A stretch of 33,894 nt of DNA, from positions 1-33,894 of the forward strand of contig JAGOSA010000006.1 of assembly GCA_018062505.1 (NCBI GenBank). The letters run 5' to 3'. The position numbers and the translations under genes are program-made. The number at the start of each line of letters is the position of its first letter. Position 1 is the first letter of the stretch. Below the pieces are notes generated by a model that searched no databases, had not been told where the DNA came from, and was given only the letters and a program-made list of their open reading frames with translations. This document shows, one piece after another, positions 1 through 33,894 of the stretch. The DNA is from Minisyncoccota bacterium (lineage in GTDB: Bacteria; Patescibacteriota; Minisyncoccia; Phycocordibacterales; UBA9973).

Positions 1-475
1 TCTTTTGCGGAGAAAAGTACTGCATTTCAGGCGCGCTATTTGGAGCAATAAAGCCGTCATCGATTAATTTGTTTTCCTCTTGCATTGCTAATTTACCTTC
101 TTGGCTTCGATCCAAATACATATTGCTTTGATCCATACTCACAAGATTAGCTTCGAGCGAAGATGCCCAAAAATTTGAACTAAATTGTGGAGAAGAAATA
201 AATGGCATTTGCTTTTGAATGTAATCTTGAGAATAAATAGCAGCAATCGGAGTTGTGGCAATTTCAGTTTTTTTGCCAGCAGATAATTCTTTTTCGAAAG
301 CCTCCACTGCATTTTTATCTTTTTCAATTTGCGTCTGCGATTCGATCGCAATATGCGTTTGGTTTTCCGCATCCACTGCTTGATTAGTGGCTTCTGCTGC
401 TTGTGCAGAACCAGCCGCAACTTCAGCTGCAATAACTGCGCCAGTAACAATTTTTTTGAAGGGATTGTTTTCCAT
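1..475 (-). CDS. Unknown protein, 3' end cut by window edge
   Basis: An open minus-strand frame runs from an ATG at 475 to the window edge (158 codons seen, no stop). The product begins MENNPFKKIV, followed by an Ala-rich hydrophobic helix (about residues 9-30) that could be a weak signal or anchor segment. The rest is polar and Gln/Glu/Ser-rich, with no motif I recognise. The start is supported by a TGATATAGT extended -10 box 6 nt upstream, so the mRNA would be leaderless. It lies downstream of tRNA-Asp but is separated from it by a strong hairpin terminator, so it is its own unit. No function is proposed. Confidence 0.6.
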   Translation of the reverse strand, partial: MENNPFKKIVTGAVIAAEVAAGSAQAAEATNQAVDAENQTHIAIESQTQIEKDKNAVEAFEKELSAGKKTEIATTPIAAIYSQDYIQKQMPFISSPQFSSNFWASSLEANLVSMDQSNMYLDRSQEGKLAMQEENKLIDDGFIAPNSAPEMQYFSPQK

Positions 476-481
476 GTTGAA

Positions 482-487
482 ACTATA
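482..487 (-). promoter_or_regulatory. Extended -10 box, leaderless start at 475
   Basis: TATAGT preceded by TGA (extended -10) on the minus strand, 6 nt before the ATG at 475. There is no room for a ribosome binding site. Confidence 0.5.
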
Positions 488-491
488 TCAC

Positions 492-529
492 AAAGAAAAA
501 GAGCCACATTGCTGTGGCTCTTTTTCTTT
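492..529. terminator. Bidirectional hairpin terminator
   Basis: Perfect 17-bp inverted repeat (492-508 / 513-529) with loop TTGC. The stem ends in A-run/T-run arms, so it can terminate in both directions. It ends the tRNA-Met/tRNA-Asp transcript. Confidence 0.85.
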
Positions 530-539
530 GCTTCATTTG

Positions 540-611
540 CGCGGCTGATGGGTGCTGACCCCACGGCCTCCCGCGTGACAGGCGGGTGCTCTACCGTTGA
601 GCTACAGCCGC
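540..611 (-). tRNA. tRNA-Asp (GTC)
   Basis: The cloverleaf folds with a GCGGCTG/CAGCCGC acceptor stem, GCTC/GAGC D stem, CCCGC/GCGGG anticodon stem, loop CTGTCAC (anticodon GTC) and discriminator G73 as expected for Asp. No CCA is encoded (GCAAA follows). The T arm is GTGGG-GTCAGCA-CCCAT: the loop lacks the usual T54 and A58 of TTCRANY, which is odd. Confidence 0.9.
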
Positions 612-642
612 AAATTCTGCTGCTTCTCTATACTGACGCCCG

Positions 643-651
643 AGTATACCA
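643..651 (-). promoter_or_regulatory. Extended -10 box between tRNA-Met and tRNA-Asp
   Basis: TGGTATACT (extended -10) lies on the minus strand in the 53-nt tRNA spacer, about 31 nt before tRNA-Asp. It is a possible secondary promoter in addition to read-through from tRNA-Met. Confidence 0.35.
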
Positions 652-664
652 TATCCTCGGATTG

Positions 665-737
665 TGTCGGGGGTGGGGATTGAACCCACGACCCCAGGCT
701 TATGAGTCCTGTGCTCTACCAACTGAGCTACCCCGAC
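665..737 (-). tRNA. tRNA-Met (CAT), elongator-type
   Basis: Full cloverleaf: acceptor GTCGGGG/CCCCGAC, D stem GCTC/GAGC, anticodon loop CTCATAA (CAT), T loop TTCAATC, discriminator A. The first pair is G-C, so it is not the initiator (which is at 1535-1845). A CAT anticodon could also be a lysidine-modified tRNA-Ile2; elongator Met is preferred but not proven. CCA is not encoded. Confidence 0.9.
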
Positions 738-746
738 AATAGCGAC

Positions 747-774
747 AATATAACATATTTGAGTCTTAATTCAA
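747..774 (-). promoter_or_regulatory. Promoter of the tRNA-Met/tRNA-Asp unit
   Basis: TTGAAT (769-774), 16-nt spacer, TATATT (747-752) with TGT in front (extended -10). It overlaps the end of the upstream endonuclease-like gene. Confidence 0.6.
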
Positions 775-1446
775 GGTTTTTAGCTTCGAAATCGAGCCCA
801 GTATTCTCCTTCTTAAATTTGTGCCATTTCTAACCTTTATCCTAACTAAGCCAAAATACTGGTCATTATTACCATATATCTTATTAGTTTTAGTCCTTAT
901 GAAGCTAGTTTTTGTAAATTGACCAGCAGGAACTCCGGTAATATCTACCCAATACGAAATGAGTTTTGCTTCTCTTCTTTTATGTATTTCATTAATACTT
1001 ATACGGCAAATTAATGTAGCTTTTTCGACATCGTATATTTTTTCAAGCCAAATAATATAAAGCTTAATCATTGCTGGATCGCTATTTGTAAAGCCCAATT
1101 CATCATTTCCGCTTTTGTATCCCTCTCCCCAATAAAGTCCTAGGCCCAGCATATGAAGATCTCTTTTAGAAAGATGTCCAACATCTTTTTCGCCAAGCTT
1201 TGCGGAAATGCCACTAGCTTTAATTCTTTCTTTTCTCTTAATTTCAGCAGCTTTCAATAAAGCATTCAAGGAAATAGTTCTTGCGTCGCTATATAGTTTA
1301 TTTATCTGAGATTCAGAAAGAGAAATATCCTTGCACCACAAACTCACAGTGCTTTTACTGACTTGCAAAGCATCCGCAATATATCCGATACTTTTGCCTT
1401 TCTTGCGCATTACTTGCGCTTTTTCTTTTACTAATTGCTTTGCCAT
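766..1446 (-). CDS. HTH plus LAGLIDADG-like endonuclease-family protein
   Basis: 226 aa. Residues 1-55 form a helix-turn-helix (SIGYIADALQVSKSTVSLWC). Around residue 98 the string HMLGLGLYWGEGYKSG followed by ELGFTNSDPAMIKLYIIWL resembles a LAGLIDADG motif and the following strands and helix; only one such motif is present, so a homodimer is expected if the fold is right. Basic strands at the C-terminus (FGLVRIKVRNGTNLRRRIL) fit DNA binding. It is a free-standing gene between the intron-bearing tRNA-fMet and tRNA-Met, with its own promoter (1473-1501). Nuclease activity is an inference; it could instead act as a DNA-binding regulator. Confidence 0.6.
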   Translation of the reverse strand: MAKQLVKEKAQVMRKKGKSIGYIADALQVSKSTVSLWCKDISLSESQINKLYSDARTISLNALLKAAEIKRKERIKASGISAKLGEKDVGHLSKRDLHMLGLGLYWGEGYKSGNDELGFTNSDPAMIKLYIIWLEKIYDVEKATLICRISINEIHKRREAKLISYWVDITGVPAGQFTKTSFIRTKTNKIYGNNDQYFGLVRIKVRNGTNLRRRILGSISKLKTLN

Positions 1447-1451
1447 AAAAT

Positions 1452-1465
1452 CGAACGTCAGTTCG
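1452..1465. promoter_or_regulatory. CGAAC-N4-GTTCG palindrome, SOS-box-like operator
   Basis: A perfect inverted repeat, CGAAC GTCA GTTCG, sits between the -10 box and the start codon of the endonuclease-like gene. The arms equal the Gram-positive LexA/DinR half-sites; the central four bases fit that consensus only partly. It could also be a self-regulation site for the HTH domain, or a leader hairpin. Confidence 0.4.
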
Positions 1466-1472
1466 TATATTA

Positions 1473-1501
1473 ATTATACACTGGACTGTTTAGGCAAACA
1501 A
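1473..1501 (-). promoter_or_regulatory. Promoter of the endonuclease-like gene
   Basis: TTGTTT (1496-1501), 17-nt spacer, TATAAT (1473-1478), 26 nt before the ATG at 1446. The -35 box lies within the T-tract side of the tRNA-fMet terminator. Confidence 0.6.
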
Positions 1502-1529
1502 AAATACCCACATTCTGTGAGTATTTTTG
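1499..1529 (-). terminator. Terminator of tRNA-fMet
   Basis: Inverted repeat 1499-1512 / 1516-1529 with one mismatch and a 3-nt loop, giving a T-run on the minus strand immediately after tRNA-fMet. Confidence 0.7.
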
Positions 1530-1534
1530 CATTG

Positions 1535-1845
1535 TTGCGGGGCCACGAATCGAACGTGGGTCTCAAGGTTATGCTTACCGCTACAGCTTTCGCTGCAATT
1601 GCTTTTTGTGGTCTGGACTATGCCTTCACCCGTTCGAACCAAACTTGCGTTTAGTGTGAATGAGGGGCCTGCCGTCTAGTCTCTACACCTTCAACGATCT
1701 TGCGATCGAAGCTTGGCTCGGCGTTGTCATTTGTCATGCTTTCGCACAACATGAAGATTTCACCGAATTTGACAGGTATTCCACTAGCTATTACTGGCTA
1801 GTGAGCCCAATTGAGCCTTGCGAGATGCCTCTTCTCTACCCCGCG
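1535..1845 (-). tRNA. Initiator tRNA-fMet (CAT) split by a group I intron
   Basis: Exon 1 (1814-1845) and exon 2 (1535-1573) join to a 71-nt cloverleaf: acceptor CGCGGGG/CCCCGCA, D stem GAGA/TCTC, anticodon stem CAAGG/CCTTG, loop CTCATAA, T arm CCACG-TTCGATT-CGTGG, discriminator A. The C1-A72 mismatch and the A11-T24 pair are bacterial initiator hallmarks. The insertion lies in the anticodon loop, most simply directly after U33. CCA is not encoded. It is transcribed divergently from thrS and ends at the hairpin at 1499-1529. Confidence 0.9.
1574..1813 (-). ncRNA. Group I self-splicing intron in tRNA-fMet
   Basis: 240 nt without an ORF. In order on the minus strand I see a P-like element (1756-1770, TTCGGTGAAATC), Q (1711-1725, AACGCCGAGCCAAGC), R (1671-1688, GTGTAGAGACTAGACGGC) and S (1615-1626, AAGGCATAGTCC); R and S supply the P7 pairing GACTA/TAGTC. 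P1 can form between exon GGCU and intron GGCU, with the U-G wobble at the 5' splice site. The last intron base is G (omega-G). This matches small tRNA-borne group I introns (IC3-like). Splice sites could shift by about 2 nt because CA occurs at both ends. Confidence 0.9.
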
Positions 1846-1873
1846 ATATATATTGCTATTGACGACGATTTCC

Positions 1874-1901
1874 ATGATACCACAATTCCCCTCTTTTGCA
1901 A
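1874..1901 (-). promoter_or_regulatory. Promoter of tRNA-fMet
   Basis: TTGCAA (1896-1901), 16-nt spacer, TATCAT (1874-1879), 28 nt upstream of the mature tRNA 5' end. Confidence 0.5.
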
Positions 1902-1946
1902 TGGAAAACGGCCTATTCCCGGCTTTATATCGCCTCTCGGGCGTGG

Positions 1947-1952
1947 TAGTAT
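1947..1952 (+). promoter_or_regulatory. Extended -10 box, leaderless thrS start
   Basis: TGG-TAGTAT (extended -10), then exactly 7 nt, then the ATG at 1960. The predicted first mRNA base is the start codon. Confidence 0.5.
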
Positions 1953-1959
1953 TGTCCAT

Positions 1960-3732
1960 ATGAAAGAAGAACAAAATGCCACTGCAAACGAACAGCTTCA
2001 CGCACTCCGACACACGCTTGCCCACCTTTTGGGTGCGGCTGTGCTAGAACTCTATCCTGACTCAAAACTAACGCTTGGACCAGCTATCGACAATGGCTTT
2101 TACTACGATGTTGATCTTACTGGGAAAATAAACGATGACGATCTTCCAAAAATCGAAGCTAAAATGCGCGAGATTTTGCCGACATGGACAAGCATGGATC
2201 GAAAGGAAGTTTCTGCGGGCGATGCGAAGGCTGCATTTCCTGACAATGAATTCAAGCACGAACTCATAGAAGAATATGCTGCGAGCGGCCTCACTACTTA
2301 CACTTCAGGCGCAGGCTCTGCTCACGAATTTACTGACCTTTGCCGCGGCGGACACTTGGATAACCCTGCAAAAGAAATTCCGGCTGATGCATTCAAGCTC
2401 GATCGTGTTGCTGGCGCTTACTGGCGCGGAGATGAGAAAAATAAAATGCTTACTCGCATTTACGGCCTAGCATTTCAAGATGAAGGAAAGCTTAAGGAAT
2501 ACGTCGACATGCGCGAAGCTGCTCGTGCTCGCGACCACAAAAAAATCGGCAAAGAGCTCGGCCTCTTCGTCTTTTCTGACCTCGTCGGATCTGGCCTTCC
2601 GCTTTGGACTCCAAAAGGCACAGTTATCCGCGAACTCCTCAATGACTACGTTTGGGAACTTCGCCGTTCAAAAGGCTACCAAAAAGTAACCATTCCGCAC
2701 ATTACAAAAAAAGATCTCTATGAAACTTCTGGCCACTGGTCAAAATTCGCTGATGAGCTTTTCAAAATTGAAACTCGCGAAGGACACCTCTTTGCAATGA
2801 AGCCAATGAACTGCCCGCACCACACTCAGATTTTTGATTCAGAACCGAAGAGCTACCGTGACATGCCACAGCGCTACTGCGAAACAACAATGGTTTACCG
2901 CGACGAACAGTCCGGAGAACTCTCTGGCCTTTCGCGTGTCCGCTCTATTACTCAAGATGATGCGCACGTTTTCTGCCGAGAAAATCAGATCGAGCAAGAG
3001 ATGTTTGCTGTCTGGGATATTATCGATACTTTCTACAAAACATTTGGTTTTGATCTCAAAGTTCGCATGTCTCGTCACGATCCAGAGGAATTCGACAAAT
3101 ATATTGGCACGAAAGAAACTTGGGAAAAAGCTGAGAAGCAAATAGCGGCAATCATTGAAAAGCGCGGCGTTGCCGATGTCATAGATGGAAAAGGCGAAGC
3201 TGCAATGTATGGACCGAAGATTGACTTCATTGCAACAGACGCAATCGGTCGTACACTCCAAGTAGCAACAATCCAGCTCGACTTTAATTTGCCTGAACGA
3301 TTCAAGCTCGTCTGCACAAACGAGAAAGGCGAGAAAGAACAGATTGTCATGATTCACTGTGCAATAATGGGTTCGATCGAGCGCTTCATGTCGACACTCA
3401 TCGAACATTACGCTGGCGTCTTCCCTGTCTGGATTTCTCCAATTCAAGTTGCCATCGTTCCAGTCAAAGAAAATCACAGCGAAGCTGCCAAGACTCTCGC
3501 CGAAAAACTCCGCGAAGCAAATGTTCGAGTCGACATCATTGAAGACAACAACAGCCTCGGCAAACGAATCCACGCTGCAAAGTCTATGCACACTCCATAC
3601 ATCATCGTCCTAGGCGACAAAGAAATTGAATCTGGCTCACTCGCTATCGAAAAGCGAGACGGCACAAAGGAAGCATATTCAGCTGAAGATTTTATTAAAA
3701 ATATTTCAATAGAAATTAAAGAGCGAAAGTAA
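1960..3732 (+). CDS. thrS: Threonyl-tRNA synthetase, TGS-less
   Basis: 590 aa; charges tRNA-Thr in the cytoplasm. The editing (SAD) domain is at the N-terminus with H18xxxH22 and C128-RGG-H132, then KLDRVAGAYWRGDEKNKML. The class II core carries Zn ligands C285 (NCPHH) and H336 (DDAHVF), motif 2 YRDEQSGELSGLSRVRS (about 313) and motif 3 in IMGSIERF (about 470). A C-terminal anticodon-binding domain follows (PIQVAIVPV). Bacterial ThrRS is usually about 640 aa with an N-terminal TGS domain, which is absent here. The frame is open further upstream, but that stretch lies over tRNA-fMet; the chosen ATG follows an extended -10 by 7 nt. Confidence 0.97.
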   Translation: MKEEQNATANEQLHALRHTLAHLLGAAVLELYPDSKLTLGPAIDNGFYYDVDLTGKINDDDLPKIEAKMREILPTWTSMDRKEVSAGDAKAAFPDNEFKHELIEEYAASGLTTYTSGAGSAHEFTDLCRGGHLDNPAKEIPADAFKLDRVAGAYWRGDEKNKMLTRIYGLAFQDEGKLKEYVDMREAARARDHKKIGKELGLFVFSDLVGSGLPLWTPKGTVIRELLNDYVWELRRSKGYQKVTIPHITKKDLYETSGHWSKFADELFKIETREGHLFAMKPMNCPHHTQIFDSEPKSYRDMPQRYCETTMVYRDEQSGELSGLSRVRSITQDDAHVFCRENQIEQEMFAVWDIIDTFYKTFGFDLKVRMSRHDPEEFDKYIGTKETWEKAEKQIAAIIEKRGVADVIDGKGEAAMYGPKIDFIATDAIGRTLQVATIQLDFNLPERFKLVCTNEKGEKEQIVMIHCAIMGSIERFMSTLIEHYAGVFPVWISPIQVAIVPVKENHSEAAKTLAEKLREANVRVDIIEDNNSLGKRIHAAKSMHTPYIIVLGDKEIESGSLAIEKRDGTKEAYSAEDFIKNISIEIKERK

Positions 3733-3762
3733 CATTTATTTAGCAATAGTAATTACCCAGCC

Positions 3763-4239
3763 ATGAACGAAGGAGAAAAACCATTTATCGGCGACGAAGG
3801 ACTTAGGCAGGATCAGGAAATATTGCAAAAACACCGGCAACTGACCGAACAGGTACAGGCTACTGCTGCCTACGTTCTAGATTTTGCAAAAAAGGACATT
3901 GTTTGGACGGATAAAATGATTGCTTCGACTGAGAGTCAGATTGAAAGTCACAAAGCATACGCCGAAAAATGGCGGAAAGAAGACGATCCGGACATTCTCA
4001 AAATACTCGACGAAACCGAAGAAAGCCTGCAAGCGCGAACTGATGAACTCTTTGGCTATCTTCAATCATGGCAAGACTGGAAAGCGAATTTAGAAAATTG
4101 GATTCACGAGTACGGAAAAGATTACGGAGAAAACACGCTCGACCTCATTGATCTGAACAAGGAACTAGAAGAACTTGCAGAAATTCAGGAAAATATTAAA
4201 GATCGCATTGTCGAAGATAGGCCTGGCCAAGAAAACTAA
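3763..4239 (+). CDS. Unknown helical protein
   Basis: 158 aa, acidic, without a signal peptide or membrane segment. Nearly the whole chain (about residues 15-150) is predicted helical with heptad-like spacing (QVQATAAYVLDFAKKDIVW; LNKELEELAEIQENIKDRIV) and many Trp and Glu. It starts 30 nt after thrS on the same strand and ends before a bidirectional terminator, so it is probably co-transcribed with thrS. No Shine-Dalgarno is seen. I do not recognise a family. Confidence 0.75.
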   Translation: MNEGEKPFIGDEGLRQDQEILQKHRQLTEQVQATAAYVLDFAKKDIVWTDKMIASTESQIESHKAYAEKWRKEDDPDILKILDETEESLQARTDELFGYLQSWQDWKANLENWIHEYGKDYGENTLDLIDLNKELEELAEIQENIKDRIVEDRPGQEN

Positions 4240-4266
4240 TCCAAGCAGAATAATTGTGCAATAAAA

Positions 4267-4298
4267 AAAACGCAGAAGAATAATTTCTTCTGCGTTTT
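4267..4298. terminator. Bidirectional terminator between convergent genes
   Basis: Perfect 14-bp inverted repeat (4267-4280 / 4285-4298), loop TAAT, with A-run and T-run arms. It lies between the thrS unit and the convergent gene ending at 4324. Confidence 0.9.
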
Positions 4299-4323
4299 GT
4301 ACTCTGTGCAAATAAATGCGCAA

Positions 4324-5190
4324 TTACAAATGGAGGAAAACGTAGCCAGTGATCGAATTGATCTCCTTGGCATAGCCGATTCCGAACATTCCACCAACTT
4401 TGCTTGTATTGCTCAATTTCAGTCTATGAAATTTGAGGAAGCCAACTTCAAACTTTGGAAGAGATCCATCGCTTGGCTTGTAGCCGTAGCTGACATACGC
4501 CGCATACGATGCGACTTTTGCCGAATCGAGCTTGAACGAAATCATTGTCACGCCCCCAAGAACTTTTTGGAGATCGTACGAAATGAGATTGAACAACCGA
4601 CTGTCGGAGTAAAGCATTGCCGCTGCAACTTCCCCATCTCTGGAGTAAGCAACGAGCGTTGCATTTCCGTACTCGATAGAGCCATGTAATTCTGCTTCAT
4701 TTTCCCTCGACGCGATGCCTGCGCCAACTCTTACTTTGCCGATCGTATACTTCGCTTTTATTCCTGGAGCAGTTCCTGGGATGCGAGCTCGCGACCATGC
4801 TTCAAAGTGCCCATATGGAGCAATTGGTTCTGCGCGAAGTTCTGTAGCAAGCGCTGGAGTCAAACCGCCAACGATCAGCAATTTGCTGGTTGGCATATAC
4901 GAAGCCCGAAAGCTGTATATGTTGTACGGAGAGCCATCGACGAAACCTGCTGCATAGAGTCCAGTCACAGCAACTTTATTGCTGAGGCTCCAAGTCGATT
5001 TGAAACCGACTCGGAAATCGCCAGAGTTGTTCACCACAGATGTATCAAGCTGATACATGGTCGATGAAAACATTCCGGCATAGACCGAACTCCTAACGGA
5101 ACTGTCCGCTGAAACCAATTGCACTTGTGCATAGATGTGCTGTGCGCAAATGACCATTGCGGTAATCAAAATAATGTTTATTTTCTTCAT
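4324..5190 (-). CDS. Secreted beta-rich protein, barrel-like
   Basis: 288 aa from the ATG at 5190. Residues 1-22 form a signal peptide (MKKINIILITAMVIC...) with an apparent cut after YAQ. The mature part alternates short amphipathic strands (VAVTGLYAAGFVDG; LLIVGGLTPALATEL; VRVGAGIASRENEAEL) and ends in aromatic HL, which resembles outer-membrane beta-barrel or autotransporter-type folds. CPR cells are thought to lack a classical outer membrane, so either location would be informative. A start 14 codons upstream is possible but would spoil the signal peptide. The gene overlaps the end of the membrane-protein gene upstream by 98 nt, suggesting a linked pair. Confidence 0.7.
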   Translation of the reverse strand: MKKINIILITAMVICAQHIYAQVQLVSADSSVRSSVYAGMFSSTMYQLDTSVVNNSGDFRVGFKSTWSLSNKVAVTGLYAAGFVDGSPYNIYSFRASYMPTSKLLIVGGLTPALATELRAEPIAPYGHFEAWSRARIPGTAPGIKAKYTIGKVRVGAGIASRENEAELHGSIEYGNATLVAYSRDGEVAAAMLYSDSRLFNLISYDLQKVLGGVTMISFKLDSAKVASYAAYVSYGYKPSDGSLPKFEVGFLKFHRLKLSNTSKVGGMFGIGYAKEINSITGYVFLHL

Positions 5191-6403
5191 TGTGAAAATG
5201 TTTTGTAGTGAAACTGTTTGTTGAATTAACAAGAGTAAGCACTACAGGTAGCGGCACATGATCAATGCGATCATGCACATCCTGCATTACATAATGGTAG
5301 AACTTTGGAATTATTTTGATGAGCTTTGCGAAAAGCAGAGGAATAGTTGGCGAAGCAGAATGTTCTGCATTGCCCATTCCCTGCCAATCGTTTTGCAATT
5401 GACGACAATCGTCGAGAGACGCAACACCAGCCGAAACATCGCTGCTTGTCAGCTGAGGAGTTAACTTTGCAAAGATAACTTCCTTAGAATCTTGTGCCAG
5501 TTTTTTGCCTTCAGCTGTTTGAGCTTGAGCAAAAGTCTGCGGCACAATCTGAAGCAAGAGTGTCACAACAAGAGCGTATGCAAAACTGTGCTTGCGCTCG
5601 ATCTTTGCTTCAACAAAGTAAGCCTGCACTTTTCCATATGACTTGTTCTCAGCAAATATGCGTCGAACAATATCGAGTTCCCTTTCGGTAACGACAGAAA
5701 AGAGCTTCTCTTTGCGAGAGCGAATCTCTGCAGATTCAAATAGATGCTTTGCTTTGGATACGAATATCCATCCGATTGTTATCGGATACAGAACAAAGCT
5801 AATAATGAATGAGAGTACGCTTGCCGGAGTCGTCTGCTTTTCCTTTTTCCAGAACCACATAAGCAGCAGGAAAAATGAAGGCATAAAACAAGCAATGTAC
5901 TTTTTAAGCAACCAAGCCAATATCACGGAGAATACATTTCCCCAAATAATTGGCTTCGGATTGTGCGGCGCACATAACGGGTCTTTGGTCCGAGCGTAGT
6001 AGTCTGCCTGCGCTTTCGCAAGCTCTTTGGCAGATTGTCCGTTGTAATCCAGACGGTGCAAATCTTTCCAGCCTAAACCATACATTGATGTTGTCATCAT
6101 TGAAGTGTGCGGCATCTTAAGCGAATCAGAAAGCAACCGAAGGTCGCCATAATCTTTAAAGTAATCGTGGATGGTATATCTACCGCCAAGATCTACTTTT
6201 GCGACTGCGGCGCTGTCTTTTTTTGCAACAACAGAAGATATGATTCTTCTGCCTTTGTCGTATTCAGCAAATTCTAGACTAGGCGAACCTTCTGCGTCTT
6301 TCATCGTTTGACGAACTGTTTGGAGGCATCCGGTGTTGGCAATAAACCAAATCACCAGGATGACCTTTGCGGGCCATAATGGCAATTTAGCTAGTGTTTT
6401 CAT
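5093..6403 (-). CDS. Unknown membrane protein, 3' end overlaps next gene
   Basis: 436 aa. It has an N-terminal hydrophobic segment (about 10-27, ending NTGC, a weak lipobox), a predicted external domain (30-145), two membrane segments (about 152-185 and 195-217), a basic stretch with a KSYGKVQAYF motif, then another hydrophobic segment (about 272-292) that looks like an internal signal sequence ending FAQAQ. The last 33 codons overlap, out of frame, the signal-peptide region of the downstream gene, which is unusual; an unseen frameshift near the 3' end is possible. A consensus promoter lies at 6433-6460. No family is recognised. Confidence 0.65.
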   Translation of the reverse strand: MKTLAKLPLWPAKVILVIWFIANTGCLQTVRQTMKDAEGSPSLEFAEYDKGRRIISSVVAKKDSAAVAKVDLGGRYTIHDYFKDYGDLRLLSDSLKMPHTSMMTTSMYGLGWKDLHRLDYNGQSAKELAKAQADYYARTKDPLCAPHNPKPIIWGNVFSVILAWLLKKYIACFMPSFFLLLMWFWKKEKQTTPASVLSFIISFVLYPITIGWIFVSKAKHLFESAEIRSRKEKLFSVVTERELDIVRRIFAENKSYGKVQAYFVEAKIERKHSFAYALVVTLLLQIVPQTFAQAQTAEGKKLAQDSKEVIFAKLTPQLTSSDVSAGVASLDDCRQLQNDWQGMGNAEHSASPTIPLLFAKLIKIIPKFYHYVMQDVHDRIDHVPLPVVLTLVNSTNSFTTKHFHNEENKHYFDYRNGHLRTAHLCTSAIGFSGQFR

Positions 6404-6432
6404 ATTCTTTTGTAAGGTTTTAGTTAGGCCAA

Positions 6433-6460
6433 ATTATAACAAATTTTAATGGAAAGTCAA
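6433..6460 (-). promoter_or_regulatory. Consensus promoter of the gene at 6403
   Basis: TTGACT (6455-6460), 16-nt spacer, TATAAT (6433-6438), giving a leader of about 23 nt. Confidence 0.75.
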
Positions 6461-6473
6461 TGTATTACAAATA

Positions 6474-6498
6474 AAGAGCCAGCTAACAGCTGGCTCTT
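6474..6498 (-). terminator. Terminator of the hydrolase gene
   Basis: 11-bp perfect stem (6474-6484 / 6488-6498), loop AAC, with a short T-rich tail on the minus strand. Confidence 0.7.
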
Positions 6499-6517
6499 AT
6501 TTCTACTTTTTCTCAAT

Positions 6518-7132
6518 TCAAGATTTCCTTGTATCCTTCTTTATTATCTCAATAATTTCGGGAAATGTAGGGATGTTAAAGTGTCCATTCTTGCTTTTGT
6601 ATATGACAAAGTCTGCATTGGGCAACTTCTTTTTATACTTATCGGCATGCGACACAGGCACAACATCATCATCTTTCGAAAACAAAAAGTGAAGATGTTT
6701 TGTATTCTTCTCCATGAGCGACAAATCTGATGCAAGTTTAAAGCCCCCAACTAAGTCTTCACCTTCTACCGTATTATCGAACGGAGCACAAATAAGAATA
6801 GTTGACTGTACCTTTAGCTTTAATTTATTCTCAGACAAGTATTTAGCCAAGAAAATTCCTCCTAGCGAGGAGCCTATCAGAATGACACCGTCGCGTAAAA
6901 GCGGAATATGCCTTTCAAAATGAATCTTCCATTCTGCGTACTTAGCATTGTCTTGCTGGGGCATGCGTGGCCGAATAATCTCAAAACTTTTTCCTAACAT
7001 TTTGTCCAGATAGTCGAGAGCCCATCTTTTTTTCTTGCCAATTGATATCTTGCGCAACGAAAGATATTCCAAATAATCGCTTTGATTTTTGAAAGTCATT
7101 CCTCCGTGAATCAGAAATATTTGTCTTTTCAT
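6518..7132 (-). CDS. Small alpha/beta hydrolase (RBBP9/YdeN-like)
   Basis: 204 aa, cytoplasmic. The chain opens with IFLIHGG, has the nucleophile elbow G87-S-S89-L-G91, an acid in FSKDDDVVPVSHADKY (D154-D156) and the catalytic His in NGHFN (H184). Its length and the late acid/His spacing fit the Ser_hydrolase (RBBP9/YdeN) family of small serine hydrolases; the substrate is unknown. Single-gene unit with a TTGACT/TATAAT promoter (7165-7192) and a hairpin at 6474-6498. Confidence 0.8.
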   Translation of the reverse strand: MKRQIFLIHGGMTFKNQSDYLEYLSLRKISIGKKKRWALDYLDKMLGKSFEIIRPRMPQQDNAKYAEWKIHFERHIPLLRDGVILIGSSLGGIFLAKYLSENKLKLKVQSTILICAPFDNTVEGEDLVGGFKLASDLSLMEKNTKHLHFLFSKDDDVVPVSHADKYKKKLPNADFVIYKSKNGHFNIPTFPEIIEIIKKDTRKS

Positions 7133-7164
7133 ATTATTTATTTTTTGAGTTTATAATTTTTTAA

Positions 7165-7192
7165 ATTATAACAAATTATTGAAAAAAGTCAA
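7165..7192 (-). promoter_or_regulatory. Consensus promoter of the hydrolase gene
   Basis: TTGACT (7187-7192), 16-nt spacer, TATAAT (7165-7170). The boxes and the last six spacer bases (ATTTGT) are the same as in the promoter at 6433-6460. Confidence 0.75.
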
Positions 7193-7208
7193 TAATTATT
7201 CATTAGGG

Positions 7209-9281
7209 CTAGATATCGAGATTCGCCATCTTCGCATTGGACTGGATGAATGATTTGCGCGGAGCAACTTCAGAACCCATGAGCGTGTCGAAAACTTTGT
7301 TGGCTTCTTCGGCATCGTCGATAGTTACCTGCTTGAGGATGCGGCGAGCTGGATCCATTGTTGTTTCCCAGAGTTCGTCAGCATTCATTTCACCGAGACC
7401 TTTGTAGCGCTGAATGTGGATTTTAGTTGAAGGCTTCTTCTTTGTATCCTCCTCGTTTTCCTCGTCTTCATTTTCTGCGCTTTCGTCAGATGCTTCTACA
7501 TCTTCGATAGCAACATCGTCGTACTTGCCGAGAATTTTATTTTTATCTTCGTCAGTGTACGCATAGTGGACTTCTTTGCCGCGCTTGATTTTGTAAAGTG
7601 GTGGCTGCGCAATGTAGACATAGCCTGCATCGATAACGCTTCGGAAGTAGCGGAACATGAGCGTCAAAATAAGCGTACGAATGTGGGCACCGTCCACGTC
7701 GGCATCGGTTGCGAGAATAATTTTGTGGTAGCGGATTTTTGAAATATCCATCGTGTCGCCGATCGAAGTTCCCATCGCAATGACGAGGTTCTTGATCTGC
7801 TCGCTGCCGAGCATACGGTCGAGGCGAGCGCGCTCGACGTTGAGGATTTTACCGCGGAGTGGAAGCACGGCCTGTGTCTTTCGGTCGCGTCCCATTTTGG
7901 CTGTACCACCCGCAGAGTCTCCCTCTACGATGAAGACTTCTGATTCGCTAGCGTCTTTGCTCTGACAGTCTGAAAGCTTGCCCGGAAGCGTCATGCCTTC
8001 GAGCGCGCCTTTGCGGAGAATAGAATCCTTGGCAGCTTTCGCAGCTTTGCGAGCGCGAAGTGCAAGAACAGCTTTGCCGATGATGCCTTTTGCATCGTCT
8101 GGATTTTCTTCGAGGTATTGTTCAAATGCTTCACCGAACACTTTCTGGACTGCGCCTTGCGCTTCAGTTGATCCGAGCTTACCTTTTGTCTGGCCTTCGA
8201 ACTGAATTTCAGCGAGCTTAACAGAAATGATTGCCGTCAAACCTTCGAGAACGTCGTCGCCAGTAAAGCCACCATCGACTTCTTTGAGAATATTATTTTT
8301 CTTTGCAAAAGCATTTACCAAACGAGTAAGAGCCATCTTGAAACCAGCAACGTGCGTGCCGCCTTCTGCTGTGTAGATGTTGTTGGCAAATGGCATGAGA
8401 CGATCAGCCATGTCATCGACATACTGGAGCGCAACTTCAACGCCGACGCCGTCGATTTCTTTTTCGACATAGAAAATTTTATCGTGGACAGGCTTGTGAT
8501 GTTTGTTGGTGAATTTAACAAGAGAAACAAGACCGCCTTCAAAGAAGAACGAAGTAGACGGAAGTTCGAGGCCGAGATCTTTGATCCAATATGTATCAGT
8601 ATCGTCGAGTTTGCCTTTGAATTCGCGAGCATCAACGATTTCGATGCGAAGCGAAGAAACGAGGTAAGCTTGCTGACGCAAGTGATTAACGACAGTTTCA
8701 AAGTTGAAAGTTGTATCAGGGAAAATGATGCCGTCCGGCTGGAATGTAATGATTGTGCCGTTCATTTTTGAAGTACCAACTTTTTTGACTGCAGCTTTTT
8801 TCTTGCCTTGCGAATATTCCTGCATGAAAATAGCACCTTCGCGGTGAACTTCAGCGCGAGTGTAGACAGAGAGAGCGTTAACAACAGAAGCACCCACACC
8901 GTGGAGACCGCCAGAAACTTTGTAGCCAGAATCATCGCCGCCGAATTTACCGCCGGCGTGGAGCGTGGTCATGACAGTTTCAAGTGCTGAAACTTTTGTC
9001 TTTGGGTGAATTCCAGTCGGAATACCGCGGCCGTTGTCGGCGACGCGAATTTTGTTGCCTGGAAGGAGGACGACTTCGATGCGATTACAAAAGCCACCCA
9101 TGGCTTCGTCGCGCGAGTTGTCGAATATTTCCCAAATGAGGTGATGGAGACCGTCAATACCTGTAGTACCGATGTACATTCCGGGACGTTTTCGGACTGG
9201 TTCGAGACCTTCAAGGACGGAAATTGCCTCCGCTCCGTAATTGCCTTTCTTAGGCTTTTTCTCTTCTGTATCTTTGGCCAT
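7209..9281 (-). CDS. gyrB: DNA gyrase subunit B
   Basis: 690 aa from the ATG at 9281; supplies the ATPase and TOPRIM parts of DNA gyrase, which introduces negative supercoils. GHKL ATPase motifs: EIFDNSRDEA (about 51-60), VADNGRGIP (80-88), GGLHGVGASVVNALS (about 124). TOPRIM: EGDSAGGTAKMGRDRKTQAVLPLRG, then the DADVDGAHIRTL acidic cluster. The C-terminal GyrB signature QRYKGLGEMNADELWETTMDP precedes NLDI. An acidic insert of about 25 residues (EDVEASDESAENEDEENEED) lies within TOPRIM. A start 11 codons upstream is possible, but the -10 box (9292-9297) overlaps that stretch. No gyrA is adjacent. ParE is less likely. Confidence 0.95.
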   Translation of the reverse strand: MAKDTEEKKPKKGNYGAEAISVLEGLEPVRKRPGMYIGTTGIDGLHHLIWEIFDNSRDEAMGGFCNRIEVVLLPGNKIRVADNGRGIPTGIHPKTKVSALETVMTTLHAGGKFGGDDSGYKVSGGLHGVGASVVNALSVYTRAEVHREGAIFMQEYSQGKKKAAVKKVGTSKMNGTIITFQPDGIIFPDTTFNFETVVNHLRQQAYLVSSLRIEIVDAREFKGKLDDTDTYWIKDLGLELPSTSFFFEGGLVSLVKFTNKHHKPVHDKIFYVEKEIDGVGVEVALQYVDDMADRLMPFANNIYTAEGGTHVAGFKMALTRLVNAFAKKNNILKEVDGGFTGDDVLEGLTAIISVKLAEIQFEGQTKGKLGSTEAQGAVQKVFGEAFEQYLEENPDDAKGIIGKAVLALRARKAAKAAKDSILRKGALEGMTLPGKLSDCQSKDASESEVFIVEGDSAGGTAKMGRDRKTQAVLPLRGKILNVERARLDRMLGSEQIKNLVIAMGTSIGDTMDISKIRYHKIILATDADVDGAHIRTLILTLMFRYFRSVIDAGYVYIAQPPLYKIKRGKEVHYAYTDEDKNKILGKYDDVAIEDVEASDESAENEDEENEEDTKKKPSTKIHIQRYKGLGEMNADELWETTMDPARRILKQVTIDDAEEANKVFDTLMGSEVAPRKSFIQSNAKMANLDI

Positions 9282-9291
9282 ATGTCCCAAA

Positions 9292-9297
9292 AGTATA
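9292..9297 (-). promoter_or_regulatory. Extended -10 box of gyrB
   Basis: TGC-TATACT (extended -10) with 10 nt to the ATG at 9281, so the predicted leader is only about 3 nt. No good -35 box. Confidence 0.5.
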
Positions 9298-9403
9298 GCA
9301 TTTTTTAGAGGCAAATGCGAGAGATTTTACGGAGAAATTGTGGGAAAAAGAGCTTATTATATAAGGATCGATTTGTAAAATCATTACAAAAATCAATACG
9401 CTA

Positions 9404-9432
9404 TTGACTAAATGTAAATATAATGCTATTAT
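9404..9432 (+). promoter_or_regulatory. Promoter of the candidate RNA gene
   Basis: TTGACT (9404-9409), 17-nt spacer, TATTAT (9427-9432), reading away from gyrB. An imperfect inverted repeat (GATTTGTAA / TTACAAAAATC, about 9370-9395) lies just upstream. Confidence 0.7.
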
Positions 9433-9439
9433 GTCAATA

Positions 9440-9735
9440 CCGATATATTACATATCTTAGACAACATCGGACTTATGTCTAAGTGCTTATCAAGATTTAT
9501 CCTATTTTGATAGGTGGGCGACAGGATAGCGCTGCAACATTTCAGCAAGTACAGACCTAAAACAAACTGATCTAATTTGCAGTGGCAAACAACGACAAAG
9601 GGAAATTGCTCATTGGGCACAAAATGAATCCGAATAGGTAGGGAAATTCAAAGTAGTGGGCAAAAGTACACAAAAAAAGCAGTGTCCGAAAGGACAAAAC
9701 CTAGGGCGCTTCCAATAACTTGGAAGCGCTTTTTT
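9440..9735 (+). ncRNA. Candidate structured RNA of unknown class
   Basis: About 295 nt between a consensus promoter and a strong intrinsic terminator, with no convincing ORF on either strand. Local stems: CTTAGAC/GTCTAAG (9456-9462/9477-9483), which competes with CCGAT/ATCGG (9440-9444/9466-9470); TATCAA/TTGATA, which competes with TATCCT/AGGATA (9499-9504/9523-9528); TTTGC-AGTG-GCAAA (about 9576-9589); and TGTCC-GAAA-GGACA with a GNRA loop (9683-9696). I looked for tmRNA, RNase P, SRP and 6S signatures and found none. It is divergent from gyrB and convergent with pheT. It could still be an unrecognised divergent member of a known class. Confidence 0.6.
9706..9735 (+). terminator. Intrinsic terminator of the RNA gene
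   Basis: 9-bp GC-rich stem (9706-9714 / 9721-9729), loop ATAACT, then TTTTTT. Confidence 0.9.
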
Positions 9736-9739
9736 ATTC

Positions 9740-11599
9740 TTATCTCACCTCCCAACCCTTCCCCTTCAGCGAATCAGTAACTTTTTGCATAATAGGTTCA
9801 ATCTCAGCATCGGTCAGCGTTTTATCATTCGACTGAAACACCGTTCGGAAAGCAACGCTCGTCTTCCCTTCTTTTGTAAATGTATCAAAAAGTCTTGGAC
9901 CGGCAACGACAAGATCGCCGGCATTTTCTCGGATAGTTGTGGCGACAGTCTCAGGATCAGTTCCCTCGCTCACCCAAAGCGCGACATCGCGAACGATAAA
10001 TGGATAGGGCGACCAGTTTTTGAATTTCTTGATTTCGATCGGATCAGGATAAATGTACATTTCCGCTGGATGGTCTTTCGTGCCTTCTTCAAGCGTGCAT
10101 TCTTGTACGCCTTTTTTGTCGGCCCAAGCAACATGGATTTCTTCGTCTTCAGTTCCATCTTTTGGAAACACTGTTCCGATCTCGAACAATTTTATTTCAT
10201 CCATCTCAAGAAGCGCTGCGTTTTTGACGTTGAGATCGTACGCTTCTTTGAGTCCGTCTTTGAGATTTGTGCGGAGCGCAGATTTATCTTTGGCAGCGTA
10301 CGCAACTTCGATTTCACCTTTCTTTCGAAAAGCGTATGTCATGACTTCAGAAAAACCAGACTGGAGGAAATGCGCGCGAGCCATCATTATTTTTGCGCTT
10401 GTGTCATTGAGCTTTGGCGAAAAACCGGCAGCACCGCCGACAGTAGCAGCAATATCCGGCAAAGTACTTGGAATTTTATCGTAACCGATTACGCGGCCAA
10501 TTTCGTCCGCAACATCAGGAACAATCGTGAGATCTGGACGATTGCTTGGCGGAGTCAAAGTAAGGTCATCGCCATTTCGCGAGTACGTGTGATTGTATTG
10601 CTTAAAGATTTTTTCGATATCATCTGCTGAAACTGCAAGGCCGAGAATTTTAGAAATGTCTGCTGTCGCAAAAGAAATAGTCTTTGCAGTAAAAATGAAA
10701 GCATTGCCGGCTGGATACATATCGACAACTTCTTCAAATATTGCCTCTGGACACATTTGCGCAATCGCTGAAGAAAGTTCAAGCATGGCAAATGGCGCAA
10801 GCTCTGGCGTAACATCATTTTCAAAACGCTTTGCAGCATCGGTGAGGAGGCCGAGTCGTCGAGCAGTTTTACGAACAGTAATTGGTTCAAAGTTTGCGAC
10901 CTCCAAAACAATATCAGTTGTGTCGGTATCGACTTCAGCTTTTCGTCCACCCTTTACGCCAGCAATAGCAAGCACTGCGCTTCCGCCATCTCGCGGACCG
11001 CTTGTGATGACAAGTTCATCATTCTTGAGTGTGAGGTATGCATCAGTACCGAGGAGTGTGACGCCTTCAACTGGGTGAATGATATTTCGTACTGTTATTT
11101 TTTGTGTGCCGTCAGATTCTGTTTCAATTTTCTTCGCATCAAAAGCATGTGTTGGCTGACCGATATCAAAAAGCACGAGGTTTGTCGCATCGACAATGTT
11201 GTTGATCGAGCGCTGACCAATCGATTCGAGATACTTCACAACCCACTCCGGAGATGGACCGACTTTGACGTTGCGAACAATGCGGCCCATGTAGCGGCGA
11301 CAGCGATCATCTTCGATTTCGATAGAAAGTTTTGTTGGCTGTGCTTCCGGCACTTTGTAGTACTGCGTCGGATCAGCAAAAGGAATGTTGAGGAGGCCGG
11401 CAATTTCTTTGGCCACACCGTAGTGCGACAACAAGTCGTGCGCGCGATCCGGCAAGACCTTGAGATCAAAAATAGTATTGTCGCCAACTTGATCCATCGA
11501 TTCGATTTCACAAACATGGAACGTAAAAACCTCAGCCAGTTTCTGTGGAGCTGGAATTTCGGGAACGTATGCTTTTAGCCAGTTGTAGGAGATTTTCAT
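9740..11599 (-). CDS. pheT: Phenylalanyl-tRNA synthetase beta chain, short form
   Basis: 619 aa; partner of PheS in the PheRS tetramer. The N-terminus (MKISYNWLKAYVPE) runs directly into FDLKVLPDRAHDLLSHYGVAKEIAGLL, so the EMAP/OB tRNA-binding insert that follows residue 39 in the roughly 795-aa E. coli type is missing. A B3/4 editing-type region (about 110-270), a B5 domain (about 300-370, ending NRPDLTIVPDVADEIGRVIGYDKIP) and a C-terminal FDX-ACB anticodon-binding domain (about 530-619, SPYPFIVRDVALWVSEG) are visible. It starts 18 nt after pheS (operon). Confidence 0.95.
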   Translation of the reverse strand: MKISYNWLKAYVPEIPAPQKLAEVFTFHVCEIESMDQVGDNTIFDLKVLPDRAHDLLSHYGVAKEIAGLLNIPFADPTQYYKVPEAQPTKLSIEIEDDRCRRYMGRIVRNVKVGPSPEWVVKYLESIGQRSINNIVDATNLVLFDIGQPTHAFDAKKIETESDGTQKITVRNIIHPVEGVTLLGTDAYLTLKNDELVITSGPRDGGSAVLAIAGVKGGRKAEVDTDTTDIVLEVANFEPITVRKTARRLGLLTDAAKRFENDVTPELAPFAMLELSSAIAQMCPEAIFEEVVDMYPAGNAFIFTAKTISFATADISKILGLAVSADDIEKIFKQYNHTYSRNGDDLTLTPPSNRPDLTIVPDVADEIGRVIGYDKIPSTLPDIAATVGGAAGFSPKLNDTSAKIMMARAHFLQSGFSEVMTYAFRKKGEIEVAYAAKDKSALRTNLKDGLKEAYDLNVKNAALLEMDEIKLFEIGTVFPKDGTEDEEIHVAWADKKGVQECTLEEGTKDHPAEMYIYPDPIEIKKFKNWSPYPFIVRDVALWVSEGTDPETVATTIRENAGDLVVAGPRLFDTFTKEGKTSVAFRTVFQSNDKTLTDAEIEPIMQKVTDSLKGKGWEVR

Positions 11600-11617
11600 A
11601 AATTAAATTGCGACTGT

Positions 11618-12319
11618 TTAGATTTGATTGAATCTCAAATCCCCGTGATACGCCGGGCGAATGTCTGGCATACCGTATCGGATTTTCATCAAGCGATCTG
11701 CGCCCATGCCGAAAGCGAAGCCTTGCCATTCTTTCGGATCAATACCAGCAGCTTCCAACACTTTCGGATGAACCATGCCGGCACCGAGAACCTCGATCCA
11801 TTTGTCGCCGACTTTGACATCGACTTCGCAACCCGGTTCAACGAACGGAAAGAAAGACGGACGCAAACGAACTTCTGCACTGTCGCCGAAAAACTTTTTC
11901 ATAAAGTGATCGAGTGTGCCTTTGAGGTGCGCAAGCGTAATATCTTTGCCGATCATAATGCCGTCGATCTGATAGAACTGTGTTTCGTGCGTTGCATCAG
12001 TTGCTTCGTTTCGGAAAACTTTGCCGAACGAAACGAAAGCACACGGCAAGCGGCCTTCTTCGCGAGCTTTGGTAATCGAGCGAATAGAAGTGTTCGTATT
12101 GTGCGTTCGCATGACGAAACCTTGTTTGCCTTTTATGTGAAAAGTATCTTGCATGTCGCGAGCTGGATGATCTTTTGGAACATTGAGCGCATCGAAGTTG
12201 AAGAACTCGCTTTCGAGCTCTGGGCCATTTACTGTTTCAAAACCAAGTTCGTTTAAAATGCGAACTGCTTCGAGTCCTGTGTGCATGAGTGGATGTTCGC
12301 GACCCTTTGGGGTTTCCAT
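11618..12319 (-). CDS. pheS: Phenylalanyl-tRNA synthetase alpha chain, short form
   Basis: 233 aa from the ATG at 12319. Class II catalytic core only: HPLMHTGLEAVRILNELGF, GPELESEFFNFDALNVPKDHPAR, motif 2 FGKVFRNEATDATHETQFYQIDG, FFPFVEPGCEVDV and motif 3 GFAFGMGADRLMKIRYGM. The N-terminal coiled coil that binds tRNA-Phe (about 85 residues in 327-aa homologues) is missing. An in-frame ATG at 12328 lies inside the -10 box; the ATG at 12319 is 7 nt after it and is preferred. First gene of the pheST operon. Confidence 0.95.
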   Translation of the reverse strand: METPKGREHPLMHTGLEAVRILNELGFETVNGPELESEFFNFDALNVPKDHPARDMQDTFHIKGKQGFVMRTHNTNTSIRSITKAREEGRLPCAFVSFGKVFRNEATDATHETQFYQIDGIMIGKDITLAHLKGTLDHFMKKFFGDSAEVRLRPSFFPFVEPGCEVDVKVGDKWIEVLGAGMVHPKVLEAAGIDPKEWQGFAFGMGADRLMKIRYGMPDIRPAYHGDLRFNQI

Positions 12320-12326
12320 ACGCCCC

Positions 12327-12332
12327 ATTATA
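12327..12332 (-). promoter_or_regulatory. -10 box, leaderless pheS start
   Basis: TATAAT followed by exactly 7 nt and then the ATG at 12319. It overlaps the alternative ATG at 12328, which argues against that start. Confidence 0.55.
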
Positions 12333-12398
12333 CACAGAAAAGGCTGATTTTAAAGGCGCGACACTCCCCAAAATAAGCTAAAATAGCAGTAACATTCT

Positions 12399-12989
12399 AT
12401 GTCAAAATCTATGCCAAAACGATCAGCGCAATCGAACCAAAAAAGGAAGCGGCAATTCTTCATTGATATGGTGCTTCTCGCCGTCAGCATCTCGTTTGCG
12501 GTTTGGTTCGCTGAGTCAGGGCTGACGCACGAAGTCGTTGGCTACTTTTCACTATTCCCCTTGCTCGGCGTTTTTATTGCTGGCATGTTTTTCACATCTG
12601 TTTTTACGACAGCTCCAGCGATTGTACTTTTGGGCGACTTTGCGCACACAACACCGCTTGGCACACTTGCGTTCGTCGGCGGCCTTGGTGCAGTGGTCGG
12701 CGACTACGTCATTTTTCATTTCGTCAAAGGCCACGTTGCAGATGACATTAGTTACTTGCTTTCATTTGCACGCAAGAATAGATTTTCAACAATTTTCAAA
12801 ACGCGGCTCTTTCGATACTTCGTGCCATTCATCGGCGCACTCATTATTGCTTCGCCTTTTCCGGACGAACTTGGCATTGCCATGATGGGCATTTCCAAAA
12901 TGAGCAATCGCGCCTTCTTTATTATTTCGTACATTATGAACGCTGCCGGAATAGGAGTTATTGGCTGGCTCGCGACGGCAGTTGTATAG
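12399..12989 (+). CDS. Integral membrane protein, possibly DedA/VTT-like
   Basis: 196 aa. A basic N-terminal tail (MSKSMPKRSAQSNQKRKR) is followed by about five membrane segments (around 22-40, 50-78, 86-108, 138-155, 170-195). GGLGAVVGDYVIFHFVKG and the late PFPDELGIAMMGISKM segment resemble the paired re-entrant/TM units of DedA/VTT proteins, but the match is weak. It is divergent from pheST. A TAAAAT -10 box lies at 12379-12384, 14 nt before the ATG. No Shine-Dalgarno. Confidence 0.7.
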   Translation: MSKSMPKRSAQSNQKRKRQFFIDMVLLAVSISFAVWFAESGLTHEVVGYFSLFPLLGVFIAGMFFTSVFTTAPAIVLLGDFAHTTPLGTLAFVGGLGAVVGDYVIFHFVKGHVADDISYLLSFARKNRFSTIFKTRLFRYFVPFIGALIIASPFPDELGIAMMGISKMSNRAFFIISYIMNAAGIGVIGWLATAVV

Positions 12990-13022
12990 CCGTGCATATT
13001 AGTTATTTTTTTTGAAAAGCGA

Positions 13023-13028
13023 TATTAT
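13023..13028 (+). promoter_or_regulatory. -10 box of the 30-aa gene
   Basis: TATTAT, then 6 nt (AAAAAC), then the ATG at 13035: leaderless arrangement. Confidence 0.4.
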
Positions 13029-13034
13029 AAAAAC

Positions 13035-13127
13035 ATGACTCAGCAGAAAAAGTGGCTCTTCATCGCCGCAATCATTCTCCTCGCGCTCGGCATATATTTA
13101 GGCTGGCTAGACAACGGGCCGATGTAA
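13035..13127 (+). CDS. 30-residue single-span membrane microprotein
   Basis: A short frame encodes MTQQKKWLFI, then a hydrophobic span (residues 7-24, AAIILLALGIYLGW) and the tail LDNGPM. The basic N-terminus, a single Leu/Ile/Ala-rich span, a TATTAT box 6 nt before the ATG and codon choice like that of the neighbours support a real gene. It follows the DedA-like gene by 45 nt on the same strand. No function is proposed. Confidence 0.5.
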   Translation: MTQQKKWLFIAAIILLALGIYLGWLDNGPM

Positions 13128-13147
13128 TTTTGCTGCACTATGTAGGT

Positions 13148-13175
13148 TTGACAAAATTTAGAATAAGGGTAAAAT
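13148..13175 (+). promoter_or_regulatory. Consensus promoter of the gene at 13219
   Basis: TTGACA (13148-13153), 16-nt spacer, TAAAAT (13170-13175), giving a leader of about 37 nt without a Shine-Dalgarno. Confidence 0.75.
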
Positions 13176-13218
13176 ATTGACCGAATACTAACCTCTCAAA
13201 AAACCAAAACCCATAGAC

Positions 13219-13599
13219 ATGCCAATAATCAAGATCACCTACCCGAAGCATCTCAACCTCGGAATGCCTAGCCTTTCCGTTGCATGCAACAAAAAAATCT
13301 TGCAAGAAATAGTTGCCCACAAAGCGCTTGGCACTGCAGACACATCACACTGCAACATCTTTTACTTTAAGGCTGAGAATAATATCGATACGGTTTTGGT
13401 CGAAATAACAATCGACAAAACGCGAAATCTACAGCTGAAAACGCTGAACACTCTCAAATCCATAGTTGTGGAGAATATACTATGTGTTTTAGGGAAAATA
13501 CCGGTTAAGCAAAATATTAAAATTTTGGCTCAAGTCGAATTTTTTGATCCCAAAAAAGGCAAATTCGGATGGACTACGTACCGGCCAGAAAAAAAGTAA
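13219..13599 (+). CDS. Small unknown protein, weakly tautomerase-like
   Basis: 126 aa, no signal or membrane segment. It begins MPIIKITYP, and Pro2 plus an alternating strand/helix pattern (DTVLVEITIDKTRNLQL; KILAQVEFFDPKKGKFGW) at this length recalls the tautomerase/CHMI superfamily, where Pro2 is catalytic. This is a weak pattern-level guess. Monocistronic unit with a TTGACA promoter and a hairpin terminator at 13633-13661. Confidence 0.65.
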   Translation: MPIIKITYPKHLNLGMPSLSVACNKKILQEIVAHKALGTADTSHCNIFYFKAENNIDTVLVEITIDKTRNLQLKTLNTLKSIVVENILCVLGKIPVKQNIKILAQVEFFDPKKGKFGWTTYRPEKK

Positions 13600-13632
13600 G
13601 AATGTTTTTAGCGTTTTTTTGAAGTGCGATTG

Positions 13633-13661
13633 AAAGCAGTGGATTCATCCGCTGCTTTTTT
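13633..13661 (+). terminator. Terminator
   Basis: 11-bp stem with one G-T pair (13633-13643 / 13648-13658), loop TTCA, T-run. Confidence 0.8.
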
Positions 13662-13670
13662 AGTAGATCA

Positions 13671-13698
13671 TTGACATTTTTTGATAAATAGTTATAGT
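13671..13698 (+). promoter_or_regulatory. Consensus promoter of the gene at 13726
   Basis: TTGACA (13671-13676), 16-nt spacer, TATAGT (13693-13698), giving an A-rich leader of about 20 nt. Confidence 0.75.
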
Positions 13699-13725
13699 AG
13701 TAAAAACACATAAAACAAATTAATA

Positions 13726-14160
13726 ATGAACATGGTTAGAAACAAACTCCTTCGGCAGGCTTTTGACTCATCGCCCATTGGCAAAGCGCTAAAATTTGGC
13801 GAACTCTTTTTATTTTCTCTCATCATTAGCGACTTGGTTGGGCTTTCCAATTTACCCGGTCGTCCTCATATAGAGATAATCGCAGTAAAGGGTGGAGGCG
13901 CACTGGTGTTTGCTCTGATGTATGTGAATTCACAATCAATGCTGTCGATAATATCAATGTATCAAAAACCGACACTGAATCAGCTTGTACTTTTTAAAAA
14001 GAAGAAAGAAGAAAAGCTCAAAAAAGACACCTACAATAGTCAGATGTGCAGAAATGACCTAAGCATTAAGCCAATACTAGAAGCAAAAGTAACTGAAGGA
14101 CAAAAACAAATTGAGGAAATCGAATTCCTCATCTCAAAAATGGAAACGCAACATGTGTAG
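13726..14160 (+). CDS. Small membrane protein with coiled-coil tail
   Basis: 144 aa. Two membrane segments (about 25-42 GELFLFSLIISDLVGLSN and 50-75) are followed by a Lys-rich segment (FKKKKEEKLKKD) and a helical coiled-coil-like tail (KVTEGQKQIEEIEFLISKME). The first residues MNM allow a start at 13726 or 13732. Monocistronic, with its own TTGACA promoter; the stop codon lies inside its terminator hairpin. No family is recognised. Confidence 0.7.
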   Translation: MNMVRNKLLRQAFDSSPIGKALKFGELFLFSLIISDLVGLSNLPGRPHIEIIAVKGGGALVFALMYVNSQSMLSIISMYQKPTLNQLVLFKKKKEEKLKKDTYNSQMCRNDLSIKPILEAKVTEGQKQIEEIEFLISKMETQHV

Positions 14161-14176
14161 CGTTTCCATTTTTTTT
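14141..14176 (+). terminator. Terminator overlapping the stop codon
   Basis: Stem of about 9 bp (14141-14149 / 14160-14168) around the stop codon, then an eight-T run. It also abuts the 3' end of the convergent ATL gene. Confidence 0.85.
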
Positions 14177-14495
14177 ATTTATACTCAAAAACTATATCGT
14201 TAAAGTTTTTTATCTTGCCTGTCTTTTTATCGACTTCAATTCCCTCTTCTTTGTAGAGCTTCATGCGCTTGGCGCGATATTCGTCGTTAACCCAAACTTT
14301 CCCGCCAGCGTAGACGATGCGATGGAATGGAATCTTTTTCTCGCCAGCGTCCCATGCTTTAGACAGAATTGCGGTGATACTTTGTGAAGCCATTGGTCCT
14401 GCTCCACAGGCCCGAGCAATTGCGCCGTACGTTGTGACGCGGCCTTTTGGAATGGCGAGCGCCGCCTCGACGACGCGCTGGCTAAAGGTTTTCAT
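14175..14495 (-). CDS. Alkyltransferase-like protein (ATL), Cys replaced by Phe
   Basis: 106 aa. It matches the DNA-binding core of O6-alkylguanine-DNA alkyltransferases: FSQRVVEAALAIPKGRVTTYGAIARACG, then a PFHRIV motif at the place of the reactive PCHRV. With Phe instead of Cys it cannot accept an alkyl group; ATL proteins (usually Trp or Ala there) bind alkylated bases and flag them for nucleotide excision repair. The arginine finger is supplied by the R in KGRVTTYG. The start at 14495 is backed by a TATACT box exactly 7 nt upstream (leaderless). Confidence 0.85.
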   Translation of the reverse strand: MKTFSQRVVEAALAIPKGRVTTYGAIARACGAGPMASQSITAILSKAWDAGEKKIPFHRIVYAGGKVWVNDEYRAKRMKLYKEEGIEVDKKTGKIKNFNDIVFEYK

Positions 14496-14502
14496 ATTTA
14501 TA

Positions 14503-14508
14503 AGTATA
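14503..14508 (-). promoter_or_regulatory. -10 box, leaderless ATL start
   Basis: TATACT, 7 nt, ATG at 14495. Confidence 0.5.
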
Positions 14509-14531
14509 ACTTTTATCGTATTGCGTGATTA

Positions 14532-14560
14532 TTGACAATATCCGATATATATGATACAAT
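14532..14560 (+). promoter_or_regulatory. Consensus promoter of the gene at 14591
   Basis: TTGACA (14532-14537), 17-nt spacer, TACAAT (14555-14560), giving an A-rich leader of about 24 nt. It is back to back with the ATL promoter. Confidence 0.75.
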
Positions 14561-14590
14561 AATATTAATAAACCTAAAGCAAAAAAAAAT

Positions 14591-14917
14591 ATGGAAATCA
14601 ACGAATATCTACAGCAGATCGAGAAAGCCAGACTAGACAACGATCACGCTTCACTACTCGCAGCTATGCAGAAATTCTTCGTTTCGATTCACACTTGTGA
14701 TGAGAAAGACGGGAAATTACTCGGTCTGTATTCTATGGCTCAGCAATTGGAGTCTATGGGAGTTAACGCAGATGCCATTAAAGAAGCTGTTCGAGCACGG
14801 ATCACATCCATGTTCAAGAAACAACCATCGACATGGTTTGAAGTAGCATGTTCATTAAATGCACTCCTTGATCAAGTAGGAAAGAGACATTTAATCATTG
14901 ACGTGAGCGGCAAGTAA
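14591..14917 (+). CDS. Small unknown helical protein
   Basis: 108 aa, soluble, mostly helical (NEYLQQIEKARLDNDHASLL; AQQLESMGVNADAIKEAVRA) with a short strand-like tail (LIIDVSG). Two Cys, no metal motif. It is monocistronic between a TTGACA promoter and a terminator at 14934-14965. I do not recognise it. The upstream leader is A-rich without a Shine-Dalgarno. Confidence 0.7.
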   Translation: MEINEYLQQIEKARLDNDHASLLAAMQKFFVSIHTCDEKDGKLLGLYSMAQQLESMGVNADAIKEAVRARITSMFKKQPSTWFEVACSLNALLDQVGKRHLIIDVSGK

Positions 14918-14933
14918 CGGAAGTAAAATAATT

Positions 14934-14965
14934 CGACCATCTGAAATTCAGGTGGTCGTTTTTTT
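14934..14965 (+). terminator. Terminator
   Basis: 11-bp stem with one wobble (14934-14944 / 14948-14958), loop AAT, seven-T run. Confidence 0.85.
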
Positions 14966-14986
14966 ATTTCGTCTCAAAATAGATGT

Positions 14987-15015
14987 TTGACAACCCAAAG
15001 CTCATTCTGTACATT
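14987..15015 (+). promoter_or_regulatory. Promoter of the gene at 15035
   Basis: TTGACA (14987-14992), 17-nt spacer, TACATT (15010-15015), giving a leader of about 13 nt. Confidence 0.7.
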
Positions 15016-15034
15016 TACCTGAAATCTTCTAACA

Positions 15035-15403
15035 ATGAAAAAAATCGAATTTTGTATCAGCTTTAAGGGCAGCAAAAGGCTAATTGCTGTCCTGCAATCA
15101 TCCGAACACAGGGCTACGGTTGATTTAGCAGTCGTTAAATCCTTGGCTATCATAAAAGGCAAAGAAGCCAAAAACTGGGTTTTATCTCAGTGCAAAAGAT
15201 CACGCAAAATGGAAAAAGCTTCCAAAGACAAAAACAGCGACTTTATGCTTGAAGTTGAAGGCATAAAAATCAATCGCCCGTCGCTCTTAGAAGCTGCCGT
15301 TATGGTCTACAAAAAAGTTAAATGGAAAGAGCTTGAAGCAGGAAAAGCCATCGTCCTCGATTACGACATGGAAAGACAAATGTTTGTTCAGCCAAGCTTG
15401 TAA
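15035..15403 (+). CDS. Small unknown basic protein
   Basis: 122 aa, soluble, Lys-rich. Alternating strands and helices (KKIEFCISFKGSKRLIAVL; ATVDLAVVKSLAIIKG; EAGKAIVLDYDMERQMFV). A basic middle (KRSRKMEKASKDK) could contact nucleic acid. Monocistronic unit with its own promoter and a terminator at 15433-15460. No family is recognised. Confidence 0.7.
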   Translation: MKKIEFCISFKGSKRLIAVLQSSEHRATVDLAVVKSLAIIKGKEAKNWVLSQCKRSRKMEKASKDKNSDFMLEVEGIKINRPSLLEAAVMVYKKVKWKELEAGKAIVLDYDMERQMFVQPSL

Positions 15404-15432
15404 CCGATTTCAAAAATCAAAAGGATGAAGAG

Positions 15433-15460
15433 AAAGAGCGGAATGATCCGCTCTTTTTTT
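15433..15460 (+). terminator. Terminator between convergent genes
   Basis: 10-bp stem (15433-15442 / 15447-15456) with a T-run on the plus strand. Confidence 0.85.
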
Positions 15461-15471
15461 GTGCCTCATTT

Positions 15472-18400
15472 TTACGCATACATCTTCGCGCGCTTGCAGT
15501 ACGGACACTCTGTTTCCTTGCCACCAAAACCTTTCCAGTTGCATGGACGTTCTGTCCATTCGCCATTTTTCATAAAAGTATCGTACTCTTTCATATCGCG
15601 AATTAGGAGATCGATTTGCTCGCTGTCGATTGTTGTTTGGTATATCGCTTTTGCCGAAGTCTCTTCTTCGACAAAGTAGAGCCGCGACGAAATGACACGC
15701 TGTCTTCCCTTTTGCGTATTGTTTATCAAATATGAATACATTGCGAGCTGGCGCATGTAGTCCGAAAGTCGGCCTTCGTCGTCGAGTTTCTCGACGTCTT
15801 TGGCAGATTTGGTTTTGCCGGTTTTGAAGTCAGTGACTTTGACATCTTCGCCGGTGTCGCTTTCGAGCAAATCTATTTTGCCGGTGATCAGCAAATCCGG
15901 TAGTTCTGGATCGCGATAAGACAAAGCCTTTTCGCTTTCTCTATTTTCCCAAATATTCGGCAATTCGTTTTCGACAAAGCGATCGACTGCAGCTTGAGCT
16001 TCCTTCGTGAAGCGCGCAATAACTGTCTGGTCGACAAGATGAGACTTTTTGACTTCTTCGCTGATGGCTTCAGTGATATCATTTATATTTGGTGAATGCT
16101 CGAGCTTGAGCATGCGCTCAATTGCTCCGTGCACAACAGAGCCGAATTGCAGACTTTCGGAAAGCGGCTCAGGTACTCGCAAGAAATTTCTGAAATACCA
16201 TTTCCACGGACAATCATAGAAAGAGTTGAGGAGCGTTACGGAAACTTTTACTTTTGCATACTCTTCTGCAACAAGCTTCCTGAGCTCAGCTCGCGAAAGC
16301 GGCGCATTTGCAGTAGCAAGTGCGGCTTTATCGGCCGAAACGAACAATAGTGGATCGGCAGCCATGATACTTTTTTCATTTTCTTCAGCGACGACTTTTT
16401 CGAATGTCTCGTCTGGCATTGCCTGAATAATTGAAGCGAGCAATTCATCGCTTCCTTTGTGTGACATTTTCGAATACGAAAGTGCACAATGCTCTTTGGC
16501 GCGTGTGATTGCAACGTAGAGCTCGCGCTTAGCGACTTCTTCATCTTTTTTCTCGACGTTTTCTTTGAGAGTTTCAGGCAGGGTAAAAGCCATGCGCTTG
16601 CTGCCCATGAGCGAGCGCTCGTTCATATGCGCAATCCAAACAGAATTGAATTCGAGACCTTTTGAAGTATGGAGCGTCATAACTTGGATGCCGTCATTTG
16701 CGCCAAAAACTGCAAGCGGAATATGCTCGCCGTACTCTTTGAGACGGGCGATGTAATCGATGTAGTCTTTGAGAGTCACTTTCGAATTGCGCTCTTCAAG
16801 CGTAAGCGACAAGTGCAGCATCGAGCGGATAATTTCGATGCGCTTAACATAGGTGTCATGATCAAGATGTGTCGCGTTGTTTTCGTCTGAAATACCAGAA
16901 TCATTGCCCAAGAAAAAAGTATTGCCAACTTCTTGGATCAGCGAATAAACGCTCTTGTCCACGGAATCGTTAATCGCCTTCTCAAGCTTTTTACCAAGAG
17001 CTGCAATCGGATCAGCCCCAGCAAAAAGGTTGTTTGGATTTTCATTTTTAGTTAGCGTCTCAACTGAAAGCTTTCGTGAGTCGGCAGCATAGAGAAATGC
17101 ATGGGCCGAAAACGGCGGAATGTTCGAAACTGGATCGAGAACCAATTCCGCCAGACTTATTGAATCATATGGATCATTAAGAATTTTTAAAATAGTTATA
17201 AAGGAATCGGCTTCAGCAGTATCAAAAAGTCTGAGCGACTGCACAGACGACGCCGGCAAACCCATATCGCGTAAAATAGCGACCGCGCTTCTGACCTGCG
17301 CATTTTTCGGAACGAGCAAAGCGCAATCGTTTGGAGAAATGCCGCCACCCGCGCCAGAAATTCTCTCTTTAAAAAACAGCCCAGCACTTATAATTTCATC
17401 TCTTGGATAATTCGCTTCAATCAATCGAATCGGATGAGCAATATCATTTTGCGAAACCAACTTACCATCAGCTAATGAACTCGATAGCAAACTATCAGCA
17501 GTATCCAAAATAGTCTGCGTTGAACGATAATTTTCAGTAAGCGTAATAACTTCAGTTCCGGCGAAATGATTTTTGAATTCTTCGAAATGCGAAAGCGAAG
17601 CGCCGCCGAATCCGTAGATCAGCTGGCGATCGTCACCGACAACAAAAATGTTTGGCGACTCCAAACCTTCGTCGCCGCTCTCTGTCCCCCAAACAATTTT
17701 CAGAAATTCATTTTGCACACCGGAAGAATCTTGGTGCTCGTCGACTAGGACGTAGAGAAAGCGCTCGCGCAGCTGAGCGCGGGCATCTTCGGATTCGCGA
17801 ACAATTGCCGCCAAGTACGAAAGGATATCGTCGTAGTCCATCATTCCTTTCTCTTGCTTCGCCGCTTCGTACATTTCAAAAAACTTGGAAACTTCTTTTG
17901 TTCGCTCAAGTGCTTCAATCTTATTTGTAATTTCTTTTTTGAGCTGACCCTTACTTTCGCCGCGAGAAGAAATGCTTTTCGGATCATCTCGCAAGCTCGC
18001 AATTTCTTTTTCAATTTCCTCTGCAAAACGTTCTGCACTCATTCGCTCGCGCTTCAGCAAAGAAATGAGCGACTTGAGATCGCGGTAGTACATCGAAACA
18101 TTGCCGCGAGGCCTGATGTATTCCCATTCATTGTCATTCAAAATGCTGTCGAAAAGAGAAATCGTGTCAGCGTCTTCCATGGTCTTTGGCGTTTGGTGCA
18201 AGCCAATAACAGAATAAAATTCTTCAATAACCTTCGCACCAAAAGAGTGAAAAGTTGCGATTTCTACCTTGCCAGCATCCGCGCCAATGTACGATCGCAA
18301 GCGCCTTCGCATAGCATCAACGCCAGATCGAGTGAAAGTCAGGCACAAAATGCCATCGGCTTGGGTATCGGTTTTTTTGAGGATATTGGCAATTCGGAGC

Positions 18401-18537
18401 GCCAAAATCTGTGTCTTACCAGTCCCTGGACCAGCAACCACCATAACTGGTCCATCAATAGCGTCCACGGCCTTTTTCTGGGCTGCATTGAGACTTTTAT
18501 AGGCTTTGTCGAATGCTTCGCTTTTGGCATCGTTCAT
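15472..18537 (-). CDS. UvrD/PcrA-family helicase fused to Fe-S PD-(D/E)XK nuclease
   Basis: 1021 aa. Superfamily 1A helicase: Q motif LNAAQKKAV, Walker A AGPGTGKT (35-42), TFHSFG (about 95), motif II VDEHQD (265-270), GDDRQLIYGFGGA, TENYRST, motif V VMTLHTSKGLEF and motif VI VAITRAKEH. The C-terminal RecB/AddB-type nuclease has GKID (D889) and VTDFKTGK (D903, K905). One Cys before it (YDCPWKWYF) plus C999, C1011 and C1014 make the four-Cys Fe-S pattern of AddB/Cas4-like nucleases. It probably resects or repairs double-strand ends as a single-chain counterpart of AddAB/AdnAB. Start chosen 6 nt after a TATACT box. Confidence 0.9.
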   Translation of the reverse strand: MNDAKSEAFDKAYKSLNAAQKKAVDAIDGPVMVVAGPGTGKTQILALRIANILKKTDTQADGILCLTFTRSGVDAMRRRLRSYIGADAGKVEIATFHSFGAKVIEEFYSVIGLHQTPKTMEDADTISLFDSILNDNEWEYIRPRGNVSMYYRDLKSLISLLKRERMSAERFAEEIEKEIASLRDDPKSISSRGESKGQLKKEITNKIEALERTKEVSKFFEMYEAAKQEKGMMDYDDILSYLAAIVRESEDARAQLRERFLYVLVDEHQDSSGVQNEFLKIVWGTESGDEGLESPNIFVVGDDRQLIYGFGGASLSHFEEFKNHFAGTEVITLTENYRSTQTILDTADSLLSSSLADGKLVSQNDIAHPIRLIEANYPRDEIISAGLFFKERISGAGGGISPNDCALLVPKNAQVRSAVAILRDMGLPASSVQSLRLFDTAEADSFITILKILNDPYDSISLAELVLDPVSNIPPFSAHAFLYAADSRKLSVETLTKNENPNNLFAGADPIAALGKKLEKAINDSVDKSVYSLIQEVGNTFFLGNDSGISDENNATHLDHDTYVKRIEIIRSMLHLSLTLEERNSKVTLKDYIDYIARLKEYGEHIPLAVFGANDGIQVMTLHTSKGLEFNSVWIAHMNERSLMGSKRMAFTLPETLKENVEKKDEEVAKRELYVAITRAKEHCALSYSKMSHKGSDELLASIIQAMPDETFEKVVAEENEKSIMAADPLLFVSADKAALATANAPLSRAELRKLVAEEYAKVKVSVTLLNSFYDCPWKWYFRNFLRVPEPLSESLQFGSVVHGAIERMLKLEHSPNINDITEAISEEVKKSHLVDQTVIARFTKEAQAAVDRFVENELPNIWENRESEKALSYRDPELPDLLITGKIDLLESDTGEDVKVTDFKTGKTKSAKDVEKLDDEGRLSDYMRQLAMYSYLINNTQKGRQRVISSRLYFVEEETSAKAIYQTTIDSEQIDLLIRDMKEYDTFMKNGEWTERPCNWKGFGGKETECPYCKRAKMYA

Positions 18538-18543
18538 GGCATC

Positions 18544-18549
18544 AGTATA
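18544..18549 (-). promoter_or_regulatory. -10 box, leaderless helicase start
   Basis: TATACT, 6 nt, ATG at 18537. Confidence 0.5.
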
Positions 18550-18582
18550 GCGTCAAATGGCTTTCCCCGCATATACCATTAT

Positions 18583-18610
18583 TTGACAAATGCATTTATC
18601 TTTATATAAT
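18583..18610 (+). promoter_or_regulatory. Consensus promoter of the gene at 18669
   Basis: TTGACA (18583-18588), 16-nt spacer, TATAAT (18605-18610): a full match to the sigma-70 consensus. The leader of about 50 nt is A/C-rich and apparently unstructured. Confidence 0.85.
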
Positions 18611-18668
18611 GGGCTCCGATCTTAAAAAACAAAATAACAACCAAACAAAAACCAAAAAACAGGAAATT

Positions 18669-19082
18669 ATGGCTAAGAACCCAGAGAAAGCGAAGCTGAA
18701 AATCGCCAGCATTGTGCAAGAAATGGCAGAAAGAAAAGTGCTACGGAAAGATATTATGGATGAGGTCAAAAAACGACTCCATGCTATCCAAAGCGGAGAA
18801 GGGAGTATTCCCTACATTGAATTCATCTTAATGATGAGCGAACCGAAAGAAGCACCGCTCGAAAGTGCCGACAATATGGCAAAAATGCTAGTGTCGCAAA
18901 TCTTGAACAACAAGCAATACACTACAGGCGTGGATATTAAAGAGGTAGAATTCTACAGAAACTTTTTCCATACTGCTACTGTAGCTGTAAAGCATAATCC
19001 TAAGTGGAAAAATGTATTTGCAGCGCAGCAACTTGTGTCAGCACCGATCGCTCAAAAAGAGGAATCACCCGTAACCATGTAA
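18669..19082 (+). CDS. Small unknown helical protein
   Basis: 137 aa from the ATG at 18669, which has AGGA 4 nt upstream, the clearest Shine-Dalgarno in the window. Longer in-frame starts would precede the promoter and are rejected. The N-terminus is Lys-rich and helical (AKNPEKAKLKIASIVQEMAE), followed by YIEFILMMSEPKE and a helical segment with NNKQYTTGVDIKEVEFYRNFF. No membrane span. No family is recognised. The strong promoter and 14-bp terminator suggest a well-expressed monocistronic gene. Confidence 0.75.
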   Translation: MAKNPEKAKLKIASIVQEMAERKVLRKDIMDEVKKRLHAIQSGEGSIPYIEFILMMSEPKEAPLESADNMAKMLVSQILNNKQYTTGVDIKEVEFYRNFFHTATVAVKHNPKWKNVFAAQQLVSAPIAQKEESPVTM

Positions 19083-19104
19083 ACCGAAATATTTCGGAAA
19101 AAAC

Positions 19105-19138
19105 AAAAGGCCTTTAACAATAATGTTAAAGGCCTTTT
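19105..19138. terminator. Strong bidirectional terminator
   Basis: Perfect 14-bp stem (19105-19118 / 19125-19138), loop AATAAT, A-run and T-run arms. A separate 14-bp perfect palindrome CCGAAATATTTCGG lies at 19084-19097. Confidence 0.9.
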
Positions 19139-19163
19139 TACTTTTAATTCCAAAAACTCAAGA

Positions 19164-20192
19164 TTACTCCGAATCCACACTCTCAAAAGCCTTGATTGTG
19201 CCTTTGACTGCAGCCTCCTGCTCGCCTACTGAAAATGAATCGTCAGTTGAAGCACCTGTGTTTTGGAGGACAGTTTCAGACGTTACCTTGCCGCCAGAAA
19301 TGCGCGAAAGGAATGAGTGCCATGGGTAGCGGACTTCAGCTGCGCCATTTGCGCGGACTTCTGAGTGGACATTCATCCAAAATGGAATGAAGCCAAAAAG
19401 CTTTGCGCGTTGCTTGTAGACAGTGTGAACTTTTGAATCGTCGCTTTCGACGCTTTTGACATTGCGGTTTTCTTCGACAAGTGTCCTGAAGCGAGCCTTG
19501 AGTGCATCATCTGAAGATGTTGCCGATGCGCCGACTGCAGCATTAACTTCTTTGCCGTCCTTCAAGCAAGCTGAAGCGCGCTCGATAAAACCGCGAACTT
19601 TCGCCACGCGAGAGTCGTCGATTTTGCCGTCGCGGTATTCAGCCATGAGTTCAAGGTAGGCTGCGCGAATAGCGGCTTTATCGGAAGAAGAAACCTGAGC
19701 ATCTGCTGCGATTGAAGCTGTAATTTTTGCGTATGCGCTTTTGAGCGATTCGTACGCAGCTTTTTCTTCAGCTGTCGCATTTGCTGAAATGCCGAGCGAA
19801 AGATTTTTCGCATAGCTGTCTGCTTTCCACGCGAGGCTTGCGCGCTCTGCTTCAGAAAGCTTGTTGACTGCTGCGCCAATGTTTGCGCAGAACTTGCTTG
19901 CATCCATGCCGTCGAACTTTGCAATGAGCGAATCAACCGCAGATCGAAGACCAGCATTTGTGCCAGCTTTTACAGACGAGCTCGAAGAATCGTCTTCGTC
20001 GTTGCCGCTGTTGTCGTCATTAATATCGTGATTAGCGCCATCGTCGCCGCCATTGCCGCCGTGGCCAATTTCAACTTCGAGCACGCCGCCGCTTTCTGCT
20101 TCGCGCGCAAAACTAATTTGCGCCAAAAGGAAAGCAAAAGCTGCTATCGCCAAACTCGTTATTACAAAATGTGAGATACGATTTTTTTTCAT
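19164..20192 (-). CDS. Secreted protein with acidic linker, unknown
   Basis: 342 aa from the ATG at 20192. Signal peptide at residues 1-29 (hydrophobic SLAIAAFAFLLAQISFA), then a Gly/Asn/Asp-rich acidic linker (about 44-73, with DDGANHDINDDNSGNDEDD), an Ala-rich helical domain (about 80-235) with two Cys (FCANIG; SACLKDG) that could form a disulfide, and a C-terminal part (FGFIPFWMNVHSEVRANG). It starts 1 nt after the stop of the DUF1761 gene, so it is probably translationally coupled. Longer upstream starts lie inside that gene. Likely anchored or released at the cell surface. Confidence 0.75.
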   Translation of the reverse strand: MKKNRISHFVITSLAIAAFAFLLAQISFAREAESGGVLEVEIGHGGNGGDDGANHDINDDNSGNDEDDSSSSSVKAGTNAGLRSAVDSLIAKFDGMDASKFCANIGAAVNKLSEAERASLAWKADSYAKNLSLGISANATAEEKAAYESLKSAYAKITASIAADAQVSSSDKAAIRAAYLELMAEYRDGKIDDSRVAKVRGFIERASACLKDGKEVNAAVGASATSSDDALKARFRTLVEENRNVKSVESDDSKVHTVYKQRAKLFGFIPFWMNVHSEVRANGAAEVRYPWHSFLSRISGGKVTSETVLQNTGASTDDSFSVGEQEAAVKGTIKAFESVDSE

Positions 20193-20193
20193 A

Positions 20194-20631
20194 TTATTGC
20201 CAGCCGCCAAGAATAGCGCCGAAGACGATATAGAGAATAAAGTTGTAGCCTGTGTTAATCCAGAACATATTCCATGCGAGCTTCTTTGACTTGCCGCTCC
20301 ACATAGCGTTGCCAGCAAGCGTTGGCATGATAAAGCCGAGCCAGATCCAAAGCGCATTGATAATGCCGCCCCATGCTCCAGGCTTTGGCTGCCAGCCTGC
20401 GATGTAGTGAGCGAGAATGTAGAGAGTGAGGAGAGAAAGAATGAACTGGACAGCATAGAGCATGCCAGTAGACTTCATCATTTTTTTCTTTTCTTCTTCG
20501 CTAACATTCTGCATGCCCATGACTTCCATCCACTTCTTTCCGAAAAGCGGACCAAACCATATGCTGCCGATAACCATTGAGACAACTGCTGCTACGATAA
20601 CTGCCCACCAATTGATCATAATTGTGTCCAT
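20194..20631 (-). CDS. DUF1761 family membrane protein
   Basis: 145 aa, four membrane segments (about 7-25, 52-72, 82-103, 125-143). INWWAVIVAAVVSMVIGSIW followed by FGPLFGKKWMEVMGM is the DUF1761 signature; the function of the family is unknown. First gene of a pair with the secreted protein at 19164-20192. Confidence 0.8.
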   Translation of the reverse strand: MDTIMINWWAVIVAAVVSMVIGSIWFGPLFGKKWMEVMGMQNVSEEEKKKMMKSTGMLYAVQFILSLLTLYILAHYIAGWQPKPGAWGGIINALWIWLGFIMPTLAGNAMWSGKSKKLAWNMFWINTGYNFILYIVFGAILGGWQ

Positions 20632-20659
20632 AGAATACTGAAATATGTATAATTAATTT

Positions 20660-20824
20660 TTAAGCTTGAGGCGCTTCTGTTTCTGAAGGTTCGGCAGGTG
20701 CTGTTTTCGCTTTGCAGTCAGCGCAATCGCACACTGCGCATGTTTCGCCATCGCACATGCAAACGCCATCTTTGCAGCCGCAATTACATTCTGCTGCTGC
20801 GTCTTTTGTTGTATCTAGATCCAT
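20660..20824 (-). CDS. Metallothionein-like Cys-rich small protein
   Basis: 54 aa with nine Cys (13, 15, 17, 22, 24, 29, 32, 34, 37) in CNCGCKDGVCMC and CAVCDCADC, i.e. CxC and CxxC clusters without aromatic residues, as in metallothioneins that bind Zn, Cu or Cd. A Pro/Glu/Ala tail (TAPAEPSETEAPQA) follows. The Cys spacing and clean boundaries argue for a real gene. It lies 41 nt downstream of msrB on the same strand, so a joint role in metal/oxidative stress is plausible but inferred. It is not an exact match to a metallothionein family I can name. Confidence 0.7.
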   Translation of the reverse strand: MDLDTTKDAAAECNCGCKDGVCMCDGETCAVCDCADCKAKTAPAEPSETEAPQA

Positions 20825-20865
20825 ATAAAATAAGAGTACTAATTAATAATTCGTATTCAAGTATA

Positions 20866-21246
20866 CTACTCCCTTTTCCTGAAGGAAAGCGAGGCAGAAT
20901 TTGTGCAAAAACGCTTGCCTGTCGTGCCTGCTGGGCCGTCATCGAACACATGGCCCAAGTGCGCGCCGCAATTTGAACAAATGACTTCAACGCGAGACAT
21001 GCCGTGATCTGTGTCTTCGTGATACTTAACTGATCCATGAATGGCATCATCAAAGCTCGGCCAACCAGTGCCTGAGTCATACTTTCTATTTGCATCAAAA
21101 AGTGGTGCGCCACAGACTTTGCACATATACAGCCCTTCATCTTTGTTGTCCCAGTAGATATTGTGGAAAGGCCGCTCAGTTCCCTTTTCCTGAGTGACAT
21201 AGTATTCCTCTTCGCTTAATTTTTTCTTGAGGTCTTCTTTATCCAT
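20866..21246 (-). CDS. msrB: Peptide-methionine (R)-S-oxide reductase
   Basis: 126 aa; reduces methionine-R-sulfoxide in proteins. Zn ligands C42xxC45 (MCKVCG) and C90xxC93 (ICSNCG), the family core SGTGWPSF, GAHLGHVFDDGP, and the catalytic C114 in RFCTNSASL. No signal peptide, so cytoplasmic. It starts 8 nt after the LysE-family gene (operon), although a TGGTAAAAT box overlapping that gene's stop could give a separate leaderless start. The alternative MsrB resolving Cys is not obvious. Confidence 0.95.
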   Translation of the reverse strand: MDKEDLKKKLSEEEYYVTQEKGTERPFHNIYWDNKDEGLYMCKVCGAPLFDANRKYDSGTGWPSFDDAIHGSVKYHEDTDHGMSRVEVICSNCGAHLGHVFDDGPAGTTGKRFCTNSASLSFRKRE

Positions 21247-21251
21247 AATTC

Positions 21252-21257
21252 ATTTTA
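21252..21257 (-). promoter_or_regulatory. Possible internal extended -10 box for msrB
   Basis: TGG-TAAAAT, 5 nt before the msrB ATG, overlapping the stop codon of the upstream gene. It may be coincidental. Confidence 0.3.
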
Positions 21258-21881
21258 CCATGAATGCAGTACGAGCTTGAGCAAAATGTAGAGCCCAGTC
21301 GCTGTAATGAGCGAACCCGCTATGTAGTTGATGTACTTAAGGTGCATTTCGTGAATTTTCTTTTTGAGCACTGTTGAAATGCCGATCAACATTACCCAAA
21401 GGAAAGCCGCGCCGATAGCAAGGCCGAGCATGAAGAAAAACATATCGCCGTAGTTATCAGGACGAATGCCAGTACCGACAGCCGCGAAAACGAGCGGCAA
21501 TGTAATGACCTGAATCGGATTGGTCATCGTCAGAATAAATGTCGACGTAAAGTTGCCGATGTGCTGGTTTTCCTTGAACCCAGAAATGCTTGGTGTTTTG
21601 AAATTGAAAAAAGTTTTAATACCGACGTAGAGCAAAATGAGAGCACCAATTGTGCGGATCGGCGTTTGCTCGCGGACATAGAAATCAGAGATCGACGTCA
21701 AACTAAAAATGCCAATGAATCCGAAAATCAAATCGGCTGCGATCGAACCAAAAGCTGAACTAAACGATTGCTTGTACGGATACAGAAGCGCACGGCGAAC
21801 ACAAAGAAAACCGACTGGTCCTGTCGGAATAGAAATTAACATGCCGATGAGCAAGCCGTGGAGTAAAATCATTAATTGCAT
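21255..21881 (-). CDS. LysE/RhtB family amino-acid exporter
   Basis: 208 aa, about six membrane segments. The N-terminal signature GMLISIPTGPVGFLCVRRAL is the LysE-type G-x-x-P-G-P region; a central ILTMTNPIQVITLP follows. These carriers export amino acids or small metabolites with proton or Na exchange; the substrate cannot be told from sequence. Start supported by a TACACT box 6 nt upstream (leaderless). It leads an apparent operon with msrB. Confidence 0.85.
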   Translation of the reverse strand: MQLMILLHGLLIGMLISIPTGPVGFLCVRRALLYPYKQSFSSAFGSIAADLIFGFIGIFSLTSISDFYVREQTPIRTIGALILLYVGIKTFFNFKTPSISGFKENQHIGNFTSTFILTMTNPIQVITLPLVFAAVGTGIRPDNYGDMFFFMLGLAIGAAFLWVMLIGISTVLKKKIHEMHLKYINYIAGSLITATGLYILLKLVLHSW

Positions 21882-21887
21882 AGAGAT

Positions 21888-21893
21888 AGTGTA
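21888..21893 (-). promoter_or_regulatory. -10 box, leaderless LysE-family start
   Basis: TACACT, 6 nt, ATG at 21881. Confidence 0.4.
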
Positions 21894-21910
21894 CAGGAAA
21901 ACCGGCCAAC

Positions 21911-21938
21911 AAAAAATCTCCCTTTCGGGAGATTTTTT
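21911..21938. terminator. Bidirectional terminator
   Basis: Perfect 12-bp stem (21911-21922 / 21927-21938), loop TTTC, A- and T-run arms; ends the RRM gene. Confidence 0.9.
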
Positions 21939-21947
21939 GTAGCAGTA

Positions 21948-22232
21948 TTAGTAGCTCTGCTGGAATTCACGCTTTGGGCGCTCTTCCATTGGGCGAGCCA
22001 CGTTGACCATAAGCTTACGGCCTTCGAACTCCTTGCCATCCCACATAGCGATAGCTGCGTCGGCACCTGCCTGATCCGCCATCTCGATGAAACCAAATCC
22101 GCGTGAGCGGCCAGTCATCTTATCTGTGATAATGCGAGCTGAAGTGACTTCACCTGCAGCAGCGAATGCGTCGCGAAACGCATCTTCAGTGGTGCGGTAA
22201 GGCAAGCCACCGATGTACAATTTTACACTCAT
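21948..22232 (-). CDS. RRM-domain RNA-binding protein
   Basis: 94 aa, a single RNA recognition motif with RNP2 LYIGGL (5-10) and RNP1 RGFGFIEM (about 44-51), and a short Arg/Glu tail. It resembles cyanobacterial Rbp-type cold-induced RNA chaperones. It stands alone between its promoter (22338-22365) and the terminator at 21911-21938, and has an unusually long leader of about 100 nt for this window, suggesting control at the RNA level. Confidence 0.92.
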   Translation of the reverse strand: MSVKLYIGGLPYRTTEDAFRDAFAAAGEVTSARIITDKMTGRSRGFGFIEMADQAGADAAIAMWDGKEFEGRKLMVNVARPMEERPKREFQQSY

Positions 22233-22331
22233 GTGTTTTTCAAACTACCTAATAATTGCTTTTACCGCCCCTGCCAGTTTCGCGACCCAAGAAAACCAAG
22301 AGTACTAACGCTGCGTAAAGGATAAAAACTA
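22233..22331 (-). promoter_or_regulatory. Long 5' leader of the RRM gene
   Basis: About 100 nt between the predicted transcription start and the ATG, while most genes here have 0-50 nt. Short complementary pieces (ACGC/GCGT; TTTAC/GTAAA across the leader) hint at a fold. Cold-shock RNA-binding genes often have such regulatory leaders; the role here is inferred. Confidence 0.4.
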
Positions 22332-22337
22332 TATTGG

Positions 22338-22365
22338 ACTATACCATAGGCAAAGAAAGTGGCAA
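22338..22365 (-). promoter_or_regulatory. Promoter of the RRM gene
   Basis: TTGCCA (22360-22365), 16-nt spacer, TGG-TATAGT (-10 at 22338-22343, extended). Confidence 0.7.
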
Positions 22366-22369
22366 CTGT

Positions 22370-22375
22370 TACTAT
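22370..22375 (+). promoter_or_regulatory. Extended -10 box of the cls gene
   Basis: TGT-TACTAT, 8 nt before the ATG at 22384; back to back with the RRM promoter. Confidence 0.4.
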
Positions 22376-22383
22376 GTATAGAC

Positions 22384-23418
22384 ATGCGACACCTTTTCTA
22401 CACAACTTCAGAGGAAGCGTGGGAAGGCCTGCGCAAAGCTATCGAAAAAGCCGAGAAATCGATTTACCTCGAAATGTACATCTTTCTCGATGATACGCCT
22501 GAGGCGGATTACTTGATAAATGTCATTTGCCAAAAAGCTATGCGCGGCGTTTCGGTCAAAATCATTCTCGATGGCTTCGGCAGCTTTGGCCTGACCAATA
22601 AGTCGATCGACAAGTTGCGCGACGCGGGCGTTGAGCTTCTATTTTTCAAAAAAATGTTCCGCAGGCTGCACCGCAAATTTGTCGTCATCGATGAAAAAGT
22701 CGGATTCCTCGGCGGCGTCAACTTTCATAAAACTGCGCGCCTTTGGAATGACTTGCTCGTGCGCCTTGAAGGCCCGATCTTGCGCTCGATCATCGCTTCG
22801 TTCAAGCGAACGTACATTGCGTGTGGAGGCAAAGACGAATACATTTTGTCATACAACGCCAAGCCAGCTATTCTCGGCCGAACGCGAACGTGGGTTCTTG
22901 AACACTTTCCTGCGATCCGAACTTTTCGTTTGCGCGACACATACATCGAAACAATTATGAAAGCCGAGAAGAGTGTCACTTTTGTCACTCCTTACTTTTT
23001 GCCGCACAAGTGGCTGATCACGCTCATGAAAGAAACAGCGCGCCGCGGCGTCAAAGTCGAAGTTGTCGTACCTTTCGATACTGACATTCTTTTTCTGACG
23101 ACAGCAAATAGATACTATATGAGCTTGCTCGTCGACTACGGCGTGACATTTTACCAAACAAAAACAATGACACATGCAAAGCTTTTGATGATCGACGACA
23201 ATCTTGCATTGCTTGGCTCGAACAATATCGACGCGCTTTCGTTTGACTACAATGCCGAGATTGGCGTCTTTTTCAAGAATGAAAAAATGATTGCCGACCT
23301 CAAGAAAATCGTTAATGGCTGGAAGGGCGATTCTGTCATTTTTGCCGAATCAAAACACTATGGCTTTTGGGCAAAAGTATTCTCGTATATATTTAGAGTT
23401 TTTCAGCCGTTTCTATAG
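22384..23418 (+). CDS. cls: Cardiolipin synthase-type phospholipase D protein
   Basis: 344 aa with two HKD motifs: H96-R-K98-(x4)-D103 with GGVNF, and H264-A-K266-(x4)-D271 with GSNNID. The family transfers phosphatidyl groups between phosphatidylglycerol molecules to make cardiolipin at the membrane. The usual N-terminal membrane spans of bacterial Cls are missing, as in ClsB/ClsC-like short forms; a hydrophobic, aromatic C-terminus (FWAKVFSYIFRVFQPFL) may hold it to the membrane. Another phospholipase D activity cannot be excluded. Confidence 0.88.
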   Translation: MRHLFYTTSEEAWEGLRKAIEKAEKSIYLEMYIFLDDTPEADYLINVICQKAMRGVSVKIILDGFGSFGLTNKSIDKLRDAGVELLFFKKMFRRLHRKFVVIDEKVGFLGGVNFHKTARLWNDLLVRLEGPILRSIIASFKRTYIACGGKDEYILSYNAKPAILGRTRTWVLEHFPAIRTFRLRDTYIETIMKAEKSVTFVTPYFLPHKWLITLMKETARRGVKVEVVVPFDTDILFLTTANRYYMSLLVDYGVTFYQTKTMTHAKLLMIDDNLALLGSNNIDALSFDYNAEIGVFFKNEKMIADLKKIVNGWKGDSVIFAESKHYGFWAKVFSYIFRVFQPFL

Positions 23419-23448
23419 AATAATCACACAAAATAGGCAAATAAAAAA

Positions 23449-23470
23449 TCCCGCCAAAAGCGGGACTTTT
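23449..23470 (+). terminator. Terminator of the cls gene
   Basis: TCCCGC/GCGGGA stem, loop CAAAA, flanked by A-run and T-run. Confidence 0.75.
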
Positions 23471-23482
23471 TATTGAGTGTCA

Positions 23483-23623
23483 TTAAGCATTTTCTTCTGT
23501 AGAAGCAGCTTCTGCACCTTCCATGCCTTCTTCTACTTCCTTCTTCTGATCGTTGTTTTCGTCTATCAATGGCGCGCCATCAACAGTTACATCGTCAGTT
23601 GTCTTGATTTCATCGTTATCCAT
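23483..23623 (-). CDS. 46-residue acidic protein, unknown
   Basis: Begins MDNDEIKTTDDVTVDG and is rich in Asp, Glu and Ala to the end (STEENA), with no hydrophobic core, so it is probably disordered. The ATG at 23623 is preferred over one 23 codons upstream because the acidic character begins there. The upstream region is A/T-rich; no clear promoter is assigned. Reality as a gene rests on composition and the stop just before the terminator. Confidence 0.45.
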   Translation of the reverse strand: MDNDEIKTTDDVTVDGAPLIDENNDQKKEVEEGMEGAEAASTEENA

Positions 23624-23703
23624 AAAATAAAAAGTTAGGTGCTGATAAAGTTGACCTAAGCTGATTGTGCAGGATTGCGCAGATAATAGCAAGCTGTTTT
23701 TCG

Positions 23704-24084
23704 CTATTTAGCCTTAATTAAGGCTGTATTTTGCTTAATCCGGTATTTGACAACTTTTCTCACTAATGTAAATGGCATTTTGGCGTCGAGTGGAAATTGG
23801 ATCGTACCTTTTGACTGTTTGTAGCCGGCGAAGTCTTTGCTGAAAGCTGCCACGCCGTCAGCTCCTGGGAAAAAGCCAATGTGGCTTTTGAAGCCACCAA
23901 AGTGGACCAAATTGCCGTTTTGTTTGAACGTTGGGATGCCGTAGCTGATCGTTTCAGTCGCTTTTGGGGCAGCTTTTTTGATGACATCGCGGAGTTCTTT
24001 GAGCTTTGGCTGAACATCTTTTGGAAATTGCTTGATGTATTGGTCGATGGTTGAGATTGAGGTTTTAGTTGAGGTTTTCTTCAT
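23704..24084 (-). CDS. DUF1801 (YdhG-like) protein
   Basis: 126 aa. The pattern IDQYIKQFPKDVQPKLKELR, then ISYGIPTFKQNGNLVHFGGF, HIGFFPG and GTIQFPLDAKMPFTLVRKVVKYR is typical of DUF1801/YdhG proteins (frataxin-like fold), whose biochemical role is unsettled. TATAAT lies 6 nt before the ATG at 24084 (leaderless). The Cdd1-like gene ends 7 nt upstream, so read-through is also possible. Confidence 0.88.
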   Translation of the reverse strand: MKKTSTKTSISTIDQYIKQFPKDVQPKLKELRDVIKKAAPKATETISYGIPTFKQNGNLVHFGGFKSHIGFFPGADGVAAFSKDFAGYKQSKGTIQFPLDAKMPFTLVRKVVKYRIKQNTALIKAK

Positions 24085-24090
24085 GTAAAT

Positions 24091-24096
24091 ATTATA
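24091..24096 (-). promoter_or_regulatory. -10 box, leaderless DUF1801 start
   Basis: TATAAT, 6 nt, ATG at 24084; it overlaps the 3' end of the upstream gene. Confidence 0.4.
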
Positions 24097-24385
24097 TATA
24101 CGTTTTCTTTGCGAGCAACTTTTTCCGGATCGGCGTATATGCCCACCAAACGCGAGCCGGCTCGCCTTTCATGAAATCGACAGCGGCCATGAAAGTATCA
24201 AGAACGCATGGATCTTGCTTTGAGTTCGTGAGTTTCTCAAGCTTGCGATACATTTTGAGTGGATCTTGTTTGGCGAGATCTTTTGGTGTCTTGATGCCGA
24301 GTGTTCGAAAATCGTGCGCAATGCGCGGGCCGACGTTTGGGATTTCTTCGAACTTTTTTATGAGTTTATGGTTGAGGATTTTCAT
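24092..24385 (-). CDS. Cdd1-like helix-hairpin-helix protein
   Basis: 97 aa. FEEIPNVGPRIAHDFRTLGI is a helix-hairpin-helix DNA-binding motif, followed by the Cdd1 family core LTNSKQDPCVLDTFMAAVDFMKGEPARVWWAYTP. The family (named pathogenicity locus / mitomycin-resistance-like) is small and of unproven function; nonspecific DNA binding is likely. It lies 6 nt after the cupin gene and 7 nt before the DUF1801 gene, forming a compact three-gene unit. Confidence 0.85.
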   Translation of the reverse strand: MKILNHKLIKKFEEIPNVGPRIAHDFRTLGIKTPKDLAKQDPLKMYRKLEKLTNSKQDPCVLDTFMAAVDFMKGEPARVWWAYTPIRKKLLAKKTYI

Positions 24386-24391
24386 AAATGT

Positions 24392-24679
24392 CTAAGAATC
24401 GCCTTCAATATCTTCGCCTACTATATAATGACACCCGTCTACACCAACTACCGCCGTATGTTTAATTCCAATCGGTACATCAAAACGTTCGCCAGTTTTT
24501 ACTTCAGCTTTAATATCACCCCCAAAACAAACTGAGCCACTTAAAACATAAAAACAAACTCTTCCATTGTGTGAATGAGAATCATAAATAGTATTTGGCT
24601 CATCCGTCCATTCGAAAATGTGCTTGTAATTTTCTTCCTTTAATTTGCTTTTTATTTCTTCTATTGAAAGTATTTTCAT
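24392..24679 (-). CDS. Small cupin-domain protein
   Basis: 95 aa from the ATG at 24679. Single conserved cupin barrel: H35xH37 in DSHSHNGRVCFYVLSG and H74 in PIGIKHTAVVG, which could bind a metal. No substrate can be inferred. The start codon is only 9 nt from the outer end of the left inverted repeat, so its original promoter was probably displaced, or now lies in the repeat. Longer starts would lie inside the repeat. Confidence 0.8.
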   Translation of the reverse strand: MKILSIEEIKSKLKEENYKHIFEWTDEPNTIYDSHSHNGRVCFYVLSGSVCFGGDIKAEVKTGERFDVPIGIKHTAVVGVDGCHYIVGEDIEGDS

Positions 24680-24688
24680 AGATGTTTT

Positions 24689-25074
24689 GCGGTGTTTTTT
24701 GATTGATGTTCGAACATTTTTTGAGCAAAACCCCCAATAAGGAAGCCAGCCCCGCCACTGCTCGACAAGCTCGCCACACCACAGAAAAATACTCTTTGCT
24801 CTTTTCATTTTGCGCGCGCCCGATTTTTTCTTCTTTTAATGAAAAGAGTATTTTTCTGTGGTGTTCTGCCTTCCAAGTATTCAGGCAGGTGGCGGGGCTG
24901 TCCTCAATTTGATTTCGCAAAGGAAAAGCGGAATTCCCCCCAAACCCCCCTTCCGCTTTTCCTTTGCTCAAACGGAACGGGAACGGAAGCAGGCGGGCAA
25001 AAATTCCTTCCCCCCAACCCCCTTCCTTTTTGCCCGCCTGCTTGGGCTTCGCCCCCAAAACTTTTCGGCGGGAC
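24689..25074 (+). repeat. Left 386-bp inverted repeat, hairpin array
   Basis: As far as I can align by eye it is identical to the reverse complement of 32184-32569. It holds nested or serial perfect stems: 24748-24758/24889-24899 (11 bp) enclosing 24776-24796/24844-24864 (21 bp); 24917-24933/24951-24967 (17 bp) with loop TTCCCCCCAAACCCCCC; 24987-25003/25027-25043 (17 bp) with a loop of two C-runs; and GGGC-TTC-GCCC at 25044-25054. The inner end touches the stop codon of the ATPase gene. Apparent ORFs through it are by-products. Confidence 0.95.
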
Positions 25075-27413
25075 TATTTAACAATTGCTACAAAATCGGC
25101 GATTTTTGTTTTCAGTTGCCCAAGTCCGTGATCATCTCCTACATCAACATGCGAAGTCGTCCAGTTACAAAACGAATATATTTGCTTGATTTTGTCCAAA
25201 TCGCCGTCATCTATCTCTTTATTACATTTTACACCATCAATCGCTGTTGGGAAATCATTTGCGTTCCAGTGCAATAAATTATTTTTGATATGCCTTTCAA
25301 CCTCATATCGCAAATATTGCCCATATTCAACGACTTTCAATTCAAAATCAAGACTTGCTGGGGGAATTTTTGCCAAGTCAGTTTCAAAATTTTTCAACTT
25401 ATCCAAAAATTTATCGGATTTGCTTTTGCAAATAAAACTTCCGCCAAATTCTTTTTTGTTTCTGATTAGATTATATTCGTTGCAATGTTTATCAAACCGC
25501 TTTCTTAGAAACTTGAAAAAAGTTCTGTGGTGAGAAAAAACAAAAATCTGCGAAAAGTTTTTTTGTTCTTCGGCGATTAAATCAACAAGACAGCTCAAAT
25601 TGCTATTATCCAAACTCGTGATCGGGTCATCGAAAACAAGCACTTTTTGTTTTTTATCTTTTTGTATATCAAGAAATGCAAAGAAAAAACAAAGGGACAA
25701 AACCTGAATTTCCCCTTCGGAAAGTCCCTCTTTGAAATCTCGTTCATTTCCCTCAAAATCCAAAACCTTGAACGCAAACGGAAATTCGGTTTTGTTTCCT
25801 GTCGGGGCTGTTTTTGGTTCAAGCTTAAAACTAAAATTGAAATTTTTGAAATAATCTTGAATTTTAGACAAGAGATTTGAAAAAGCCTTTGTCGAGCAAT
25901 GATCTTCGTATTCTTTTAACGCTGTTTCGTATTCTGTTTTTAGCGTAGCAAATACATCTTGTAGGGCTTTTTGTTCTTTTTCTTTTTGCTCTTTCTTTTG
26001 TTGTTCTTTTATCTTGTTCCCATTGATAAAAACCAACTCTTTTTCAATTTCAGCAATTCTTTTACTGCTTGAATCAATTCGTGCTTGAAGTTTTTCATCG
26101 GTGTTATCGGATTTGAATTTAGTAATAAGCTTGTTCTTTTGATCTACAAAATCACCAATCGCCTTAAAAAACGCCTCAATCACTTCAAATTCAGTTTTTA
26201 CCTTGTTATATAATTCTTGAATATTCTCTTTGCTCGGTTTCGCAAGTTTTGTTATTTTACCGCTCAACTCCTTTATTTCTTTTACGGCTGGCTTTTTATA
26301 TGTTTTTTCGTCCTCAACAGAGTAGATATTTGGTATTTTGTAATTTTGGTCTAATTTCTTAAGTTCAAGAAAAATGCTATTCAAATCAAAATCGGAAACG
26401 GCTTGCGTAATTTGTGATATTTCATCAATCAAAGCTTGCTTGTCTTTCTCAAATTGTTGTACCTGTGTTTTATATGTTGTGTCGTAAATTTGCTCGTATA
26501 GATCAATAATATTTTTTATTCCTGCTTCTTCATTTTCAGATTGGCAAAAAGGACACTGGTTTTGGTGTGCCTTTCTAATTTCAAAACCAGTTTCAAAGAA
26601 TGATTTATGCGTTTTGACTTTATCAATCAAAGTCTGCTCGGCTTCTATTTTTGCCTGCTCTTTTAGGTCAAAATCAAAAAGTGCTTGATAGGTTTTCTCG
26701 TCAGAAAGGGAAATTTCAACTTCTTCTGTCAACAAGCCTTTTATGTCGCTTTGGATACTGGCGACTTTCTTTTGCAATCCCTGATCAGTTTCAAGGCTCT
26801 TTTCAGATTCTTTTTTCTCCTTTCCCAGTGTTTGCTTTGCTGTTTTGATTTCTTCTTCGCTTTTGTCTTTGTAATTTTTGAAAAAAGGTTGCTCGTCATC
26901 GGTCAAAGCAAACGCCAAAGAATCCCGATTTGCGGAATTGAAATCTTTTATTTTTTGGTCTTGTTCTTCTTTCGCTTTTTTCGCTTTATCTCTTACGCCT
27001 CGCAAATTGATAGCGTCGCTATCAAACTCAATAATCATTTTACCCGACTCTTGTTCCTGCCCGTTTTGTGTTGTATCTCGTCTGTGTCCCAAATGAACAT
27101 TTTTATCAACAAATTCACGATCAAAAAACAGAATAGAATCTTTGGCGATTTTATTATCCCAATCGTTATTTACGGGATATTTTTTCTCGCCGTCATCAAA
27201 GACTAAACACGCTTCGACTGGTTTGTATTTCCCAAGATCCTTGTTTTCCGAAACATTTTTCAACAGGTTGGCAATTGAGCTTTTGCCACTTCCATTTTCA
27301 CCATAAAGGATATTCACTTCATCATGAAAAGTTTCGTTATTCAAAAAAGGTTGCCAATCAAAATCTTGGAACGATTTATAACCTTTGATTTTTTTGATAC
27401 TTTTCAGCTTCAT
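25074..27413 (-). CDS. RloC/PrrC-like ABC-ATPase, putative anticodon nuclease
   Basis: 779 aa. N-terminal Walker A GENGSGKSS (38-46); long coiled coils (about 140-285 and 300-510) broken by a zinc hook C287-P-F-C290; ABC signature LSEGE (564-568), Walker B VLVFDD (591-596), D-loop SLD and H-loop SHH (627-629). The tail has R702xxxE706 and H755, the arrangement of the R-E-H triad in PrrC/RloC tRNA anticodon nucleases. RloC proteins have exactly this zinc-hook ATPase layout and occur with type I restriction loci, acting when restriction fails. It starts 6 nt after the methylase gene, last in the operon. An AAA_13-type ATPase without tRNase activity is the alternative. Confidence 0.75.
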   Translation of the reverse strand: MKLKSIKKIKGYKSFQDFDWQPFLNNETFHDEVNILYGENGSGKSSIANLLKNVSENKDLGKYKPVEACLVFDDGEKKYPVNNDWDNKIAKDSILFFDREFVDKNVHLGHRRDTTQNGQEQESGKMIIEFDSDAINLRGVRDKAKKAKEEQDQKIKDFNSANRDSLAFALTDDEQPFFKNYKDKSEEEIKTAKQTLGKEKKESEKSLETDQGLQKKVASIQSDIKGLLTEEVEISLSDEKTYQALFDFDLKEQAKIEAEQTLIDKVKTHKSFFETGFEIRKAHQNQCPFCQSENEEAGIKNIIDLYEQIYDTTYKTQVQQFEKDKQALIDEISQITQAVSDFDLNSIFLELKKLDQNYKIPNIYSVEDEKTYKKPAVKEIKELSGKITKLAKPSKENIQELYNKVKTEFEVIEAFFKAIGDFVDQKNKLITKFKSDNTDEKLQARIDSSSKRIAEIEKELVFINGNKIKEQQKKEQKEKEQKALQDVFATLKTEYETALKEYEDHCSTKAFSNLLSKIQDYFKNFNFSFKLEPKTAPTGNKTEFPFAFKVLDFEGNERDFKEGLSEGEIQVLSLCFFFAFLDIQKDKKQKVLVFDDPITSLDNSNLSCLVDLIAEEQKNFSQIFVFSHHRTFFKFLRKRFDKHCNEYNLIRNKKEFGGSFICKSKSDKFLDKLKNFETDLAKIPPASLDFELKVVEYGQYLRYEVERHIKNNLLHWNANDFPTAIDGVKCNKEIDDGDLDKIKQIYSFCNWTTSHVDVGDDHGLGQLKTKIADFVAIVK

Positions 27414-27419
27414 ATTTAC

Positions 27420-29264
27420 TTATAGAATTTCAAAAATAGTTTCCTTGATGTTTTCTTCCGACTCCTCAATTTTTGCTTTCATTTCTGATATTTTTTTCTG
27501 TTCAGCAACAATTTTATTTCCAAAATCATTCTGTTTTTCAATGGAAACATAATCAATCAAGTAATTTGAAAATTCAGTTTTATTGATTGCCAGTTTTGAT
27601 ACACCCTTTGCCAAATCAGCGACAATTTGCTCTCTTATCGCATTAAAATATGCGTGATAAAAAGACAAATTTACTGGATATTTTGAATCTTTTTTGGGCG
27701 ATAATATAAAGCAAAGATCACTTGCGATGAATTTTCCATTTACATAATGGGTTCTGCCCAGAGATCCCGCCGCACCGAAAGCAAAAATCAAAGCTTCACA
27801 ATCATGAGTGTATGAATTATGAGTACTCCATTCTTGCGCGGCAGTAATAAAATCAAATTCGCCTTCGGTTTTTTTCGTGCTTTGTAATGTTCCTTTCTGT
27901 ATATCAAACAAAGTTGAAATTTCTACTGATTCGTTTCCGTTCTCTCTGTTTGAAATCAAGTATTTATTTACAAACAAACTAAATTTTTTATTTAGCTTAT
28001 CTTTAGAAACAACAATAAAATCAATTTTATTATCTAAACTCTTTTTTCCACTCTTAAAATCTGTAATCAATTTTACTGCTTCGGGTAGATCGTTTTGTTC
28101 AATTTTCCGTCTTTGTTCCCCCTTTTCATATCCGTCATTACTTACCTTTATAAAAATGATATCTTTTGATTTTTTCGCAAATTCTTTGTCAAAAAATAAT
28201 ACGCTTGTTTTTGCACCCGCATACGGCTTAAAAACTGTGTTATGAAGCGAAACGACTGCATATAAACCATTTTCTATAGCAAGCTCTCTTAATTTCGCAT
28301 AAAGATTAGACGGGTTAGCAACTATCCCGTCAGGAACAACAACGCCAGCCTTTCCGTTAATATTCAAATGTTCAATAATGTAATCGACAAAAAGTGCTTC
28401 AGCTTTCTTACATTGAATAGTAAAGCGTTTGTGCGGACTAATTCCACCTTTCGGTGTCATAAATGGTGGATTGGCGAGAATTACATCAAATGTTTCGTCC
28501 CAACGCTTTTCGCTTGTCAGTGAATCGTATTCGTGGATTTTCGGTTCAGGGAATCCATGCAAATACATATTCACCAGCGCTAATTTCACCATATCGGGCG
28601 AAATATCATAACCCGCAAGATTGTTCATCAACTTCAATTTCTCGTCTGGGGTGAGTGCTTTTTCTTTATTCTGTTTCAAAATATGTTTGTAAGCTGAAAT
28701 CAAAAATCCAGCCGTTCCACAAGCGGGGTCAAGGATTGTTTCGCTTTTCTTCGGATCAACCACTTCAACAATAAAATCAATAATGTGCCGTGGCGTGCGG
28801 AATTGTCCTGCGTCGCCTTGGCTTCCGAGAATAGAAAGCAAATATTCAAAAGCATTTCCTAAATTTTCGCTGTGTTCATAATTAAATTCGTTTATCTCTT
28901 TCAGGAAAAGCGAAAGAGTACGCGGGTCGTTGTATGGCAAAAACGCGCCTTTGAAAATATTTCTGAACAATTGCGGAATATGCGGATTTTTTGGCATATT
29001 CGTAATTGCCTGAACATAAAGATCAAGGCGTTCTTGTCCCGAAAGTTTGTTGTCCAAAATTTTCGTCCATGAAAATTTTTTCCAATCATCAACGAAAAAT
29101 TGAGTTTTCAATCCAACTTCTTCGTTTTCCTTATCCATATCGTCCATAAACTTATAGATAAGAGCAGTGGTGATTTGCTCAACCTGCGCTTTTGGATCAG
29201 GAACTTTCCCGACAAGAATTTGTCGGGCAGAGTCAAGTTTTCGTTTTGTAGTTTGATCAAGCAT
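27420..29264 (-). CDS. Type I restriction methyltransferase fused to a specificity domain
   Basis: 614 aa; N6-adenine methylation. HsdM part: helical N-domain (1-130), AdoMet motif DPACGTAGF (179-187) preceded by GQFRTPRHI, catalytic NPPF (265-268). From about 440 on it becomes HsdS-like: one target-recognition domain (SVEISTLFDIQKGTLQST to SNYLIDYVSIEKQN) and a C-terminal helical spacer (IVAEQKKISEMKAKIEESEE). No separate hsdS exists in the cassette, so this fusion with a single TRD must set specificity; dimers would read a symmetric bipartite site. It starts 11 nt after hsdR. Confidence 0.9.
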   Translation of the reverse strand: MLDQTTKRKLDSARQILVGKVPDPKAQVEQITTALIYKFMDDMDKENEEVGLKTQFFVDDWKKFSWTKILDNKLSGQERLDLYVQAITNMPKNPHIPQLFRNIFKGAFLPYNDPRTLSLFLKEINEFNYEHSENLGNAFEYLLSILGSQGDAGQFRTPRHIIDFIVEVVDPKKSETILDPACGTAGFLISAYKHILKQNKEKALTPDEKLKLMNNLAGYDISPDMVKLALVNMYLHGFPEPKIHEYDSLTSEKRWDETFDVILANPPFMTPKGGISPHKRFTIQCKKAEALFVDYIIEHLNINGKAGVVVPDGIVANPSNLYAKLRELAIENGLYAVVSLHNTVFKPYAGAKTSVLFFDKEFAKKSKDIIFIKVSNDGYEKGEQRRKIEQNDLPEAVKLITDFKSGKKSLDNKIDFIVVSKDKLNKKFSLFVNKYLISNRENGNESVEISTLFDIQKGTLQSTKKTEGEFDFITAAQEWSTHNSYTHDCEALIFAFGAAGSLGRTHYVNGKFIASDLCFILSPKKDSKYPVNLSFYHAYFNAIREQIVADLAKGVSKLAINKTEFSNYLIDYVSIEKQNDFGNKIVAEQKKISEMKAKIEESEENIKETIFEIL

Positions 29265-29275
29265 AATATTTTTGG

Positions 29276-31786
29276 TTACCTCATATAAACATTAACGGGA
29301 ACATAATCTTTCACATAAGTAGGAACAGTTTCCCGCCAACCGTTCAATTGCTTAAATTCTGCCATTGTAAATCCAGCAAATTCTCTCGGAAATCGTTGAT
29401 TGTTTATTTCATTTCTAAAATATTCGCTCGTAACATACGCTTTCAGATAATTTTTGATATGCGGAACATATTTGCTTTCGGGCTTGTAGATTGAGATAAA
29501 CTTTTCGCATTCTTCTTCCAATTTTTCGTCTTTGGATTTGAATACATCAATCAAGCCAAAAGCTCGTTCCAAAAATTCACGCCAAGAGATACGGCGATCA
29601 AGATTTTCGCTCTTGCGAATTTTTTCAAGATTCAGGAATAATTGCGGTTTGTCTTCGTATTTGTCCCGCATAATCTGCACAGCTTTGTCCCACTGCTCGC
29701 TTTCGACGGCAGACTTTACTTCGGGGTCATTTTGTAATTCTTCGCGGGCTTTCTCAAAAAGTTTTCTATCAACTTTCATTCCCTCGATTCCAACAGGTGT
29801 TTCGGTTAGGGATTTTACTTTGTCGGGATTGAAAACTTCTATTTCATCAATATCAACGCCGACAGGTCCTTCTCCGCCCGTTCCTTTTTGTTTTATTGGC
29901 AATTGCAAAACCTCGTCATAATCAAACTTTTCTTCAAAGTATTCGCAGTTTGCGAAGAAGTCGAAAAATTTGAAATGGTCTTTTGGTTTTTTGTGCTTCT
30001 CGCCGTATTCATCGGTATATTCAAAAGTGAATTTTCTTGTTCCTCGTCCTTTGATCTGAATAAAATCAGTCGGCGAAAAGACTGGGCGCATAAGTGCAAG
30101 ATTCAAAATATCTTGGCAATCATAACCAGTCGTCATCATGCCGACAGTTACGCAAACCCTTGTTTTGCTTGATTTATAATTCTCTAAAAATTTTGTATGA
30201 CCGCTTAAATTGTTGTTTGCAAAATTGATCGTGAATTGCTGACTGTCTGCAATGTTTGAGGTTATTTGCACAGCAAAATCAGAGTTGTATTTGTCTGGCC
30301 AAAGTTGGCTCGCCATTTGATTTAGCGTTTGGGTGATTTTTGAAGCGTGTTTTTGGCTAACGCAAAATATAATGCCCTTGCCAATTTCACCGCTTATCGG
30401 GTCTTTGAAAGCATTTTCAATAAATGTCTGGCAAAAAACACGATTTGTTTTTTCGGAAAAGAATTTCTTTTCAAAATCCTTTTGGAAAAATGTTTCTTCG
30501 CTTTCTCCGCCTTCTTCGTCCTCAACCATAACCGCATAACCCTTTTCCGAAAGTAATTCGGTGGTGATGTCGGTTCGTGCGTCTGAAACAATGGGATTGA
30601 TCAAAAATCCTTCTTTTACGCCGTCAAGCAAGCTAAAACGAAAAGTTGGCTCACCGTTTTTGCAGCCAAAAGTCGTGTAAGTGTCCAAGAGTTGCCGTCT
30701 TTCCCAAGCTCGCGGGTCTTTTTGTGATAATTTTTGCGGATCAACATTTTTCAAATAATCTTTCGGCGTTGCGGTTAAGCCCAATTTGTAGCCGATAAAA
30801 TATTCAAAAACTGCTCGCGAGTTTCCACCGATTGCTCGGTGTGATTCGTCGGCAATAACTAAATCAAAATCAGTCGGTGAAAATAGTTTTTTGTACTTGT
30901 CTTGAGAAGAAAGACTTTGAACGGTTGTGATAACCACTTCTGCCTTTTTCCAGTCATCACGATTTTGCTTGTAAATAACAGAAGAAAAGTCGTTGCTCAA
31001 ATAGCGGACAAAGTTTTTGTGGGCTTGGTCTTCCAATTCCAAACGATCAACCAAAAACAAAATTCTTTTTGCGTTTCCAGTTCTTAAAAATAGCTTGATA
31101 ATTGCGGCGGAAATAAGTGTTTTTCCTGTGCCTGTCGCCATTTCAAAAAGAAAACGATCGTTTCCAGCTTCGGCGGATTTTTGCAAAGTGTGAACCGCTT
31201 TGAGCTGATAAGGGCGCAAAATTCGTAAATTTTCGTCCCAAAGATATTGTTCGCGCGTATCTTCTTTGAGATAGCGAGGATCGTCTTTGAAATTTGGATT
31301 TTGCGTAAGTGCAATATAATCTTCTTTGACTTCCTCATCTGCTAAACGCTGATTGTCGGGTTTAAAATCCTGCCTGTGCTTCAAAGATTCTTGTGTTGGA
31401 AATTCCGTAATAATTTCAGGATCACCTCGTTCCAAATCCCAAAAATAATGAAGATTGCCGTTTGAGAGAATTACAAAACGAGCATTTTCGGTGTGGGCGT
31501 ATTTTCTCGCTTGTTCTTTTCCGTCTAACGGATTTTTATCTTCCTTTTTGGCTTCCAAAATAACGAGTGGAAAACCTTTCTCATCAAGCAATAAAAAATC
31601 AATAAAGCCGTTTTTTGTAGATTCAAAATCTTCACCGAAAGCGTCAATGTCTTTTTGGGTAAGTTTTACATTCGGTTCAAGTGAAATATTTGCTTGTCCT
31701 TTTTCATTATCAAAAAATCTCCAGCCCGCTTGTTCAAGGAGTTTGTTTATTTTTATTCGTGCTTTTGCTTCTTTAGAATTTGCCAT
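29276..31786 (-). CDS. hsdR: Type I restriction endonuclease subunit R
   Basis: 836 aa. PD-(D/E)XK nuclease at the N-terminus (D63 in GFIDFLLLD, E78-A-K80 in VILEAKKED). Superfamily 2 motor: Walker A ATGTGKT (217-223), DESH (313-316), GLTATP, and motif VI IKGRGTR. The C-terminal helical domain (about 640-836) would contact the methylase. It is shorter than EcoKI-type HsdR (over 1,000 aa) and closer to EcoEI-type R subunits. It translocates and cuts unmodified DNA together with the M-S fusion. It starts 4 nt after the XRE gene. Confidence 0.93.
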   Translation of the reverse strand: MANSKEAKARIKINKLLEQAGWRFFDNEKGQANISLEPNVKLTQKDIDAFGEDFESTKNGFIDFLLLDEKGFPLVILEAKKEDKNPLDGKEQARKYAHTENARFVILSNGNLHYFWDLERGDPEIITEFPTQESLKHRQDFKPDNQRLADEEVKEDYIALTQNPNFKDDPRYLKEDTREQYLWDENLRILRPYQLKAVHTLQKSAEAGNDRFLFEMATGTGKTLISAAIIKLFLRTGNAKRILFLVDRLELEDQAHKNFVRYLSNDFSSVIYKQNRDDWKKAEVVITTVQSLSSQDKYKKLFSPTDFDLVIADESHRAIGGNSRAVFEYFIGYKLGLTATPKDYLKNVDPQKLSQKDPRAWERRQLLDTYTTFGCKNGEPTFRFSLLDGVKEGFLINPIVSDARTDITTELLSEKGYAVMVEDEEGGESEETFFQKDFEKKFFSEKTNRVFCQTFIENAFKDPISGEIGKGIIFCVSQKHASKITQTLNQMASQLWPDKYNSDFAVQITSNIADSQQFTINFANNNLSGHTKFLENYKSSKTRVCVTVGMMTTGYDCQDILNLALMRPVFSPTDFIQIKGRGTRKFTFEYTDEYGEKHKKPKDHFKFFDFFANCEYFEEKFDYDEVLQLPIKQKGTGGEGPVGVDIDEIEVFNPDKVKSLTETPVGIEGMKVDRKLFEKAREELQNDPEVKSAVESEQWDKAVQIMRDKYEDKPQLFLNLEKIRKSENLDRRISWREFLERAFGLIDVFKSKDEKLEEECEKFISIYKPESKYVPHIKNYLKAYVTSEYFRNEINNQRFPREFAGFTMAEFKQLNGWRETVPTYVKDYVPVNVYMR

Positions 31787-31790
31787 AATT

Positions 31791-32000
31791 TTATTTCATT
31801 AAATCATCAAGCGAAACGCCGAGAGCGTCCGCTATTTTTTTGACTGTATCAATAGTGGGGTTGGGAGTAGAGCCAGCTTCAATTTTGGCAATCGTATGAA
31901 AAGCTAAATCTGCTTTTTTGGAAAGCACATCTTGAGAAATACCGAGCTTGTTTCGGTATTTCTTTATATTATCGCCAATTGTGGATTTTTCGTTTGACAT
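31791..32000 (-). CDS. XRE-family regulator of the restriction operon
   Basis: 69 aa, almost entirely one Cro/C1-type helix-turn-helix: IGDNIKKYRNKLGISQDVLS, KKADLAFHTIAKIEAG, then IADALGVSLDDLM. Size and position as the first gene resemble the controller (C) proteins of restriction-modification systems, which set the methylase/nuclease balance. A palindromic A/T-rich site overlaps its promoter (32015-32033), fitting autoregulation. Confidence 0.9.
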   Translation of the reverse strand: MSNEKSTIGDNIKKYRNKLGISQDVLSKKADLAFHTIAKIEAGSTPNPTIDTVKKIADALGVSLDDLMK

Positions 32001-32014
32001 ATTCGTATAGTTTT

Positions 32015-32033
32015 ACTATTATAGTTATATAGT
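32015..32033 (-). promoter_or_regulatory. Promoter and putative C-box of the restriction operon
   Basis: TATAAT (32018-32023, minus strand) lies 17 nt before the XRE ATG. It is embedded in the inverted repeat ACTAT-N9-ATAGT (32015-32019 / 32029-32033), with a further TATAG half-site at 32006-32010. A bound XRE dimer would cover the -10 box. Confidence 0.5.
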
Positions 32034-32183
32034 ATTAAAAACATCACTTATTTATAGTTAGTATATGAAATTTTTAGCATTTAGTCAAACAAAATTAGGG
32101 AGTTCATTCGACATAACGCGCGCACGGGTGGGTGGGGCAAGCGTTATTCCTCTTTTATCTTCTCTTTTGTTTTCTGTCCCGCC

Positions 32184-32569
32184 GTCCCGCCGAAAAGTTT
32201 TGGGGGCGAAGCCCAAGCAGGCGGGCAAAAAGGAAGGGGGTTGGGGGGAAGGAATTTTTGCCCGCCTGCTTCCGTTCCCGTTCCGTTTGAGCAAAGGAAA
32301 AGCGGAAGGGGGGTTTGGGGGGAATTCCGCTTTTCCTTTGCGAAATCAAATTGAGGACAGCCCCGCCACCTGCCTGAATACTTGGAAGGCAGAACACCAC
32401 AGAAAAATACTCTTTTCATTAAAAGAAGAAAAAATCGGGCGCGCGCAAAATGAAAAGAGCAAAGAGTATTTTTCTGTGGTGTGGCGAGCTTGTCGAGCAG
32501 TGGCGGGGCTGGCTTCCTTATTGGGGGTTTTGCTCAAAAAATGTTCGAACATCAATCAAAAAACACCGC
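32184..32569 (-). repeat. Right 386-bp inverted repeat, hairpin array
   Basis: Reverse complement of 24689-25074, with no difference found in the parts I aligned. On the plus strand its two hairpin loops carry GGGGGTTGGGGGG and GGGGGGTTTGGGGGG, i.e. four G-runs within about 90 bp, which could form a G-quadruplex. The inner end is extended by a second partial copy of its last bases (GTCCCGCC GTCCCGCC). The 150 bp between this repeat and the XRE promoter holds no gene that I can see. Confidence 0.95.
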
Positions 32570-32814
32570 CAATTTTCACTTTTTGTGAAATCGTAAGAAT
32601 TAGCCTCGGCGCAAAGCGCCTCGGCATGGTATTTTTCCGCTATTTTGAAGGCATTTTTGAAATCCAAAACCAAAGTGCGGTCGGCAATGCGGAAGTTCCT
32701 GTGCGAAAGCACAGAGAAAACGAAGTTTTCAGAACCAATCTTTTTTCTTTCGCTTTCAGCGAAAGGTTGAGTGTATTTTTCTTTGATTGCCCAAAAACTA
32801 ATTTTAAAACAATA
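32570..32814 (-). pseudogene. Possible gene remnant beside the right repeat
   Basis: The minus-strand frame here reads like protein (FWAIKEKYTQPFAESERKK, then NFRIADRTLVLDFKNAFKIA and KYHAEALCAEANSYDF) but has no good start of its own and enters the repeat at its 3' end. It may be the 5' part of a gene truncated when the repeat arrived, or merely an open frame in the leader of the recombinase. No family is recognised. Confidence 0.3.
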
Positions 32815-33894
32815 TGGACAACATAGATTTACAAACCAAAAAGATTTTTCTCTATGCTCGCAAATCCACGGACGAACCCGAAAGGCAGGTTTTGAGTATT
32901 GAGGCACAAATGTTTGAGTTGCGGGAATATGCCAAAAAAGAAGGGCTGAATATCGTCCGTGAATTTGTAGAAAGCAAAACCGCCAAAGAACCGGGCAGAG
33001 AAATTTTTAACGAAATGGTGGCAAGCATAGAGAAAAATGAAGCAGAGGGAATTTTAGCGTGGCACCCCGACCGCCTTGCTCGAAATAGCATAGACGGCGG
33101 AAGAATCATCTATCTTGTAGATACTGGTAAAATAACCACGCTAAAATTTCCAACTTTTTGGTTTGATCCGACACCGCAGGGAAAATTTATGTTGTCCATT
33201 GCTTTTGGGCAATCAAAATACTATGTGGATAATCTTTCGGAAAACATAAAGAGGGGTATTCGCCAGAAATTGCGAAATGGAATATGGCCCGCTTGGGCGC
33301 CACTTGGCTATGTGAATGACAAAAATGCCCGCTGTATCGCCGTGGACAAAGAAAAGGCAAAGTATATCAAGCGGGCTTTTGAAATGTATTCAACTGGTGA
33401 ATACCCCCTCGCTCAAATCCGAAAGATTATCAATTCCTTGGGCTTGGTTGGCAAGAAAGGCAAAATGCTTTCCGTCTCCAATTATCAGTATATGCTCAAA
33501 AATAAAATCTATTACGGCATGATTGAGTACAACGGCGAACTGTATGACGGAAAGCATGAACCGATTATCACAAAGAAACTTTTTGATTTATGCCAAGAAG
33601 TGATGATTAGAAAATCCAAACCGAAATCTCCTAAACTCAAACCTTACATTTTTAGAGGATTTTTCCATTGCGGAGAGTGCGGTTGCTTCATTACCACTGA
33701 AACACAAAAAGGTCATAACTATCTCCGCTGTACCAAACGGAAAAATCCTTGTGAGCAAAGATATGTCCGCGAAGAAATCATCACTTCTCAAATAAAAGAA
33801 GAAATCAAAAAAGTTTCTTTGTCTTCCGCTTGGGCAAACGCTTCAATCAATTATTTTGAAAACGAAAAAATGAAAATTGCCCAAGCGGAAAGCT
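32814..33894 (+). CDS. Large serine recombinase, 3' end outside window
   Basis: 360 codons seen, no stop before the edge. Resolvase domain (about 10-150) with the catalytic Ser in YARKS (S18) and the conserved WHPDRLARNSIDGG; Recombinase domain (about 160-265, APLGYVNDKNARC to YYGMIEYNGE); zinc ribbon CGECG...CTKRKNPC (about 284-308); then the start of a coiled coil. Large serine integrases of this type insert or excise phages and ICE-like elements at att sites. The leader is 244 bp from the right repeat. It probably served the neighbouring element, but the att sites are not identified. Confidence 0.92.
   Translation, partial: MDNIDLQTKKIFLYARKSTDEPERQVLSIEAQMFELREYAKKEGLNIVREFVESKTAKEPGREIFNEMVASIEKNEAEGILAWHPDRLARNSIDGGRIIYLVDTGKITTLKFPTFWFDPTPQGKFMLSIAFGQSKYYVDNLSENIKRGIRQKLRNGIWPAWAPLGYVNDKNARCIAVDKEKAKYIKRAFEMYSTGEYPLAQIRKIINSLGLVGKKGKMLSVSNYQYMLKNKIYYGMIEYNGELYDGKHEPIITKKLFDLCQEVMIRKSKPKSPKLKPYIFRGFFHCGECGCFITTETQKGHNYLRCTKRKNPCEQRYVREEIITSQIKEEIKKVSLSSAWANASINYFENEKMKIAQAES

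Follow-up and report, generated by a model that had tools for sequence, protein, structure and literature searches.

A candidate orphan small RNA unit in the gap between pheT and gyrB of a Patescibacteria genome

We asked whether the gap between pheT and gyrB in a Minisyncoccota bacterium (Patescibacteria) holds an RNA gene, as a sequence-only reading of this DNA had proposed. The window, by which we mean the whole analyzed stretch of 33,894 nucleotides, is contig C20 of a 671,450-base draft genome with a completeness of 79.5%. On its minus strand, pheS, pheT and gyrB follow in succession, and the identity of the latter two was confirmed with Pfam (Table 1). The pheT stop codon is separated from the gyrB ATG by 458 nt, which is unusually long for the family: at most other family loci, the upstream neighbor of gyrB lies in tandem, roughly 250 nt away or closer. 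We favor, with moderate confidence, a young, lineage-specific noncoding transcription unit on the plus strand, i.e., an orphan small RNA (sRNA) candidate whose function, if any, is putative.

The first 85 nt upstream of gyrB are the promoter region of that gene, with an extended -10 element (TGCTATACT; TGCTATAAT in genome G021) common to both other members of the genus. Upstream of the gyrB promoter, a stretch at 9335-9366 that contains TTTTTCCCACA is ~90% conserved with G021 and is perhaps a regulatory site of gyrB. Elsewhere in the window, a type I-like restriction operon is flanked by a 389-bp inverted repeat with 100% identity between its copies (24686-25074 and 32184-32572). The operon could be an invertible or mobile defense cassette, and an assembly artifact is a possible source of the repeat.

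Table 1. Coordinates of features in the window
Feature	Positions	Strand	Remarks
gyrB	7209-9281	-	Transcribed away from the putative unit; Pfam
gyrB promoter region	9282-9366	-	Extended -10 TGCTATACT near the ATG; outside the cassette
Sigma-70-type promoter-like site	9404-9432	+	TTGACT-17-TATTAT, TG-extended -10; predicted RNA start at ~9440
Putative noncoding transcript body	9440-9702	+	Three local hairpins: 9456-9483, 9484-9516, 9530-9584
GNRA-capped hairpin	9683-9696	+	GUCC-GAAA-GGAC, preceded by A7
Strong intrinsic terminator	9703-9735	+	Perfect 10-bp core, UAAC loop, T6 tract
pheT	9740-11599	-	Convergent with the putative unit; stop codon a few nt beyond the unit's terminator; Pfam
AAA_13 ATPase gene	25074-27413		In the repeat-flanked operon; similar to PADLOC candidate PDC-S06
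HsdM-like	27420-29264		In the type I-like restriction operon
HsdR-like	29276-31786		In the type I-like restriction operon

Start and stop signals and the predicted fold

Both the consensus promoter and the strong terminator that had been claimed for the gap were found. They stand in the right order on the plus strand and frame ~295 bases, so that the unit has its own promoter-like site and intrinsic terminator within an intergenic region, as expected of an intergenic sRNA. We compared both signals with 3,000 dinucleotide shuffles of the gap. A promoter of equal quality arose in 12.5% of the shuffles, and taken alone, the promoter is within chance for AT-rich sequence. A comparable terminator arose in none. 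The T tract of this terminator is present on the plus strand only, facing the 3' end of pheT, and the terminator therefore suits a plus-strand transcript meeting pheT head-on and not pheT itself. A 12-nt inverted repeat (83%) that spans the promoter (9402-9413/9428-9439) was dismissed, as repeats of this size are expected by chance in AT-rich DNA.

Several local stems had been described in the transcript, and three hairpins in its body are indeed well supported (pair probabilities of 0.65, 0.92 and 0.81 in the order of Table 1). A degree of structure above chance was not confirmed for the body. Without the terminator, its folding energy had a z score of -1.25, and 22 of 200 shuffles folded equally well; the z score of -2.85 for the whole unit depends on the terminator. 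There is no sign of selection on the three hairpins, although each is individually well supported. The 3' half of the putative RNA is mostly unpaired and A-rich, and the unit contains no direct repeats of the kind sought as guide-array structure. Antisense pairing with another part of the window was also considered and rejected (best match no better than shuffles).

Two further structural proposals survived in part. The alternative pairings behind the two mutually exclusive helix pairs exist on paper (CCGAU/AUCGG and UAUCCU/AGGAUA), but no homologue was found and hence covariation lends a switch no backing. The GNRA-capped hairpin is present, but its reverse complement is equally a terminator-like site on the minus strand, with five pairs followed by a T tract. 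As the hairpin and its preceding A7 double as this site (9696-9683), they need not be an RNA motif. The minus-strand site is well placed behind pheT and probably serves that gene.

Relatives of the unit and content of the same site in the genus

We searched for relatives of the unit at several depths. DNA searches of 147 genomes from the family, 397 from the order and 380 from the phylum (these samples overlap), and of phages and plasmids, gave no convincing homologue, and three exact patterns had no match in viral contigs. Only the unit itself was recovered when 31 regions upstream of gyrB were searched with nhmmer at full sensitivity and when the 147 family genomes and 30 loci were searched with a single-sequence covariance model of the three hairpins. 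Weak DNA matches overlapping the stem at 9488-9519 (in G026, G271 and G182) fall inside Clp-ATPase coding sequence, and the remaining weak matches in relatives are scattered and at chance level. Conserved structure or sequence in relatives, which supports an intergenic sRNA but is not required of young ones, was thus not observed in these searches.

The comparison of syntenic gyrB-pheT regions for covariation, which had been suggested as a check, had nothing to work on, since no homologue was found, even in the sister genome G020 (itself only 79% complete). The two genomes are otherwise close at this locus: the GyrB N terminus is identical, gyrB shares ~91% DNA identity, and the end of pheT is the same. 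The G020 gap (locus L013) carries an unrelated cassette, consisting of a promoter (TTGACT-17-TATAAT), a protein gene and a terminator with a long hairpin and a T-rich tail. Like the unit in the window, this cassette lies between pheT and gyrB in the same orientation, with its terminator directly behind the pheT stop; its promoter is ~89 nt from the gyrB start, versus ~123 nt in the window. In contrast to the window's unit, it encodes an 83-amino-acid (aa) membrane-type protein, with a basic N terminus and a hydrophobic C-terminal stretch, that has homologues in other family genomes. The DNA of the two bodies cannot be aligned (score equal to that of shuffles; P = 0.53), whereas the noncoding DNA that flanks them remains alignable, and we therefore infer that the content of the site was replaced rather than gradually altered. 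To judge from these genomes, the content of the gap turns over between close species.

The clearest homologues of the G020 protein (~33% identity) are in G060 and G062, where they are not beside gyrB but near a tRNA gene (loci L061 and L062). Together with the G020 gene (L013, 119-367), they form a small family of basic proteins of 83 to 94 aa with a hydrophobic C terminus, which had no significant Pfam or PHROG match. G021, the third member of the genus, has a different synthetase-like gene next to gyrB, with a short promoter-terminator unit and a tRNA-like stretch in between (locus L015, ~1140-1400, upstream of gyrB). The 5' part of that unit is complementary over ~19 nt to the nearby tRNA-like stretch, which matches the tmRNA model at 1146-1217 with 20 bits, below the threshold.

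The main rival to a lineage-specific noncoding unit, and second to it in rank, is a functionless relic: after the insertion or replacement of a small cassette in this gap, the gene it carried would be dead or incomplete, and the promoter and terminator, as the only survivors, would give a transcript with no role. We consider this unlikely but worth serious weight. It would fit the G020 cassette at the same site, the location of the clearest relatives of its protein elsewhere in family genomes, and the ordinary fold and absent relatives of the window's body. However, no frame of the body matches Pfam even when stop codons are read through, and the failure of the body to align with the G020 gene between alignable flanks argues against that gene having decayed in place; we rejected a decayed copy of it on these two grounds. 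The terminator is also intact, whereas in an old relic it would be expected to erode.

Transcription, coding potential and known RNA classes

A plainer explanation is that the gap has no dedicated transcript and consists of the gyrB promoter region and terminators that end pheT, with the promoter-like site a chance match. The frequency of equally good promoters among the shuffles, the minus-strand terminator-like hairpin with its T tract, and the position of the strong hairpin only a few nucleotides from the pheT stop all agree with this. We nevertheless regard it as improbable, because the T tract of the strong hairpin is confined to the plus strand and the gap well exceeds the family norm.

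The absence of a convincing open reading frame (ORF), as previously asserted, was borne out. No plus-strand ORF of 30 aa occurs within 9440-9700, no frame of the body yielded a Pfam match, and as in intergenic sRNAs generally, a conserved coding sequence is absent. The longest plus-strand ORF has 25 codons (GTG start at 9483), and another has 19 codons (GTG start at 9582). Both lie downstream of the promoter on its strand and could in principle make the transcript a short-peptide mRNA. There is only a slim chance of this, as neither has an evident Shine-Dalgarno sequence, their codon scores are -0.09 and 0.08 compared with a gene median of 0.26, and the DNA search gave no relatives of either.

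The proposed Rfam covariance search gave no match to the unit at the gathering level and none that was convincing at E values up to 10, and a known RNA class was discarded. The signatures of housekeeping RNAs that had been reported missing are missing by the respective models as well: no match was obtained for tmRNA (RF00023), with its tRNA-like domain and tag ORF, RNase P RNA (RF00010), bacterial SRP RNA (RF00169 or RF01854), with its domain IV hairpin, or 6S RNA (RF00013), with its long hairpin and central bubble. Diverged RNase P RNA or tmRNA was rejected because a genuine RNase P RNA lies on contig C5 (125 bits) and contig C19 carries a tmRNA candidate that follows smpB directly, scores below the Rfam threshold and is truncated where the contig ends.

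A hidden SRP or 6S RNA is very unlikely, since an essential RNA would persist in the sister species, where the unit was not found; the length of the unit is near that of large SRP RNA and RF00169 and RF00013 match nothing in 21 genomes (the window's and 20 relatives), but these models give no match to the unit even at an E value of 10, and its GNRA hairpin does not carry the domain IV sequence of SRP RNA. Separately, at an E value of 0.01, RF00169 matched none of these 21 Patescibacteria genomes, compared with 11 of 14 controls; SRP RNA may have diverged in this lineage or been lost from it.

A proposed young noncoding transcription unit

The reading that we prefer remains the lineage-specific noncoding unit. 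RNA polymerase would start near position 9440, in the gap flanked by the divergently oriented gyrB promoter and the 3' end of the convergent pheT, and would stop at the intrinsic terminator. The predicted product, a noncoding RNA ~295 nt long, would form three local hairpins and leave its 3' half largely unpaired. If active, it would most likely act as an ordinary intergenic sRNA, with unpaired stretches base-pairing with mRNAs. It is plausible that the plus strand of this gap is transcribed in the genus, as the G020 site also holds a same-orientation unit of promoter, gene and terminator. The earlier proposal of an RNA gene thus stands as a candidate transcription unit that has no convincing ORF and matches no Rfam family, but not as a conserved, structured and functional RNA: the promoter alone is within chance, the body fold is ordinary, and conservation is absent even in the sister species, so that the unit shows no sign of selection. 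Its body does not appear to belong to a conserved RNA class.

The unit most resembles trans-encoded intergenic bacterial sRNAs, which are a kind and not one family. Like them, it is free-standing, within 50 to 300 nt, without an ORF and species specific. It differs in having no Rfam family and no homologue in our searches. A bolder version would see in this gap a turnover site at which ultra-small bacteria exchange small promoter-terminator cassettes, and in the product of the window's cassette a new regulatory RNA that is functional and adopts alternative folds; it seems to us a long shot.

The noncoding RNAs of Patescibacteria have received little attention, and our literature search returned no paper on this locus and no survey of such RNAs in the group. 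As it stands, the unit is one among many orphan intergenic sRNA candidates. If expressed, it would exemplify an RNA gene of very recent origin within a reduced genome, with the sister species showing an alternative occupant of the same site.
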